Below, piece by piece: positions 1 through 53,584 of a stretch of 53,584 nt of DNA. The stretch's first letter is position 1. Each line of letters opens with the position of its first letter. The position numbers were made by a program, and so were the translations under genes. The notes beneath the pieces are model-generated. The model made no database searches, was not told the DNA's origin, and saw only the letters and a program-made list of their open reading frames with translations. Source of the DNA: an uncultured Oscillospiraceae bacterium (GTDB taxonomy: Bacteria > Bacillota > Clostridia > Oscillospirales > Oscillospiraceae); assembly GCA_944385705.1 (NCBI GenBank), contig CALWYF010000009.1, forward strand, positions 1 through 53,584, given 5' to 3'.

Positions 1-217
1 ATGGTTGGAGGCTTTGAATACGCATATCAAAAAAAGGCAAATGAGCAGAATGAGAGAACAGTGCAATTCCGCAAGCGATTTTACAAAGTCTCTGTATGGT
101 TAGGCACATACTTCCCGCTTAGACTGTTGGTGATGGCGTTAGTACATTTTTATCCTCGCTCTATCAATTCGCTTGCTTTGGAATGTGTCATCGTCGTCCT
201 CTATCTGATGACTGCTA
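1..217 (+). other. Unidentified left-edge segment, possible truncated gene
   Basis: A plus-strand frame opens with ATG at the first base and stays open to 390, but from about 218 onward it is only the antisense of a transposase remnant. The first 70 residues are therefore the only part that could be genuine. They are basic at the start and contain two hydrophobic stretches at roughly residues 32-50 and 56-70, so a membrane-protein fragment is possible. Base composition is more AT-rich than the neighbouring genes, which fits inserted or foreign DNA. I do not recognise the family. The exact ATG at base 1 may be chance or an effect of the window or contig edge. Confidence 0.25.
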
Positions 218-784
218 GCCGTCCTCATTTACTGCAATTGCTACCAGAATGGCCACATTTTCATACTCTCCGCCCCAGTTTCGGCGCAGATAAATACCAT
301 CCACGTAAACATACGGATATTTGCCGCCCTGTAAGGGTCGGTTGCGCCAATCTTCAATATGAACATATGCCTATTTGTTTAGCTCGCTGATGGTGGAGGG
401 AGACACCTTGGTACCCCACAGAGCTTCGGTGATGTCCTCCACACGACGCACAGAAACACCGGCAAGGTACATCTCAATGAGCGCCTCTTCCACGCTGCTC
501 TCCCGGCGGCGGTACCGCTCAATAATGGCGGTCTCAAAGGAGATGCCCTGGAGCTTGGGTACCTTGAGGGTGACATCCCCGGAAGTGGTAGTGAGGTTTC
601 GGCTGTAGTGGCCGCTGCGGTAGCCCTGGCGCTGCTCATTGCGCTCATACCTGGCCGCCTGGGTCAACTTCTCCGCCTCGGCCTCCAGCAGCTCGTTGAG
701 GGTTTCCTCCACGCTGCCTCGTACAAGTTCCTTGAGTTCGCTCTTGATTACGGCCTCGTTTAGTTGTACAATTTTCTCGGACAT
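218..784 (-). pseudogene. IS256-family (mutator-type) transposase remnant
   Basis: The frame from ATG at 784 matches the N-terminus of IS256-type transposases: a helical start, the segment RQGYRSGHYSR, and the conserved GVSVRRVEDITEALWG region near residues 109-124. A TAG at 371-373 stops the frame after ELNK, but the same frame continues in clear family sequence (AYVHIEDWRNRPLQGGKYP, then YVYVDGIYLRRNWGGEYE) down to NEDG at 218-220. The next codon is another stop at 215-217, and family likeness ends there. The VDG Asp is the first residue of the DDE catalytic set; the other two are missing. The gene is thus interrupted by a nonsense codon and truncated at its 3' half, so it cannot encode an active transposase. 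A GAAAGGAG ribosome site lies upstream of the start. Confidence 0.85.
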
Positions 785-911
785 GGTTTGCTGTCTCCTT
801 TCGAATGGTGGTGTCGCAACTTCATTCTACCAGAGATCTGCAAACCATGCCTCTTTATTTTTGCGAAACTTATTGTACCTTATCTGGCCGCTCTGCGGCC
901 ATTATTTTAAT

Positions 912-930
912 TTCAAGAGGCCGCTGGTTC
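912..930 (+). repeat. 19-bp inverted copy of tRNA-Pro anticodon/T-arm segment
   Basis: The 19 bases at 912-930 (TTCAAGAGGCCGCTGGTTC) are the exact reverse complement of 1017-1035, which lies inside the tRNA-Pro gene and covers the 3' side of the anticodon stem, the variable loop and the 5' side of the T arm. The match stops sharply at both ends. This tRNA region is a common crossover site for tyrosine integrases, and a transposase remnant lies just to the left, so an attachment-site or recombination scar is a reasonable inference. No integrase gene is visible. Confidence 0.6.
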
Positions 931-961
931 TGCCGACAGACTTCTTATTTCTTCTGGCAAT

Positions 962-996
962 AAAAAAAGCAGGAAGCATCAAAAGATGCTTCCTGC
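962..996 (-). terminator. Rho-independent terminator of tRNA-Pro
   Basis: A perfect 12-bp stem (969-980 with 985-996) and a 4-base loop are followed on the minus strand by seven T. The hairpin starts at the base right after the encoded CCA of the tRNA, so it terminates a monocistronic tRNA transcript. Confidence 0.9.
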
Positions 997-1072
997 TGGT
1001 CCGAGTGACTGGATTTGAACCAGCGGCCTCTTGAACCCCATTCAAGCGCGCTACCATCTGCGCTACACCCGG
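997..1072 (-). tRNA. tRNA-Pro (anticodon GGG)
   Basis: A complete cloverleaf reads on the minus strand. The acceptor stem CCGGGTG pairs with CACTCGG (one G-T pair), the D arm contains GTAGCGCAGATGGTAGC, the anticodon stem CTTGA pairs with TCAAG around loop ATGGGGT with anticodon GGG, and the T arm carries GGTTCAAATCC. The CCA end is encoded (997-999), with A as discriminator base. The anticodon reads the codons CCC and CCU. Part of its sequence (1017-1035) is repeated in inverted orientation at 912-930. Confidence 0.95.
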
Positions 1073-1086
1073 ATCTCTGTCGCTCG

Positions 1087-1092
1087 ATTATA
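1087..1092 (-). promoter_or_regulatory. -10 element of tRNA-Pro promoter
   Basis: A perfect TATAAT reads on the minus strand 14 bases upstream of the tRNA 5' end, suiting a start a few bases ahead of the mature tRNA. No convincing -35 hexamer was found at the usual distance. Confidence 0.5.
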
Positions 1093-1116
1093 TTAGCACA
1101 ATCTGTCGCCAAATGC

Positions 1117-1159
1117 AATACCCAATTTCAAAAAATTTGAATTTTTGAAATTGGGTATT
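1117..1159. terminator. Long AT-rich hairpin, likely terminator of the rhomboid-like gene
   Basis: An 18-bp perfect inverted repeat (1117-1134 with 1142-1159, arms beginning AATACCCAATTTC) has a 7-base loop. It lies between the 3' end of the minus-strand gene at 1210 and the tRNA promoter. The stem itself holds A- and T-runs on both strands, so it could stop transcription in either direction, although no long T tail follows it. Confidence 0.5.
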
Positions 1160-1209
1160 TTACAGGGTGATTCTATGCACATTTCAGCCCGGGCCTTGGC
1201 AAAGCACCC

Positions 1210-2040
1210 TTATTCTGTAAAATGGATGTGGTTATTTATATGGTCGCTGCAGAAGCAGTGGTATCCCTGGCAGCGGGAGCAATAACGGAATTCCAGCTCC
1301 GGGTGGTCCACATCCGTTCTGCCGCAGACTGCGCACTTGTGGGTATAGAGCTTGCTCTCCTGCTCCCGGCGTATACGCCGGGACTCCCTGCGGAAGTTGA
1401 TGGTGCTCTTGCTGGTGCGGGCGGGCCGGTTGCGCAGCAGACTGCCTCCGCAGAAAATGAAGAAGTTCAGCACCGCCACCACCGGCAGCAGATTCAGCGG
1501 GAAGGGATTCATAAGCACCGAAATCACGAAGAACACTGCATCAACTATAGCCAGGTACTTCATTTTCACCGGGATAAAATAGAACAGCAGAACAGTAGTG
1601 TCCGGGAACATGCTGGCAAAGGAGAAGAACATGGACAGGTATATATAGTTGGAGTCCAGGCGGATGACCATGCCGGTGGCAAAGTAAATTATAAAGCCGT
1701 AGATGATAGTGAGGATGACGCCGGAGAAGAAATATATGGTGAACTGGCCGGTGCCCCAATACTGCTCCAGGGTATTGCCTATCCAGTAGTAGAAGTAAAA
1801 GACGATAAAGGCCAGCAGCCCGGTGCTGGGCGGGTATAGCATAAAGGTAATCAGGCGCCAGACCTGTCCTCTGAGTATGAGGGAAGCGTCAAAGCTTAAG
1901 TAAGAAAGGAACAGTGGATTGATGGCGCTCATGACCCAGAAGGCCACGTTGGCTATGGTGATATACAGCATAAGGTTCTTTATGCCGAAATAAGGATGGT
2001 TATAGCAAAAGCGCTCTATCTTGTTCATAGGGTCTCTCAT
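1210..2040 (-). CDS. Rhomboid/derlin-like membrane protein with C-terminal zinc ribbon
   Basis: About six membrane segments fill the first 200 residues, including the rhomboid-style GQVWRLITFMLYP stretch after TM1. The protease motif GxSG is absent where TM4 should carry it (SMFFSFASMF), and no catalytic His is evident, so this resembles inactive rhomboids or derlins. The tail is a basic linker (RRESRRIRREQESK) followed by a zinc ribbon with CAVC, CSRC and later Cys/His residues (HCFCSDH). A longer frame starts at 2052, but GGAG sits 6 bases before the ATG at 2040, which I chose. It stands alone, divergent from rlmB. The substrate or partner is unknown; a role in membrane-protein quality control is only a guess from derlins. 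Confidence 0.7.
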   Translation of the reverse strand: MRDPMNKIERFCYNHPYFGIKNLMLYITIANVAFWVMSAINPLFLSYLSFDASLILRGQVWRLITFMLYPPSTGLLAFIVFYFYYWIGNTLEQYWGTGQFTIYFFSGVILTIIYGFIIYFATGMVIRLDSNYIYLSMFFSFASMFPDTTVLLFYFIPVKMKYLAIVDAVFFVISVLMNPFPLNLLPVVAVLNFFIFCGGSLLRNRPARTSKSTINFRRESRRIRREQESKLYTHKCAVCGRTDVDHPELEFRYCSRCQGYHCFCSDHINNHIHFTE

Positions 2041-2140
2041 ATGATTCTCCATTCTGCCGCAGGCATACTCAGTTTACCATATAATATACCCCGATGCTGC
2101 CACAAAGTCTATAAAATTTTGTAAATTCAAAAACTGGGTC

Positions 2141-2169
2141 TTTCAATATGCCTGAGACTGTGATAATAT
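2141..2169 (+). promoter_or_regulatory. Possible sigma-A promoter for rlmB
   Basis: TTTCAA (2141-2146), a 17-base spacer and TAATAT (2164-2169) lie 56 bases before the rlmB start. The -35 is weak, so this is tentative. Confidence 0.35.
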
Positions 2170-2224
2170 GTAAACTGATCAACTATGTGAATATGACTTC
2201 ATATGAACGGAGCATGTTTCTTCT

Positions 2225-2986
2225 ATGGCAGAAAAGGATTTTGAGATAAAGAACGACACCATTGAGGGCCGCAACGCAGTGATAGAGGCGCTCCGAGCCG
2301 GAAGGCCCATTGACAAGATATTCATCGCCAAGGGCGATGTGGACAAAACCTTGGGACATATCGCATCCAAGGCCAGGGAAAAGGGCATAGTAGTTGTGGA
2401 GGCAGACCGGCGCAAGCTGGACTTCATGAGCCAGACTCACGCCCATCAGGGAGTAATTGCCCTGGCCGCCCTGAGAGAATACTGCCAGACAGGGGACATT
2501 CTGGCCCTGGCGGCGGAACGTCAGGAAGCCCCCTTCGTCATAGTCTGTGACGAGATAAGCGATCCCCACAATCTGGGGGCCATAATCCGCTCCGCCGAGT
2601 GCGCCGGAGCCCACGGCGTCATTATCCCCAAACGCCGCAGCGCCGGGCTCACCGCCGTGGTGGACAAGGCCTCCGCAGGAGCCGCCGAGCATGTGCTCAT
2701 CGCCAGAGTTCCCAACATCCCCGCAGTTTTGAAAGAGCTGAAGGAGCAGGGACTCTGGATATATGGCACCGCCGCCGACGGTGAGAGCGACCTGTGGCAC
2801 ACGGACTTCACCGGTCCCATGGCTCTGGTCATCGGTTCCGAGGGTGAGGGCATGGGCCGCCTGGTGAAGGAAAATTGCGACTTTGTTGTAAGTCTTCCCA
2901 TGAAGGGACAGGTCAGCTCTCTCAACGCCTCCGCCGCCGCAGCCGTCACCATGTACGAGGTGCTGCGCCAGCGCAGCGCCAAATAA
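2225..2986 (+). CDS. rlmB: 23S rRNA (guanosine-2'-O-)-methyltransferase RlmB, SpoU family
   Basis: This 253-residue SPOUT enzyme should methylate the 2'-O of a guanosine in the 23S rRNA peptidyl-transferase region using SAM. The N-terminal substrate-binding domain (about 1-85) starts with the family hallmark EGRNAVIEAL. The three SPOUT motifs follow: NLGAIIRSAECAGAHGVI near 118, LVIGSEGEGMGRL near 200 and SLNASAAAAVTMYE near 233, which form the trefoil-knot SAM site. Length is normal. GGAG lies 12 bases before the ATG, a slightly long spacing. The next gene follows after 40 bases with a GC-rich hairpin (about 2994-3011) between them, without a T-run, so the two are probably cotranscribed. Confidence 0.93.
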   Translation: MAEKDFEIKNDTIEGRNAVIEALRAGRPIDKIFIAKGDVDKTLGHIASKAREKGIVVVEADRRKLDFMSQTHAHQGVIALAALREYCQTGDILALAAERQEAPFVIVCDEISDPHNLGAIIRSAECAGAHGVIIPKRRSAGLTAVVDKASAGAAEHVLIARVPNIPAVLKELKEQGLWIYGTAADGESDLWHTDFTGPMALVIGSEGEGMGRLVKENCDFVVSLPMKGQVSSLNASAAAAVTMYEVLRQRSAK

Positions 2987-3026
2987 AAAATCGTGGCGGG
3001 CCCTGCCCGCCGGATAGGATACAGGC

Positions 3027-5813
3027 ATGAAATTTTTCAGTCATAAGCAGAAAAAGCATGAACTGAAAACTGAATCAGAAGAAGACCTCTCCGTAGAGGA
3101 TATCATTGCCGAATACCAGGCCCGGCAGGATGTGGAAGCACAGCAGGCCCCGGAGCCCGACGGCCGGGATGAATATTACAGTTCATCCCAGGGTGGCTAT
3201 GACGAGTACTATGACTCCCAGTCCTTCCAGCCGGAGCCGGACTACGGTCACGAGGAGTACAACCGGCAGGACTATTCCGACTACGTCCCCTCCTCCGACG
3301 GGGATATAGACCGCATCTTTGAGGACATTTTTGCAGACTACTACGGCAGCACCGCCGCCGGAGAGCAGAGTCAGGAGTCAAAGCCCTCCAAGTCCGGCAG
3401 CTCAAGGGGCGGTCAAGATTACGGATATTCCCAGGGCTCCAGCCCCCGCAGCGGCAACATAGGTGCTATGGAGCGGGAGGCCAGGGAATATATCTCCCAT
3501 ATGCAGATGTCCGAGCCCAGCCCCGGCCGGGCTCCTCTGTCCCAGGAGGAACTCTATGCCCCCCTTCGGGAGGATGAGCTGGCCAGGACCCGGAAGCCGA
3601 AGCAGACCGGGGACTCCTCCTATAATCCCGAAATAGACAGCCGCTTCAATCTCAGCGGCCACAGGGAGAGCAGCGGCTATCAGTTCGGCAGTCGTTCGGT
3701 GGACATGAGCGCCGACGATAGCTACACTCCCTCCACCCAGACCGACTACAACCTCTCCCACTGGGCGCCGGAATACGACGGGGACGGCAGTCAAGAGGAC
3801 TACGACCCGGAGGAATTTGAGGGCAAGAGGGGCATATTCAAAAAGCGCCGCAAGCCCAAGAAGAAAGCAAAGGAGCAGGAGCCTGAAGGCTACAGCTCCC
3901 AATATGACACTCTTCCCCCGGAAGAGGAGGAAGAGGACTCCTATGCCGAGAGCTTCCGGGACCACAGCGCTTCCCCAGGAGACTATGCCCTGGAAGACGA
4001 CTACTACGAGGAGTACGGCTCCCCACGCCGCTCCGACGGCTTGGAGGATGACTTTGACGAGACAGGGGACCTGCCCAGCTTCAAGGAGTATCTGGCCTCT
4101 CTGTTTGCCTCCGCCTTTCTGCGCATAAGAGGTACCAACCGCAGCGTCACCACCAGCACCATGAGCGACAGCGAGGAGGAGCTGGGTCCGGAGCTTACTG
4201 CGGCGGGAGCCTGCCGCTACTACGGGTCTTTCATGCGCTCTCAGAAACTGCGATTGCGCATAGGCGCAGTGCTGGAGCTGCTGCTGTGCTATCTGTCCCT
4301 GGGCCTGCCCCTGCCAGGCATGCTTCAGACTCTGCCGGTAAAGGCGGCGGCCTGCTGCGCCATCCAGTTCGCCATAATGCTGCTGGCTCTGGACGTGGTC
4401 ACCACGGCGGCGCTGGGCGCCTTCCGGCTGAGATTCGGGGCGGACTTTCTTGCCCTGTTCAGCTGCCTTATCACCACCGCCGACGGGCTCATAGTGGCCC
4501 TGTCGGAATCTGCCGCCCAGCACACGCCCTTGTGTGCCGTGTCCAGTCTTTCTCTGCTGGGTCTGCTGCTGTCCTCATCCCTCAGCACCAAGGGGATACG
4601 CAAAGCCCTGAGAGTCCCGGCCATAGGCAAGAACTTCTATTCCATCACCGGGGAGACCAAGCTGCGCAAGGACGAGCTTACGCTGCTGAAATCCCAGCGT
4701 CCTGCAAAGGGTTTTGTGCGCCGCATCGAGGAAGCCCCGCCTGACGAGACTCTGTTCATAAAAGCCGGGCCCTTCCTGATTATCTTTGCCTTTATACTCA
4801 GCCTCGCTCTGGCTCTGCTGAAGAAGAGCCTGTCTGACTTTGTCTTTATATTCTCCGCTATTCTCTCTCTGACGGCCCCCTTCTCCGCGCTGCTGGCCTT
4901 TGCCCTGCCCTTCTTTGTGGGCTCAATGCGCATTTTCCGCAGCGGAGCCGCCATAGCCGGCTGGTCCGGCCTCTGCGATATCGGCGCCAGCCGCAACATT
5001 ATTGTGACCGACTGGGATCTGTTCCCTGAGGACAGCATAGAGATGGACACGGTGCGGATATTCTCCGACGAGTCCACGGAAAAAGTCATCGCCTATGCCG
5101 CCGAGCTGGTCAGAGCCTCCGGCTCCAGCATGGCCGGTTCCTTTGTGAAGCTCATGGAGGAAAACGGCTGTGCCCGGCACCGGGTGGACAATTTTGAGTT
5201 TCTCTCCGGCGGCGGCCTGAAGGGCATAATTGAAGGGCATGTAGTGCTCTGCGGCAGCATGGAGCTGATGCGCCTGATGAACATCCGCATACCATACCGT
5301 CTTGCGGACAAGACCTCGGTGCTGCTGGCCATAGACGGCATACTTTACGGTATATTCAATCTCAAATACACTCCCCTGCCCCAGGTGCGCCGGGCACTGG
5401 TGGAGCTGGTGCGCTCAGGCCGTCACCCGGTCTTTGCCCTCAGGGACTTTAACGTGAACCCGGAGATGCTCCACAACACCTTTGACATTGCCACCGACGG
5501 CTACGACTTCCCCCCATATACGGAGCGCTTTGCCATGTCCGAGCCCTCCCACAAGGACAGCAAAATAGCCGCAGTCATCTGCAACGAAGGACTGGGCCCG
5601 GTGACCCAGGTGGCGGACGTGGGCCGGAGCATGTATCTGGCCACCAGGTTCAACCTGCTGCTGACCTTCATCTCCGCCGTGCTTGGACCGGTGCTGGTAT
5701 TTGTAAAGCTTCTTACCGCAGGCAGTGTGAGCATAGGTTTCCTGCTGATGTTCATGCTGGCCTGGGCTGTGCCCCTGGTGGTAAGCAGCCTGTATGTGGG
5801 CGGCAAGTCCTGA
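3027..5813 (+). CDS. Degenerate P1B-type ATPase-like protein with long disordered N-terminus
   Basis: This 928-residue protein has two parts. Residues 1 to about 395 are hydrophilic, rich in Tyr, Glu, Asp, Ser and Pro, and apparently disordered, with a Lys/Arg patch near 270-285. The rest follows P1B metal-ATPase order: four membrane segments (about 408-515), a short actuator-like stretch containing TGE at 541-543, two more segments, a cytosolic region and two final segments. The key motifs are degraded. The CPC-type motif reads APFSALLAFALP, the phosphorylation motif DKTGT reads D662-WDLF, TGD reads LRD near 805, and the hinge GDG is replaced near 850-858. The GxGxxGxxxG-like element SGGGLKGIIEGHVVL is kept. 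It is therefore probably a non-pumping membrane scaffold or sensor. Function is unknown. Confidence 0.7.
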   Translation: MKFFSHKQKKHELKTESEEDLSVEDIIAEYQARQDVEAQQAPEPDGRDEYYSSSQGGYDEYYDSQSFQPEPDYGHEEYNRQDYSDYVPSSDGDIDRIFEDIFADYYGSTAAGEQSQESKPSKSGSSRGGQDYGYSQGSSPRSGNIGAMEREAREYISHMQMSEPSPGRAPLSQEELYAPLREDELARTRKPKQTGDSSYNPEIDSRFNLSGHRESSGYQFGSRSVDMSADDSYTPSTQTDYNLSHWAPEYDGDGSQEDYDPEEFEGKRGIFKKRRKPKKKAKEQEPEGYSSQYDTLPPEEEEEDSYAESFRDHSASPGDYALEDDYYEEYGSPRRSDGLEDDFDETGDLPSFKEYLASLFASAFLRIRGTNRSVTTSTMSDSEEELGPELTAAGACRYYGSFMRSQKLRLRIGAVLELLLCYLSLGLPLPGMLQTLPVKAAACCAIQFAIMLLALDVVTTAALGAFRLRFGADFLALFSCLITTADGLIVALSESAAQHTPLCAVSSLSLLGLLLSSSLSTKGIRKALRVPAIGKNFYSITGETKLRKDELTLLKSQRPAKGFVRRIEEAPPDETLFIKAGPFLIIFAFILSLALALLKKSLSDFVFIFSAILSLTAPFSALLAFALPFFVGSMRIFRSGAAIAGWSGLCDIGASRNIIVTDWDLFPEDSIEMDTVRIFSDESTEKVIAYAAELVRASGSSMAGSFVKLMEENGCARHRVDNFEFLSGGGLKGIIEGHVVLCGSMELMRLMNIRIPYRLADKTSVLLAIDGILYGIFNLKYTPLPQVRRALVELVRSGRHPVFALRDFNVNPEMLHNTFDIATDGYDFPPYTERFAMSEPSHKDSKIAAVICNEGLGPVTQVADVGRSMYLATRFNLLLTFISAVLGPVLVFVKLLTAGSVSIGFLLMFMLAWAVPLVVSSLYVGGKS

Positions 5814-5834
5814 AACAGGAGTAATAAAAATACA

Positions 5835-5862
5835 CCGGCAGGGTCCTTGCCCTGCCGGTTTT
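5835..5862 (+). terminator. Rho-independent terminator
   Basis: CCGGCAGGG pairs perfectly with CCCTGCCGG across a 6-base loop, followed by TTTT. It lies 21 bases after the stop of the P-type-ATPase-like gene. Confidence 0.85.
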
Positions 5863-5944
5863 CCGTATTTTTCCAGCTCCCCTTATCTCCGCTGCTTCTC
5901 CGGGCCTTTTCTCAGGCAGGGCAGTGGATATTGACAAATTTTTG

Positions 5945-5973
5945 TTGCCAAGGTCTTGGCTATAGTGTATAAT
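5945..5973 (+). promoter_or_regulatory. Sigma-A promoter of the EF-G-like gene
   Basis: TTGCCA (5945-5950), a 17-base spacer and a perfect TATAAT (5968-5973). The predicted leader of about 80 bases contains tandem ATGCATATA-type repeats (about 5999-6035) before the ribosome site AGAGAGGAAG. Confidence 0.75.
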
Positions 5974-6061
5974 GAGCTGGATGTATTTCAGATTTTCTAT
6001 ATGCATATATACATTATGCATATAAGCATATATAAACTAAAGCACAGAGAGGAAGCAACAC

Positions 6062-8080
6062 ATGAGTTACGAAACCAAAAACATCCGCAACATCTGCCTG
6101 CTGGGCCATGGCAACACCGGCAAGACCAGTCTTGCCGAGAGCATGCTCTACTGCACCGGCGCCATCGACCGCATGGGCAAGGTCAGCGACGGCAACACCG
6201 TCTGCGACTATGACGCTGAGGAGATCAAGCGCCAGATCACCATTTCCACCGCAGTGGCTCCCGTGAACTACGGCGGCTGCAAGATCAACGTGCTGGACTG
6301 CCCCGGCTTTTTTGACTTTGTAGGCGAGTCCCTGGCCGCTATCCGCGCCGTTGAGGCCGGCATCATCCTCTGCTCTGCAAAGGACGGTCTGTCCGTGGGT
6401 GCCGAGCGGACATGGAAGTATCTGAAGAACGCCAAGGTCCCTGCCGCCTTCTGCATCTCCAAGTGCGATGAGGAGCACGGCGATTACTACAAGGTGCTGG
6501 ATTCCCTGAAGGCCAAGTACGGCAGCATCGTCTGCCCCGTCACCGTCCCTATGTCCGACGGCAGCGGCGTCATCGATCTGGTGCACAATATAGCCTATCA
6601 GACCAAGGGCAACAAGACCACCAAGGTCCCCGTTCCCGCAGCTGATGCCGGAAAGGTGGAGGAGCTGCGTGAGGCTCTTATGGAGTCTGCCGCAGGAGCC
6701 ACCGAGGAGCTGATGGAGAAGTTCTTCGACACTATGGAGCTGTCTGAGGCGGATATGGCCGAAGGCATCAAGGTTGGTCTCCGTGAGCGCAGCGTGGTCC
6801 CCGTGTTCGCCAGCGCCGCCATGTCCTGCATTGGCACCGAGGCGCTGCTCCAGGGCATCGTTGACTACGTATCCAACCCCGGCGAGATGGAGGGCATAGA
6901 CCCCGCCGGCCCCACTCTCGGTTTTGTTTTCAAGACCATTTCCGACCAGTTCGGCAAATACAGCTTTGTAAAGATCATGCGCGGCAAGATCACCGCCGAC
7001 ATGTCCTTGAGAGATGTACGTACCTCCAGCACCGACAAGCTGGGCCGCCTCTACACCATGTGCGGCAAGAAGAACACCGAGGTGAAAGAGGCCTGCTGCG
7101 GCGACATAGTTGCCGTGGGCAAGATGGATTGGAAGACCGGAGACACCGTGTGCGACCCTAAGAACGAGGTGGAGCTGCCTCCCATAGACATTCCCGAGCC
7201 CTGCTACTCCATGGCCATTTCTCCCAAGACCAAGGGCCAGGACGACAAGGTTGCTGCCGGCCTTGCAAGACTCAACGAGGAGGATATCTCCTTCACTCTG
7301 GTAAACAACGCTGAGACCCGCCAGCAGGTTCTCTCCGGCCTGGGCGACATCCAGCTGGATGTACTCTGCTCCAAGCTCAAGAGCCGCTTCGGCGTGGAAA
7401 CCGAGCTCAAGCCCGCCCGGGTCGCTTACCGCGAAAAGATCAAGGGCAAGGTGGAGGCCCACGGCCGCCACAAGAAGCAGTCCGGCGGTTCCGGCCAGTT
7501 CGGCGACGTGTGGATCCGCTTCGAGCCCCAGGACGAGCAGGACGACATGATCTTTGCCGAGGAAGTCTTCGGCGGCTCCGTGCCCAAGAACTTCTTCCCC
7601 TCCGTTGAGAAGGGCCTGCGCAATGCAGTAAACAAGGGCGTTCTTGCCGGCTATCCTCTGGTTGGCCTGAAGGCAACCCTTTACGACGGCTCCTACCACC
7701 CTGTGGACTCCAACGATATGGCCTTCCAGACTGCTGCACGTCTGGCCTATCAGGACGGCATCCCCAAGGCCAAGCCCACCATCCTTGAGCCCATCGGCCT
7801 GCTCCAGGTCACCATCCCCGATGAGAACCTGGGCGATATCATGAGCGACATCAGTTCCAAGCGCCGGGGCACCGTGCTGGGCATGAATGCCGAGGACGGC
7901 ATGCAGACCGTGGAGGCTGAGGTCCCCATGGCCGAAATGAGCTCCTACACCATTGACCTGCGCTCCATGACCCAGGGCCGCGGCTCCTTCACTCTGAAGT
8001 TTGTCCGCTACGAAGAGGCCCCCGGCAATGTCCAGCAGAAGGTCATCGAGGAAGCCAAGGCTCTGGCTGAGCAGGAGTAA
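6062..8080 (+). CDS. EF-G-like translational GTPase (EF-G paralogue)
   Basis: This 672-residue protein has the EF-G domain order: G domain, beta-barrel domain II, then III, IV and V. G1 is GHGNTGKTSL near residue 16 and G3 is DCPGFFDF near 79. Two motifs differ from canonical EF-G: the G2 segment reads KRQITIST where EF-G has RGITI, and the NKxD motif reads SKCD. Domain IV carries GRHKKQSGGSGQFGDVW and domain V ends as in EF-G. Such paralogues (FusA2-like) are known in many bacteria but their role is unsettled; a tetracycline-resistance protein is less likely given the G2 and G4 changes. It is a single gene with its own promoter. Confidence 0.85.
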   Translation: MSYETKNIRNICLLGHGNTGKTSLAESMLYCTGAIDRMGKVSDGNTVCDYDAEEIKRQITISTAVAPVNYGGCKINVLDCPGFFDFVGESLAAIRAVEAGIILCSAKDGLSVGAERTWKYLKNAKVPAAFCISKCDEEHGDYYKVLDSLKAKYGSIVCPVTVPMSDGSGVIDLVHNIAYQTKGNKTTKVPVPAADAGKVEELREALMESAAGATEELMEKFFDTMELSEADMAEGIKVGLRERSVVPVFASAAMSCIGTEALLQGIVDYVSNPGEMEGIDPAGPTLGFVFKTISDQFGKYSFVKIMRGKITADMSLRDVRTSSTDKLGRLYTMCGKKNTEVKEACCGDIVAVGKMDWKTGDTVCDPKNEVELPPIDIPEPCYSMAISPKTKGQDDKVAAGLARLNEEDISFTLVNNAETRQQVLSGLGDIQLDVLCSKLKSRFGVETELKPARVAYREKIKGKVEAHGRHKKQSGGSGQFGDVWIRFEPQDEQDDMIFAEEVFGGSVPKNFFPSVEKGLRNAVNKGVLAGYPLVGLKATLYDGSYHPVDSNDMAFQTAARLAYQDGIPKAKPTILEPIGLLQVTIPDENLGDIMSDISSKRRGTVLGMNAEDGMQTVEAEVPMAEMSSYTIDLRSMTQGRGSFTLKFVRYEEAPGNVQQKVIEEAKALAEQE

Positions 8081-8103
8081 CACGTATAATCACACGCTAT
8101 TCT

Positions 8104-8128
8104 ACGGGCGGCCTTAACAGCCGCCCGT
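8104..8128 (+). terminator. GC-rich hairpin after the EF-G-like gene
   Basis: ACGGGCGGC pairs perfectly with GCCGCCCGT around a 7-base loop, 24 bases after the stop codon. It has no T-run, so termination may be partial and the next gene may be read through. Confidence 0.5.
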
Positions 8129-8158
8129 AACTTCAACACTGCTGATATTGGTAATGCT

Positions 8159-8998
8159 ATGAATAACGGAATTGCGGGACTGAAAAATATCGTATGGGCC
8201 TTTGCCATAGTGCTGTCTCTGGCGGCCCTGATCATAGGCCTTATCGTAACCATGGTGCTGAGGTACAGCGGAGAAGCTCCCGACGGGACCATGTACCTGG
8301 AGGGCAGCAGCTCCTCCAATGTAAGCGATCCTTTTTTGGACAGCAGCGGCATCGACGGGGGACAGGCTTCCGGCGGAGTCATGGAGCTGCCCAGCTCCCA
8401 GGATACGGGGCTGGAGTATCTCTTTAACCTCACCTTCCTTTGTGACAACAGCTTCTCCGCCGTGAACAGCTTCGGTGCAAACTTCGGCAGCACCGCCTCT
8501 TCCCAGATCTGGCTTCCCTCTTCCGGTACTCTTGCCGCCGCAAATGCTTCCACCACCTCCATCATTTATCCGCAGGACGGCTCGGAAAAAACTCCCGGCG
8601 ACGCGGCGGAGGTCTATCAGCCCTCCCGCCTGGTGATATACCTGGGCGGCGACCAGCTCTCCGGCACCACTGCCGAGACCTTTACCGCCGGATATACGGC
8701 CCTGATACAGGCTATACAAAGCGCCAGTCCCGACACCAAGATAATCTGCTGCTCCATCGGTTCCGTCACCACAGCCTATGCTGGCAGCGACGGGCTCAGC
8801 GCCGAACTTATATCCCAGGCCAATGACTGGATACGTCAGGTCTGTGCCTCTACCGGAGTCTATTATGCCGACCTGGCTTCCGTCCTCAACGGCGATGACG
8901 GCTACCTGCTTGCCGAATATTCCGGGGCCGACGGCCGGAGCATCAGCTCCGCCGGAATAAACGCCGCTATGGATTATTTCCGCATGCATGGCATCTGA
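8159..8998 (+). CDS. Membrane-anchored SGNH-hydrolase-like protein
   Basis: One N-terminal membrane segment (about residues 11-35) is followed by a Ser/Gly-rich linker and an exported domain of about 200 residues. That domain looks like the SGNH/GDSL fold: block I resembles LCDNSFSAVNSFG near 94, a strand VIYLGGDQLSG stands where the Gly/Asn block sits, and the end YADLASVL...SSAGINAAMDYF is where SGNH enzymes keep Asp-x-x-His. Here the terminal DxxH is not conserved (the region reads DGRSISSAG), so activity is doubtful. No clear ribosome site precedes the ATG. It is followed by a strong terminator. The fold assignment is moderate; the function is unknown. Confidence 0.55.
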   Translation: MNNGIAGLKNIVWAFAIVLSLAALIIGLIVTMVLRYSGEAPDGTMYLEGSSSSNVSDPFLDSSGIDGGQASGGVMELPSSQDTGLEYLFNLTFLCDNSFSAVNSFGANFGSTASSQIWLPSSGTLAAANASTTSIIYPQDGSEKTPGDAAEVYQPSRLVIYLGGDQLSGTTAETFTAGYTALIQAIQSASPDTKIICCSIGSVTTAYAGSDGLSAELISQANDWIRQVCASTGVYYADLASVLNGDDGYLLAEYSGADGRSISSAGINAAMDYFRMHGI

Positions 8999-9033
8999 GC
9001 CATAGAGCATGTGATTTCTGTACCCGGTCAGCT

Positions 9034-9070
9034 CCCCCGGCAAAGGCTTTCTTTGCTGGGGGATTTCTTT
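9034..9070 (+). terminator. Rho-independent terminator
   Basis: CCCCCGGCAAAG pairs with CTTTGCTGGGGG (one G-T pair) over a 5-base loop, followed by a T-rich tail. It ends the SGNH-like gene transcript. Confidence 0.85.
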
Positions 9071-9227
9071 CAGGATTTTTTAAGTTATGTTAAGTTTGAC
9101 ATTAATTCCCGTTATAAAAAAAATTAATTTTTAATCTATAAAATCCAGGAAAAAATATGTTATCCTAGAACAAGTCATGGGCGTATGAGTCCTGATTATG
9201 TAAATTTAGCTGTTTGTGGAGGTAGGC

Positions 9228-10502
9228 ATGAAAAAGCTCATTTTGCTGATATTCGCCCTCTGCTGTATTTTGTCCGGGTGCAGTGCGGCAGAGGCGGAAC
9301 CCAGCGGTTCTCCGCTGCCCTCCGGCCTGGCCAGGACCGGCCCATATGCAGCCTCCGCCTCCACAGCCTCTCCTTTGGCCGTCCCGCTGCTGAACGCCTC
9401 CGCAGTGATACCCGAAACGTACCAGGAGAAGGCCATAAGCCCTGTCAGCGGCAGCGGGATATTCCTTGTCTGCACCGACCCTGTGGAGATGGAGCAGGGC
9501 AGCCATTACGACGCCTATATCCCGGATGAAAACGGCCAGCTCACGCTGCTGGAGAACAAGCTCTTCAACAATGCCTACACTCTGGGCAGCAACCGCTACC
9601 ATTTTAACTTCAGCTGGGTGGAATATGAAGGTTCCAAAGCGCTGAATTATTTGTCTGAGGAAACCAATGCCGAATTTCTCTATTTCTCAGATATTGGCAA
9701 TAAAAGTCTTTTTCTTCTGAAAGATTACCTCAGCAGCGACGGTTCCACTTTGTACAGCTATTATCCCGTGCTTCTTGATTTCTCCGCCGAAGAAACTGAG
9801 GACATACTCTCCGGCTGTTCTCTTGGCAACATTTCCAATATAAGCAACGCTGCCATCAGCTCCGACGCCAAGGGGATGCTGCTGGCTCAGGAGGGCGGAG
9901 CCTTGTACTACTGCGACATTACCGACTCCACGGTGTACAGTCTTGACGAAATCTCAGGAGAGCCGGTAAAGGCCTGCACTCTCACCGCAGATAAGATAAT
10001 CTGCTGGAATCAGAGCAGCTCCATGTCCGGCATGGGGGATGTGGGAGACTATCATTTCTGGTATATTGACCTGGCAGACTACCAGCGCAAGGAGATGCCG
10101 GAGCTGAGCACCGATGGCGATACTGGGCCCTTGCGTATTGCCCATCTGGCAGGCTTCAGCTCCACAATGTACAATGACATGATGTTTGCCGGCAGCTCCT
10201 ACGCCCTCTGCACCAGCGGAGACGGTCGGGTCTATGTTCTGGACATGGAAAACTGGCAGCTCAACGCCATATCCGGCTACACCATGCCGGCCTCCAACGT
10301 GACCTGCCGGGGCAGTCTGGACGGGCAGCGGCTGCTGCTGGAGGATATAGGCAACAGCTCAGCCTATGTTATTGATTACGCCGACAGCTTCCTGGTGAGG
10401 CTGAACGTACAGGATGCGGAGAGCCTGTCCTGGTTTGATTTTGACACCGTACTGGAGCAGCCCGGAGACGGAAATTACTATCTCTATCACATCGGAGTTT
10501 AA
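9228..10502 (+). CDS. Secreted lipoprotein of unknown function
   Basis: The start MKKLILLIFALCCILSGC is a classic lipoprotein signal with lipobox LSGC at residues 15-18; the Cys would be lipidated and the protein held on the outer face of the membrane. GGAGG stands 5 bases before the ATG at 9228, so the in-frame ATG at 9216 is rejected. After a Ser/Pro/Ala-rich linker of about 45 residues comes a beta-rich domain with repeated short strands (LYYCDITDSTVYSL, VYVLDMENWQL) reminiscent of a beta-propeller. I cannot name a family. It stands alone between terminators. Confidence 0.75.
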   Translation: MKKLILLIFALCCILSGCSAAEAEPSGSPLPSGLARTGPYAASASTASPLAVPLLNASAVIPETYQEKAISPVSGSGIFLVCTDPVEMEQGSHYDAYIPDENGQLTLLENKLFNNAYTLGSNRYHFNFSWVEYEGSKALNYLSEETNAEFLYFSDIGNKSLFLLKDYLSSDGSTLYSYYPVLLDFSAEETEDILSGCSLGNISNISNAAISSDAKGMLLAQEGGALYYCDITDSTVYSLDEISGEPVKACTLTADKIICWNQSSSMSGMGDVGDYHFWYIDLADYQRKEMPELSTDGDTGPLRIAHLAGFSSTMYNDMMFAGSSYALCTSGDGRVYVLDMENWQLNAISGYTMPASNVTCRGSLDGQRLLLEDIGNSSAYVIDYADSFLVRLNVQDAESLSWFDFDTVLEQPGDGNYYLYHIGV

Positions 10503-10524
10503 AAACTTTGAATACAGCTAAGCA

Positions 10525-10554
10525 AAAACCGAGTCCCTTCCGGGACTCGGTTTT
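10525..10554. terminator. Bidirectional terminator between convergent genes
   Basis: A stem GAGTCCC/GGGACTC extended by CC/GG is flanked by an A-run on one side and a T-run on the other (AAAACC...GGTTTT). It can end both the plus-strand lipoprotein gene and the minus-strand asd operon. Confidence 0.85.
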
Positions 10555-10564
10555 GCATTTATAC

Positions 10565-11572
10565 TTACTTGTTCTCTATCAGGTACTTCATTATCTGCAC
10601 AGCGTTGCTGGCGGCTCCCTTCCTTATCTGATCGCCGCAGCACCAGAGGGTCAGGCCCTTGTCATCACAGAGGTCCTCACGGATACGGCCCACCCAGACC
10701 AGATCCTGGTCGCTGGTGTCCAGCGGGGTGGGGTAATTGCGTCCCTTGTAGTCCTCTATCAGGCGGCAGCCGGGGAAGGCGGCCACGGCCTTCTTGGCCT
10801 CTCCCACGGATATCTTATCCTTGGTGCGCACGGTGACCGCTATGGAGTGGGAACGCATCACCGGCACCCGGACACAGGTGCAGTTCACTTTCAGCTCCGG
10901 CAGATGGAAAATGCGCCGGCCCTCGTTCTGCATCTTCATCTCCTCGTCGGTGTAAAGATTATCCAGCTCGTCGCCGATATGGGGAATGACGTTGAGGGCT
11001 ATCTGGGTGGGGAAGACCTTGCACTCCATCTCCCCGCCGTTTACGGCGGCGGCCATCTGGCCCTCCAGCTCGCTGAAGCCTGCCTGGCCCGCCCCGGACA
11101 CTGCCTGATAGGTGCAGGCTATCATTGACTCTATGGTGGAAAGTTTTGCTATGCCTGCCACCGCCATGAGAGTAATGATGGTGGAACAGTTGGGGTTTGC
11201 AATAATGCCCTTGTTGTTCAGAGCGTCGGCTCCGTTTATCTCCGGCACAACCAGAGGTACCTCCGGCTCCAGGCGGAAGGCGGAGCTGTTGTCAATGTAC
11301 ACGGCCCCGCTCTTGACTATGGCCGGGGCAAACTTTTTGGACATGCCATTCTTTACCGCGCCAAGAACGAAGTCCATGCCCTGGAAACTGTCCTCAGTGG
11401 CCTCCTGTATCTCCACTTCCCGGCCCTGGAACATTATCTTCCCACCGGCGCTGCGGGCGCTGGCCAGGGGCAGTAAGGTATCTACCGGGATATTATACTC
11501 CTCCAGTACCTGGAGCATCTGCTGCCCAACGGCGCCGGAGGCGCCAAGCACGGCCACATTGTATTTTTTCAT
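10565..11572 (-). CDS. asd: Aspartate-semialdehyde dehydrogenase
   Basis: This enzyme reduces aspartyl-phosphate to aspartate semialdehyde with NADPH, the branch point to lysine/diaminopimelate, threonine and methionine. The 335-residue length is normal. The NADP-binding start is VLGASGAVGQQML, the active-site Cys lies in IANPNCSTI near residue 130, and the catalytic His is in MRSHSIAV near 242. It is the last gene of a minus-strand operon hom-lysC-asd, 38 bases after lysC, and ends at a bidirectional terminator. Confidence 0.96.
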   Translation of the reverse strand: MKKYNVAVLGASGAVGQQMLQVLEEYNIPVDTLLPLASARSAGGKIMFQGREVEIQEATEDSFQGMDFVLGAVKNGMSKKFAPAIVKSGAVYIDNSSAFRLEPEVPLVVPEINGADALNNKGIIANPNCSTIITLMAVAGIAKLSTIESMIACTYQAVSGAGQAGFSELEGQMAAAVNGGEMECKVFPTQIALNVIPHIGDELDNLYTDEEMKMQNEGRRIFHLPELKVNCTCVRVPVMRSHSIAVTVRTKDKISVGEAKKAVAAFPGCRLIEDYKGRNYPTPLDTSDQDLVWVGRIREDLCDDKGLTLWCCGDQIRKGAASNAVQIMKYLIENK

Positions 11573-11610
11573 TCAAATCATCCTCCTATTATATTTATTC
11601 CGGCGGCGCC

Positions 11611-12924
11611 TCAGCCTGCAAAGCTCTCGTACAGCACCCGTACCGCCGCTTCGAAGTTCTTGTTTTCCACGCCCACTATTATGGACAGCTCGTCGGCCCC
11701 CTGGGCTATGGTGCGTATGTTTATCTTTTCCTCGCCCAGGGCTCTGAATATCTTGCCGGATATACCGGGGCGGTAGGTCATCTTACGGCCTACGGCAGCC
11801 ACCAGAGCAATTCCGTCGTTCACCTGGATATTGTCCGGATGACAACTCTTCTCCAGATCCCCCATAAGGCTGTAGAGGCCGTCCCCCAGAGGGGCGGTGG
11901 CTGTGACCAGGGCAAAGGAGTCCAGGCCCAGGGTGATGTGCTCCACGTTTGCATGGTAGCGGTCCAGTATCTCCAGAGCCTGACGCAGAGTCTGGCTGGT
12001 GTTCATATTCCGCTTGTTCACCGTTATGATGGTAAAATTCTTTCTGCCCGCAATGCCGGTGAGGAAGCGCTCATGGCTCTCCTCATCCTCTATCTTGTCG
12101 ACGATGACGGTGCCCGGGTGCTCCGGGCAGTTGGTATTCCTTATGTTCAGGGCTATGCCCTTTTCCTTCACCGGCAGCACCGACTCCTCATGGAGCACCG
12201 AGGCCCCCATAAAGGCCAGCTCCCGCAGCTCGGCGTAGGTTATCTTCTCTATTGGCTGGGGGTCTTTCACTATCCTGGGGTCGGCCATTAGTATGCCGGA
12301 GACGTCCGTCCAGTTTTCATACATGTCGGCATCTATTGCTGCGGCGGCCAGCGCCCCGCTGATATCGCTGCCGCCCCGGGTCATCACCTTGATGCGTCCG
12401 TTGGGCAGCCGTCCGTAAAAGCCTGGGAGGACTATCCTGCCGTACTGCTTATACGCGTCGGCTATGGCCTCATAGGTTTTATTCTTGTCTATCTGACCGT
12501 CAAAACTGAAAAACACACAGTCCGCCGCATCCACAAACTTGAAGCCCAGATAATCGGCCATAAGCCGAGAGGTCAGATATTCGCCCCGGGACACCAGCTC
12601 GTCGGCGGACATGTCCTTGCTCATGGACTTTTCCAGTTTCTCCATCTCCGCACCCACGTCGAAGCTTATGCCCAGCTCATCTCTTATCTGGCACAGCCGC
12701 TGCTCTATTGTATGAATTATATCGTCGCAGGGTACCCCGTAGCTCAGATGGGCGTGGCAGAGATACAGAAGATCTGTCAGCTTGTGGTCGTCGCTGCTGC
12801 GCTTGCCGGCGGCGGAGACCACCACAACTTTTATGTCCGGGTCCCGTTCCACTATTGCTTTGACCTTTTTGAACTGCTCCGTTCCGGCCACGGAGGAGCC
12901 TCCGAATTTTGCAACCTTTACCAT
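11611..12924 (-). CDS. lysC: Aspartate kinase, monofunctional
   Basis: It phosphorylates L-aspartate, the first step of the aspartate family. The kinase domain (about 1-285) opens with KFGGSSVAG and contains the TRGGSDISGALAAAAIDAD segment; two ACT domains follow (about 305-437), where lysine or threonine feedback would act. The 437-residue length fits the single-function class without an internal beta-subunit start. It begins 5 bases after hom and precedes asd. No lysine riboswitch or T-box lies ahead of this operon, in contrast to the lysine transporter at 40.2 kb, so allosteric control is more likely here. Confidence 0.95.
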   Translation of the reverse strand: MVKVAKFGGSSVAGTEQFKKVKAIVERDPDIKVVVVSAAGKRSSDDHKLTDLLYLCHAHLSYGVPCDDIIHTIEQRLCQIRDELGISFDVGAEMEKLEKSMSKDMSADELVSRGEYLTSRLMADYLGFKFVDAADCVFFSFDGQIDKNKTYEAIADAYKQYGRIVLPGFYGRLPNGRIKVMTRGGSDISGALAAAAIDADMYENWTDVSGILMADPRIVKDPQPIEKITYAELRELAFMGASVLHEESVLPVKEKGIALNIRNTNCPEHPGTVIVDKIEDEESHERFLTGIAGRKNFTIITVNKRNMNTSQTLRQALEILDRYHANVEHITLGLDSFALVTATAPLGDGLYSLMGDLEKSCHPDNIQVNDGIALVAAVGRKMTYRPGISGKIFRALGEEKINIRTIAQGADELSIIVGVENKNFEAAVRVLYESFAG

Positions 12925-12929
12925 GTTCC

Positions 12930-14078
12930 TCAGCCCTCCAGCTCAGCAAAAAAGATGTCTGCACCCTCTGCTCTCAGCCGGGTTGCCAGCTCGTGCATGG
13001 ACTTGACGGACATGGGCTTTGTAATGAGTTCCGCAACACCGTCGCTCTCGCTGTAGCTCTTCACCTCAAAGCAGCCGGTGAAGCTGCCGGGCAGACGCAC
13101 ATAGTAGCTGTGGCGGCAGGCCTCATTGTCGGCGCTGCCCTCTCTGCAATCGGAGGCAAGCATGTACAGCCTCCCCTTCAGCAGGCAATCCAGATCCCTC
13201 AGCACAGCTGAGGCGGTGGGCCAGCGGCCCGCCCCCTGGCCTATGAACACCATGGGTCCGGAGCATTTGCCCTCATATCGGGCCAAATTGTAGTTATCCA
13301 GCACGCTGCACTCGGCAGCGGAGGCCTTCAGCAGCACCGGCTCCACATAGGCGTAGACCTTGCCTCCCGGGACGGCGGCACACTTGGCAACCAGGCGGCA
13401 GGTGAGGCCCCGGGCCTGGATGCGTTTTACGTCCTCATCGGTAAAGTGCTCTATGCCCTCGTTGTAAAGCCCCTCAGTGGGCAGTATGCCGTAGGCCACG
13501 GCGGAACCCAGGACTATCTTTCTCAGAGCGTCCAGACCGGAGACATCGGCGCTGGGGTCTGCCTCGGCATAGCCCAGCTTCTGGGCATCCTTCAACGCCT
13601 CTCCGTAGCTCAGGGCCCGGCGCTGCATGGCGTCCAGCATATAGTTGGTGGTGCCGTTGAGTATGCCGCCCAGGGAAACTATATCGTCGCTCTCCACGGC
13701 AATGCTGAGGTTATGGAGGAAGGGCACTCCCCCGCCGCAAGCAGCGCTGAAAAGGAAGCCCACGCCCATCTCCCGGGCGGCGGCGGAGAGCTCGATGCCG
13801 TGGGCCGCAACCAGAGCCTTGTTGGAGGTGACAAAGTGCTTTCCCGCCTTGATCGCCGCCATTGCATAGCTGAAGGCAGGCTCTATGCCGCCCATAGCCT
13901 CCGCCACAGCCTCCACTCCCGGCTCGGATAGAACGGCCTCTATGCTTGTCTTCTTGAAGGGGGCGTCGTCCTTTCCCGGGCGCACCAGAACCGGCCCCTG
14001 TTCCAGGCCCTTGGCCTGGGAGAGCATCTCATATATACCCGCACCCACGGTGCCGAAACCTAAAACCGCAGTTTTCAT
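12930..14078 (-). CDS. hom: Homoserine dehydrogenase, short C-terminus
   Basis: It reduces aspartate semialdehyde to homoserine for threonine and methionine. The NAD(P)-binding start is VLGFGTVGAGIY, and the catalytic region carries GGGVPFLHNL, LNGTTNYML and the signature YAEADPSADVSGLDA near residue 200. GGAGG lies 5 bases before the ATG at 14078, which I prefer over the ATG at 14090. At 382 residues it is shorter than the usual 430 or so: the C-terminal ACT domain appears reduced, which may weaken threonine feedback. First gene of hom-lysC-asd. Confidence 0.93.
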   Translation of the reverse strand: MKTAVLGFGTVGAGIYEMLSQAKGLEQGPVLVRPGKDDAPFKKTSIEAVLSEPGVEAVAEAMGGIEPAFSYAMAAIKAGKHFVTSNKALVAAHGIELSAAAREMGVGFLFSAACGGGVPFLHNLSIAVESDDIVSLGGILNGTTNYMLDAMQRRALSYGEALKDAQKLGYAEADPSADVSGLDALRKIVLGSAVAYGILPTEGLYNEGIEHFTDEDVKRIQARGLTCRLVAKCAAVPGGKVYAYVEPVLLKASAAECSVLDNYNLARYEGKCSGPMVFIGQGAGRWPTASAVLRDLDCLLKGRLYMLASDCREGSADNEACRHSYYVRLPGSFTGCFEVKSYSESDGVAELITKPMSVKSMHELATRLRAEGADIFFAELEG

Positions 14079-14141
14079 CTTTTCCTCCATGTTTTTATCT
14101 TGTGTCCGTGATTCAAGGACATTTGTTTTTATGACTGAGAC

Positions 14142-14170
14142 AGTTTACCATAAGCCCAGAAAGAATACAA
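14142..14170 (-). promoter_or_regulatory. Probable promoter of hom-lysC-asd
   Basis: On the minus strand: TTGTAT (14165-14170), a 17-base spacer and TAAACT (14142-14147), about 63 bases before the hom start. Confidence 0.5.
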
Positions 14171-14199
14171 TTATCATTTTACATAAATTTATATAATAC

Positions 14200-14238
14200 A
14201 AAGCCGGAGCCATAGGGCAAAATGCGCTATGGCTCCGG
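14200..14238 (-). terminator. Terminator after the zinc-ribbon gene
   Basis: CCGGAGCCATAG (14204-14215) pairs perfectly with CTATGGCTCCGG (14227-14238), with an 11-base loop and a short T-rich tail on the minus strand. It ends the pyrimidine phosphorylase/zinc-ribbon transcript. Confidence 0.75.
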
Positions 14239-14280
14239 TCTTTGTTCTGTTTATCGATTTATATTGACTTCTCAGGGGCA

Positions 14281-14493
14281 TCAGCCGCTGAACAAGAAGT
14301 CCAGCACGTCCATCACATTGTCCGCATCCATGCGGTACAGCTCGGTATAGCCGCAATTTGTGCAGCTCACTGTGGTGAAACGCTTGTTCTGTACATCGAA
14401 AAGCTTGGCAAAGTTGCCGCCCGTGGCCTGGAACTGGTCCTGCACGCAGTGGGTGCAGCCGCACTTGGGGCACACATAGCCTCTGGCTTCCAT
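14281..14493 (-). CDS. Small zinc-ribbon protein, DUF2082 type
   Basis: This 70-residue protein has two Cys pairs, CPKC near residue 8 and CTNCGYTELY near 43, forming a zinc ribbon. Between them is QATGGNFAKLFDVQNKRF, the typical spacer of the DUF2082 (zinc_ribbon_13) family, predicted to bind nucleic acid or serve as a small adaptor. AAAGGAG precedes the ATG. It follows the phosphorylase gene after 31 bases and is probably cotranscribed. The biological role of the family is not established. Confidence 0.85.
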   Translation of the reverse strand: MEARGYVCPKCGCTHCVQDQFQATGGNFAKLFDVQNKRFTTVSCTNCGYTELYRMDADNVMDVLDFLFSG

Positions 14494-14524
14494 AGTCGTT
14501 TTCTCCTTTCTGTTTTACTGTTTC

Positions 14525-15829
14525 TCAGCGGACTATAGCTTTTATGAAGCTGCTGCGCTCCACGGGCTGTTCGCTGAAACTGAAGCAGGAGCGGAGAAGC
14601 TCCGCCGCCTCCTCTGCTTTTTCCCGGCTGGGAGCGTGGATAGTGGCCAGGCTCTCCCCCGGCTCCACCTTGTCCCCCACTTTTTTGTGGAGCACCAGAC
14701 CCACGGACAGGTCTATCTCACTGTCCTTGGTAGCCCGGCCGCCCCCCAGGTGCATGCTCACCAGGCCCACCTTTTCCGCTTCGATGCGCTGCACATAGCC
14801 GCCGCTCTTGGCCAGGGCCTCATACTGCACCGGAGCCTGGGGCAGCCCGGAAGTGTCATACACGTCCCGGCCGTCTCCGTGCTGGGCAGAGACCATTTGG
14901 CTCAGCTTATCAAGAGCCGCTCCGCTGCTTATGCTCTCCTTCAGCATATCCCTGGCCTGTTCAATGCTCTCAGCCAGGCCTGCCTCGGTGAGCATGCAGC
15001 TGCCCAGAGTCAGGCACAGCTCCAGAAGGTCTCCGCCTTTTTCGCCCTTCAGCACCTCTATGGCCTCTTTCACCTCCAGGGCGTTGCCCACGGCCCAGCC
15101 CAGAGGCTGGTCCATGTCGGTGATGACGGCGGCGCACTTTCTCCCGGCCAGACGGCCTATGCGGGTCAGGCCCTCAGCCAGACGCCGGGCCTCCTCCTCA
15201 GTCTTCATGAAGGCTCCGCTGCCGCATTTCACGTCCAGAACTATCACATCCGCCCCGGAGGCCAGTTTCTTGGACATGATGGAGCTGACTATCAGAGGGA
15301 TGCTGGGCACAGTCCCGGTGACATCCCTAAGGGCATAGAGCTTCTTGTCAGCAGGCACCAGGTCCGCAGTCTGGCCGGCTATGGCTATGCCTATTTCGTT
15401 TACGTTTTTAAAGAACTCCTCTTCGCTTATGCCGGTGACAAAGCCGGGGAAGCTCTCCAGCTTGTCTATAGTGCCGCCGGTATGGCCCAGGCCACGGCCG
15501 GACATCTTGGCTATTTTCAGGCCGCAGGCCGCCACCATTGGGCAGAGGATGAGGCTGGTCTTGTCCCCCACGCCGCCGGTGGAGTGTTTGTCTCCCTTCA
15601 CGCCCTTTATGGGGCTCAGATCCAAAGTCTCCCCGGACTGCACCATGGCCATGGTCATGTCAAGAGTCTCGGCGTCGCTCATGCCCTTCAAAAGTATGGC
15701 CATGCACATGGCGGACATCTGATAGTCCGGGATCTCCCCACGGGTATACCCGTCTATCATGAAGTATATCTCTTCCCGGCTCAGTTCTCCCCCGTCACGT
15801 TTTTTTGCTATCAGATCGGTCATCAGCAC
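14525..15829 (-). CDS. pdp: Pyrimidine-nucleoside phosphorylase
   Basis: It cleaves uridine and thymidine nucleosides with phosphate to the base and (deoxy)ribose-1-phosphate for salvage. The family signature SGRGLGHTGGTIDKLE is present near residue 109, together with the phosphate-binding stretch KGDKHSTGGVGDKTS near 79. The 434-residue length and domain plan (small alpha domain, large alpha/beta domain) fit the Gram-positive Pdp class. The start is GTG at 15829, with AGGGGG 9 bases upstream; ATG two codons later is the alternative. It sits 54 bases after the acidic hypothetical gene. Confidence 0.93.
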   Translation of the reverse strand: MLMTDLIAKKRDGGELSREEIYFMIDGYTRGEIPDYQMSAMCMAILLKGMSDAETLDMTMAMVQSGETLDLSPIKGVKGDKHSTGGVGDKTSLILCPMVAACGLKIAKMSGRGLGHTGGTIDKLESFPGFVTGISEEEFFKNVNEIGIAIAGQTADLVPADKKLYALRDVTGTVPSIPLIVSSIMSKKLASGADVIVLDVKCGSGAFMKTEEEARRLAEGLTRIGRLAGRKCAAVITDMDQPLGWAVGNALEVKEAIEVLKGEKGGDLLELCLTLGSCMLTEAGLAESIEQARDMLKESISSGAALDKLSQMVSAQHGDGRDVYDTSGLPQAPVQYEALAKSGGYVQRIEAEKVGLVSMHLGGGRATKDSEIDLSVGLVLHKKVGDKVEPGESLATIHAPSREKAEEAAELLRSCFSFSEQPVERSSFIKAIVR

Positions 15830-15883
15830 GGCAGCTTACCCCCTGTCTTTTTTCTTTGATTATACATCCTTTTGCCCCGGCAC

Positions 15884-16573
15884 TCAATAGACAAAGAGTA
15901 AATAATCTCTGCCGCCTATGCGGCGAAGCCGGGCTCCCGGAGGCACTGAGCGAAGCCGGGCGGGCAGGGCCACCAGATAGTGCTCCCCCTTCCGGGCTAT
16001 TAAGCTGCCGTCCCTCCGGGCCGTCCACACCAAGTCAGACTCTTCCGCTACCGGCTCCGGGCTTGGAGTCTTCGGGGCATCCGCCGCCTCAGTCTCCGAT
16101 TCCCCCGGCAGCTCTGCGGCCTCTCTATCCTCAGCTTTTCTCTCCTCGGTTATCTTCTGCTCCTCTTTCTCCGGGCTCTCAGGCGGCTCCATATCTGTCG
16201 TCCCATCTCCCGGGCCGCTCCCCTCCGGTGGATTTTTCTCCGGGCCGGGCTTTACCTCTTCTTCCCCGAGTTCCCAGGCCTCAGGTTTTTTAGTTATGTA
16301 AACTTTATCTTCTTCCAGTCTTTTGTCCGAGACCCGCTCTATATTCTCAGGAAAGGCGGACAGCTCCAGACGGCTGAGTCTGCGGCGCAGGCAGAGCCCG
16401 CCGTTCTGCGGCACCATAAGTCCCAGGTAGGCCTCTCTTCCCCCGCCCTGGACCCACAGGCGCACCAGACCCTCAGCTTCGGGAGCAGTCGCCTCCATCA
16501 GGGTATAGAGTCCCTGTTTCTCCACCTTAAGCTTTCCCCGTTCCACTCCCATCAACAGCAGCGGATAGTCCAT
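15884..16573 (-). CDS. Hypothetical protein with acidic Pro/Glu-rich linker
   Basis: A 229-residue protein with no family I can name. The N-terminal part (about 1-85) looks folded and beta-rich (GKLKVEKQGLYTLMEA, RLWVQGGGREAYLGLM). A charged linker of about 90 residues rich in Glu, Pro and Lys follows. The last 45 residues (DLVWTARRDGSLIARKGEHY...DYLLFVY) form a compact basic segment. GGGGGAG lies 6 bases before the ATG at 16573. The longer start at 16609 would fall inside the terminator of the upstream gene and is rejected. No signal peptide or membrane segment is seen. Confidence 0.7.
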   Translation of the reverse strand: MDYPLLLMGVERGKLKVEKQGLYTLMEATAPEAEGLVRLWVQGGGREAYLGLMVPQNGGLCLRRRLSRLELSAFPENIERVSDKRLEEDKVYITKKPEAWELGEEEVKPGPEKNPPEGSGPGDGTTDMEPPESPEKEEQKITEERKAEDREAAELPGESETEAADAPKTPSPEPVAEESDLVWTARRDGSLIARKGEHYLVALPARLRSVPPGARLRRIGGRDYLLFVY

Positions 16574-16592
16574 GTCCACTCCCCCAGCATGT

Positions 16593-16625
16593 AAAAATCT
16601 CCTGCCCAAGTCTATGGGCAGGAGA
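16593..16625 (-). terminator. Terminator of mazF
   Basis: TCTCCTGCCCA pairs perfectly with TGGGCAGGAGA over a 6-base loop, followed on the minus strand by TTTTT. It isolates mazF from the following gene. Confidence 0.85.
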
Positions 16626-16647
16626 CCGCTAAATATTCCTTTAAAGC

Positions 16648-16989
16648 TCAGGAAAGGCCGAAGCTCACCGCCAGGGCATTGTCCACGGCAGTCATGGTGC
16701 TCTCGTCCAGCTTTCCCATCCGCTCCCGCAGCCGGGATTTGTCCAGGGTACGTATCTGCTCCAGCAGTATTACGCTGTCCCTATTCAGTCCCACGCTCTG
16801 GGCGGAGAGCTCGATGTGGGTGGGCAGCCGGGCCTTGCCTATCTGGCTGGTTATGGCCGCCGCTATCACTGTGGGGCTGTGTCGGTTGCCGGTATCGTTC
16901 TGGACTATCAGCACTGGGCGCATGCCCCCCTGTTCGCTGCCGACCACCGGGCTGAGGTCGGCATAATAAATATCTCCTCGTTTGACCAT
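16648..16989 (-). CDS. mazF: MazF/PemK-family endoribonuclease toxin (EndoA-like), no antitoxin seen
   Basis: The 113-residue sequence is typical of MazF/EndoA, an mRNA-cleaving toxin: [20 protein letters not shown] at the start, the RPVLIVQND strand with the conserved Arg, [10 protein letters not shown] and the end [19 protein letters not shown]. Usually a small antitoxin gene (MazE/EndoAI) lies just upstream, but the 77 bases between this start and the terminator at 17067-17101 hold none, and mazF has its own terminator. It is thus an orphan here; the antitoxin could be encoded elsewhere. A palindrome upstream may regulate it. Confidence 0.9.
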
Positions 16990-17020
16990 TACTTATTCAC
17001 ACTCCGCCTGAATAGTCGCC

Positions 17021-17039
17021 CATTACATAATATGTAGTG
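17021..17039. promoter_or_regulatory. Palindrome upstream of mazF, possible operator
   Basis: CATTACATA-A-TATGTAGTG is a 19-bp near-perfect palindrome (8 of 9 arm pairs Watson-Crick, one G-T), 32 bases before the mazF start. It fits an operator, but no regulator is identified. Confidence 0.4.
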
Positions 17040-17066
17040 AACAGTAATTAGTCTCACCGGAAAGGG

Positions 17067-17101
17067 TAAAAAATATACACGGACAGAAGCCCGTGTATAT
17101 T
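17067..17101 (-). terminator. Terminator of plsC-SDR operon
   Basis: AATATACACGG pairs perfectly with CCGTGTATATT over an 8-base loop, followed on the minus strand by a T-run (17068-17073). Confidence 0.85.
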
Positions 17102-17120
17102 GTACTTATAAAAATCAGCG

Positions 17121-17849
17121 TCAGATTATAAAGCCGCCGTCCACGCCTATGACCTGCCCTGTGGTATATCCAGCCTCAGCAAGATAGAGCACGGTGCGGG
17201 CGATCTCCTCCGGTCTGCCCAGGCGGCCCAGAGGTATCTGCTCCCGGGAGAGCATATCCAGAGTCTCCTGTCCCAGCACCTGGACCATATCCGTGTCTAT
17301 GACGCCGGGGGCAATGCAGTTGACCCTTATGCCGCTGGGGGCCAGCTCCGCCGCCAGAGAGCGGCTCAGGCCGATTATGGCGTGCTTGGTGGAGGCATAG
17401 GCGGACTCGCAGGAGGCGCCGTGCTGCCCCCAAATGGAGGACATGTTGATGATACATCCGGAGTGCTCGTGGAGCATATGGGGCAGCACCGCCTGAATGG
17501 TGTTGTAGCAGCCCCCCAGGTTCACGTCGAAAATGCGTTTCCAGGTCTCAGGCTTGATGTCCTGGAACTGCTGGGGTATGGCTATGCCGGCGTTGTTCAC
17601 CAACAGGTCCACGGGACCGAAGTCCGCCTCTATGTGCCGAACCATCTCGTTTACGGCGGCGGCGTCCGCCACGTCGGCCTGATGGCAGATGGCCTTATGG
17701 CCTTCGCTCCGGAGCAGGGCGGCCAGCTTTTCAGCCAGGTCCATGCGCTCTATGCAGTTGATACACACCTTATATCCGGACCTGGCCAGGGCGGCGGCGC
17801 AGGCTGCGCCTATACCCCGGGAGGAACCGGTGACCAATGCAACATTCAT
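17121..17849 (-). CDS. Short-chain dehydrogenase/reductase, FabG-like
   Basis: A 242-residue classical SDR: cofactor motif TGSSRGIG at 7-14, NNAG near 88, active-site Ser in NMSSIWG near 140 and YASTK (Tyr/Lys) near 153. The sequence is close to 3-oxoacyl-ACP reductases, so fatty-acid beta-ketoacyl reduction is plausible, but the SDR family is broad and no other fab gene is nearby. It lies 27 bases after plsC in the same direction, which favours a lipid role. GGAG lies 6 bases before the ATG. Confidence 0.85.
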   Translation of the reverse strand: MNVALVTGSSRGIGAACAAALARSGYKVCINCIERMDLAEKLAALLRSEGHKAICHQADVADAAAVNEMVRHIEADFGPVDLLVNNAGIAIPQQFQDIKPETWKRIFDVNLGGCYNTIQAVLPHMLHEHSGCIINMSSIWGQHGASCESAYASTKHAIIGLSRSLAAELAPSGIRVNCIAPGVIDTDMVQVLGQETLDMLSREQIPLGRLGRPEEIARTVLYLAEAGYTTGQVIGVDGGFII

Positions 17850-17876
17850 ATTTTACTCCGTAAATTTAGTTTCCCC

Positions 17877-18683
17877 TCAGGCCGGGAGCTTATCCAGGTT
17901 TTCCCCTATGAGCCGGCTGCTGTAGGCGGCCAGCTCCGTGGTGCTCATGGCCTTTACCTTCTCCGCCGGTATGACTTCCAGAATATCCAGGTAGACGTCG
18001 GTGGGACGGCGGAAGATGTTTTTTCTTATCTTTTCCGTGCCGCTGACGGAAGTGATCACCAGGGGCACATTGGCCTTCTGAGCTATTTTAAAGGAGCCGG
18101 CATGGAAGGGCAACAATTTCCCGTCCTTGCTTCTTGTCCCCTCCGGGTATATGCCGATGGAGCAGACGCCCCTTTTCAGATAGTCGACAGCGGTGAGTAT
18201 GGTACCCAGGGCCTTACGGTCGTTTTCCCGGTCTATGGGCAGATATCCCGCTCCATAGCCCATGGCGCCGAAGATGGGTATCTTCATGTTGGAGGGTTTG
18301 GAGACGAAGGAGATGTTGAATTTACCCAGCTTTCTCACTATAACCGCCGGGTCGAACATGGAGCGGTGGTTGCACACCAGCAGGAAGCGCCCCGGTTCCG
18401 GCAGCTTTTCCAGGCCCCGGACATGGGTCCTCACCCAACCGTAGCCGGTGAGCAGATAGGCCACATACAGGCAGCCCACCCGGCACAGCAGATTCTGCCT
18501 GGCAATGGGCTTGCTGGGATTAATAAACCAGGTGGCCACCCATACCACGACGAAATAAAACAGGTTCAGGGCAAAAAAACAACCCGCAAACAGCAGGGCG
18601 GCTTTCCAGATAACAAATCCGCAGAAACGCACATAAATAAAGGCTGCTCCAAAAGCCAACAGCAGAAATGCCAGAATAAGCAT
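17877..18683 (-). CDS. plsC: 1-acyl-sn-glycerol-3-phosphate acyltransferase (PlsC-like)
   Basis: It transfers an acyl group to lysophosphatidic acid to make phosphatidic acid for membrane phospholipids. Two N-terminal membrane segments (about 2-20 and 27-52) are followed by the acyltransferase motifs: CNHRSMFDP (HX4D) near 105, the GYLPIDRE block and the phosphate-binding YPEGTRSKDG near 180. The 268-residue length suits the family. AAGGAG stands 8 bases before the ATG. It is the first gene of the plsC-SDR operon. Confidence 0.88.
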   Translation of the reverse strand: MLILAFLLLAFGAAFIYVRFCGFVIWKAALLFAGCFFALNLFYFVVVWVATWFINPSKPIARQNLLCRVGCLYVAYLLTGYGWVRTHVRGLEKLPEPGRFLLVCNHRSMFDPAVIVRKLGKFNISFVSKPSNMKIPIFGAMGYGAGYLPIDRENDRKALGTILTAVDYLKRGVCSIGIYPEGTRSKDGKLLPFHAGSFKIAQKANVPLVITSVSGTEKIRKNIFRRPTDVYLDILEVIPAEKVKAMSTTELAAYSSRLIGENLDKLPA

Positions 18684-18835
18684 GACTACACTCCTTAAAC
18701 ATAATCGGGTGATTAATATATTTTATCACCACATCTTCGTTTGCCAAGACTTATTTCGATTTTTTGATGGAAAGTTTACAAATCCCCTTGACGCCCTCAC
18801 CGGCTTGTTGTAATCTGGCATGGAGGTGAGTTCCT

Positions 18836-19156
18836 TTGACAGAGGAAATAAGTTTAATGCGGCGGGAGGACGGCATGCCGCCGGAAGCCGACTTCTCCCT
18901 CGTCATCACCGAGGGGGCTATGGAATCCCTCATTCCCCGGGGCAGCCGGGTCTATGTCAGCGGGCGGGCCGAGCTCCGGGAGATGGACGCCGGACTGTTT
19001 CTCTATGACGGCCGGGTCATCTGCCGCCGCTGGTGTGAGGATTATAACGGTGCGCTGATACTCCTGGGCGCTGATGAAAGCCGCCGGGAAGACTGCATAT
19101 ATTTAAACCGGGAGCAGCGCAAACGCTGTCTCTGTCTTGGGAAGGTGCTTATATAA
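18836..19156 (+). CDS. S24/LexA-peptidase-like small protein without the catalytic Ser
   Basis: A 106-residue protein beginning at TTG 18836, with GGAGG 9 bases upstream; no ATG fits that ribosome site. The segment LVITEGAMESLIPRGSRVYV resembles the S24 peptidase core GDSMxPxIxxGDxV of LexA and phage repressors, and a strand (GLFLYDGRVICRRW) then continues as in S24. The catalytic Ser position is Ala (EGAM), and no HTH domain is present, so it is neither a full repressor nor an active peptidase. The role is unknown. It ends at a strong hairpin. Confidence 0.6.
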   Translation: MTEEISLMRREDGMPPEADFSLVITEGAMESLIPRGSRVYVSGRAELREMDAGLFLYDGRVICRRWCEDYNGALILLGADESRREDCIYLNREQRKRCLCLGKVLI

Positions 19157-19162
19157 AATGTC

Positions 19163-19440
19163 AAGGACCGCAGGTGAAATCACCTGCGGTCCTTTGAGAC
19201 TGTCGAAAAACTATAGCTTCAATGAAAAACAATAGAGCAGCGGGGGAGTGCGAGGGGGCAAGACCCGCCTCGTGTTTCAATAACCCGCCACAGAAAAGGC
19301 TTGATTTCTCAAGGCTTTTCGAGCGCAGCAGCATTTTGCCATGGGCAAAATGCTTGGCGGGAGAAGCGCAGTTAAAAAAGCCTGTAAGGGCTTTTTTGAC
19401 AAGCTGCAAAGACCGCAGGTGAAATCACCTGCGGTCCTTT
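19163..19440. repeat. Repeat element bracketed by two copies of one 26-bp palindrome
   Basis: There is no gene in this 301-base gap. Two copies of the same hairpin, GACCGCAGGTGA-AA-TCACCTGCGGTC, lie at 19166-19191 and 19411-19436, each followed by CTTT and so usable as terminators for the S24-like gene (+) and ireB (-). Between them are a second hairpin AGCATTTTGCC/GGCAAAATGCT (19330-19354) and a third, AAAAAAGCC/GGCTTTTTT (19374-19397). The bracketed layout suggests a small mobile or REP-like repeat inserted at, or duplicated from, a terminator. The open frames in it look like repeat-derived noise. Confidence 0.65.
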
Positions 19441-19457
19441 TAATTGACATGTACGGC

Positions 19458-19700
19458 TTACTTGTCCAGATAGCACTTGAGCAATTCCTGCAGCAGCTCA
19501 TCCCGGTCTATGCGGCAGATGAGAGTGCGGGCATTGTTGTAGTTTGTGATATAAGTCGGATCCTCAGAAAGGATATAGCCAACTATCTGGTTGATGGGGT
19601 TATATCCCTTTACCATGAGGGAGTTATACACGGACGACAGTATTTCCCGCATCTCAGCCTTGCTGTCCAGGGCCGCAAATTTTCTAGTTCTTTCCTCCAT
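19458..19700 (-). CDS. ireB: IreB family regulatory phosphoprotein
   Basis: This 80-residue protein matches IreB (UPF0297), a small Firmicute protein phosphorylated by the PASTA-domain Ser/Thr kinase IreK and linked in enterococci to cell-wall stress and cephalosporin tolerance. Family features visible are [20 protein letters not shown] and [19 protein letters not shown]. In many Clostridia it precedes ruvX and a DUF1292 gene, but here the next feature downstream is a repeat, so it is monocistronic. AGGAGGGG precedes the ATG. Confidence 0.93.
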
Positions 19701-19732
19701 GATGTTCCCCTCCTTTTTTCTCTATTGGTCTT

Positions 19733-19760
19733 ATTATACCAGAATATAAAGTCAAGTAAA
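19733..19760 (-). promoter_or_regulatory. Promoter of ireB
   Basis: A perfect TATAAT (19733-19738) reads on the minus strand with TTTACT (19755-19760) 16 bases upstream; a TTGACT also lies in the spacer, too close to serve this -10. Confidence 0.6.
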
Positions 19761-19830
19761 GTCGAATAGGCGGCGAAAATAATTAAGAAATCTTAAATTT
19801 TCGCCATAATGTCCCCTATTTCTTTCCGGC

Positions 19831-22524
19831 TCAGCGGATGACCGCACCGTAGTTCTTCTCCAGAGCGGAGAGCACGGCCTTTACCGTATCCCCGGCGTGC
19901 TCGTCGGTGAGGGTCTGATCGTCGGAACGCATGACCAGGGAGAAGGCCACGGACTTCTTTCCTTCGGCAATATGGTGGCCGGTGTACACGTCGAACACGG
20001 AGCAGTCCTTCAGGTACTCCCCGCCGTTTTCCATAATGCAGTCCAGCAGCCTGCCCACGGGAATATCGCTGTCGCAGACCACGGCAATGTCTCTGGTGAC
20101 AGAGGGGAACTTGGGCAGGGGCACATACACCGGGGTGCCGCCTTGAAGCTCAAACATAGTCTCAAAGCTCAGCTCGGCGCAGTAGAGTTCCGCATCCACA
20201 CCGTAGTTTTCCGCCACGGCGGGGTGTATCTGACCCAGCACTCCCACGCAGGTCTCCCCCACATATACCTTTGCACAGCGGCCGGGGTGGTAGGAGGGGT
20301 TCTCCTTCTCCGCCTCAAAGCGGAGCTTACCCACCTTCAGGTCCGCCAGCAGGGCTTCAACCCAGCCCTTGAGCTTGAAGAAATTCATCTCAGGGCCGTA
20401 GGCGCCAATGGAGACTATCTTGGGCTCGTCGGCCATGCCGTCCTCCCGCTTCAGATATATCTTGCCTATCTCATAGAGGGCGGCGGAACGGTTGCGGTAA
20501 TTATAGTTGCGGCTGAGTATCTCCAGCATGGAAGGCAGCACGGTGGTGCGCATGATGGAGGTGTCCTCTCCCAGGGGGTTGAGGATGCGCAGACTATCCC
20601 TCAGGGGGGAGTCTGCAGGCATTCTTATCTTGTCGTAGTAGCTGGGGCTTATGAAGGAATAGGTGATTATCTCGTCCATGCCCAGGCTGCGGCAGGTCTG
20701 GCCTATCTGGCGCTCGCACTGCTGCACATGGGTGAAGCCGCCGCTGGTGGTATTGCCGCCGGCAAAGCAGGTGGGTATCTCATTGTAGCCATAGAAGCGG
20801 GCCACCTCTTCGGCGATATCGGAGTAGTGCTCCACGTCTCCCCTCCAGGAGGGCACATGGATGATATCCCCTTCCATAGTGAAGCCCAGATGGATGAGTA
20901 TGCGCCGCATCTCCTCCTCGGCTATATCGGTGCCCAGCAAGGCATTTATTTTATCCGGTTCCAGCTTCAGGGTGGTCTCCTTCAGCTCCTTTGGCACCAC
21001 GTCGATGATGCCTTCCACCACTTCGCCGGCCCCCAGCAGCTCGATGAGCTCGCAGGCCCGCTCAACGGCCTTATAGGTATTCTCCACATCCAGACCCTTC
21101 TCGTAGCGGGAGGAGGCGTCGGTGCGCATGCCCAGAGCGGTGGCGGTGCGGCGGATGGAAGCCCCGTTGAAGTTGGCGCTCTCGAAGAGGACCATGGCGG
21201 TGTCCCCTTCTATCTCGCTGTTGGCGCCGCCCATGACGCCGGCCACACCCACAGGCCGGTCTGTGTCACAGATGCAGAGCATAGAGGTGGAGAGCTTGCG
21301 CTCGTTGCCGTCCAGGGTCTGGATGGTCTCACCCTCCCTGGCCAGACGAACATGGATCTCCCCGTTCTTGACGCAGCTGAAGTCAAAGGCATGCATGGGC
21401 TGGCCGTACTCCAGCATGACATAGTTGGTTATGTCAACCACGTTGTTAATGGGACGCATACCGGCGTTGCGGATACGCTCCCGCATCCAGGCGGGAGAGG
21501 GGGCGATCTTCACGTTGCGCACCATGCGGGCAGTGTAGCGGGGGCAGAGCTCCGGCTCCTCAACCACTATCTTAACCATATCATTTATATTGCCCTGAGC
21601 GGTAGCCTTCACCACCGGCTCGTGGAGCTTCAGCTCCTTGCCGAAGGTTACTGCGGCCTCCCGGGCCAGGCCTATCATGCAAAGGCAGTCGGGCCGGTTT
21701 GGGGTTATCTCAAACTCCACCACATGGTCGTCCATGCCCAGCAGCACGGCCACATCGTCTCCCGGCTTGCAGTCCTCGTTGATTATGAAGATACCGTCGG
21801 TTATGCAGTGGGGGAACTCTCTCTGCTCGGCGTGGAGGTCGGCAAGGGTGCATACCTTGTCCTTGCCGGTATCGTAGGCCAGCAGGTCCCCCTGGTGGAT
21901 GTTCTGGCAGCCGGTAACGGTCTCCACGCTGCCCTTGCCGGTGTCCAGGCTAAGCTTGTACTGGGAATAGCCCACAGTCTCCAGCTTTTCCACCCGGGCG
22001 GCAATGACCTTGCCGTAGATCTTGTCTCCTGCCTTGATGTCGGGGGAGATGGAGGGCTTGGCCGGGTCTATGGGGTGGTAGTCCCCCAGAATGGCGGCGG
22101 CCTCTATTACGGCGTAGGGGTAGTCATGGGTGGTGACGTTCAGCTCCTTGAGCGAGCAGAGCATACCGTTGGACTCCACTCCCCGAAGCTTGCCCTTAGT
22201 TATCTTTACTCCGCCGGGAAGCAGAGAGTTATGGAGGGCGGCGGGCACCAGATCTCCCACATGGACGTTCCAGGCGCCGGTGCAGATCTGCACCGGCTCG
22301 CCGCTGCCGATATCAATCTGGCAAACCAGCATATGGTCGGAGTTGGGGTGCTTCTCCAGGGAGACTATGCGCCCCACTTTTACGTTGTTTATATTCTTGC
22401 TCAGATCCTCGGTGACTTCCACCTTGGAACCGGACACGGTCATGGCCTCAGCAAAGCTCCTGTCGCCGTACTCGCTGAGGCTGAGGTCCACGTATTCATT
22501 AAGCCATTTTCTAGAAAGTTTCAT
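19831..22524 (-). CDS. pheT: Phenylalanyl-tRNA synthetase beta subunit, with extra EMAP-like insertion
   Basis: Together with PheS this forms the (alpha-beta)2 enzyme that charges tRNA-Phe. Domains in order: an N-terminal EMAP/tRNA-binding domain (about 40-130), B3/B4 editing region (ITPNRPDCL near 275 onward), B5 (ARFYGYNEIP), a catalytic-like core and the C-terminal anticodon-binding FDX-ACB domain (PSVTRDIAVV...KKSVAFSLVMRS). The start is ATG 22524, 14 bases after pheS, with GAGGA upstream. At 897 residues it is about 100 longer than usual. The excess lies at about 135-240, between MLCSLKEL and GIFIINEDCKPGDDV, and itself resembles a second tRNA-binding domain (IYGKVIAARVEKLE, VTGCQNIHQGDLLA). 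Confidence 0.95.
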   Translation of the reverse strand: MKLSRKWLNEYVDLSLSEYGDRSFAEAMTVSGSKVEVTEDLSKNINNVKVGRIVSLEKHPNSDHMLVCQIDIGSGEPVQICTGAWNVHVGDLVPAALHNSLLPGGVKITKGKLRGVESNGMLCSLKELNVTTHDYPYAVIEAAAILGDYHPIDPAKPSISPDIKAGDKIYGKVIAARVEKLETVGYSQYKLSLDTGKGSVETVTGCQNIHQGDLLAYDTGKDKVCTLADLHAEQREFPHCITDGIFIINEDCKPGDDVAVLLGMDDHVVEFEITPNRPDCLCMIGLAREAAVTFGKELKLHEPVVKATAQGNINDMVKIVVEEPELCPRYTARMVRNVKIAPSPAWMRERIRNAGMRPINNVVDITNYVMLEYGQPMHAFDFSCVKNGEIHVRLAREGETIQTLDGNERKLSTSMLCICDTDRPVGVAGVMGGANSEIEGDTAMVLFESANFNGASIRRTATALGMRTDASSRYEKGLDVENTYKAVERACELIELLGAGEVVEGIIDVVPKELKETTLKLEPDKINALLGTDIAEEEMRRILIHLGFTMEGDIIHVPSWRGDVEHYSDIAEEVARFYGYNEIPTCFAGGNTTSGGFTHVQQCERQIGQTCRSLGMDEIITYSFISPSYYDKIRMPADSPLRDSLRILNPLGEDTSIMRTTVLPSMLEILSRNYNYRNRSAALYEIGKIYLKREDGMADEPKIVSIGAYGPEMNFFKLKGWVEALLADLKVGKLRFEAEKENPSYHPGRCAKVYVGETCVGVLGQIHPAVAENYGVDAELYCAELSFETMFELQGGTPVYVPLPKFPSVTRDIAVVCDSDIPVGRLLDCIMENGGEYLKDCSVFDVYTGHHIAEGKKSVAFSLVMRSDDQTLTDEHAGDTVKAVLSALEKNYGAVIR

Positions 22525-22537
22525 GTCTCTGTCCTCC

Positions 22538-23563
22538 TCAGAACTGCTCCAGGAATCTGATATCGTTTTCAAATATCAGGCGCAGGTCGGTTATCTTGTA
22601 TTCGCCCATAGCCAGGCGCTCCAGGCCCATGCCGAAGGCCCAGCCGGAGTACACGTCCGGGTCGATGCCGCAGCCGGAGAGCACTTTGGGATGGATCATA
22701 CCGGCGCCCAGCACCTCTATCCAGCCCTCGCCCTTGCAGGTGGGGCAGCCCTTGCCGCCGCACTTGTGGCACTGGATGTCCAGCTCACAGCTGGGCTCGG
22801 TAAAGGGGAAGTGATGGGGGCGGAAGCGGGTGACGGTGCCCTTGCCGTAAATCTTCTCCACCACCATGTTCAAAGTGGCCTTAAGGTCGGCCATGGTGAT
22901 GCCCTTGTCTATGACCATGCCCTCTATCTGGTGGAACATGGGGGAATGGGTGGCGTCTACCTCGTCCTTCCGGTAGACCCGGCCGGGAGCTATCATACGG
23001 ATGGGCAGGCTCTTGGTCTCCATGGCGTGGACCTGCATGGGCGAGGTCTGGGTACGCAGCAGCACCCGGCCGTCCTCGCTGAAATAGAAGGTGTCCGTCC
23101 AGTCACGGGAAGGGTGGCTCTCGTCTATATTCAGTTTGGTGAAGTTGTACTCCGCCAGCTCCACCTCCGGGCCGTCCACTATTTCAAAGCCCATGCCGAT
23201 GAATATATCCTTTATCTGGTCCAGCACGTTATACATGGGGTGCTTGTGGCCCAGGTGGACCTGCTCGCCGGGCATAGTCACGTCCAGGGTCTCGTCCATC
23301 AGCTTCTTCTCCATCAGGGCGGAGGCAAGCTGAGTCCTGCGCTGCTCGATGGCATTTTCAATGTCGCTTCTCAGCTGGTTTGCCAGCTGGCCCATGGCGG
23401 GACGCTCTTCGGCGGAAAGGCTGCCCATCTGCCGGAGAATGGCGGTGAGTTTGCCCTTCTTGCCCAAATACTTGACTCTCAAGGCCTCCAGGCTATCTGC
23501 TCCGTCACATTCAAGGATAGCCTTGACGGCGGACTCCCTAAGCTGCTGCATCAGTTCTTTCAT
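22538..23563 (-). CDS. pheS: Phenylalanyl-tRNA synthetase alpha subunit
   Basis: The catalytic subunit of PheRS, 341 residues. It has an N-terminal coiled region (about 1-90) ending in the family block VTMPGEQVHLGHKHPMYN. Class II motif 2 is RFRPHHFPFTEPSCELD near 240, and motif 3 is GWAFGMGLERLAM near 310. CHKCGGKGCPTCKGEGW forms a Cys-rich finger found in many Gram-positive PheS proteins. GGAG precedes the ATG. It is first in the pheST operon behind a T-box leader. Confidence 0.96.
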   Translation of the reverse strand: MKELMQQLRESAVKAILECDGADSLEALRVKYLGKKGKLTAILRQMGSLSAEERPAMGQLANQLRSDIENAIEQRRTQLASALMEKKLMDETLDVTMPGEQVHLGHKHPMYNVLDQIKDIFIGMGFEIVDGPEVELAEYNFTKLNIDESHPSRDWTDTFYFSEDGRVLLRTQTSPMQVHAMETKSLPIRMIAPGRVYRKDEVDATHSPMFHQIEGMVIDKGITMADLKATLNMVVEKIYGKGTVTRFRPHHFPFTEPSCELDIQCHKCGGKGCPTCKGEGWIEVLGAGMIHPKVLSGCGIDPDVYSGWAFGMGLERLAMGEYKITDLRLIFENDIRFLEQF

Positions 23564-23576
23564 GTCTCAATCTCCT

Positions 23577-23804
23577 ATAAAAAAATAAAGCCCCCGCCCC
23601 AAAAGGGACGAAAGCCAAAACTTCCGTGGTACCACCCACATTCGGCATGAAGCCGCACTCAAAGCGCTTAACGCGCGCTGCACGCCGGTGATTGGCCGGA
23701 GCTCCCGGGCGAACCAAGCGGCCCTGTCCCAGGGGGCTCACAGCCGCCGACCCCCATTCTCTGCCGGACAAATTACCCGCTATTTTCCCGTTCTCTGCAA
23801 TAAC
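23577..23804 (-). promoter_or_regulatory. T-box leader controlling pheST
   Basis: On the minus strand the leader contains the invariant T-box core GGGTGGTACCACGGAA (within 23622-23638), followed by a terminator of GC/GU-paired arms (about 23591-23610) and a T-run just before pheS. Uncharged tRNA-Phe would pair through its CCA end with the bulge and favour the antiterminator. The upstream stem I region contains GCGGC/GCCGC pairing with TTC at 23711-23713 just below it, a candidate Phe specifier codon; that assignment was made by eye and is less certain than the T-box itself. Confidence 0.92.
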
Positions 23805-23810
23805 TCGTTC

Positions 23811-23839
23811 ATCTTAGCACACAGTCTCGATTTTTTCAA
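23811..23839 (-). promoter_or_regulatory. Promoter of the pheST T-box transcript
   Basis: On the minus strand: TTGAAA (23834-23839), a 17-base spacer and TAAGAT (23811-23816), directly upstream of the T-box leader. Confidence 0.75.
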
Positions 23840-23876
23840 TAGTTAATTTTGCTCTCAAGTCCCCGAAAAGCAGAAT

Positions 23877-23905
23877 TTGACTAATTTGTGCCTTATGATT
23901 ATAAT
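23877..23905 (+). promoter_or_regulatory. Promoter of lipoprotein-alr operon
   Basis: TTGACT (23877-23882), a 17-base spacer and a perfect TATAAT (23900-23905), divergent from the pheST promoter and 58 bases before the lipoprotein start. Confidence 0.8.
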
Positions 23906-23962
23906 GTCCCTGGACAAAGCATATAGTCAGGCATAAGATTTTTTTCGGAGGACGGATAAGCC

Positions 23963-24571
23963 ATGAAAAAACTGTGCCTGCCCCTGCTTTTGATAATATG
24001 CCTGCTGCTCGCCGGCTGCGGCGGCCGGGAGTTTTCCGATGCCCATGAGGAGTTGTCCCAGCGCCTGGGTTCGGTGGAGGCTCTCAGCTTCACCGCCAAT
24101 GTCCGGGCGGAGTATGAAAACAAGACCGCCCGCTTCACCCTTAGCTATAGTGAGGACAGTGAGGGCGGCAGCGTAACCGTGGTGGCTCCCCAGCTCATTG
24201 CCGGGGTCACCGCCCGGGTTAAGCCCGACGGCGCCAGTCTGGAATACGAGGGCATCAGCCTGGGCACCGGCGAGCTGGACGACTATGGGCTCTCCCCCAT
24301 GTCTGCCCTGCCCATGCTGGTGCAGGCCCTGAAGACCGGGGCCCTGGACTCCGGCTGGACTGAGGGGGATTACACCGTTATGCAGATAGACAGCACCGAC
24401 ACCCTCAGCTGCACCGTGTGGTTTAATCCCGACACCATGACCCCCTGTCAGGCGGAGCTTATAAGCGACGGCCGGGTGAAGGTTTTTGTGGAGATAAGCG
24501 ACTGGCACGAGGGGGAGAGTATCCCCGCTCCCACTCTTGAAGAACCCACGGGGGAAATAATGGAGTACTGA
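23963..24571 (+). CDS. Secreted lipoprotein, LolA-like fold possible
   Basis: MKKLCLPLLLIICLLLAGC is a lipoprotein signal with lipobox LAGC (Cys19). The 180-residue exported domain alternates strands (ALSFTANVRAEYENKTARFTL, CTVWFNPDTMTPCQAELI). Its opening SLSFTANV-like strand and sequential beta-sheet resemble the LolA/LppX half-barrel fold seen in many Gram-positive lipoproteins, but this is a pattern impression only. It precedes alr with a 4-base gap and shares its promoter, so cell-envelope service is likely. The exact function is unknown. Confidence 0.75.
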   Translation: MKKLCLPLLLIICLLLAGCGGREFSDAHEELSQRLGSVEALSFTANVRAEYENKTARFTLSYSEDSEGGSVTVVAPQLIAGVTARVKPDGASLEYEGISLGTGELDDYGLSPMSALPMLVQALKTGALDSGWTEGDYTVMQIDSTDTLSCTVWFNPDTMTPCQAELISDGRVKVFVEISDWHEGESIPAPTLEEPTGEIMEY

Positions 24572-24575
24572 TACA

Positions 24576-25703
24576 ATGAACGATTTACAAAAGAGGACCT
24601 GGGCGGAGATAAGCCTGGGCAATATAAGGCACAACTATGAGGCCATCCGTGCCGCTTTGCCCCGGGGCTGCCGCTTTCTGGGCGTGGTGAAGGCTGACGC
24701 CTACGGCCACGGGTCTCTGAGGATTTCCCGACTTTTGCAGGAAGCCGGGGCCGACTATCTGGCAGTGTCCTGCCTGGACGAGGCTCTGGAGCTGAGGCAG
24801 GGAAGGATCACCGTGCCCATTCTGATTCTGGGCCACACCCCCCCGGAGTACACCGCACAGCTCATCAGTCTGGACATCACCCAGACTGTGACCTGCCTGG
24901 CCAAGGCCCTGGAATATTCCGCCGAGGCCTCCAGGCTGGGCCGGGAGCTTAAGATACATATAAAGCTGGACACCGGCATGTCCCGCCTGGGTTATCTCTG
25001 CGCCGGGGAGCATTTTGACGAAGGGGTGAAAAACGTCATCGATTCCTGCCGTCTCCCCGGTCTCATCCATGAAGGGATATACACCCACTTTGCCGTCTCC
25101 GACGAGGAGGACGAGGATAGCCGGGAATACACCCTCCGGCAGTTCAGGCTTTTCATGGATGTGATCTCCGCCATAGAGGAACGGGGAGATATTCATTTCT
25201 CCCTGCGCCACTGCGCCAACAGCGGTGCGGTGATTAATCACCCGGAGACCGCCCTGGACATGGTGCGCCCCGGCCTGCTCCTCTATGGCTACGGCGACGG
25301 GGGACGGCTGGGCCTGCGCCCCTGCATGCGCCTGGTTACCACCGTGAGCACCATCAAGTTCTACGAGCCGGGCACCTCCATAAGCTATGGCCGCCGCTAT
25401 GTCACCGACCGGCGCACCCGTATGGGTGTGCTGGCCATTGGCTATGCCGACGGGCTCTTCCGGGCCGTGAGCAACAAGTGCGCCTTTGCCGCCGGCTCCG
25501 GCTTTGCCCCCCAGCGGGGTACCATATGCATGGACATGTGCATGGTGGATTTGACGGAGCTGCCGGAGGTGGATGTGGGCAGCCAGGTGGAACTTTTCGG
25601 AGAAAGGTGCAGCATCTATCAGCTTTCCCAGGCTGCGGGCACCATCCCCTATGAACTGCTGTGCTCCGTGTCCAAGCGAGTCCCAAGAGTGTATTTGGAG
25701 TGA
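24576..25703 (+). CDS. alr: Alanine racemase
   Basis: This PLP enzyme interconverts L- and D-alanine for peptidoglycan. The PLP Lys is in VVKADAYGHG near residue 39, the second catalytic base Tyr lies in SISYGRRY near 265, and the barrel carries HIKLDTGMSRLG near 130 and RHCANSGAV near 205. The 375-residue length is normal. It starts just after the lipoprotein stop, with GGAG 10 bases upstream, and ends at a terminator. Nothing suggests a VanT-type serine racemase: there is no membrane domain. Confidence 0.95.
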   Translation: MNDLQKRTWAEISLGNIRHNYEAIRAALPRGCRFLGVVKADAYGHGSLRISRLLQEAGADYLAVSCLDEALELRQGRITVPILILGHTPPEYTAQLISLDITQTVTCLAKALEYSAEASRLGRELKIHIKLDTGMSRLGYLCAGEHFDEGVKNVIDSCRLPGLIHEGIYTHFAVSDEEDEDSREYTLRQFRLFMDVISAIEERGDIHFSLRHCANSGAVINHPETALDMVRPGLLLYGYGDGGRLGLRPCMRLVTTVSTIKFYEPGTSISYGRRYVTDRRTRMGVLAIGYADGLFRAVSNKCAFAAGSGFAPQRGTICMDMCMVDLTELPEVDVGSQVELFGERCSIYQLSQAAGTIPYELLCSVSKRVPRVYLE

Positions 25704-25716
25704 TATTGCCAAAAGT

Positions 25717-25752
25717 CAGAGCCCGGATTTTTGTCCGGGTTCTGCCTTTTTT
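25717..25752 (+). terminator. Terminator of alr
   Basis: CAGAGCCCGGA pairs with TCCGGGTTCTG (one G-T) over a 6-base loop, followed by TTTTTT at 25747-25752. Confidence 0.88.
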
Positions 25753-25753
25753 C

Positions 25754-25948
25754 TCAGTTATCCAAAGTAAAGATGTCCTCCACGTGAAGCCCCAGGAGCC
25801 GGGCTATCTTCATGGCCAGTTCCAGACTGGGGTCGTACTTGTCGTTCTCAATGGCAATGATAGTCTGGCGGCTCACTCCCAGTTCCTTTGCCATATCCTC
25901 CTGGCGCAGTCCCGCCGCCTTGCGCAGCTGCTTCACCCTGTTTTTCAT
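25754..25948 (-). CDS. XRE-family HTH regulator, module 1
   Basis: A 64-residue protein that is just a Cro/CI-type helix-turn-helix: QEDMAKELGVSRQTIIAIEN forms the helices, followed by DKYDPSLELAMKIARLLG. It is about half identical to the regulator at 27921, so the two are paralogues. The ATG overlaps the TGA of the membrane gene upstream (TGATG), so the pair is translationally coupled. The promoter of the pair carries two palindromic operators like those of module 2, which makes autoregulation likely. Confidence 0.9.
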   Translation of the reverse strand: MKNRVKQLRKAAGLRQEDMAKELGVSRQTIIAIENDKYDPSLELAMKIARLLGLHVEDIFTLDN

Positions 25949-26277
25949 CAGCTCATCACCGCTATATAGGTGCCCACAGCCAGGATAAGGACACTTATAA
26001 ACAGAGCGGCCAGAATGGTTTGCAGCAGCCGGTTGGGTTCATGGTATTCCTCATCCCCGGAAGTCATCTTCTGCTTTATGCCCATATAGGTAAAGGACTG
26101 CACACATACTCCCAGGCACATTATAAGAGTAGGCACAGGCTGATAGGGCGCCCCCTTAGCCAGGGTCTGCCAGCAGTTATACAGCACCCAGACTATCAGG
26201 GCTATGAGCATCGCCCTGAAGCCCCACTCCTCCGAGCGCAGCTGGATGTTCCTGTCCATCTCATCCATTCTCTTCAT
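25948..26277 (-). CDS. Small membrane protein paired with XRE regulator, module 1
   Basis: A 109-residue protein with four apparent hydrophobic stretches at about 19-38, 45-65 (VPTLIMCLGVCVQSFTYMG) and 85-107 (TILAALFISVLILAVGTY), the first being long. It resembles the DUF6773-type proteins that often sit next to small XRE regulators in Clostridia; I hold that name loosely. GGAGGG lies 8 bases before the ATG. It is the first gene of the module, with the XRE gene coupled downstream. Function is unknown; it could sense or relay an envelope signal to the regulator. Confidence 0.75.
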   Translation of the reverse strand: MKRMDEMDRNIQLRSEEWGFRAMLIALIVWVLYNCWQTLAKGAPYQPVPTLIMCLGVCVQSFTYMGIKQKMTSGDEEYHEPNRLLQTILAALFISVLILAVGTYIAVMS

Positions 26278-26303
26278 TTATGTTTCCCTCCTTGATTTTT
26301 AAA

Positions 26304-26371
26304 AATGTTAAGCGTTCTTTACATTTTTCATTATACAGCTTTTTCTCAAAATGTCAAGAACTCTTAACATT
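26304..26371 (-). promoter_or_regulatory. Promoter with paired XRE operators, module 1
   Basis: On the minus strand: TTGACA (26352-26357), 16 bases, TATAAT (26330-26335). Two palindromes flank it. The upstream one TGTTAAGAGTTCTTGACA (26352-26369) contains the -35 as its right arm; the downstream one TGTAAAGAACGCTTAACA is at 26306-26323. Their centres are 46 bp apart. The same layout and near-identical sequence recur at 27834-27897, so these are most likely binding sites of the encoded XRE regulators. Confidence 0.8.
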
Positions 26372-26380
26372 TTTATATAT

Positions 26381-26423
26381 AAATATTCCGGCTCTGCTCA
26401 GACAGCGCAGAGCCGGAATATTT
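26381..26423. terminator. Bidirectional hairpin terminator
   Basis: A 17-bp perfect stem (26381-26397 with 26407-26423, containing ATTCCGGCTCTGC) with a 9-base loop and A/T-rich arms on both ends. It terminates the minus-strand gene at 26495 and separates it from the module 1 promoter. Confidence 0.8.
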
Positions 26424-26494
26424 ACACTGAGGAAAAATTGGGAAAGCCGTATTTTATTTTAAAATTTGGATATTCAGAAAATCTGCCCGGCCGC

Positions 26495-26698
26495 CTATTG
26501 TCTGTTCTGCAAGCTCTCCTGTTTAAGCCGTTCCTTTGCCTCTTCAACGCTTTCCCCATCCTTTGTGAGATAGCGCTCCACGAAACTGTCTTCCACCTTT
26601 TTGTATCCGTCCACCACGGTGTCTTCAATTTTTCCAAAAGCCGCGGTTACCTTCTCTGCAATTTTTTCATTTGCTTTTACAAGTTTGGATTTTGCCAT
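26495..26698 (-). CDS. Small charged protein with tandem YKKxED-type repeats
   Basis: A 67-residue, Lys/Glu-rich helical protein: MAKSKLVKANEKIAEKV, then FGKIEDTVVDGYKKVEDSFV, in which the motif (Y/F)xKIEDxxVxGYKKVED repeats, and a C-terminal TKDGESVEEAKERLKQE. Proteins of this pattern are common in Firmicutes but have no assigned function. GAGGG stands 10 bases before the ATG at 26698; a TTG at 26704 is an alternative. It follows the membrane gene at 26756 by 57 bases and may be controlled by the same TetR regulator. Confidence 0.75.
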   Translation of the reverse strand: MAKSKLVKANEKIAEKVTAAFGKIEDTVVDGYKKVEDSFVERYLTKDGESVEEAKERLKQESLQNRQ

Positions 26699-26755
26699 TG
26701 TCAATCATCCCTCTTTATAGCGTTTTTAATGCCCGGCAGTTCTGTCGGTCAGCGG

Positions 26756-27127
26756 TCAATCCTTAATACCTTTGGTCAGGGGGATCAGGGAGAGCAGAAC
26801 CACCACTCCTCCAAGCCCGATCACTATTCCCACAGCCAGCTTTCCCCACACCATGGTAAAGCACATTCCAAGGCCCAGGGCCAGGGCACCGGCAATTCCC
26901 ACAACTACGGTGAGGATCGCCTTTCCGGATATGCGTATGGGTTCCTTATGCTCCATTTTACGCCATACTCCAACTGTCACCAGGCCCAGCAGGACGCCGG
27001 CACAGCCCAGAGCTACCCCCGGTCCGAAAGAGTTCCACTCCCTTATCAGCGCCATGCACATACCCAGGGCAAACAAAACTCCGCTGACTGTCCCCAGAAG
27101 CATGGCAATATAACTGCTTTTTTTCAC
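26756..27127 (-). CDS. Four-helix membrane protein, likely target of the divergent TetR
   Basis: This 123-residue protein consists mostly of four membrane segments (about 6-27, 36-56, 70-91 and 94-114) with a short basic loop (RKMEHKEPIRISGK). GGAGG is 8 bases before a GTG at 27127, the start I chose; the frame extends to a GTG at 27136 that would overlap the ribosome site. It is divergent from a TetR gene, with overlapping promoters, so repression by that regulator is likely. A small multidrug-type or accessory membrane protein is possible, but no family signature is clear. Confidence 0.7.
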   Translation of the reverse strand: MKKSSYIAMLLGTVSGVLFALGMCMALIREWNSFGPGVALGCAGVLLGLVTVGVWRKMEHKEPIRISGKAILTVVVGIAGALALGLGMCFTMVWGKLAVGIVIGLGGVVVLLSLIPLTKGIKD

Positions 27128-27149
27128 ATCAAGCACCTCCGTTTTTTGT

Positions 27150-27239
27150 ATTAAAACAACTGTTGTTGTTTTAATCTGTACGTAGTATAATGCCGTTAAA
27201 GCAGCAAAACAATCATCAATTTCTCAACAAGTGTTGAGA
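27150..27239. promoter_or_regulatory. Divergent TetR control region with overlapping promoters and two palindromes
   Basis: Plus-strand promoter: TTGTTG (27163-27168), 17 bases, TATAAT (27186-27191). Minus-strand promoter: TTGTTT (27207-27212), 17 bases, TATACT (27184-27189). The two -10 elements overlap. One palindrome, ATTAAAACAAC-TGTT-GTTGTTTTAAT (27150-27175), covers the plus -35; another, TCTCAACA-AG-TGTTGAGA (27222-27239), lies just before the TetR ribosome site. Both contain CAAC/GTTG half-sites. This is the expected layout of a TetR autorepressor and divergent target. Confidence 0.75.
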
Positions 27240-27253
27240 TAAAGGAGATTATT

Positions 27254-27802
27254 ATGAATACGCCAAACAACCGGAGGAAAAAGAAATCCATAGAGACCAT
27301 AGAGAAGGTATTCATAGACCTGCTTCAAACCCGGCAGCTCAATGAGATCAGCGTGTCGGATATCTGCAAGCTGGCCGGTCTGAACCGCACGACCTTCTAC
27401 GCCAACTATACGGACATATTTGCCTTGGCCGACTCCATACGGGATAAGCTGGAGGGCAGTCTGGCTGAACTGTACAGAGAGGAGATTACAGAGGGATTCA
27501 ACAGTCACGACTATTTAAAGCTGTTCCGGCATATTAAGGATAACCAGATTTTTTACAGGACCTATTTCAAACTGGGTTATGACGATAATTATAAAATTGT
27601 AAGCTACGACACCGAGCTGGCAAAGCAGCATTTTCAAAATCGCTTTATCAATTACCACATGGAGTTTTTCAAAAGCGGCCTGACAAAAATCATTAAGATG
27701 TGGTTGAACGGAGGCTGCCAGGAAAGCCCTGAGGAAATGTTCGAGATAATCAGAAGCGAGTACAGGGGACGGGAAGCCTTCTTTTCCGGCAGCATGGAAT
27801 AG
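27254..27802 (+). CDS. TetR/AcrR-family transcriptional regulator
   Basis: This 182-residue protein has an N-terminal TetR HTH (about 12-58): IEKVFIDLLQTRQLNEISVSDICKLAGLNRTTFYANY, with the typical recognition helix LNRTTFYANYTD (quoted here in two overlapping parts). The C-terminal ligand domain (about 65-182) is all-helical with aromatic residues (FYRTYFKLGYDDNY), matching the TetR_C_7-like regulators found in Firmicutes; the ligand is unknown. AAAGGAG lies 7 bases before the ATG. It is transcribed divergently from the membrane gene at 26756. Confidence 0.9.
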   Translation: MNTPNNRRKKKSIETIEKVFIDLLQTRQLNEISVSDICKLAGLNRTTFYANYTDIFALADSIRDKLEGSLAELYREEITEGFNSHDYLKLFRHIKDNQIFYRTYFKLGYDDNYKIVSYDTELAKQHFQNRFINYHMEFFKSGLTKIIKMWLNGGCQESPEEMFEIIRSEYRGREAFFSGSME

Positions 27803-27833
27803 CTGGGGAGCCAATTAAATCCGTCGTAAAAAA

Positions 27834-27897
27834 TGTAAAGGAACCTTGACAACGCCGCTGTCATATGCTACACTGCATATGTAAAGGAAACTTGTCA
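27834..27897 (+). promoter_or_regulatory. Promoter with paired XRE operators, module 2
   Basis: TTGACA (27846-27851), 17 bases, TACACT (27869-27874). Operator 1 is TGTAAAGGAACCTTGACA (27834-27851), with the -35 as its right arm; operator 2 is TGTAAAGGAAACTTGTCA (27880-27897), 23 bases before the XRE start. Centres are 46 bp apart, as in module 1. Operator 2 lies over the start of transcription, a repressing position. Confidence 0.8.
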
Positions 27898-27920
27898 GAA
27901 GTTTTGAAAGGGGCACAAGT

Positions 27921-28124
27921 ATGGAAAACCGTGTGGAGGAACTGCGCAAATCCCTGGGCTTGAATCAGGAGGAATTTGCCAAAGCCATCAGGGTCTCCCG
28001 CCAGACCGTCAGCTCCATTGAGAACGGAAAATACAACCCCTCTCTGGAGCTGGCCTTTACCATAGCCGACTATTTCAAACTGAGCATTGAAGAAATTTTC
28101 ATCCATGAGAGGAGAGAGTCATGA
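27921..28124 (+). CDS. XRE-family HTH regulator, module 2
   Basis: A 67-residue Cro/CI-type HTH: QEEFAKAIRVSRQTVSSIEN, then GKYNPSLELAFTIADYF. It is a paralogue of the regulator at 25754. GAAAGGGG lies upstream of the ATG. It overlaps the next gene by four bases (ATGA). Here the regulator comes first and the membrane gene second, the opposite order to module 1. The double operator in its promoter points to negative autoregulation, possibly with cross-talk to module 1. Confidence 0.9.
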   Translation: MENRVEELRKSLGLNQEEFAKAIRVSRQTVSSIENGKYNPSLELAFTIADYFKLSIEEIFIHERRES

Positions 28125-28561
28125 AAAAAACTCAGCTTATCAGCGGCATAATCTATACTCTTCTTGGCCTTGCCCTGCTGCTTACAGCCATTTTTACCAA
28201 CACCGAAATCGGCATGCTCTACGGCCTCGGCGGCGCTCTGACAGGCCCGGGGCTGGTCATGATGGGGAAATATTTTTATTGGAGCCGTCCACAAAACCGG
28301 CAGCGCTATGAGGAGCGTCTGGACAACGAGCGGATAGAAATGAACGACGAACTGAAGCAAAAGCTCCGTGACCGCTCCGGCCGCTATGCCTATGTGCTGG
28401 GTATGGTGACGGTGAGCCTGTCCATTTTTGTTATCGGCATACTGGAAGACCTCGGCCTCATTGGGGACAGCCGCCCAATGATTTTGTATCTGGCAGCTTA
28501 CCTGATATTCCAGGTCATTGCCGGGATAGCGATCTTCAACAGGCTTTTGAAGAAGTATTGA
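28121..28561 (+). CDS. Membrane protein paired with XRE regulator, module 2
   Basis: A 146-residue protein with four membrane segments: about 6-25, 31-50, 86-106 and 118-139. Between segments 2 and 3 is a cytosolic charged stretch (NRQRYEERLDNERIEMNDELKQKLRD), probably helical. Its ATG overlaps the TGA of the XRE gene, so translation is coupled. No enzyme motif is visible. The combination of a tiny XRE protein and a coupled DUF-type membrane protein is common in Clostridia, but the signal is unknown. Confidence 0.75.
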   Translation: MKKTQLISGIIYTLLGLALLLTAIFTNTEIGMLYGLGGALTGPGLVMMGKYFYWSRPQNRQRYEERLDNERIEMNDELKQKLRDRSGRYAYVLGMVTVSLSIFVIGILEDLGLIGDSRPMILYLAAYLIFQVIAGIAIFNRLLKKY

Positions 28562-28605
28562 GTCAGAGCCTGCACAGATTAAACTAAATGCCGGTCATAC
28601 AGACC

Positions 28606-28649
28606 ATAACAATAAACAGCGGCCTCAGTGGGCCGCTGTTTATTGTTAT
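28606..28649. terminator. Bidirectional terminator between convergent genes
   Basis: A perfect 19-bp stem (28606-28624 with 28631-28649, containing AAACAGCGGCC) and 6-base loop, AT-rich at its base on both strands. It serves the module 2 genes and the PEP-synthase-like gene. Confidence 0.88.
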
Positions 28650-28664
28650 GTATACCTTATTATG

Positions 28665-31244
28665 TCAATCGTTTAGCAGGCCCAGGAAGCAGTCCTGGCT
28701 GGCTATCTCCCCATAGAGTATGGCTCCCGGCTCGCCAAAGTCGTAGACCTTGATGACATCCTTCAGGCTCTCCTCCCCTCCCAGCTCCAGGAATCGGTCG
28801 GGGAAGGAATCGAACAGGGCCTCATTGAAGGTGCAGCCCTCCTCCCCCTGGTACACGGCGGCGTAGTATATCCCGCTCTCCACCAGGTCCTGGAAGAAGT
28901 GGCTGCCGTAGCTCAGCTCAGGCCTCAGGCCGTGGGAGCTGTATGCCAGCTCGCACATGCACTGGAATTTGCTTATCTCCGCGAAGCTCACCGGCACACC
29001 CAGGCTGGGGGTGGTGGTGCCCCAGCGTCCCGGCCCCAGGAGCACTGCGTTCTTGTCTTTCAGCTTGGCGTTCAGCTTACCCACGGCCCTGGCCACGGAG
29101 TATTTCATCCCCTCCGGCAGCTCCAGGTATGGTTCCACTTTTACCAGGACCCCGTAGCGCACCGGGACGCAGATATTTCCGCCCATGAAGTTGCCCTTTA
29201 TTCTGAAGAGGAAGTCCTTCACCTTGGGCATGACCCCCGCCTGCCCCAGGCCGTGGGTCTGGAGGGGACGGCACTGGAGCAGGTTCACCCGGTAATCCCC
29301 CTCCCTGTTGAAATTACAAGCGTATTCCACGTCCACCGGGTAGGAGTACTTTTCCTGGAGCATGGCCATTATCCGGGTCATGGTCTGGGTGAAGTCGGTG
29401 CCTCTCAGCATACGCCGGAAGTTTATTATAAAGGGTGCGGGTTCATCGTAGATACCCAGCTCCCGATAGCGGGCAATGGTGGCCATATCCGGCTCCATGA
29501 ACAGGGAGGTGTCGGTGCCCATATCTTTCCGGTCCAGCTCCTCCAGTTTCCGGTTTGTAAAGGTGTTATAGCGCAGGTCTATCACATCCACATTGTGCTG
29601 GGAATACTTGTACTCGTCCCCGTAGTTCACCATGGGTGGGGCCAGAGGCTCGTCCAGATTAATGAGCCGGGCATAGTCCTCTGCCTCCCGGTCCACAGCC
29701 CTGGTACCCATGCCGAAGACCAGGCGCAGCATGCCCTTGTTGCCCTTGGCGGCGGAAAGGCTGTTCACGTACAGGTTCTGGGAGTGTCCCACTCCCGCCA
29801 CATGGGGATAGTAGTAGCGGCCATGGCGGTCGCCGCAGACCCGCATCACCAGCAGGGCCATCTGCTCGTCCCTGTCCAGGAGGTTTCGCTCTATGCGGTA
29901 TTTATAGGCCTCCTCGCTGACGGTGCTGGCGTATACCTGGCGCACCGCCGCCTCAAACTGGCGGTAGCGCTGGTCCAGGGTCCCCTGGTTTGGACAGAAG
30001 ACGCTGTCGTATTTCCCGGCAAAGGCGTTGCCAAAGCCGTCCTCCAGCAGGGAGCTGGAGCGGACGATGATGGGCGACTGGCCGAAGTACTCCAGCATGG
30101 AGAGGAACTGTTCCTTTATGGAGGGCATGAAGCTGCCGTTTAAAAGCAGCTGCTTCAGCTCCGGGGACAGGCGGAGATAGTCCTCCGGCTTCAGCATCTG
30201 GGTGCGCAGCTCCCAGATGCCGCTCTGCACCGCATAGGTATAGAACACGTCCGCCCCGATGAAGTAGGAGTCATGGGGCTCGATGCGTTTTTTGTAAAGC
30301 TCCGGGTCCGTGTCCCGGAGGACGTTTCTGGCCAGAAGCATGCCCACCGCCTTGCCGCCGATGCAGCCGGTGCCGATGACTCGCTTCTTGATATCCATCA
30401 GGTCCTGCATGGAGAAATATTTCCGGCACAGGGCCAGGCGTTTTGGCTCGTTGCCCAGCAGGCAGCGGAGTATATTCTCCTTGATTGCCCGGCCTTCATC
30501 ATCCACAGGCTCCTCTCCGCCGTTTTTCACCGAGTCAAACATGCTGTCCCAGCAGTCCCGGCGCTCCCCGGTCTGAGTAAAGATGTCAAATATGGCATAG
30601 AGCTCGGCGCTGGAGGTAAGAGTGCGGCAATGGCTGCCCTCCAGCTTTATGGGATAGTACATGTCCTCCGTCTGCCGTCCGGCCACCTTCACCGGGTGGA
30701 TGTAGGTGTTGCCGTCAATATTGCGTATATTTATCAGCACCGGAGTTGTAGCACGGATGCGGGAGACGGTGTCGTATATATGCCGCTCATATTTGATACA
30801 GGTGTAGGCTATGGAGTTGCGGCTGTGGCTGAAAGCGCTGGTGAGGCAGAAGAAGTTGCACACCATGTGGTCGGAAAACCAGAAATGCTGGAGGCAGGAG
30901 AGGCAGTCGGTTATGAATATGCTGTCCTCCGGCTCGGCGCTGACTATACGGTGTATCTGCACGGAGAAGGTCTCAAAACCCACCGCCGGGTCCAGCACAT
31001 ACTTTTTCACATTGGCCCCCCGCTTTATCAGGGCCTCGTCGTCCACCACCTCGGCGTGGTCGGCAAAGCGCAGGTACACTATGCGCTGCTGAGTTCTGGC
31101 CACGCTGGCCACCAGCTGACTCACCACAAACACATAGTCCCCCATGTTCTCTATCTGCCAGGTAACCGTATCTCCCCAGCGGAGATAATCCAGGGTCTTG
31201 TCCAGGCCCTCAATGCCGGTACTTATATACTTGGCTTTTTCCAT
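28665..31244 (-). CDS. KaiC/RecA-like domain fused to PEP/pyruvate-binding (PPDK N-terminal type) domain
   Basis: This is an 859-residue two-part protein. Residues 1 to about 240 follow the KaiC/RadA pattern, with the opening STGIEGLDKTLDYLRWGD, a strand RIVYLRFADH and an acidic strand SIFITDCLSC, but the Walker A lysine loop is absent (WQIENMGDYVF). From about 290 on it resembles the ATP-grasp domain of PEP synthase or PPDK: GTGCIGGKAVGMLLA, then IIVRSSSLLEDGFGNAFAGKYDS near 395, VDVEYACN and LLQCRPLQTH near 670 (the ExQ-type ending). The phosphohistidine and PEP-binding TIM-barrel domains are missing, so it is not a full PEP synthase; a phosphotransfer regulator is possible. GGAGGA precedes the ATG. 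Confidence 0.8.
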   Translation of the reverse strand: MEKAKYISTGIEGLDKTLDYLRWGDTVTWQIENMGDYVFVVSQLVASVARTQQRIVYLRFADHAEVVDDEALIKRGANVKKYVLDPAVGFETFSVQIHRIVSAEPEDSIFITDCLSCLQHFWFSDHMVCNFFCLTSAFSHSRNSIAYTCIKYERHIYDTVSRIRATTPVLINIRNIDGNTYIHPVKVAGRQTEDMYYPIKLEGSHCRTLTSSAELYAIFDIFTQTGERRDCWDSMFDSVKNGGEEPVDDEGRAIKENILRCLLGNEPKRLALCRKYFSMQDLMDIKKRVIGTGCIGGKAVGMLLARNVLRDTDPELYKKRIEPHDSYFIGADVFYTYAVQSGIWELRTQMLKPEDYLRLSPELKQLLLNGSFMPSIKEQFLSMLEYFGQSPIIVRSSSLLEDGFGNAFAGKYDSVFCPNQGTLDQRYRQFEAAVRQVYASTVSEEAYKYRIERNLLDRDEQMALLVMRVCGDRHGRYYYPHVAGVGHSQNLYVNSLSAAKGNKGMLRLVFGMGTRAVDREAEDYARLINLDEPLAPPMVNYGDEYKYSQHNVDVIDLRYNTFTNRKLEELDRKDMGTDTSLFMEPDMATIARYRELGIYDEPAPFIINFRRMLRGTDFTQTMTRIMAMLQEKYSYPVDVEYACNFNREGDYRVNLLQCRPLQTHGLGQAGVMPKVKDFLFRIKGNFMGGNICVPVRYGVLVKVEPYLELPEGMKYSVARAVGKLNAKLKDKNAVLLGPGRWGTTTPSLGVPVSFAEISKFQCMCELAYSSHGLRPELSYGSHFFQDLVESGIYYAAVYQGEEGCTFNEALFDSFPDRFLELGGEESLKDVIKVYDFGEPGAILYGEIASQDCFLGLLND

Positions 31245-31366
31245 CGGCTTCCTCCTTCTGCTGACATATTCTCTCCGTAACGGGCCCCCTCGGGGTCCTT
31301 ACTTTTATAGGAAAATTATAACCGAGCAGGCGGGGCTATGGCAATAAGAAAGGCTTGGGAAAAGGC

Positions 31367-31401
31367 AAAAAATTTCCCCGCAGCCTCAGCTGCGGGGAAA
31401 T
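31367..31401 (-). terminator. Terminator of nagB-glmM operon
   Basis: ATTTCCCCGCAG pairs perfectly with CTGCGGGGAAAT over a 6-base loop, followed on the minus strand by TTTTTT. Confidence 0.88.
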
Positions 31402-31415
31402 CAAATTACAGTGCT

Positions 31416-32078
31416 TTACTTTTTATGGACGATATTGTTCTTGTCCTTGTATATGCTGTCGGGAGGGATGACGCCCCGGACGCAGGAAGTGGGGTAGATG
31501 TTGGAATGGCGGCCCACCACGGTGCCGGGATTGAGGACGCTGTTGCAGCCCACCTCAACAAAGTCGCCCAGCATGGCGCCGAACTTCTTGCGGCCTGTCT
31601 CTATGGCTCCGGCGGGGTCCTTCACCACTACCAGGGTCTTGTCGCTCTTCACGTTGCTGGTAATGGAGCCTGCGCCCATGTGGGCCTTATAGCCCAGCAC
31701 GGAGTCGCCCACATAGTTATAGTGAGGAGTCTGTACATTGTCAAAGAGCACCACGTTTTTGAGCTCTACGGAGTTGCCCACCACGGCGTTCTTGCCCACG
31801 ATGGCGCTGCCCCGGATAAAGGCGCAGTGGCGTATCTCGGCCCCGTGGTCAATGATGCAGGGGGAGCCCAGATAGGCGGAGGGGAAGACCTTGGCGTCCT
31901 TGGCCACCCACACGCCCTCGCTGGGATTGTCGTACTCCTCAGGGCTGAGGGTGGGGCCCAGCTTCAAAATGAAGGCCTTTATATCGTCCAGCACCTCCCA
32001 GGGGTAGGTCTTGCCCTGAAAGAGCTCCTTTGCGATGGTCTTATCCAGGTCAAAAAGTTCTTTTATCTCCGTCATCAT
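31416..32078 (-). CDS. Left-handed beta-helix (hexapeptide) transferase, GlmU C-terminal-like
   Basis: A 220-residue protein with an N-terminal helical segment (about 1-50) and hexapeptide repeats (about 55-200): GVWVAKDAKVFPSAYLGSPC, AIVGKNAVVGNSVELKN, VVGRHSNIYPTS. It resembles the acetyltransferase half of GlmU, and residues such as NYVGDSVLGYKAHMGAGS match the substrate region of that domain. No uridyltransferase domain is present. Because glmM lies upstream, acetylation of glucosamine-1-phosphate is a reasonable inference, with the UTP step on another protein. Start ATGATG overlaps the glmM stop; the second ATG (32075) has the better ribosome spacing. Often annotated as UDP-GlcNAc pyrophosphorylase. 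Confidence 0.75.
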   Translation of the reverse strand: MMTEIKELFDLDKTIAKELFQGKTYPWEVLDDIKAFILKLGPTLSPEEYDNPSEGVWVAKDAKVFPSAYLGSPCIIDHGAEIRHCAFIRGSAIVGKNAVVGNSVELKNVVLFDNVQTPHYNYVGDSVLGYKAHMGAGSITSNVKSDKTLVVVKDPAGAIETGRKKFGAMLGDFVEVGCNSVLNPGTVVGRHSNIYPTSCVRGVIPPDSIYKDKNNIVHKK

Positions 32079-33424
32079 TTCACCTTTATCAGCTTTCCCG
32101 CCGCGGCCATGGCGGCGATTATTTCATCCACCTTTTCCTCACAGAGCTCATCACTGGTGGCCTCCACCATAACCCGGAGCAGGGGCTCGGTGCCGCTCTT
32201 TCTCAGCACCACCCGGCCGTCGTCCCCCAGGTCGGCCTCCACCTTCTTCACTGCGGCCTTAACCTCGTCGCAGTTCAAAGTCTCATCCTTATCGGTGACC
32301 ACAACGTTTTTCAGCTTCTGGGGATACATGGTCATGCCGGCGGCCAGCACGGAGAGAGGCTCCTTGGTCTCAGTGATACACTCCATCACCTTTATGGCGG
32401 TCAGCAGACCGTCGCCGGTGTTGGCATGGCGGCCGAAAATGATGTGGCCGGACTGCTCGCCGCCGATGATGTGGCCGTTCTGGCGCATATTCTCCGCCAC
32501 GTACTTGTCGCCTACGGCGGTCTTTTCGTATCCAATGCCCAGACTGTCCAGAGCCTTGTACAGGCCCATATTGGACATGATGGTGGTGACTACCTTGGAA
32601 TCGCCCAGGATGCCCTTGTCCTGCATGTATTTTGCGCAGACGTACATGATATGGTCGCCGTTTACCACATTGCCCTTCTCGTCCACGGCCAGGCAGCGGT
32701 CGGCGTCTCCGTCAAAGGCGAAGCCCACATCCAGGCCGTTATCCAGCACGAACTTTTGCAGCTGGCCGATATGGGTGGAGCCGCAGTCCACGTTGATATT
32801 CAGTCCGTCGGGCCGGTTGGAAATCACATGGGTGTCGGCCCCCAGGGCGTCGAAGACGCTCTTGGCCATCTGCCAGGTGCTGCCGTTGGCGCAGTCCAGG
32901 CCGATCTTGAAGTTCTTGTAGGAACGGGTTGCCAGAGAAATAAGGTAGCCTATGTAGCGGTTTCGCCCGGCGGCATAGTCCACGGTGCGGCCTATGGCAT
33001 CCCGCTGAGCGTAGGGCAGCTTCTCATCGGAGTCCAGATAAGCCTCGATACCGTCCAGCAGATTTTCCTCCATCTTCTCCCCGTCGCCGTTAATGAGCTT
33101 GATGCCGTTGTCGTGGTAGGGGTTGTGGCTGGCGGAGATCATGATGCCGCAGTCAAAGTCATCGGCTCTGGCAATATAGGACACGCTGGGGGTGCTGGTG
33201 ACATGGAGCAGGTAGGCGTCTGCCCCGGAGGCGGTGAGCCCGGCGCACAGCGCCGACTCGAACATGTAACTGGAGCGGCGGGTGTCCTTGCCTATGACCA
33301 CCTTTGCCTTATGATCTTTGCTGTAATACCAGCCCAGATAGCGCCCTATCTTAAAGGCGTGGTCCACAGTGAGGTCTGCATTGGCTTCTCCTCTGAAGCC
33401 GTCGGTTCCGAAATATTTACCCAA
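32075..33424 (-). CDS. glmM: Phosphoglucosamine mutase
   Basis: It isomerises glucosamine-6-phosphate to glucosamine-1-phosphate for UDP-GlcNAc and peptidoglycan. The active phosphoserine is in ISASHNPYHDNGIK near residue 100, the Mg loop is FAFDGDADRCLAVD near 240, and RKSGTEPLLRVMVE near 410 binds the phosphate. The 449-residue length is normal. The start is TTG at 33424, with GGGAGGG 7 bases upstream. It sits between nagB and the hexapeptide transferase with overlaps or short gaps, making a compact amino-sugar operon. Confidence 0.93.
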   Translation of the reverse strand: MGKYFGTDGFRGEANADLTVDHAFKIGRYLGWYYSKDHKAKVVIGKDTRRSSYMFESALCAGLTASGADAYLLHVTSTPSVSYIARADDFDCGIMISASHNPYHDNGIKLINGDGEKMEENLLDGIEAYLDSDEKLPYAQRDAIGRTVDYAAGRNRYIGYLISLATRSYKNFKIGLDCANGSTWQMAKSVFDALGADTHVISNRPDGLNINVDCGSTHIGQLQKFVLDNGLDVGFAFDGDADRCLAVDEKGNVVNGDHIMYVCAKYMQDKGILGDSKVVTTIMSNMGLYKALDSLGIGYEKTAVGDKYVAENMRQNGHIIGGEQSGHIIFGRHANTGDGLLTAIKVMECITETKEPLSVLAAGMTMYPQKLKNVVVTDKDETLNCDEVKAAVKKVEADLGDDGRVVLRKSGTEPLLRVMVEATSDELCEEKVDEIIAAMAAAGKLIKVK

Positions 33425-33439
33425 AAAAATTCCCTCCCG

Positions 33440-34129
33440 TTAAAGTTTAGCTGCCGCCGCCGGGTCAACAAAGGCGGTGACCTCCAGGGGTATTTGCAGG
33501 AAAGCAGCGGGTATATAGCTGTCCGTCCTGCCATATATCATCTTAAAAACCGCATCGGCCTTCTCCTGGCCGGCTGCCAGCAGAAGGATATTGCGGGATG
33601 AAACGATGGTCTTGATGCCCATTGTAAGGGCGTATTCAGTCAGCTGCCTCTCCCCGCCCTGATACTGGCGGTGGGTAGCGTCCGTCAGCTTCTGAACATG
33701 GGTATGGCTGTCAAAGGGGGTAGCCGGCTCATTGTAGCCTATGTGGCCGTTGATACCGATTCCCAAAATACAAAGGTCAATTCCGCCGGCAGCTTCTACT
33801 AGCTTATCATAATTCTCCGGCTCGCTCTCCTTCGGCAGGAAGAAATTCTCCCCGGGCAAATCAATGTTGCCAACAAGCTGTCTCTCCAATATACTGCGGC
33901 AGCTGTTTTCTCCCTCCGCCCCAACATATTCGGTAACGGCAAAGATTTTGGCATTTTTAAAACTCAGCTCACCGGAGCGGCACATATCGCTCAACAGAGC
34001 GTACAGGCCCTCAGTAGTGCGCCCCGCAGTCAGAGCAAGAACCGCATCCGGCTTCTCCTTCAGTAACTGCTGCACTTCTTCGGCGCAGCTTTTTTCCAGT
34101 TCCGGCAGCTCTTTTATCACAGTTTTCAT
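33440..34129 (-). CDS. nagB: Glucosamine-6-phosphate deaminase-like protein
   Basis: NagB converts glucosamine-6-phosphate to fructose-6-phosphate and ammonia. The 229-residue sequence has the family start VLALTAGRTTEGLYALL, the segment VTEYVGAEGENSCRSIL where NagB has its active-site Asp (here Glu/Tyr variants), and the signature LCILGIGINGHIGYNEPA near 138 with the catalytic His/Glu. SGGxTP, usual in this family, reads AGRTTE. It is upstream of glmM, so this operon could balance catabolic and biosynthetic use of glucosamine-6-phosphate. A 6-phosphogluconolactonase is less likely because of the GHIGYNEP motif. Confidence 0.85.
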   Translation of the reverse strand: MKTVIKELPELEKSCAEEVQQLLKEKPDAVLALTAGRTTEGLYALLSDMCRSGELSFKNAKIFAVTEYVGAEGENSCRSILERQLVGNIDLPGENFFLPKESEPENYDKLVEAAGGIDLCILGIGINGHIGYNEPATPFDSHTHVQKLTDATHRQYQGGERQLTEYALTMGIKTIVSSRNILLLAAGQEKADAVFKMIYGRTDSYIPAAFLQIPLEVTAFVDPAAAAKL

Positions 34130-34173
34130 TATATCACCCGCTATTTACAGATTTTATTGGACATACTATAACT

Positions 34174-34854
34174 ATGGCTATAATAATCATACGCACTATA
34201 ATAGTATATTTTTCTCTGCTGATAACCATGCGCCTTCTGGGCAAGCGGCAGCTGGGGGAAATGGAGCTGTCGGAGTTTGTACTGGCGGCCCTGATTGCGG
34301 ATCTGGCCTCCCTGCCCTTGCAGGATCTGGGCATACCCATGATAAACGGGCTGGTACCAATTATGGTCCTCTTCTGCTGTGAGCTTCTGATTGCCGGAGT
34401 CTGCATGAAAAACATCCGGCTCAGGGCCTTTTTCTCCGGCAAACCCAGTCTGCTCATCGTCCGGGGAAAAATCTGTCAGGGGGAGATGCACCGCAACCGC
34501 TTCACTCCCGATGAGCTGATGCAGGAGCTGCGAAACCAGGGAATACTGGACATCAGCTCCGTGGAATATGCGGTGCTGGAGACGGACGGAAAGCTTAACG
34601 TAGTGCCCTTTGCAGCCCAGCGCCCGGCCACGGCGGAGCAGCTTGGAATAAACGTCCCCGACGAGTCCTATCCCTTCATCGTCATCAACAACGGCAGAGT
34701 GCTCCAAGGAAATCTTAAGCATCTGGGGCTGGATATGAACTGGCTGAATAAGCAGCTGAGTCAGAATGGGCTCAGCTCCCCAGACCAAGTCTTTCTCATG
34801 ACTGCCGACAAGATGGGCCGGATATATCTGGCGGAAAGAGAGGTCAAAAAATGA
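34174..34854 (+). CDS. DUF421 (YetF/YcaP-type) membrane protein
   Basis: Three N-terminal membrane segments (about 2-18, 30-50 and 57-74), with the family hallmark RLLGKRQLGEMELSEFV near 21 and the soluble block RLRAFFSGKPSLLIVRGKI, identify the DUF421 family. The rest is cytoplasmic: the MLRNQGILDISSVEYAVLETDG-type segment and a C-terminal regulatory domain. The function of the family is unknown; it is linked to sporulation and envelope in Bacillus. No ribosome site is visible, and a TTTACA-17-TATAAC pair ends at the start codon, so a leaderless or mis-assigned start is possible. It overlaps the DUF4363 gene by four bases. Confidence 0.85.
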   Translation: MAIIIIRTIIVYFSLLITMRLLGKRQLGEMELSEFVLAALIADLASLPLQDLGIPMINGLVPIMVLFCCELLIAGVCMKNIRLRAFFSGKPSLLIVRGKICQGEMHRNRFTPDELMQELRNQGILDISSVEYAVLETDGKLNVVPFAAQRPATAEQLGINVPDESYPFIVINNGRVLQGNLKHLGLDMNWLNKQLSQNGLSSPDQVFLMTADKMGRIYLAEREVKK

Positions 34855-35231
34855 GCCGTGAAATGCTGGCCTCCCTGCTCATCCTGCTGCTGATTGCAGG
34901 GGCCTGGTGGAACATAGGCGCTGTGGACCGGCTGTCGGAGGATATGCTCTCCGCTCTGGAGGAGTCCCGGCAGGCGGCTGAGGCAGGAGATGACTCCCAG
35001 GCCCTGGAGGCACTGGACACCGCCCTGGAGCGCTGGCTTCAGGCCGACAGCTACACTCACATCTTCATCCGCCATTCGGAGATAGACTCCACCGCCGACG
35101 CTTTTTATGAACTGAGAGAGCTGCTGCTCTCCGGAGACCTGGAAGGCTGCGACGCAGCCTACGGTAAGCTCCGCTACCACATCATAAGCATACAGGAGAT
35201 GGAGCATCCGGGTCTGGGCAGCATACTTTGA
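34851..35231 (+). CDS. DUF4363 protein, partner of DUF421
   Basis: A 126-residue protein with one N-terminal membrane segment (about 6-22) and an extracytoplasmic helical domain with regular heptads (LSEDMLSALEESRQAAEAGD, ALDTALERWLQADSYTHIFI). This matches DUF4363, which is almost always encoded next to DUF421 in spore-forming Firmicutes. The start overlaps the DUF421 stop (ATGA), so the two are translationally coupled and probably interact. Function not established. Confidence 0.85.
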   Translation: MSREMLASLLILLLIAGAWWNIGAVDRLSEDMLSALEESRQAAEAGDDSQALEALDTALERWLQADSYTHIFIRHSEIDSTADAFYELRELLLSGDLEGCDAAYGKLRYHIISIQEMEHPGLGSIL

Positions 35232-35237
35232 GAAGAA

Positions 35238-35693
35238 TTATTTGTCCTGCAGGAGCTTGGACAGTTCCTCCATGAAGGTGTTGATATCTTTGAAGCTGCG
35301 GTATACCGAGGCAAAGCGCACATAGGCCACCTCGTCTATCTCCTTGAGGCGGGCCATGACCATCTCGCCTATATCTACGGTGCTTATCTCCCGCTCGAGA
35401 TTGCTCTGGAGCTCCTGCTCTATATCGTCGGCTATGGTCTCCAGCTGGGCCAGGGTGACGGGCCGCTTTTCACAGGCCCGGACCATGCCGTTTATCAGCT
35501 TCACCTTGTCAAAGGTCTGGCGGCTGCCGTCCCTTTTCACTACCACCAGGGGCAGCCGCTCTATTATCTCATAGGTTGTAAAGCGCTTCTGACAGGCCAG
35601 ACACTCCCGACGGCGGCGAATGGTGGCTCCCTCCTCTGCGGGTCTGGAGTCGATTACCCTGCTTTCGGAATATCCGCAAAAGGGACATTTCAT
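35238..35693 (-). CDS. nrdR: Transcriptional repressor NrdR
   Basis: NrdR represses ribonucleotide reductase genes in response to (d)ATP. The N-terminal zinc ribbon has CPFCG at 3-7 and CLACQKRF near 31, with the ATIRRRREC basic strip; the ATP-cone follows ([20 protein letters not shown] near 51, then [17 protein letters not shown] near 120). The 151-residue length is typical. It is convergent with the DUF421 pair and 7 bases from the DUF4363 stop. No nrd genes lie in the window. Confidence 0.96.
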
Positions 35694-35910
35694 ATATCCT
35701 ATCTCTCCCTAAAATAACATTATGTAGACTCAACGGATGTATTGTATCACAGTATAGCCCTCAACGCCATACAAAATATTGCCAATTCTCCCATTAAATA
35801 TTGATATTTTTCCCATAATTAGAAAAATCTTTCGCAATATTGGCTGTAAGCCCGCCTGACCCAGGCAGCCCCTGCCCTCTCTATTTCTATTTTTCCCGTG
35901 CCGCCGATAT
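35694..35910. other. AT-rich gap upstream of nrdR
   Basis: This stretch between the nrdR start and the peptidase terminator holds no gene. It is AT-rich, with ATTGCCAA and GCAATATTGGC elements in inverted relation, and a TATACT/GATACAAT cluster upstream of nrdR that may hold its promoter. No NrdR box was found. Confidence 0.4.
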
Positions 35911-35945
35911 AAAAAATCCCCGGACCAGAGTCCGGGGAATTTTTA
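35911..35945. terminator. Terminator of the lysine-transporter/peptidase operon
   Basis: TCCCCGGA pairs with TCCGGGGA over a 6-base loop, with A-run and T-run on the two sides, so it works on both strands; the minus-strand operon ends here. Confidence 0.85.
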
Positions 35946-35959
35946 TAGTTTACATAATT

Positions 35960-37363
35960 TTATATTTCTGCATTTGCAAAACCGCAGGCTGTCTCCATTA
36001 TACGTATGAGCACTCTTATGCCCTGGATATAACTGCGCTGGGAGATGCGCTCGTTGGTGCCGTGGACCAAACCGGCGGTCTCGGCAGCCTCGCTGAGGAA
36101 GGGAGCGCAGCGCAGACAGGCGGAGCATATATTCTCATACTGCCGGGCGTCGGTGGCTCCGGCGCTGATGGAGGGGATGAACACCACATCATTATAATAG
36201 TAGTTCATGGCCTCCAAAAGTTTTTCGTAGCCGTAGCCCGAGGCGGCGGAGAGGCGGGAGGGGTCGTTGGCCTGGTCAAATTTTGCTTTTACAGGCATGC
36301 CCTCCAAAGCGGCAAAACAGCGCCGCTTCAATTCTTCTGCGCTGTCGCCGGGAATAAGGCGGAAATTTATGTTGGCGCTGATATCCTGGGGAAGTACGTT
36401 GCAGGCGGGGCTGCCTCCGGATATCATGGTTGGGGCAATGGTGGTAGCAGTAAGGGGGAAGAGCTCCCGTACCGAGGCGCAGTAATCCATGATTGCCTGG
36501 GCATTTCCGGGTATATCCTGGACCAGACTCTTCAGCGGCTCCTCCGTCACATAGGGAGCTATGGCCTCCAGGCACTGCTCCAATGCTTTTGGCATTTCAG
36601 CTTCCTGGCCGCTGTCGCAAACGGCGCTTATGGCTCTGGCCATGTGCTCCAGAGAACTGCCGCCGAAGGGATTGCTGGAATGGCCTCCCTTACCCTTGGC
36701 AACAAGCCTCAGGTCTGCATAGCCCTTTTCCGCCAGGTGTATCTGGCAGACATTGACCCCGGGAGCGCAGTAGACCGCGCCGGACTCTATGCTGCCGCCG
36801 CCCTCGTCCAGCAGGAACTCCAGCTGAACTCCCCGGCTCTCCAGAAGCTTTGCCATGGCCAGGGCTCCGGTGTTGAAGGTCTCCTCATCCTCGCCGAAGG
36901 CCAGGTACACGTCCCGCTCAGGGCGGCAGCCCCGGCTCAGAAGATATTCCGCAGCCTCCAGCACGCCGAAGACCTGGCACTTGATGTCCAGTGCTCCCCG
37001 GCCCCAGATATAGCCCTGGGCTATCTCTCCGGAAAAAGGAGGATAAGTCCAGTCCTTCTCGGTGCCGGCTTCCACGCCCACCACATCCATGTGGGACATA
37101 AACAGTACCGGCTTCAGATTTTTATCCCTGCCCTCTATATGTATGAGCAGACTGCGGCCCACAGTCTCGGTGACGGCCGCGGCAGAGACTGCCGGGTAAG
37201 AGTCGCGAATCAGCTGCCTGAGCTTTGCGAACTCTTCGTCGCAGCCCTCAGTCCCGTTTACCGTGCGGCAGGCAATGGCGGCGGAGAGGTGCCTGAAGGC
37301 CCCTTCCCCGTCCAGCTGAGGATAGTCCTCCTCATTCCTGTAAAATCTCTTATAGTCGGTCAT
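35960..37363 (-). CDS. M20-family metallopeptidase, coupled to amino-acid ABC transporter
   Basis: A 467-residue M20 peptidase/deacylase. Metal ligands sit in the expected places: [10 protein letters not shown] (His near 90), RGALDIKCQ (Asp bridging), GEDEETFN (Glu/Glu near 157), and a late [10 protein letters not shown]. The dimerisation domain lies between, with [15 protein letters not shown] carrying the His that crosses into the partner site. It is closest in style to the PM20D1/DapE/carnosinase branch; the substrate cannot be read from sequence. Its ATG overlaps the TGA of the ABC ATPase gene, placing it in the lysine-riboswitch operon, so a lysine-containing dipeptide or acyl-lysine is a sensible hypothesis. 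No signal peptide, hence cytoplasmic. Confidence 0.88.
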
Positions 37364-38100
37364 TTATCCTCCAGATAGCGGCTGAGGAATTCTCTGGTAC
37401 GGGCCTCCTTGGGATTGCCGAAGACCTCCTTGGGACTGCCCTGCTCCAGAATGACGCCGTTATCCATAAATACCACCCGGTCGCTTACCTCCCGGGCAAA
37501 GGCCATCTCATGGGTGACCACTATCATGGTCATGCCCTGAGCGGCCAGCTTTTTCATAACGTCCAGCACCTCGCCGACAATCTCCGGGTCCAGAGCGCTG
37601 GTGGGCTCGTCAAAGAGCATTATCTCCGGCTCCATGCACAGAGCTCTGGCAATTGCCACACGCTGCTTCTGCCCGCCTGAGAGCTTGCGGCTGTCGGCAT
37701 TTATAAAGTCCCCCAGGCCCACGCCCTTGAGGTGCTTTATGGCCGTCTCCTCCGCCTGCTGGCGCTTTATCTTCTTCACGGTCATGGGGGCCATGGTGCA
37801 GTTGTCCAGCACGTTCTTGTTGTTAAAGAGGTTGAAGCCCTGGAACACCATGCCTATGCGCTGTCTGAGGGCGTTGAGATTCGTGTTCAGGTCCATCAGG
37901 TCCTTACCGTCAAACCAGATATGGCCGGAGTCGGCATATTCCAGCAGGTTTATGCAGCGAAGCAGGGTGCTCTTGCCGGAGCCGGAGGCGCCGATGATAC
38001 AAACCACTTCTCCCGGCATGACCTCCAGGTCTATGCCCTTGAGGACCTTCAGACTGCCGAAGGATTTTTCCAGCTTTTCAATTTTAATTATTGGTTCCAT
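37360..38100 (-). CDS. Amino-acid ABC transporter ATPase (lysine-riboswitch operon)
   Basis: A 246-residue polar-amino-acid ATPase of the GlnQ/HisP type. Walker A is GASGSGKST near 35, the Q-loop is MVFQGFNLF, the signature is [15 protein letters not shown] near 138, Walker B is [12 protein letters not shown] near 160, and the H-loop is VVTHEM. It would power the adjacent permease. ATG 38100 has GAGG 9 bases upstream; the GTG at 38109 is an in-frame extension I reject. It overlaps the peptidase gene by four bases. The riboswitch upstream of the binding-protein gene makes lysine the likely cargo. Confidence 0.93.
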
Positions 38101-38110
38101 AGTCTTCACC

Positions 38111-39241
38111 TCAATTGGAGCTGGGCAATTCTTTCACGTTGGTGTCCAGCTTCCGGGAAATTGCCTTCATCAGCAGGGATGAGAAATAGGTCATTATGAG
38201 ATAGAACACTGCGGCAATGCAGTAGGTCTCAAGAGCCTTGAAGTAAATGCCGCTGACGGAGGTAGTGGCATACATCAGATCCATGCAGCCTATGACCGAC
38301 AGAACCGAAGAGTCCTTGATGTTTATAATGAACTCATTGCCTATGGCGGGGATGCTGTTCTTCACCGCCTGGGGAAAGACTACCTTTATCATAGTCTGCC
38401 AGTTGGTCATGCCCAGGCTCCTGGCGGCCTCGGTCTGGCCGTGGTCTATGGATTCTATGCCGCCTCTCAGCACCTCAGCCAGATAGGCGGTGGAGTTGAG
38501 GGACACAGTGATCAGGCCGGAGATGAAGAAGCTCCACACCTGGTTTATCTCCGTAACGCTCATGCCGGTGCCCTTAAATATGCCAAAGCCCGCATAGTAG
38601 AAGATAAGGGCCTGGACCATCATGGGAGTTCCGCGAATTATAGTAATGTAGATACTGGCAAAGCTGCGGCCTATGTATTTCAGGAAACGCACCAGATCGT
38701 TATCCTGGCGGTCCGGCTTCTGTATGCGCAGCGTCACCATGAACAGGGCCAGCACGAAAGCGATGAGAGTACCCAGCAGGGCGATGCGTACCGTGGTCCA
38801 TATGCCCATTCTGAAGAAAGTAGCACCGTTATGGAGCAGGTAGAACATGGAAGGCACGAAGCCGTCGGGCATACTGTCGGCGCTGCTGCTGCTGTTTGCC
38901 ATGGCGGCAAAGCTCATAAGAGGCCGGTCGATAAACAGCAGCAGCACTGCAACGCAGAGCAAATAGGAGAAATACCGTGAGACCTTCAGCATGGCCGGGC
39001 TTTTGAAGGCCGTGGCGGAAAAGCTTTTCCAGCGACTCAGCTTTACCGCCAGGGCCGCCAGGGCCATAAGGATAAACAGTCCGCAGATACCGGCAAGGAT
39101 GTAGATAGCCGGGGAGCTGCCCATAAAGCTCAGCTGCGATGGCTGCATCGACGCCATTTTAATTCCCAGAGCGCCGAGTACAGCGCCGGTAAGATATACA
39201 TAAGGGTGATCCCTCTTTATAAAGTTTACCAGTTTTTTCAT
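38111..39241 (-). CDS. Amino-acid ABC transporter permease with long N-terminal membrane extension
   Basis: The C-terminal 220 residues form a standard polar-amino-acid permease: [18 protein letters not shown], the [12 protein letters not shown] region, the EAA loop [22 protein letters not shown] near 285, and [15 protein letters not shown]. About 140 residues precede this, with three extra membrane segments (about 16-32, 45-67 and 90-110) and a Ser-rich loop; usual family members are near 220-250 residues. The extension is unexplained. Order in the operon is binding protein, permease, ATPase, peptidase. Confidence 0.9.
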
Positions 39242-39300
39242 GATGAGCCTCCACGGGTCAAGCTATTTTTTCCGCACCCCCGGTGCGGGGAAATTTAAAA

Positions 39301-40194
39301 TCAGTTGGGCTGGTTCTCCACCGCCCAGTTCCAGAGCTCAGTGAGATCGTCCTCAGTGTACAGGGCCAGAGCCTCATTCACCTGAGCCAGAAGCTCATCG
39401 TCGCTCTTCCTCAGGCCCACGCAGGAGCCGTTGAATCCCAGGTCAAAGCCGTCGCCCTCTGCAAACTCGATAACATTGTAATCCGGGTTCAGCTCCAGGT
39501 AGCCGGGGGCGTTCTCCAGGTTGATTACTATGGCATCGCAGGTACCCTGGTCAAGACGGGAGATCATGTTGGGGACGCTGTCCACAGGGGGCAGGTGATT
39601 GACTCCGTCCATCTGATCGATAACGGTATCCAGCATGGTGTCCTTCTGGCCCAGTATGCTGGCGCCGGAGAAGTCGTGGATGGTGGTGCCGCCGGCATAG
39701 GGGGAATCAGGCAGAGTCATAAGCCCGTAGACAGTGGTGTGGTAGGGATCGGAGAAATTAATGGACTGGCGGCGCTCCTCGGTGTCGGCCATGCCGGCGA
39801 TGATGGCGTCGATCTGGCCCTGGTTGAGAGCCTCGATAAGTCCGGTCCAGGCCAGCTTCACGATGACCAGCTCACGGTCCAGAGACTCGGCGATGTGCTT
39901 TGCTATCTGCACGTCGTAGCCTTCGGCGTAGGCGCCGGGCACGTTCTCAATGGGGTAGTTGGTGTCGCTGGCGGTGTCTTCCTGCCAGTTGCTGGGGGCG
40001 TAGGCACACTCCATGCCCACACGGAACTGGAGCACTTCGCCGCTGTCGGCGGTTTCTTCGGCAGCTGCGGTCTCAGCCGCATCCTCAGCGGCGGGAGCCT
40101 CAGTGGCTTCGGTCTGGCTGCTGCCGCAGGCGGCCAGGGAGAATATCATAAGGGCCGCAAGCAAAAGGCTCATCAATCTTCTTGTCATTTTCAT
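39301..40194 (-). CDS. Amino-acid ABC transporter substrate-binding lipoprotein
   Basis: A 297-residue lipoprotein with signal MKMTRRLMSLLLAALMIFSLAAC, cut before the Cys of SLAAC, an Ala/Glu-rich linker and a type 3 solute-binding domain (PF00497 type). That domain shows FRVGMECAYAPSNWQ, GYDVQIAKHIAESLDRELVIVKLAWTGLIEALNQGQIDAI (quoted here in two pieces of the same stretch) and a C-terminal lobe ending in LTELWNWAVENQPN. AAAGGA stands 6 bases before ATG 40194. The longer frame up to 40332 runs through the riboswitch and is rejected. The riboswitch points to lysine as ligand. Confidence 0.92.
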   Translation of the reverse strand: MKMTRRLMSLLLAALMIFSLAACGSSQTEATEAPAAEDAAETAAAEETADSGEVLQFRVGMECAYAPSNWQEDTASDTNYPIENVPGAYAEGYDVQIAKHIAESLDRELVIVKLAWTGLIEALNQGQIDAIIAGMADTEERRQSINFSDPYHTTVYGLMTLPDSPYAGGTTIHDFSGASILGQKDTMLDTVIDQMDGVNHLPPVDSVPNMISRLDQGTCDAIVINLENAPGYLELNPDYNVIEFAEGDGFDLGFNGSCVGLRKSDDELLAQVNEALALYTEDDLTELWNWAVENQPN

Positions 40195-40234
40195 TTCCGT
40201 CCTTTCAGTCATAATGGGGTGTAATTGGATATAC

Positions 40235-40269
40235 AAAAAGCCATGGATGCGGCACCGCAGCCATGGCTT
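40235..40269 (-). terminator. Expression-platform terminator of the lysine riboswitch
   Basis: On the minus strand AAGCCATGGCTGCGG pairs with CCGCATCCATGGCTT (one mismatch) over a 2-base loop and is followed by TTTTT. It sits between the aptamer and the binding-protein gene, so ligand binding would favour its formation and shut the operon off. Confidence 0.85.
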
Positions 40270-40330
40270 AATGACGAGATCATTGCCCCCGGAATGTGTT
40301 CCGGGAACATACAGCCAATGATAGCGCTCC

Positions 40331-40488
40331 ACAATTCAGTGACAGTCCGCAGGATATTCTCCGGCGGCCCAGCAGAAAAGGCTCAGAATCCTTTTCAACT
40401 TCGGCGGCGACCCCTTTCGCCCCATCAGGAGTTCTGACTCCCTTCAGGATGCAGGCTAATGATGATAACCGCGCCTCTACCATTGTCC
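40331..40488 (-). promoter_or_regulatory. Lysine riboswitch (L box) aptamer
   Basis: Read on the minus strand, the leader has the L-box landmarks in order: GGTAGAGGCGCGG, a stem with AAGGGAGTCAGAACTCC, GGGGCGAAAGGGGTCGCC, CCGCCGAAG, CTGCTGGGCCGCCGG and the closing GGACTGTCACTG; the P1 arms ACAAT/ATTGT pair at the ends. The order and sequence match known lysine-responsive lysC leaders in other Firmicutes. It lies between the promoter and the ABC transporter operon, followed by an intrinsic terminator, the classical OFF-switch arrangement. It gives the transporter a lysine assignment. Confidence 0.9.
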
Positions 40489-40532
40489 CAAAGCCTTTCG
40501 GCTCCGGGCAATCTTATTTATTTGTTGGGCTG

Positions 40533-40561
40533 AGACTATCGCACTTTTCACATCTTGTCAA
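40533..40561 (-). promoter_or_regulatory. Promoter of the lysine riboswitch transcript
   Basis: On the minus strand TTGACA (40556-40561), a 17-base spacer and TAGTCT (40533-40538) lie just upstream of the aptamer. Confidence 0.7.
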
Positions 40562-40740
40562 TACCCAAATTTAGCTTTCTTCCAAACGCACAAAAAAATT
40601 TAGGTTTAAGCATTCATTTTCGTTGTTTTCATCCAACTGCATCCAGATCTTTCAGTTTATTTTTTTATACACTTTTAATGCCAAATATGGTATCATGATT
40701 CTTGCAACTGAGAAAACAATCCAAGCATGGAGGCTGGAAA
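40562..40740. other. AT-rich intergenic region upstream of ktrB
   Basis: No gene here. Besides the -35 of the riboswitch promoter at its left end, a TATCAT at 40691-40696 is a possible -10 for ktrB, without a convincing -35. I see no c-di-AMP riboswitch, which sometimes controls ktr genes. Confidence 0.4.
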
Positions 40741-42069
40741 ATGCAGAACTTTATCAAACGCCTCTCCTCGTCTCAGATAATAATACTGGGTTTTGCCGGG
40801 GTAATCCTTTTGGGCAGTCTGCTGCTTATGCTCCCCTTGTCCACGGCGGACGGTCGGGGCGCCCCCTTTGCCGACGCTCTGTTCACCGCCACCTCCGCCG
40901 TGTGCGTCACCGGCCTGGTGGTCCATGACACCGCCACATACTGGTCGGTCTTCGGCCAAACAGTCATTATCCTTCTCATCCAGACCGGCGGCATGGGCGT
41001 TGTCACAGTGGCTTTGGCCTTGTATTCAATATCCGGTAAACGCATCAGCCTCAAGCAGCGCAGCACCATGCAGGAGTCCATCTCCGCCCACAAGCTGGAT
41101 GGCATTGTTGGCATGACGGGCTTTATAATCCGCATGTGCCTTATCTTTGAACTTGCCGGGGCCGCTCTCCTCTGTCCTGTATTTATCCCGCAGCTGGGGC
41201 TGCTCCGGGGCATAGGCTACAGCCTGTTTCATTCCATATCCGCCTTCTGCAATGCAGGCTTTGACCTTATGGGCATTAACGGGGAATACTCCTCCGTAAC
41301 CGCCTATGTGGCAAATCCTTTGCTTAATCTCGTCATCATGGCCCTCATCATTACCGGCGGCATAGGCTTTCTCACTTGGGACGACATCAGAACCAACAAG
41401 CTCCGCTTCCGGCGCTATCAGCTTCAGAGCAAGGTGGCCATCACCGTTTCCCTGCTGCTCATCTTCATCCCGGCAATATATTTCTTTTTCTTCGAGCTGG
41501 GGGATATGGCCCTCCCCTCCCGGTTTTGGGCTTCCCTGTTCCAGTCGGTAACCACCAGGACCGCAGGCTTCAACACCGTAGACCTGACCCTCTTCAGCGA
41601 ATGCGGCGTTTTCATCATGATAATGCTGATGCTGGTGGGCGGCTCCCCCGGCTCCACCGCCGGCGGCATGAAAACCACCACCCTGGCGGTGATCCTGGCC
41701 AACGCCGTCTGCGTCTTCCGCCACAGAGACAGCGCCCGCTTCTTCGGCCGTCGTGTTTCCGAAGATACGGTGCGCAGCGCCGCCACGATTCTGGCCATGT
41801 ACCTGGTCCTCTTTGTTGCGGGGGCCCTGATAATCAGCCGTGTTGAAAACCTCCCCCTTGTCAGCTGTCTTTTTGAGACTGCCTCCGCCATAGGCACCGT
41901 AGGCCTCACCCTGGGCCTCACCCCGGAGTTGGGGCAGCTGTCCCGGGCCATACTCATCTTCCTCATGTATATGGGCCGGGTAGGCGGGCTGACGCTGATC
42001 TTTGCCGCCACCGCTCCCAGCCAGGGCGTCTCCGCCCGCTATCCCCAGGGCAAGCTCACCGTGGGATAA
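40741..42069 (+). CDS. ktrB: Potassium uptake protein, TrkH/KtrB membrane subunit
   Basis: A 442-residue channel-like K+ transporter with the four pore repeats of the Trk/Ktr family. The filter segments read FTATSAVCVTGLVV near 48, SISAFCNAGFDLMG near 173, SVTTRTAGFNTVDL near 268 and TASAIGTVGLTLGL near 384, each with the conserved Gly. The GGSPGSTAGGMKTTT loop near 300 is the intramembrane gate. GGAGG stands 7 bases before the ATG at 40741. An upstream in-frame ATG at 40702 gives an unsupported extension. It is followed by ktrA. Confidence 0.94.
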   Translation: MQNFIKRLSSSQIIILGFAGVILLGSLLLMLPLSTADGRGAPFADALFTATSAVCVTGLVVHDTATYWSVFGQTVIILLIQTGGMGVVTVALALYSISGKRISLKQRSTMQESISAHKLDGIVGMTGFIIRMCLIFELAGAALLCPVFIPQLGLLRGIGYSLFHSISAFCNAGFDLMGINGEYSSVTAYVANPLLNLVIMALIITGGIGFLTWDDIRTNKLRFRRYQLQSKVAITVSLLLIFIPAIYFFFFELGDMALPSRFWASLFQSVTTRTAGFNTVDLTLFSECGVFIMIMLMLVGGSPGSTAGGMKTTTLAVILANAVCVFRHRDSARFFGRRVSEDTVRSAATILAMYLVLFVAGALIISRVENLPLVSCLFETASAIGTVGLTLGLTPELGQLSRAILIFLMYMGRVGGLTLIFAATAPSQGVSARYPQGKLTVG

Positions 42070-42116
42070 ACCCAAATACAAAAACAGCCGCTTGCTGCGG
42101 CAGAACGGAGATAAAC

Positions 42117-42764
42117 ATGAAATCTGTTTTGATAATCGGCCTGGGCCGCTTCGGCAGCCACATCGCCAGAAAACTCAACGCCATGGGCCACGAGGTCATG
42201 GCCGTGGACAGCAACGAGGATAGGATAAACAGCGTCCTTTCCTACACCACCAGCGCCCAGATAGGCGACAGCACCAACCGGGCTTTTCTGGAGAGCCTGG
42301 GGGTAGACAGCTTCGACTCCTGCATCGTGGCCATAGGCGACAACTTCCAGAACTCTCTGGAGACCGCCTATCTGCTCAAAGACCTGGGGGCAAAGCACGT
42401 GGTCGCCCGGGCCTCCAGCGGTGTACAGGAGAAGTTCCTCCTGCGCAACGGCGCCGACCAGGTGGTATACCCGGAAAAGCAGCTGGCGGCGTGGATAGCC
42501 ATCCGCTGCACCAGCGAGCACATTCTCGACTACATAGAGCTGGAGGGCGACTACTCCATCTATGAGCTGTCCATTCCGGGCAACTGGCTGGGCAAAACCG
42601 TAGGTCAGCTGGACATACGCAAGAAGCACGGCATAAACATTTTGGGGATAAGGAAGGAAGGGCGTCTGGATCTGAACGTGACCCCCGACTCCCTCCTCAG
42701 TCAGGGCTCCTCAATTCTGGTACTGGGCCCCGACGCCGCCTTGCAGAAGGTCTTCAGAATATAA
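42117..42764 (+). CDS. ktrA: Potassium uptake regulator, TrkA/KtrA (RCK) subunit
   Basis: The cytosolic gating ring of the Ktr system, 215 residues. RCK_N Rossmann domain: VLIIGLGRFGSHIARKL at the start, AVDSNEDRIN and AQIGDSTNRAFLESLGVDSFD, binding nucleotide. RCK_C domain: about 135-215, YSIYELSIPGNWLGKTVGQL, a candidate c-di-AMP-sensing domain by analogy. It lies 47 bases after ktrB and ends at a terminator, so the pair is an operon. Confidence 0.94.
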   Translation: MKSVLIIGLGRFGSHIARKLNAMGHEVMAVDSNEDRINSVLSYTTSAQIGDSTNRAFLESLGVDSFDSCIVAIGDNFQNSLETAYLLKDLGAKHVVARASSGVQEKFLLRNGADQVVYPEKQLAAWIAIRCTSEHILDYIELEGDYSIYELSIPGNWLGKTVGQLDIRKKHGINILGIRKEGRLDLNVTPDSLLSQGSSILVLGPDAALQKVFRI

Positions 42765-42768
42765 CAGC

Positions 42769-42801
42769 AAAAGCGCAGGGAAGCTCCCTGCGCTTTTCTT
42801 T
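42769..42801 (+). terminator. Terminator of ktrBA
   Basis: AAAAGCGCAGGGA pairs perfectly with TCCCTGCGCTTTT over a 3-base loop, with a T-rich tail. The symmetrical A/T flanks let it also serve the minus-strand amylase gene. Confidence 0.88.
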
Positions 42802-42821
42802 TGCCTATATTCATTTCTCCG

Positions 42822-45200
42822 TTATTTCAGCTTTATGATGTCGGCATTCACCGGGCCGATGCTGCCGCAGTAGCTGCCGCAGAGAGCCTCCTGACAGTCG
42901 GCCACATAGCTGTAGGCCTGCTGCCCCCGATTTATCACCACAAGGTAAGCGCCGTTTTCCGCCTTCTCGCCGAAGGCATCCACCCCGTCGTTAATATAGC
43001 GCAGTATAAGCAGCACGTCCTTGTTCGCCGCCATAAAGCTGGCCTGGCCGGTGGACAGGATGGGGCTGCTGTTTCTCAGCTGGGCCAGAGCCGAATAATA
43101 GTCGTGGATGGCCTCGTCTCCCTCCCGGAAGGGCAGGCGGTTAAAGGGGTCGTTTATGCCGCACATGCCCTGCTCGTCTCCGTAGTATACGCAGGGCACC
43201 CCGGGAATGGTGAACTGTATGGCCGCGCATATACGCTGCAAGGCTGCCGCCCTGTCCAGCTCCTCCTGGCCGATGTATATCTTCAGCTGATCCTCCCGGC
43301 TGAGGGACCTGAGCCACACATTGGTGGCCAGAGCCGTGCGCAGTCTCTCCACATCGTGGGAGCCCAGGAGGTTCATCAAGGCATAGTACATGGACTTGGG
43401 GTAGTTCATCTGCTGAGAGATAAAAAACTCACACAGAGCGTGGGCATCGGAATAGCCGTGCATAAAGGCCAGCACCGCATCCCTGAAGGGATAGTTCATC
43501 ACCGAGTCCAGAGATGAGCCCAGGGCATAGCGGCGGCGGCTGCCGTAGCTCTCCTTGATTATGGCGTCCTCCCAGACCTCACCGATGATAGGTGCATCGG
43601 GCTTTACGGCCTTGACCGAATCCCGTATCAGTTCCAGCACGTCGTCGGGCAGCTCATCGGCCACATCCAGCCTCCAGCCGGAGGCGCCATGGCGCAGCCA
43701 GAGCTTCACCACGCTGTTCTCCCCGGTGACAATATCCTCCTGCCACTTGGGGTTCTGCTCATCCACTTCCGGCAGATCCTTGAAGCCCCACCAGCAGCGG
43801 TACTCATCGGGAAACTTGCTGAAGTCGTACCAGCGGTAATATTCGGAATCCTTGCCCTGGCAGGCCCCCTTGCCGGGATAGCTGCCATAGCGGTTAAAGT
43901 ATCGGCTGTCCGCCCCGGTGTGGGAGTAGACCCCGTCCAGTATCAGGCGGATACCCAGTTCCCCGGCCTTGGCGCACAGGTGCTCAAAGTCCTCCATAGT
44001 CCCCAGGATGGGGTCCGGCCGGTGATAATCCGAGGTGTCGTAGCGGTGGTTGGAACGGGCCTCCACAATGGGGTTGAGATATATGCAGCTTATGCCCAGC
44101 TCCTTCAGGTAGGGCAGCTTTCCCTCAATGCCTTTGAAGGTGCCGCCGTAAAAATCATCCGGGCTGTAATTGCTCTCAAAGGGCCGGGGCTGCCAGCGCA
44201 CCGGCTCATCCAGACTCTTGTGAAGCTCAGGGGTCTGGCCCAAGGAGCGGTGATATTCTATGCCCTTTTCCGCAGTGCCGTCATTGCTGAAGCCGAAGCG
44301 GTCCGGGAATATCTGATACATTATACTGCGGCGAAACCAAGCCGGGGTGTCAAAGCCCTTCTGGTACACCGTCAGCCTAAAGCCGCCCCCCTCCCGGCCC
44401 ATCAGCCGTCCGATGTAGCCGGTACCGTCGGGGCAGAGCCAGTGGCAGCCCATGGTGGTCTCTATACGGAAGCGATACCACAGGGCCTGGGCTGTCTCCG
44501 GCACTGTGAAGCTGGCGGAATAGCAGTTGCCCAGCTGGCGCATGGGGTAGCTCCACTCCACATTGTCTCCGTATACGATGAGATCCGCTTTCTTTATTCT
44601 GCCTCCCAGAAGCCTGAAGGCCAGGCGCAGCTCCGAGCCGCTCTCCACCGCTCCGTAAGGGCTGCGGTACACGGTCATACGGCTGTCATGGGCTACGGCC
44701 AGTACCGTGGCCGCAGTGTGGCGCAGCACGCCGATGACGTTGGCGGTGCGTGGCTGGAGGGGGTACATATCCTCCAGGTTTATGCCGCTGGAGCGCAGAT
44801 CATCACAGCAGCGGGATACGGTGTAGTAGGCGTCGTTCAGGGCAAAGCCGCAGTCGTCCATAAGCAGGCGCGTCAGCTCCGGAGCCATCAGGGGATTTCC
44901 CCGGGAATAGAAGCACTCCCCCAGCCGGTCCGGGCTCAGTCCCATGAGCAGGCACTGATGTATGGCGGCGTAGCTGGTGGCAGAGGCCTGGAAATACTGC
45001 TGTATCAGGCTCTCCGCCGGCGAGCTCTCCAGACGCTGGCACAGCTTTTCATCGCCGCCCACCGGCACCCAGCGGCCTTCCCTGTATTCCGCCTCCACGG
45101 TACTGCGGTCGCTGTAGCTGACAGTCATGCAGCTGCCCTGAGACCAGTGCTCGCTGTAGCTGCCGCCGAAATATACTTTATATCTCCTTAGAGCATCCAT
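42822..45200 (-). CDS. Glycoside hydrolase family 13 (alpha-amylase superfamily) enzyme
   Basis: A 792-residue intracellular protein. The first 280 residues are unusual (Tyr/Cys-rich helical, then an Ig-like strand region about 195-270, perhaps a carbohydrate-binding or N-domain of the neopullulanase type). The GH13 barrel starts at about 285 with IMYQIFPDRFG. Region I is DGVYSHTG, the nucleophile Asp lies in GWRLDVADE near 505, the acid/base Glu in IIGEVWED near 535, and the third Asp in NLLGSHDVERL near 605. It probably degrades or trims glycogen-type alpha-glucans; no signal peptide. It overlaps the glgA stop by 13 bases and lacks its own ribosome site, so it is translationally coupled. 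Confidence 0.88.
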   Translation of the reverse strand: MDALRRYKVYFGGSYSEHWSQGSCMTVSYSDRSTVEAEYREGRWVPVGGDEKLCQRLESSPAESLIQQYFQASATSYAAIHQCLLMGLSPDRLGECFYSRGNPLMAPELTRLLMDDCGFALNDAYYTVSRCCDDLRSSGINLEDMYPLQPRTANVIGVLRHTAATVLAVAHDSRMTVYRSPYGAVESGSELRLAFRLLGGRIKKADLIVYGDNVEWSYPMRQLGNCYSASFTVPETAQALWYRFRIETTMGCHWLCPDGTGYIGRLMGREGGGFRLTVYQKGFDTPAWFRRSIMYQIFPDRFGFSNDGTAEKGIEYHRSLGQTPELHKSLDEPVRWQPRPFESNYSPDDFYGGTFKGIEGKLPYLKELGISCIYLNPIVEARSNHRYDTSDYHRPDPILGTMEDFEHLCAKAGELGIRLILDGVYSHTGADSRYFNRYGSYPGKGACQGKDSEYYRWYDFSKFPDEYRCWWGFKDLPEVDEQNPKWQEDIVTGENSVVKLWLRHGASGWRLDVADELPDDVLELIRDSVKAVKPDAPIIGEVWEDAIIKESYGSRRRYALGSSLDSVMNYPFRDAVLAFMHGYSDAHALCEFFISQQMNYPKSMYYALMNLLGSHDVERLRTALATNVWLRSLSREDQLKIYIGQEELDRAAALQRICAAIQFTIPGVPCVYYGDEQGMCGINDPFNRLPFREGDEAIHDYYSALAQLRNSSPILSTGQASFMAANKDVLLILRYINDGVDAFGEKAENGAYLVVINRGQQAYSYVADCQEALCGSYCGSIGPVNADIIKLK

Positions 45201-46666
45201 ATGTAATGTCTTGCGTACTCCTCCGCTGAATTATCAAAGCTGAAATTTTCCTGCATGGCGTAGTTTATCAGGCCGTGCATTATCTCCTCATTCCTGTAGC
45301 AGCTGAGAGCGCTGCGGATGGTATCCCGCATTTCCCAGGCGTCGAAATTTGCAAAGGTAAAGCCGGTGCCCTCCCCGGTGAAGCGGTTGTAGGGTCTGAC
45401 ACTGTCTTTCAGTCCTCCGGTCTCCCGGACTATGGGGATGCAGCCGTAACGCATGGCTATCATCTGGCTCAGGCCGCAGGGCTCGAAGCGGGAGGGCATG
45501 AGGAAGAAGTCGCTGCCGGCATACACCAGGTGGGCCAGATCCTCATTATAGCCGATATAGGAGCAGACCTTGCCCCGGTAGCGGCTTTCGGCGCCCCGCA
45601 TGAAGTTTTCAAAGCGCTCCTCTCCGCTGCCCAGGAGCATGAACTGCATATCCTCCCGGCTCATCAGATCGTCCAGCACGCAGGCCACCAGGTCAAAGCC
45701 CTTCTGGGCTGTCATCCTTGTGACCATAGCAAAGATGGGCACGTCCGGCCGGACCTCCAGTCCCATCTGCTCCTGGAGCGCCGCCTTGCACTGGGCCTTG
45801 CCTTTCAGGTGGCCCCGGTCATAGCGGGCAGGGAGAGCCGGGTCCCTGGACGGATTAAAGACCTTGGTATCTATACCGTTGAGAATGCCGGTAAGCTGTC
45901 CGCTGCGGGCATTGAGTATGCCGTCCAGACCTTCGGAATACTCCGGGCTCAGTATCTCCCGGGCATAGCTGGGGCTTACGGTATTTATCCTGTCGGCAAA
46001 GACACAGCCCGCCTTCAGGTAGTTTGCACATCCGTCCTGTTCCAGATACTCGCTGGTATAATAGCTGCTGTCCACCTCCAGCAGATCCTGGACAAAGTCG
46101 AAGCTGTAACGGCCCTGGAACTTGATATTGTGTATAGTGAGCAGGTATTTTATCTTATCCTGGACCCAGCCCCGGTACTGGGTGTGGGCCAGCATGGGCA
46201 TCATGGCGGTGTGCCAGTCGTTGCAGTGGATAATGTCCACGCTGAAGTCCAGGTTGGGTATCACGTCAAGAACGGCCCGGCAGAAGAAGGAATACTGCTC
46301 GCCTTCGGCATTGCCGCCCCGGTAAATGGCGTCGCCAAAGTACTGCTCGTTGTCTATGAGATAAATGGTGATATCGTCCAGAACCAGCTTCTCCAGGCCT
46401 ACATAGGCATTGCGCCAGCCCATTCGGGAATAGAAGTAGAACATGTGCTCCACCTTATCCCCATACTTCTCCTTGATGCAATGGTGGTAGGGAGTGATGA
46501 CTCTGGCGTCTATTCCCAGCTTTTTCAGAGCCTTGGGCAGAGTGCCCACCACGTCGGCCAGACCGCCGGTCTTGGACAAGGGCGCACACTCGGCAGCCGC
46601 CAGCAGCACATTTGGCATCTCGGTCCGGCCCCGCTCCCGGAGCATATCTTTAAACTCTTTTTTCAT
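45188..46666 (-). CDS. glgA: Glycogen synthase
   Basis: It adds glucose from ADP-glucose to growing alpha-1,4-glucan. This GT5 enzyme is of near-normal length (492). The start has ECAPLSKTGGLADVVGTLP (sugar-nucleotide binding), IHCNDWHTAMMP near 145, TIHNIKFQG near 175 and the C-terminal EPCGLSQMIAMRYGCIPIVR with the catalytic Glu. An N-terminal extension of about 18 residues precedes MPNVLLAAAE. AGGAGGA stands 7 bases before ATG 46666. It is the middle gene of glgB-glgA-GH13; no glgC or glgP is present in the window. Confidence 0.95.
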   Translation of the reverse strand: MKKEFKDMLRERGRTEMPNVLLAAAECAPLSKTGGLADVVGTLPKALKKLGIDARVITPYHHCIKEKYGDKVEHMFYFYSRMGWRNAYVGLEKLVLDDITIYLIDNEQYFGDAIYRGGNAEGEQYSFFCRAVLDVIPNLDFSVDIIHCNDWHTAMMPMLAHTQYRGWVQDKIKYLLTIHNIKFQGRYSFDFVQDLLEVDSSYYTSEYLEQDGCANYLKAGCVFADRINTVSPSYAREILSPEYSEGLDGILNARSGQLTGILNGIDTKVFNPSRDPALPARYDRGHLKGKAQCKAALQEQMGLEVRPDVPIFAMVTRMTAQKGFDLVACVLDDLMSREDMQFMLLGSGEERFENFMRGAESRYRGKVCSYIGYNEDLAHLVYAGSDFFLMPSRFEPCGLSQMIAMRYGCIPIVRETGGLKDSVRPYNRFTGEGTGFTFANFDAWEMRDTIRSALSCYRNEEIMHGLINYAMQENFSFDNSAEEYARHYIWML

Positions 46667-46710
46667 TGACCATCCTCCTTTATCACAGGAAACTCGTTGG
46701 TGGCAAGCTC

Positions 46711-48825
46711 TCAGCTCTTTTTCTTTCTGCCTGCGCTTCTGCCGGTTTTGGCGGTGGTTTCGGACTTGGCGGCCTTTGTGGTTTTAGTTGCCTTTGCGGC
46801 TTTCTCAGTCTTGAGGGTCTTTTCCTCTTTGGCGGTTTTTGCCGTCCCGGCAGTCTTTCCCCCTTTAGTGCTCTTCGGCGCTTTCGTGGTCTTCGCTGCC
46901 TTAGCGGTCCCGGCAGACCTGGGTTCCTTGCCTTCTTTCTTTGGTCTGAAGCTGTAGTACAGGCAGGACATGCCGGGCAGGTTTATGTTGGCGGAATACT
47001 CCATATCCAGGAAGGGAACCTTTCTGGTGCTTATGCGCTTTTTGCAGCTCTTGCCGCTGCCGCCGTAGACCTCGTCCTCACTGCTGAGGAGTTTGTTCAG
47101 GCTGCCCTCGCAGGGCAAAGCTATGACAAAATTCTCATAATCCACGGGAGTGAAGTTGCAGATGCAGACCACATAGTCATCGTCGGCAGGAGAAGAACGC
47201 AGAAAGGCAATGGAGCTGCGCTCCCTGTCGTCCACGTTCAGCCATCTGAAGCCGTCCCAGGAGCGGTCTATGCGGTAAAGGGCCGGGTGATTCTGGTAAA
47301 TGTGGTTGAGCTGCCGGTAATACTGACGCATGCCCTCGTGCTTGGGATATTCCAGAAGTATCCAGTCCAGCTGCTGCTGCCAGTTCCACTCTATGAACTG
47401 GGCGAACTCCCCGCCCATAAAGCACAGCTTCTTGCCCGGGTGGGCAAACTGGTAGCCGTAGAGGCTGCGGAGAGAGGCAAATTTCTGGTCATAATCCCCG
47501 CTCATCTTATTTACCATTGAGCCCTTGCCGTGGACCACCTCATCGTGGGAATAGGCCAGGACAAAGTTCTCCGAAAAGGCGTACATCATGGAGAAGGTGA
47601 GGCGGTCATGGTTGAAGCTGCGGAAATAGGGGTCCAGGCTCATGTAATCTATAGTGTCGTGCATAAAGCCCATATCCCACTTGAAGGTGAAGCCCAGGCC
47701 TCCGTCTTCCACTCTGCCGGTTATCAGGGGGAAAGCGGTGGACTCCTCGGCGATGGTGATGGCGCCGGGGTAGTTATGGAGCACAGTGCTGTTCATCTTC
47801 TGCAGGAAGGCTACGGCCTCCAGGTTGGTGTTGCCGCCATCCTTATTGGGGGTGAAGTTGCTGCCCCGTCCATAGTCCAGATACAGCATTGAAGACACGG
47901 CGTCAACTCTTATGCCGTCCACATGGTATTCCTCAAAGAAGAGGCAGGCGGAGGATATGAGGAAGCTCTGCACCTGATTGGAACCGTAGTCAAAGATAAG
48001 GGTGCCCCAGTCCGGATGCTCGGCCATGCGCTGCTCCTTGCATTCGTAGAGGTTGGTGCCGTCAAAGCAGGCCAGGCCGTGCTCATCCCTGGGGAAGTGG
48101 GCGGGCACCCAGTCTATAATGATGCCTATGCCGGCGGCATGGAGAGTGTCTATCATACATTTGAAGTCATCGGGATTGCCATAGCGGGAAGTGGGAGCAT
48201 AGTAGCCCGTCACCTGGTAGCCCCAGGAACCGTCATAGGGGTACTCTGCCACAGGCATCAGCTCCACATGGGTAAAGCCCATGTCCTTGCAGTAGGCGGC
48301 CAGAGCTTCGCCCAGCAGGCGATACTGGGCCTTCTCATAACCCAGGTCCTTCCAGGAGCCCAGATGGACCTCGTAGATGCTCATAGGCTGGCTGAGGGCA
48401 TCCCTCCGGCTGCGCTTTTCCATATAGCTGCCGTCGGTCCACTGATAGCTGCCCCCATCCCAGACTATTGAGGCGGTGTCCTTTCCGTTCTGGGAGAAGG
48501 CTGCAAAGGGGTCGGACTTCAAAACCTGCCTGCCGTTGGACTGAGTGACACAGTACTTATACAGAGAGTCCCTGTGCAGTCCCTCCACAAAGCAGACCCA
48601 GACTCCGCCCTCCATCAGCTCCATGGGCGTTGCATCCCGATTCCAGTCATTAAAATCACCCACCAGCGATACTGCCTTGGCGTTGGGGGCCCAAAGGATA
48701 AAGCGGTGAGCGTTCAGTTCCGGCACGTAGTGGCAGCCATAGCACAGCCATGCTTTCTGAGCCTTGCCGGTGTTGAAAAGGTATATATCCCCATTGGGAA
48801 TATAGTTCAGATATTTTGCATCCAT
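46711..48825 (-). CDS. glgB: 1,4-alpha-glucan branching enzyme with Lys-rich C-terminal tail
   Basis: A GH13 branching enzyme that introduces alpha-1,6 branches into glycogen. It has an N-terminal CBM48 (FILWAPNAKAVSLVGDFNDW), then the barrel with YEVHLGSW, DWVPAHFPRD, nucleophile Asp in GIRVDAVSSMLYLD near 305, acid/base Glu in ITIAEESTAFP near 345, and YSHDEVVHGK near 415. ATG 48825 is 8 bases after GGGAG; the ATG at 48831 is too close to it. After the usual end (about 625), 75 residues composed almost only of Lys, Ala, Thr and Gly follow, with KAAKTTKAPK-type repeats like bacterial histone-H1 tails. This is not part of the catalytic fold. Confidence 0.93.
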   Translation of the reverse strand: MDAKYLNYIPNGDIYLFNTGKAQKAWLCYGCHYVPELNAHRFILWAPNAKAVSLVGDFNDWNRDATPMELMEGGVWVCFVEGLHRDSLYKYCVTQSNGRQVLKSDPFAAFSQNGKDTASIVWDGGSYQWTDGSYMEKRSRRDALSQPMSIYEVHLGSWKDLGYEKAQYRLLGEALAAYCKDMGFTHVELMPVAEYPYDGSWGYQVTGYYAPTSRYGNPDDFKCMIDTLHAAGIGIIIDWVPAHFPRDEHGLACFDGTNLYECKEQRMAEHPDWGTLIFDYGSNQVQSFLISSACLFFEEYHVDGIRVDAVSSMLYLDYGRGSNFTPNKDGGNTNLEAVAFLQKMNSTVLHNYPGAITIAEESTAFPLITGRVEDGGLGFTFKWDMGFMHDTIDYMSLDPYFRSFNHDRLTFSMMYAFSENFVLAYSHDEVVHGKGSMVNKMSGDYDQKFASLRSLYGYQFAHPGKKLCFMGGEFAQFIEWNWQQQLDWILLEYPKHEGMRQYYRQLNHIYQNHPALYRIDRSWDGFRWLNVDDRERSSIAFLRSSPADDDYVVCICNFTPVDYENFVIALPCEGSLNKLLSSEDEVYGGSGKSCKKRISTRKVPFLDMEYSANINLPGMSCLYYSFRPKKEGKEPRSAGTAKAAKTTKAPKSTKGGKTAGTAKTAKEEKTLKTEKAAKATKTTKAAKSETTAKTGRSAGRKKKS

Positions 48826-48984
48826 GCGCATATCTCCCTTGTCTGAATATTTTTTTCGTTATTCATCAAGGCTATTATACATACTTTTCCTGTCAATTCC
48901 AAGAGAAAACTTTTCCGCCGCAGCAAAATAGGCATTTTGCTGTATACGTAAAGTATAATCCCGGTGAAAAGGTGCTGCTGAGCG

Positions 48985-49019
48985 AAAAAATTTCCCCGGC
49001 TCCTGAGAGCCGGGGAAAT
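48985..49019 (-). terminator. Terminator of the 794-residue surface-protein gene
   Basis: ATTTCCCCGGCTC pairs perfectly with GAGCCGGGGAAAT over a 4-base loop, followed by TTTTTT on the minus strand. Confidence 0.88.
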
Positions 49020-49060
49020 CAGTCTTATTGGCTTTTGAAGTTTCTTTTCTCAGCGGAAGC

Positions 49061-51445
49061 TTACTTGCTCCTCATCTTCTTGACCTGGGGCAGGACAGCC
49101 ACTACTGCGCCGCCGGAGAGGATGAGCACTGCGGCCCACAGGGCCAGATTGCTCTCATCGCCGGTCTGGGGGCTGGCGGAGGCCTGAGCCTTGGTCAGGA
49201 TCTTGAAGGTGCAGCTGGGAGTATCGCCGCTGGTGGTCATAACGGTGAGGGTGTAAGTATTGCCTGCGGTGAGGTTGTTCAGGAAGTCAGCAGTGAGGGT
49301 GATGGTCTTGCCGGAATTGCTGAGGGTGTAGTAATTGTTCCAGGTATTGGAGAGCTCACTGTTGCCAACCCATACGCGGGAAATGGTGCCGGAGCAGATG
49401 AACTGCAGATTCTTGCTGCTGCCAATGACATGCTTGTCGGTGTCAACAGCCCTCAGGGTGGCGCCCACTCTGAAAGTGCCGCTGGCAGAGCCTGCGGTGG
49501 TGGTAACTGTTATGGTGTGGTTACCGGGAGCCAGAGTATCCATAACGCTGGAAGCCACGCCGAACTTCTGGTAGCCGTTGTAGGACAGCTTGTCGCCGCC
49601 GATCTGCATACCGTCGATAGCAACATCGTAGTAGTCATACTGGATTCCATCAATCAGCTTCAGGCCGGGAGTCACGTAGAAGTAGCACATACCGTCGCCG
49701 GAGTACCAGACATCCTCCACGGGCCACACGGAAGCATTGCCGGGAAGAATATTGTTGGAGCCCTGGACTACCAGAGTGCCCACAATGGTGGAAACGTTCT
49801 TACCGTTGAACTGGGTAATGATGTAGTAGGTGCCGTTTGCCAGACTGTTGAGGTAGCTGCTGGTGAAGTTTACACGGTAGTTATAGCCGCTGTAACTATT
49901 GTTGGTAACGGTATAGTTGCTGCTGCTGATCTGCTGAGCGCCGGTGGTGCTCCTAATAGTGTTGATGTAGAAGCCAACGGTGGAGATAGGGAGCTCAGAC
50001 AGGTCAATGTACACGCTGCTCATACTGCCGTGAGTATAGGGAGAACCGTAGAGTGCGTACTTTACATTGCCGTCGGTGCCGGGCTGGCCGCCGGTGTCAC
50101 CGATCTTGCGCACGGTGTAGTTGGGGCTGGTACCGTACTTCTCATAGCCGTTTGCAATGGCAGACTCAAACACGCTGAGCTGGCCGTCCTGCACAACCCA
50201 CTGGCCGCCGGTAATGGCCCTGGGCAGACTCATAGGAGAAGACACCAGGAATTCGTCTACATTGCCGCCGCTGATGTTCAGCTGAGCATCGGAGCTAAGT
50301 ATCTCCAAAGACTTAATAGTGCCGCTGCTCATGTTGACAGTGCAGCCGTAAACTCTAACCTTTTCAATTGTTGCGCCGTTGACATAGAGATTGCTGTTGC
50401 TGTAGAGGTTAATGGTGCTTGCCTTAAGGCCAGAGCTGAGGTTAATGGTAGCATTGTTCTGGAGTGTCAGGGCACCGGTAATTCTTGTACCGCTGATAGT
50501 AACACTGCTTCCGTTGATGGTAGTGCCTTCCATATTCAGGCTGTTGCCGCCCAGATTGATGGTCAGGTTCTTGCTGATGCTGACATTCTGTGCATTGAGT
50601 TCCTCGCTGACGGAGGTATCAGTTATACAGTTGATAGTGTCACCGGACTTTGCTGCCTTGATTGCATCGGCGACAGTGGGGTAATAGGTGGAACCGATCC
50701 ATGCCTCATACACCTTGGTGTCGCCCTCGGTGGAACCGTAGCCGGGAGCCATGTAGTCTGGATCGGGGTCCTTGCCGTCATCAAAAGTGCATCCGCCGTA
50801 GACATCGATGTTACCTTCGCCGCTGAAGCTGGCGCTGACGGCACGGATGGAGTGCAGGGAGAGGCTGGCGCCCTTAGTCACGTTTGCAATGACAACACCC
50901 TGGTTGCCAATTATGCCGCTGGTCAGATCAACACTGGCGTTATTTGTGATAGTGAGCTGCTTGCCGTCCAGGTCAATCTTGTGGCCCTTGAGGTTGATAG
51001 TAACGCTCTTGGAAATCTCGGTGCTGGCGTCAAGCACAACATCATTGTTGATGTAAATGGTGTCACCGCTGCTGGCTGCGGCAAGAACCTCGCTGAGCTT
51101 TTCATAGGTTCCGCCGGTCCGCTCAAGAATCCAGGGGTCGGTGGGAGAAGAGAACAGAACCGGAGCATCGGTGCTCATCATACCGAACACGGTCTGATCC
51201 TCATTGGAAGCGCCGTTTGTAATTGCGGTGCTGTTCTGCTGAGAACCGGATGCGTTGGTGCTCTCTATCTCTTCAGGAAGAAGGCCATAAATGCCGCCGT
51301 TGCTTACAGTTCCGGAACCGGTGGTTCCACCAGAGCTTGTGCCCTCACCCTCCAGAGGCGCCAGGGCATAGGCGGAACCGCCCATGAGGCTCAGGCACAT
51401 GGCAACCAGAAGAAGCATAGATAAGATTTTACTTGCTGTTTTCAT
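49061..51445 (-). CDS. Cell-wall-anchored surface protein with beta-helix-like repeats
   Basis: A 794-residue exported protein. Signal peptide: KILSMLLLVAMCLSLMGGSAYA (about 5-27; quoted in one piece of 22 only by position, cut near 28). A Ser/Thr/Gly-rich spacer follows, then two pectate-lyase-like stretches (about 105-215 and 245-400) with SGDTIYINNDVVLD, SKSVTINLKGHKIDL and TINLSSGLKASTINLYSN repeats, typical of right-handed beta-helices. Two Ig-like regions follow (about 480-740). The C-terminus is a sorting signal: SPQTGDESN, a hydrophobic stretch LALWAAVLILSGGAVVAVL and basic tail KKMRSK. SPQTG is a sortase LPXTG variant. AAGGAG precedes the ATG. The role, adhesion or glycan binding, is not known. 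Confidence 0.83.
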   Translation of the reverse strand: MKTASKILSMLLLVAMCLSLMGGSAYALAPLEGEGTSSGGTTGSGTVSNGGIYGLLPEEIESTNASGSQQNSTAITNGASNEDQTVFGMMSTDAPVLFSSPTDPWILERTGGTYEKLSEVLAAASSGDTIYINNDVVLDASTEISKSVTINLKGHKIDLDGKQLTITNNASVDLTSGIIGNQGVVIANVTKGASLSLHSIRAVSASFSGEGNIDVYGGCTFDDGKDPDPDYMAPGYGSTEGDTKVYEAWIGSTYYPTVADAIKAAKSGDTINCITDTSVSEELNAQNVSISKNLTINLGGNSLNMEGTTINGSSVTISGTRITGALTLQNNATINLSSGLKASTINLYSNSNLYVNGATIEKVRVYGCTVNMSSGTIKSLEILSSDAQLNISGGNVDEFLVSSPMSLPRAITGGQWVVQDGQLSVFESAIANGYEKYGTSPNYTVRKIGDTGGQPGTDGNVKYALYGSPYTHGSMSSVYIDLSELPISTVGFYINTIRSTTGAQQISSSNYTVTNNSYSGYNYRVNFTSSYLNSLANGTYYIITQFNGKNVSTIVGTLVVQGSNNILPGNASVWPVEDVWYSGDGMCYFYVTPGLKLIDGIQYDYYDVAIDGMQIGGDKLSYNGYQKFGVASSVMDTLAPGNHTITVTTTAGSASGTFRVGATLRAVDTDKHVIGSSKNLQFICSGTISRVWVGNSELSNTWNNYYTLSNSGKTITLTADFLNNLTAGNTYTLTVMTTSGDTPSCTFKILTKAQASASPQTGDESNLALWAAVLILSGGAVVAVLPQVKKMRSK

Positions 51446-51497
51446 GTTGTCCGTCTCCTTATATTGCTATTTTTAAACACGAAATTTGTTTGCCTTC

Positions 51498-51518
51498 GAT
51501 GGGTTTCCCCCGCCCATC
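51498..51518 (-). promoter_or_regulatory. Leader hairpin in the surface-protein mRNA
   Basis: GATGGG pairs with CCCATC across a 9-base G-rich loop, in the 5' leader about 55 bases before the start codon. It could affect mRNA stability or be a small regulatory RNA element; no known riboswitch class matches by eye. Confidence 0.4.
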
Positions 51519-51527
51519 TCTGGTGTG

Positions 51528-51555
51528 AATATAATGTACCACGATGTTATGTAAA
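51528..51555 (-). promoter_or_regulatory. Probable promoter of the 794-residue surface-protein gene
   Basis: On the minus strand TTTACA (51550-51555), 16 bases and TATATT (51528-51533), about 85 bases before the start. Confidence 0.5.
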
Positions 51556-51990
51556 ATGCAAGTACTTTTTTCACGATTTTGCTATAATTTTTTTCTAATT
51601 TGTAACTACTCTGAACGAGAAAATTGACTTTTAGGTGACGTTATGTCAAGTAAATGTATTATTTCCCGCCTTTTTGGGGTATTTCTGTCACATTTCCCTC
51701 AATCCCTTTCAGGTAATCTTAATAATTCTTAACATTCTTTTGTAACTCTTTGTTGCATTTTCCCATCGTCACTTATATGACGCCGGAGTACCCGGCTTTG
51801 TTCCCGGGCTTTTCAAAATTTTTTTCAGCAAAAAGCAGGCATCCCGATCCTCTTCGGCCCGGAGCGCCTGCTTTTCGGCTTCTCACGAGCCTTCCCGCCT
51901 TCATTATATCATTTGTATATTATAATGTATATATCTCAATTATCCCTCTGTCAGGTTTTTTCCGGAGTTTTTCACCCGACACTGTCCATA

Positions 51991-52020
51991 GAAAACGGGG
52001 CTGCAATCTTGCAGCCCCGT
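51991..52020 (-). terminator. Terminator of the repeat-rich surface-protein gene
   Basis: ACGGGGCTGCAA pairs perfectly with TTGCAGCCCCGT over a 2-base loop, followed by TTTTC on the minus strand, 29 bases after the stop codon. Confidence 0.85.
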
Positions 52021-52048
52021 AAAGTACTTTATGCTGTTTTTAGCGCTC

Positions 52049-53584
52049 TTAGTTCCGCTTGTTCTTTTTGAACTTCACCACATACAGGGCCACGCCGCCC
52101 AGTCCCACTGCACACACGGCAATCATGCCTATCCACAGGCCCATGTTGGCGCTGTCCCCGGTCTTGGGGGTAGTCCAGGGCTTGCTGCTGTTGTAAGTGG
52201 GTGTCTGGTTATTGAGGATGGTTTTGGCCTTCACAGTGAAGGTAGTCTCGGCAGTGCCGCCGGAGGACACTATGCCCAGTCTGTGAGTGCCCACGCCCAG
52301 CTGATCCAGGCAGGACTTCTTCAGGGTGACTATAGTGCTGCCCTCTGTCACTGTGTAATAGCTGCTGTTAAGGGTGAAGCCGTTGAGGGTCACGGACTTG
52401 AACTCGCTCACCGGAGCGTCGGAAGTGAAGCTCAGGCCGTTGCTGCTGCCCTGCCGCCACACGGCGTTGGCCCCGGAAATAATCTTGGGCTGAGCCACTT
52501 GGGTCACTCTGATATCCCGGCTGTGGCAGATGCTGCAGGTACGCTCCCAGTAGTTGGGATAGTTGAAGGTCCAGCCGCTCCAGTTGTGATTGCACTGGGT
52601 CTGGGTCTTTACAGGGATTGTCTTGCTCTCCTTGTAGCCGCACTGGCACTGATGCTCCATCAGTCCCTCGGTGGTGGCCGTGGCCTCTTTTACAGTCCGC
52701 CAGGCTCCGAAGCTGTGGGGTGCATAACCGTATTTGTCCGCCGCATTGCTGAGAGTGCAGCCGGAGGCGGTGCAGTCATGCCAGTGGTTGGTATTGTTAT
52801 AGGTCCAGGCGCTGCTCCACTGGTGCTGGTGCTGAGGAGTAGAAACCACGGGTATCTGTTCAGTCTTTACAAAGCCGCAGACGGTGCACTTATATTCCAT
52901 GGTACCGGCAGCGCTGGTAGTGGCCTCCTTGAGGACTTTCCCGCTGTCCCAGCTGTGAGTTCCGAAGCCGTCCTTTTTGCTGTTGTCCGTCTCGGTGCAG
53001 CCCTGGGCAGTGCAGTCATGCCAGTGGAACTGGTCGTTCTTGGTCCAGTCCTTGCTCCAGCTGTGCTGATGCTCCAGCATGGGTATCTCTTCGGTCTTCT
53101 CAGCACCGCAGTCTTTGCAGGTGTAGGTCTTAATGCCCTTCTCCGTGGTGCTGGGTTCCTTGGTCACTTTGCCCTCGTCCCAGTTGTGGGCAGCATAGCC
53201 GTTTTTGCCGGAGTTCTCCTTTATATCGCAGCCATCGGCGGTGCAGTCATGCCAGTGGTAATTGTCGTCATATTTCCAATCGCTGCTCCAGCTGTGGGTG
53301 TGGGTGGGTTCTGTCGTACCTGTGGCGGCTATCTCCTCGGTCTTGGTAGCCTGGCACACCGTGCAGGTAAAGGTCCTTACCCCGGCTTCGGTCGCCGTGG
53401 GCTCCTTGGTCACCTTGCCCTCGTCCCAGGTATGGGCAGCATAGCCGTTCTTGCCGGAGTTCTCCTTTATATCGCAGCCGTCGGCGGTGCAGTCATGCCA
53501 GTGGTAGTTGTCGTCATATTTCCAATCGCTGCTCCAGCTGTGGGTGTGGGTGGGTTCTGTCGTACCTGTGGCGGCTATCTCCTC
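52049..53584 (-). CDS. Repeat-rich cell-wall-anchored surface protein (partial, N-terminus beyond window)
   Basis: An open frame from the right edge to a stop at 52049; the N-terminus lies outside. An internal GTG at 53413 is only a valine of the repeat DEGKVTKEP. Most of it is about four tandem repeats of 80 or so residues, each with HxWSxxWxxxxxxHWHDCTxxGC and a CxxC pair (YTCKDCGAEKTEEIP), so His and Cys pairs could bind metal. The last 130 residues are an Ig-like domain and a sorting signal: TPKTGDSAN, hydrophobic MGLWIGMIAVCAVGLGGVAL and tail KFKKNKRN. It is probably sortase-anchored. The function of such repeats in Clostridia is unknown. Confidence 0.82.
   Translation of the reverse strand, partial: EEIAATGTTEPTHTHSWSSDWKYDDNYHWHDCTADGCDIKENSGKNGYAAHTWDEGKVTKEPTATEAGVRTFTCTVCQATKTEEIAATGTTEPTHTHSWSSDWKYDDNYHWHDCTADGCDIKENSGKNGYAAHNWDEGKVTKEPSTTEKGIKTYTCKDCGAEKTEEIPMLEHQHSWSKDWTKNDQFHWHDCTAQGCTETDNSKKDGFGTHSWDSGKVLKEATTSAAGTMEYKCTVCGFVKTEQIPVVSTPQHQHQWSSAWTYNNTNHWHDCTASGCTLSNAADKYGYAPHSFGAWRTVKEATATTEGLMEHQCQCGYKESKTIPVKTQTQCNHNWSGWTFNYPNYWERTCSICHSRDIRVTQVAQPKIISGANAVWRQGSSNGLSFTSDAPVSEFKSVTLNGFTLNSSYYTVTEGSTIVTLKKSCLDQLGVGTHRLGIVSSGGTAETTFTVKAKTILNNQTPTYNSSKPWTTPKTGDSANMGLWIGMIAVCAVGLGGVALYVVKFKKNKRN
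53192..53584 (-). repeat. 246-bp tandem DNA repeat inside the surface-protein gene
   Basis: The segment from 53192 to 53338 recurs at 53438 to 53584 with only a few substitutions; the offset is 246 bp (82 codons). The last 70 bases are identical in both copies. Earlier copies (52560-53160) are diverged. The recent identity suggests expansion or gene conversion, and the array is cut by the window edge. Confidence 0.85.

What the first reader, a model, noticed from the sequence alone, without database searches (positions are those of the whole stretch)
25754..28561. Two XRE/membrane modules with identical double-operator geometry
Both promoters contain a pair of TGTWAAG..CTTGACA palindromes, the upstream one embedding the -35, with centres exactly 46 bp apart although the -35/-10 spacers differ (16 and 17). 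The regulators are paralogous and each is coupled to a membrane protein, but in opposite gene order. This suggests a shared regulatory circuit with cross-regulation and possibly DNA looping or cooperative binding, which I have not seen described.
Basis: partly seen in the sequence, partly recalled or inferred. Interest (0 to 1): 0.75.

Follow-up and report, generated by a model that had tools for sequence, protein, structure and literature searches.

The report
Self-regulating switches with paired DNA docks
Two neighbouring gene pairs, each a tiny DNA-binding protein plus a small membrane protein, carry the same double binding site in their own promoters, and this layout recurs in many related gene pairs elsewhere, which makes these little-studied switches testable.

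Summary
Both promoters hold two 18-bp palindromes (TGTNAAG-N4-CTTNACA), centres 46 bp apart; the upstream one contains the -35 box, the downstream one begins 5-6 bp after the -10 box. The own genome has two more such modules, at 46 and 47 bp. Of 80 loci elsewhere encoding the same CylR2-like XRE type, 66 carry a pair, against 0.02 expected from shuffles. Spacing is mostly 43-48 bp, with 28-29 in six Actinobacteria/Bacilli loci, 38-40 in three Proteobacteria and 21 in three archaea-labelled loci; one clade has a third, middle site. Operator bases vary with the regulator's recognition helix, so each XRE probably binds its own promoter. A, B and their two paralogues each fit best the operator class of their own XRE type: insulated autoregulation is likelier than cross-regulation. 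Looping is unsupported; spacing mostly follows promoter geometry, with a weak hint that the distance itself is held. Best reading: an autorepressing XRE whose operators bracket the promoter, probably antagonised by its co-transcribed membrane partner, like CylR1/CylR2. Repression and the partner's role are inferred.

The parts
25754..25948 (-). XRE regulator A (64 aa, CylR2-like, recognition helix SRQTIIAIENDKYDP)
   Evidence: HTH_3 E=1e-18; recognition-helix class A
25948..26277 (-). membrane partner A (109 aa, first gene of the operon, DEM at residues 5-7)
   Evidence: weak DUF6442 hit, E=0.0022, below the gathering cut-off; model with three long helices, mean pLDDT 83.3
26352..26369 (-). 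operator A-O1, TGTTAAGAGTTCTTGACA
26352..26357 (-). -35 box TTGACA inside A-O1
26330..26335 (-). -10 box TATAAT of module A (spacer 16)
26306..26323 (-). operator A-O2, TGTAAAGAACGCTTAACA, starting 6 bp after the -10 box
27834..27851 (+). operator B-O1, TGTAAAGGAACCTTGACA
27846..27851 (+). -35 box TTGACA inside B-O1
27869..27874 (+). -10 box TACACT of module B (spacer 17), preceded by TG as in an extended -10
27880..27897 (+). operator B-O2, TGTAAAGGAAACTTGTCA, starting 5 bp after the -10 box
27921..28124 (+). XRE regulator B (67 aa, CylR2-like, recognition helix SRQTVSSIENGKYNP)
   Evidence: HTH_3 E=3.3e-19; PDB 9k3w 1e-12 and CylR2 1utx 3.7e-11
28121..28561 (+). membrane partner B (146 aa, start overlaps the XRE stop as ATGA; DE at residues 76-77)
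   Evidence: model mean pLDDT 94.2, five helices; DE the only invariant columns in the 36 partners aligned

Best explanation
Each module is an autoregulated two-gene switch. The XRE protein binds, as a dimer, two copies of its own operator, one covering the -35 box and one starting 5-6 bp past the -10 box at the transcription start, and so shuts RNA polymerase out of its own operon (direct recognition: indicated by protein-DNA covariation; dimer and repression: inferred from the palindromes and their position). The co-transcribed membrane protein, which has a conserved Asp-Glu motif, most likely senses a membrane state and relieves or adjusts repression by binding the XRE (inferred, by analogy with CylR1/CylR2). 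Paralogues in one genome are kept apart by differing operator bases (inferred). The 46-bp spacing is mainly what this promoter geometry gives.
For: Paired operators in 66 of 80 loci against 0.02 of 80 expected from dinucleotide shuffles. Pattern scan of 150 family genomes: 17 rows, 16 distinct promoters, all 16 in front of an XRE gene, reversed control 0; the next gene is an evident membrane protein gene in 15 of 16 (in L024 it is not). Among 48 non-redundant promoters fetched by protein alone, spacing 40-55 bp, the -35 arm of O1 reads TTGACA in 41 (the consensus itself asks for TTNACA). Operator class fits the XRE helix class in 68 of 72 modules left out one at a time; shuffled labels reach at most 45 of 72 in 200 rounds. 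The residue after RQT[IV] goes with operator base 3: G with TGG (6 of 9 half-sites, 3 modules), T with TGC (5 of 6, 2 modules), S/I/N with TGT (252 of 270); L136, found by operator pattern, has Gly there. An adjacent ORF with at least 2 predicted TM segments in 77 of 80 loci, with DE[RMLFIVKA] in 71 of the 77 (no control set).
Against: No binding, expression or interaction data. The antagonist role of the membrane protein rests on analogy. Fourteen of 80 loci do not reach the pair threshold within 600 bp (some have little upstream DNA held). L124 has a clear pair before an ABC-transporter operon with no adjacent XRE, so regulation may not always be self only. L024's XRE is not followed by an evident membrane gene. 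The covariation partly follows ancestry: the single strongest residue-base link is residue +14, outside the recognition helix. L061 has TGG arms with Ser, against the base-3 rule.
Confidence: 0.72

Rival explanations
1. A shared circuit: both XREs bind both promoters, with looping or cooperative contact fixed by the 46-bp spacing.
For: Same consensus arms and same 46 bp in A, B and C57; spacer/gap compensation nominally significant (Fisher p=0.008 for D 43-48, 0.016 overall, 8 short spacers).
Against: Operator classes differ and fit the own XRE class in all 4 own-genome modules; spacing ranges over 21, 23, 28-29, 32, 38-40, 43-48, 53 and 55 in relatives; Spearman spacer-gap p=0.07; no room for an oligomerisation domain; B-like and C57-like modules occur in a same-genus genome without an A module among its listed matches (G349).
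Confidence: 0.1
2. A toxin-antitoxin-like pair: the XRE is antitoxin and autorepressor, the membrane protein a toxin.
For: Two small overlapping genes; XRE with distant, below-cut-off similarity to antitoxin HTH models; patchy presence: 5 of 12 same-genus genomes, many incomplete; relatives on 696 plasmid records.
Against: No toxin or defence family found for either membrane protein; four paralogous modules in one genome.
Confidence: 0.1
3. The XRE activates as well as represses, like restriction-modification controller proteins that use two operators with opposite effects.
For: Controller proteins are small XRE dimers with paired operators (recalled); PADLOC Control_protein hits, E=2e-07 (A) and 1.1e-06 (B), though HTH_VI, capH and RmrA models score better.
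Against: A consensus -35 (41 of 48) and often TG before the -10 (29 of 48) should need no activator, and O1 covers the -35 itself; no restriction-modification gene recognised by eye among the adjacent ORFs (not searched with families).
Confidence: 0.1

Closest known systems
CylR1/CylR2 of Enterococcus faecalis
   Same: 66-aa HTH regulator of the same sequence family (PDB 1utx, profile E=4.3e-21) with a small membrane protein encoded beside it, predicted to have three TM helices; CylR1 thought to alter DNA binding by CylR2 (passages of PMC3709268 and PMC12304293).
   Different: CylR1/CylR2 control a lanthipeptide operon from overlapping promoters; no lanthipeptide genes recognised by eye in the adjacent ORFs here. 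Homology of partners A and B with CylR1 was not tested. The CylR2 operator paper (PMC517608) is not held, so its operator was not compared.
Bib1R1/Bib1R2 of Bacillus thuringiensis
   Same: Described as similar to CylR1/CylR2, membrane protein plus regulator (passages of PMC11343131).
   Different: Lies in a lanthipeptide gene cluster; sequences not compared here.
PDB 9k3w, 'Transcriptional regulator, PbsX family'
   Same: Closest solved sequence (profile E=2.8e-27).
   Different: No paper naming it found; partner and operator unknown to me.
Phage lambda OR1-OR2-OR3 (recalled)
   Same: Cro/CI-type HTH; three operators about 23-24 bp apart resemble most of the triple-site clade here.
   Different: No C-terminal oligomerisation domain; A and B have no middle site.
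Restriction-modification controller (C) proteins (recalled)
   Same: Small XRE dimers that autoregulate through paired operators.
   Different: Operator placement differs as recalled; no restriction-modification genes recognised by eye nearby.

Membership tests
CylR1/CylR2-like regulator pairs | single-domain HTH_3 regulator of about 66 aa related to CylR2 | tested here: met
   HTH_3; CylR2 1utx E=3.7e-11 for B alone, 4.3e-21 for the profile
CylR1/CylR2-like regulator pairs | small multi-spanning membrane protein encoded next to it | tested here: met
   A and B; 77 of 80 relatives by simple hydropathy
CylR1/CylR2-like regulator pairs | regulator binds a palindrome at its promoter | tested here: inconclusive
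   indirect only: operator enrichment and protein-DNA covariation
CylR1/CylR2-like regulator pairs | membrane partner homologous to CylR1 and relays a peptide signal | not tested
   cytolysin genes were not fetched; signal unknown
Lambda-type operator arrays | three operators at 23-24-bp steps | tested here: not met
   absent in A and B; the 59 promoters without a perfect middle arm score there as shuffles do
DUF6442/DUF2178 membrane proteins | Pfam gathering score | tested here: not met
   DUF6442: A 18.7 bits, B 13.6, cut-off 25. Of 36 aligned partners, 11 match DUF2178 at E up to 0.01; window B does not
Type II toxin-antitoxin pair | partner is a growth-inhibiting toxin | not testable with these tools
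   no toxin family found

The most novel reading that the evidence does not exclude
These modules are one ancient, cross-domain class of membrane-coupled one-component switch: a CylR2-like autorepressor reading a paired (in one clade triple) operator whose half-sites double as core promoter boxes, a membrane partner with a DE(R) motif as its sensor and antagonist, and a readable amino-acid-to-base code that keeps paralogues orthogonal in one cell.
Probability: 0.4. Interest if true: 0.72.

Novelty: new variant of a known kind. Interest (0 to 1): 0.55.

Why it matters
A conserved operator rule gives direct predictions: which DNA each regulator binds, which modules are insulated, and which other operons (for example the ABC transporter in L124) may belong to the regulon. 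It also points to a natural set of small, possibly orthogonal repressor/operator pairs.

Tried and rejected
Looping set by helical phase: unsupported (46 bp is 4.4 turns; other lineages use other spacings). Strict compensation between spacer and gap: weak only. Hidden middle operator in A and B: rejected, the promoters without a perfect middle arm score there as shuffled spacers do. L018 as a non-XRE target: rejected, the pair belongs to a divergent XRE module. L117 and L121: weak sites, no XRE found nearby, treated as chance. A first scan missed the XRE of L021; it is intact. A scan for operators with TGG or TGC in the outer arm in 295 order genomes gave only one new locus. Fold comparison of partner B with the PDB: best E 3.1, none meaningful. 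Pfam, NCBIfam, PADLOC and PHROGs gave no named function above cut-off for the membrane partners in the window. Paper searches showed no description of this operator rule in what I saw (listings and a few passages); the library lacks most subscription journals, so absence in print is not shown.
Full report
Observation. Reading the region and scanning it confirms every stated element. Module A on the minus strand has operators at 26369-26352 and 26323-26306; module B on the plus strand has operators at 27834-27851 and 27880-27897. Centres are 46 bp apart in both. The -35 TTGACA is the right arm of the upstream operator in both; the -10 boxes are TATAAT (spacer 16) and TACACT preceded by TG (spacer 17). 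The XREs are 64 and 67 aa, 54% identical, both HTH_3. Gene order is opposite. The genes overlap (1 nt in A, 4 nt in B), which suggests translational coupling.

More than chance. In the 2.26-Mb own genome the pair at 46 bp with up to 3 mismatches occurs at three places (each read on both strands), control 0: A, B and a third copy on contig C57, where a membrane gene precedes the XRE as in A. A fourth XRE on C20 has a 47-bp pair and the gene order of B. A fifth (C2, L009) shows only one recognisable operator. Single sites matching the looser TGTNAA-N6-TTNACA exactly are five, all in these modules; with up to one mismatch there are 57 against 31 in the control.

Recurrence. A half-site-plus-site pattern allowing centre spacings of 32-60 bp in 150 genomes of the family gave 17 rows in 14 genomes, own included, control 0. 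They are 16 distinct promoters, and all 16 lie in front of an XRE gene; L018 first looked like an exception but its pair serves a divergent module. In 15 of 16 the next gene is an evident membrane protein gene; in L024 it resembles (by eye) a pseudouridine synthase. In 199 genomes across the phylum, 13 rows: 3 own, 7 in front of an XRE gene (their membrane genes were not checked), 1 (L124) before an ABC-transporter operon without an adjacent XRE, and 2 weak ones with no XRE found. So most genomes do not have an exact match: 14 of 150 and 11 of 199 do. Of the 14 that miss, four score 18-19 (L073, L075, L085, L108) and ten show no pair at the threshold used; four of those ten (L046, L056, L092, L098) have under 460 bp of upstream DNA. 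The loci include Clostridia, Bacilli, Actinobacteria, Proteobacteria and archaea-labelled MAGs; MAG labels can be wrong. The sample was chosen by XRE similarity, and modules are related by descent, so the counts are not independent events.

Geometry. Spacing is 46 in 27 of the 66, 47 in 7, 44 in 6, 43 in 5, 45 in 2; 28-29 in six (four Actinobacteria, two Bacilli), 38-40 in three (Proteobacteria), 21 in three (archaea-labelled), 55 in three Ruminococcus, and one each of 23, 32, 48, 53. Lineage and spacing are not tightly tied: the Actinobacteria L044, L061 and L080 have 44-46, the Bacilli L079, L083 and L104 have 46, and the proteobacterium L113 has 32. Of 86 promoters with spacing 40-56 bp, 79 are less than 85% identical (7 dropped) and 78 have a clear -10: spacer 17 in 68, gap from -10 to O2 of 5 in 43, D=46 in 44 and 47 in 12. 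Part of this set was fetched by patterns that require CTTGACA; among the 48 fetched by protein alone, 41 have TTGACA in O1, 25 have D=46 and 7 have 47. So 46 is essentially -35 arm + 17 + 6 + 5. For D 43-48, spacers of 15-16 go with gaps of at least 6 in 5 of 8 cases against 10 of 64 for spacer 17 (p=0.008; 0.016 with other spacings), while the rank correlation is not significant (p=0.07); the -10 assignment favours spacer 17 in its scoring. I count this as a weak hint that the -35-to-O2 distance itself is held. Two random promoters share the same D with probability 0.36.

Triple sites. Of 70 promoters with D 43-56, 11 carry a perfect middle left arm 23 bp from O1, merging into the -10 box; the last site follows 23-24 bp further, or 32 bp in three Ruminococcus. 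All 11 have a recognition-helix stretch ending Y[NT]A, against 3 of 58 others whose last residue there is A; L021 is a twelfth of the same kind, not in that count. The other 59 score at the middle position as shuffles do.

Protein-DNA code. Operator base 8 goes with the helix: A most often in the AIE class (A, C57), G in the SSIE class (B), T or C in the SSLE class (C20). Classes were set. Leave-one-out profiles assign 68 of 72 modules to their own class (A 14 of 15, B 9 of 11, L 45 of 46); shuffled labels average 32.2 and reach 45 at most; all four own-genome modules, left out of the profiles, score best with their own class (A 42.8 against 28.8 and 22.0 bits; B 52.7 against 34.5 and 42.1). 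Eleven modules of other helix types were left out. Mutual information over 95 modules is high for residues +5 and +6 against base 8, but the top link is residue +14, outside the helix, so ancestry contributes. Base 3 goes with the residue after RQT[IV]: G with TGG (3 modules), T with TGC (2 modules), with L061 as an exception. L136 was fetched by its operator and has the predicted Gly; this is one case, of the same helix type as C20.

Membrane partners. In 77 of 80 loci an adjacent ORF has at least two predicted TM segments, and 71 of 77 contain DE[RMLFIVKA] (simple hydropathy and regex, no control set). In 36 aligned XRE-first partners (B plus 35 of the 56 candidates, my choice) D76 and E77 of B are the only invariant columns; three candidates lacking the motif (L060, L080, L093) were not in that alignment. 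The AlphaFold model of partner B is confident (mean pLDDT 94.2, pTM 0.66) with five helices, DE lying between helices 3 and 4; no PDB match. Partner A gives three helices at pLDDT 83.3 from 11 sequences. Topology was not tested.

Distribution. The modules are patchy: relatives of XRE A at E up to 1e-10, of any class, in 7 of 20 genomes searched, own included, and in 5 of 12 others of the genus, many incomplete. Five loci from that search were scanned and have pairs, all at 46 bp; L130 has three TGC-type sites and L131 has different palindromes, both by eye. The nearest plasmid relative, on a Pusillibacter faecalis plasmid, has the same pair and a neighbouring gene annotated hypothetical protein.

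Mechanism. Shown: operator placement over the -35 and just after the -10, recurrence, covariation. Inferred: dimer binding, autorepression, insulation in vivo, sensing and relief by the membrane partner. Cross-regulation is disfavoured, looping unsupported.

Literature. Passages of PMC3709268 and PMC12304293 describe CylR1/CylR2, with the mechanism between them unresolved; passages of PMC11343131 describe a similar pair in a lanthipeptide cluster; passages of PMC8960796 compare HTH structures. The other papers were seen in listings only. Lambda and controller-protein comparisons are recalled.

Noticed in passing
window 26756-27136 (-) and 27254-27802 (+): A 126-aa hydrophobic, probably multi-spanning protein divergent from a TetR-type regulator (TetR_C_8) lies between modules A and B: a third regulator/membrane pair in the same stretch.
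   Followed up: no
L124 1490-1557: A clear operator pair (50 bp apart) in front of an ABC-transporter operon with no adjacent XRE: possible regulon target of a distant XRE.
   Followed up: partly
L131: A related XRE (helix SQIERGDYSP) has a different pair of palindromes of the type TGACAAC-N4-GTTGTCA, about 33 bp apart by eye: the paired design may be wider than this operator.
   Followed up: no
G000 contig C2, L009 1032-1306: A fifth XRE/membrane module in the own genome shows only one recognisable operator, TGTAATATATACTTGACA, over its -35.
   Followed up: partly
window 26495-26704 (-): A 69-aa ORF without a family above cut-off between the two modules.
   Followed up: no
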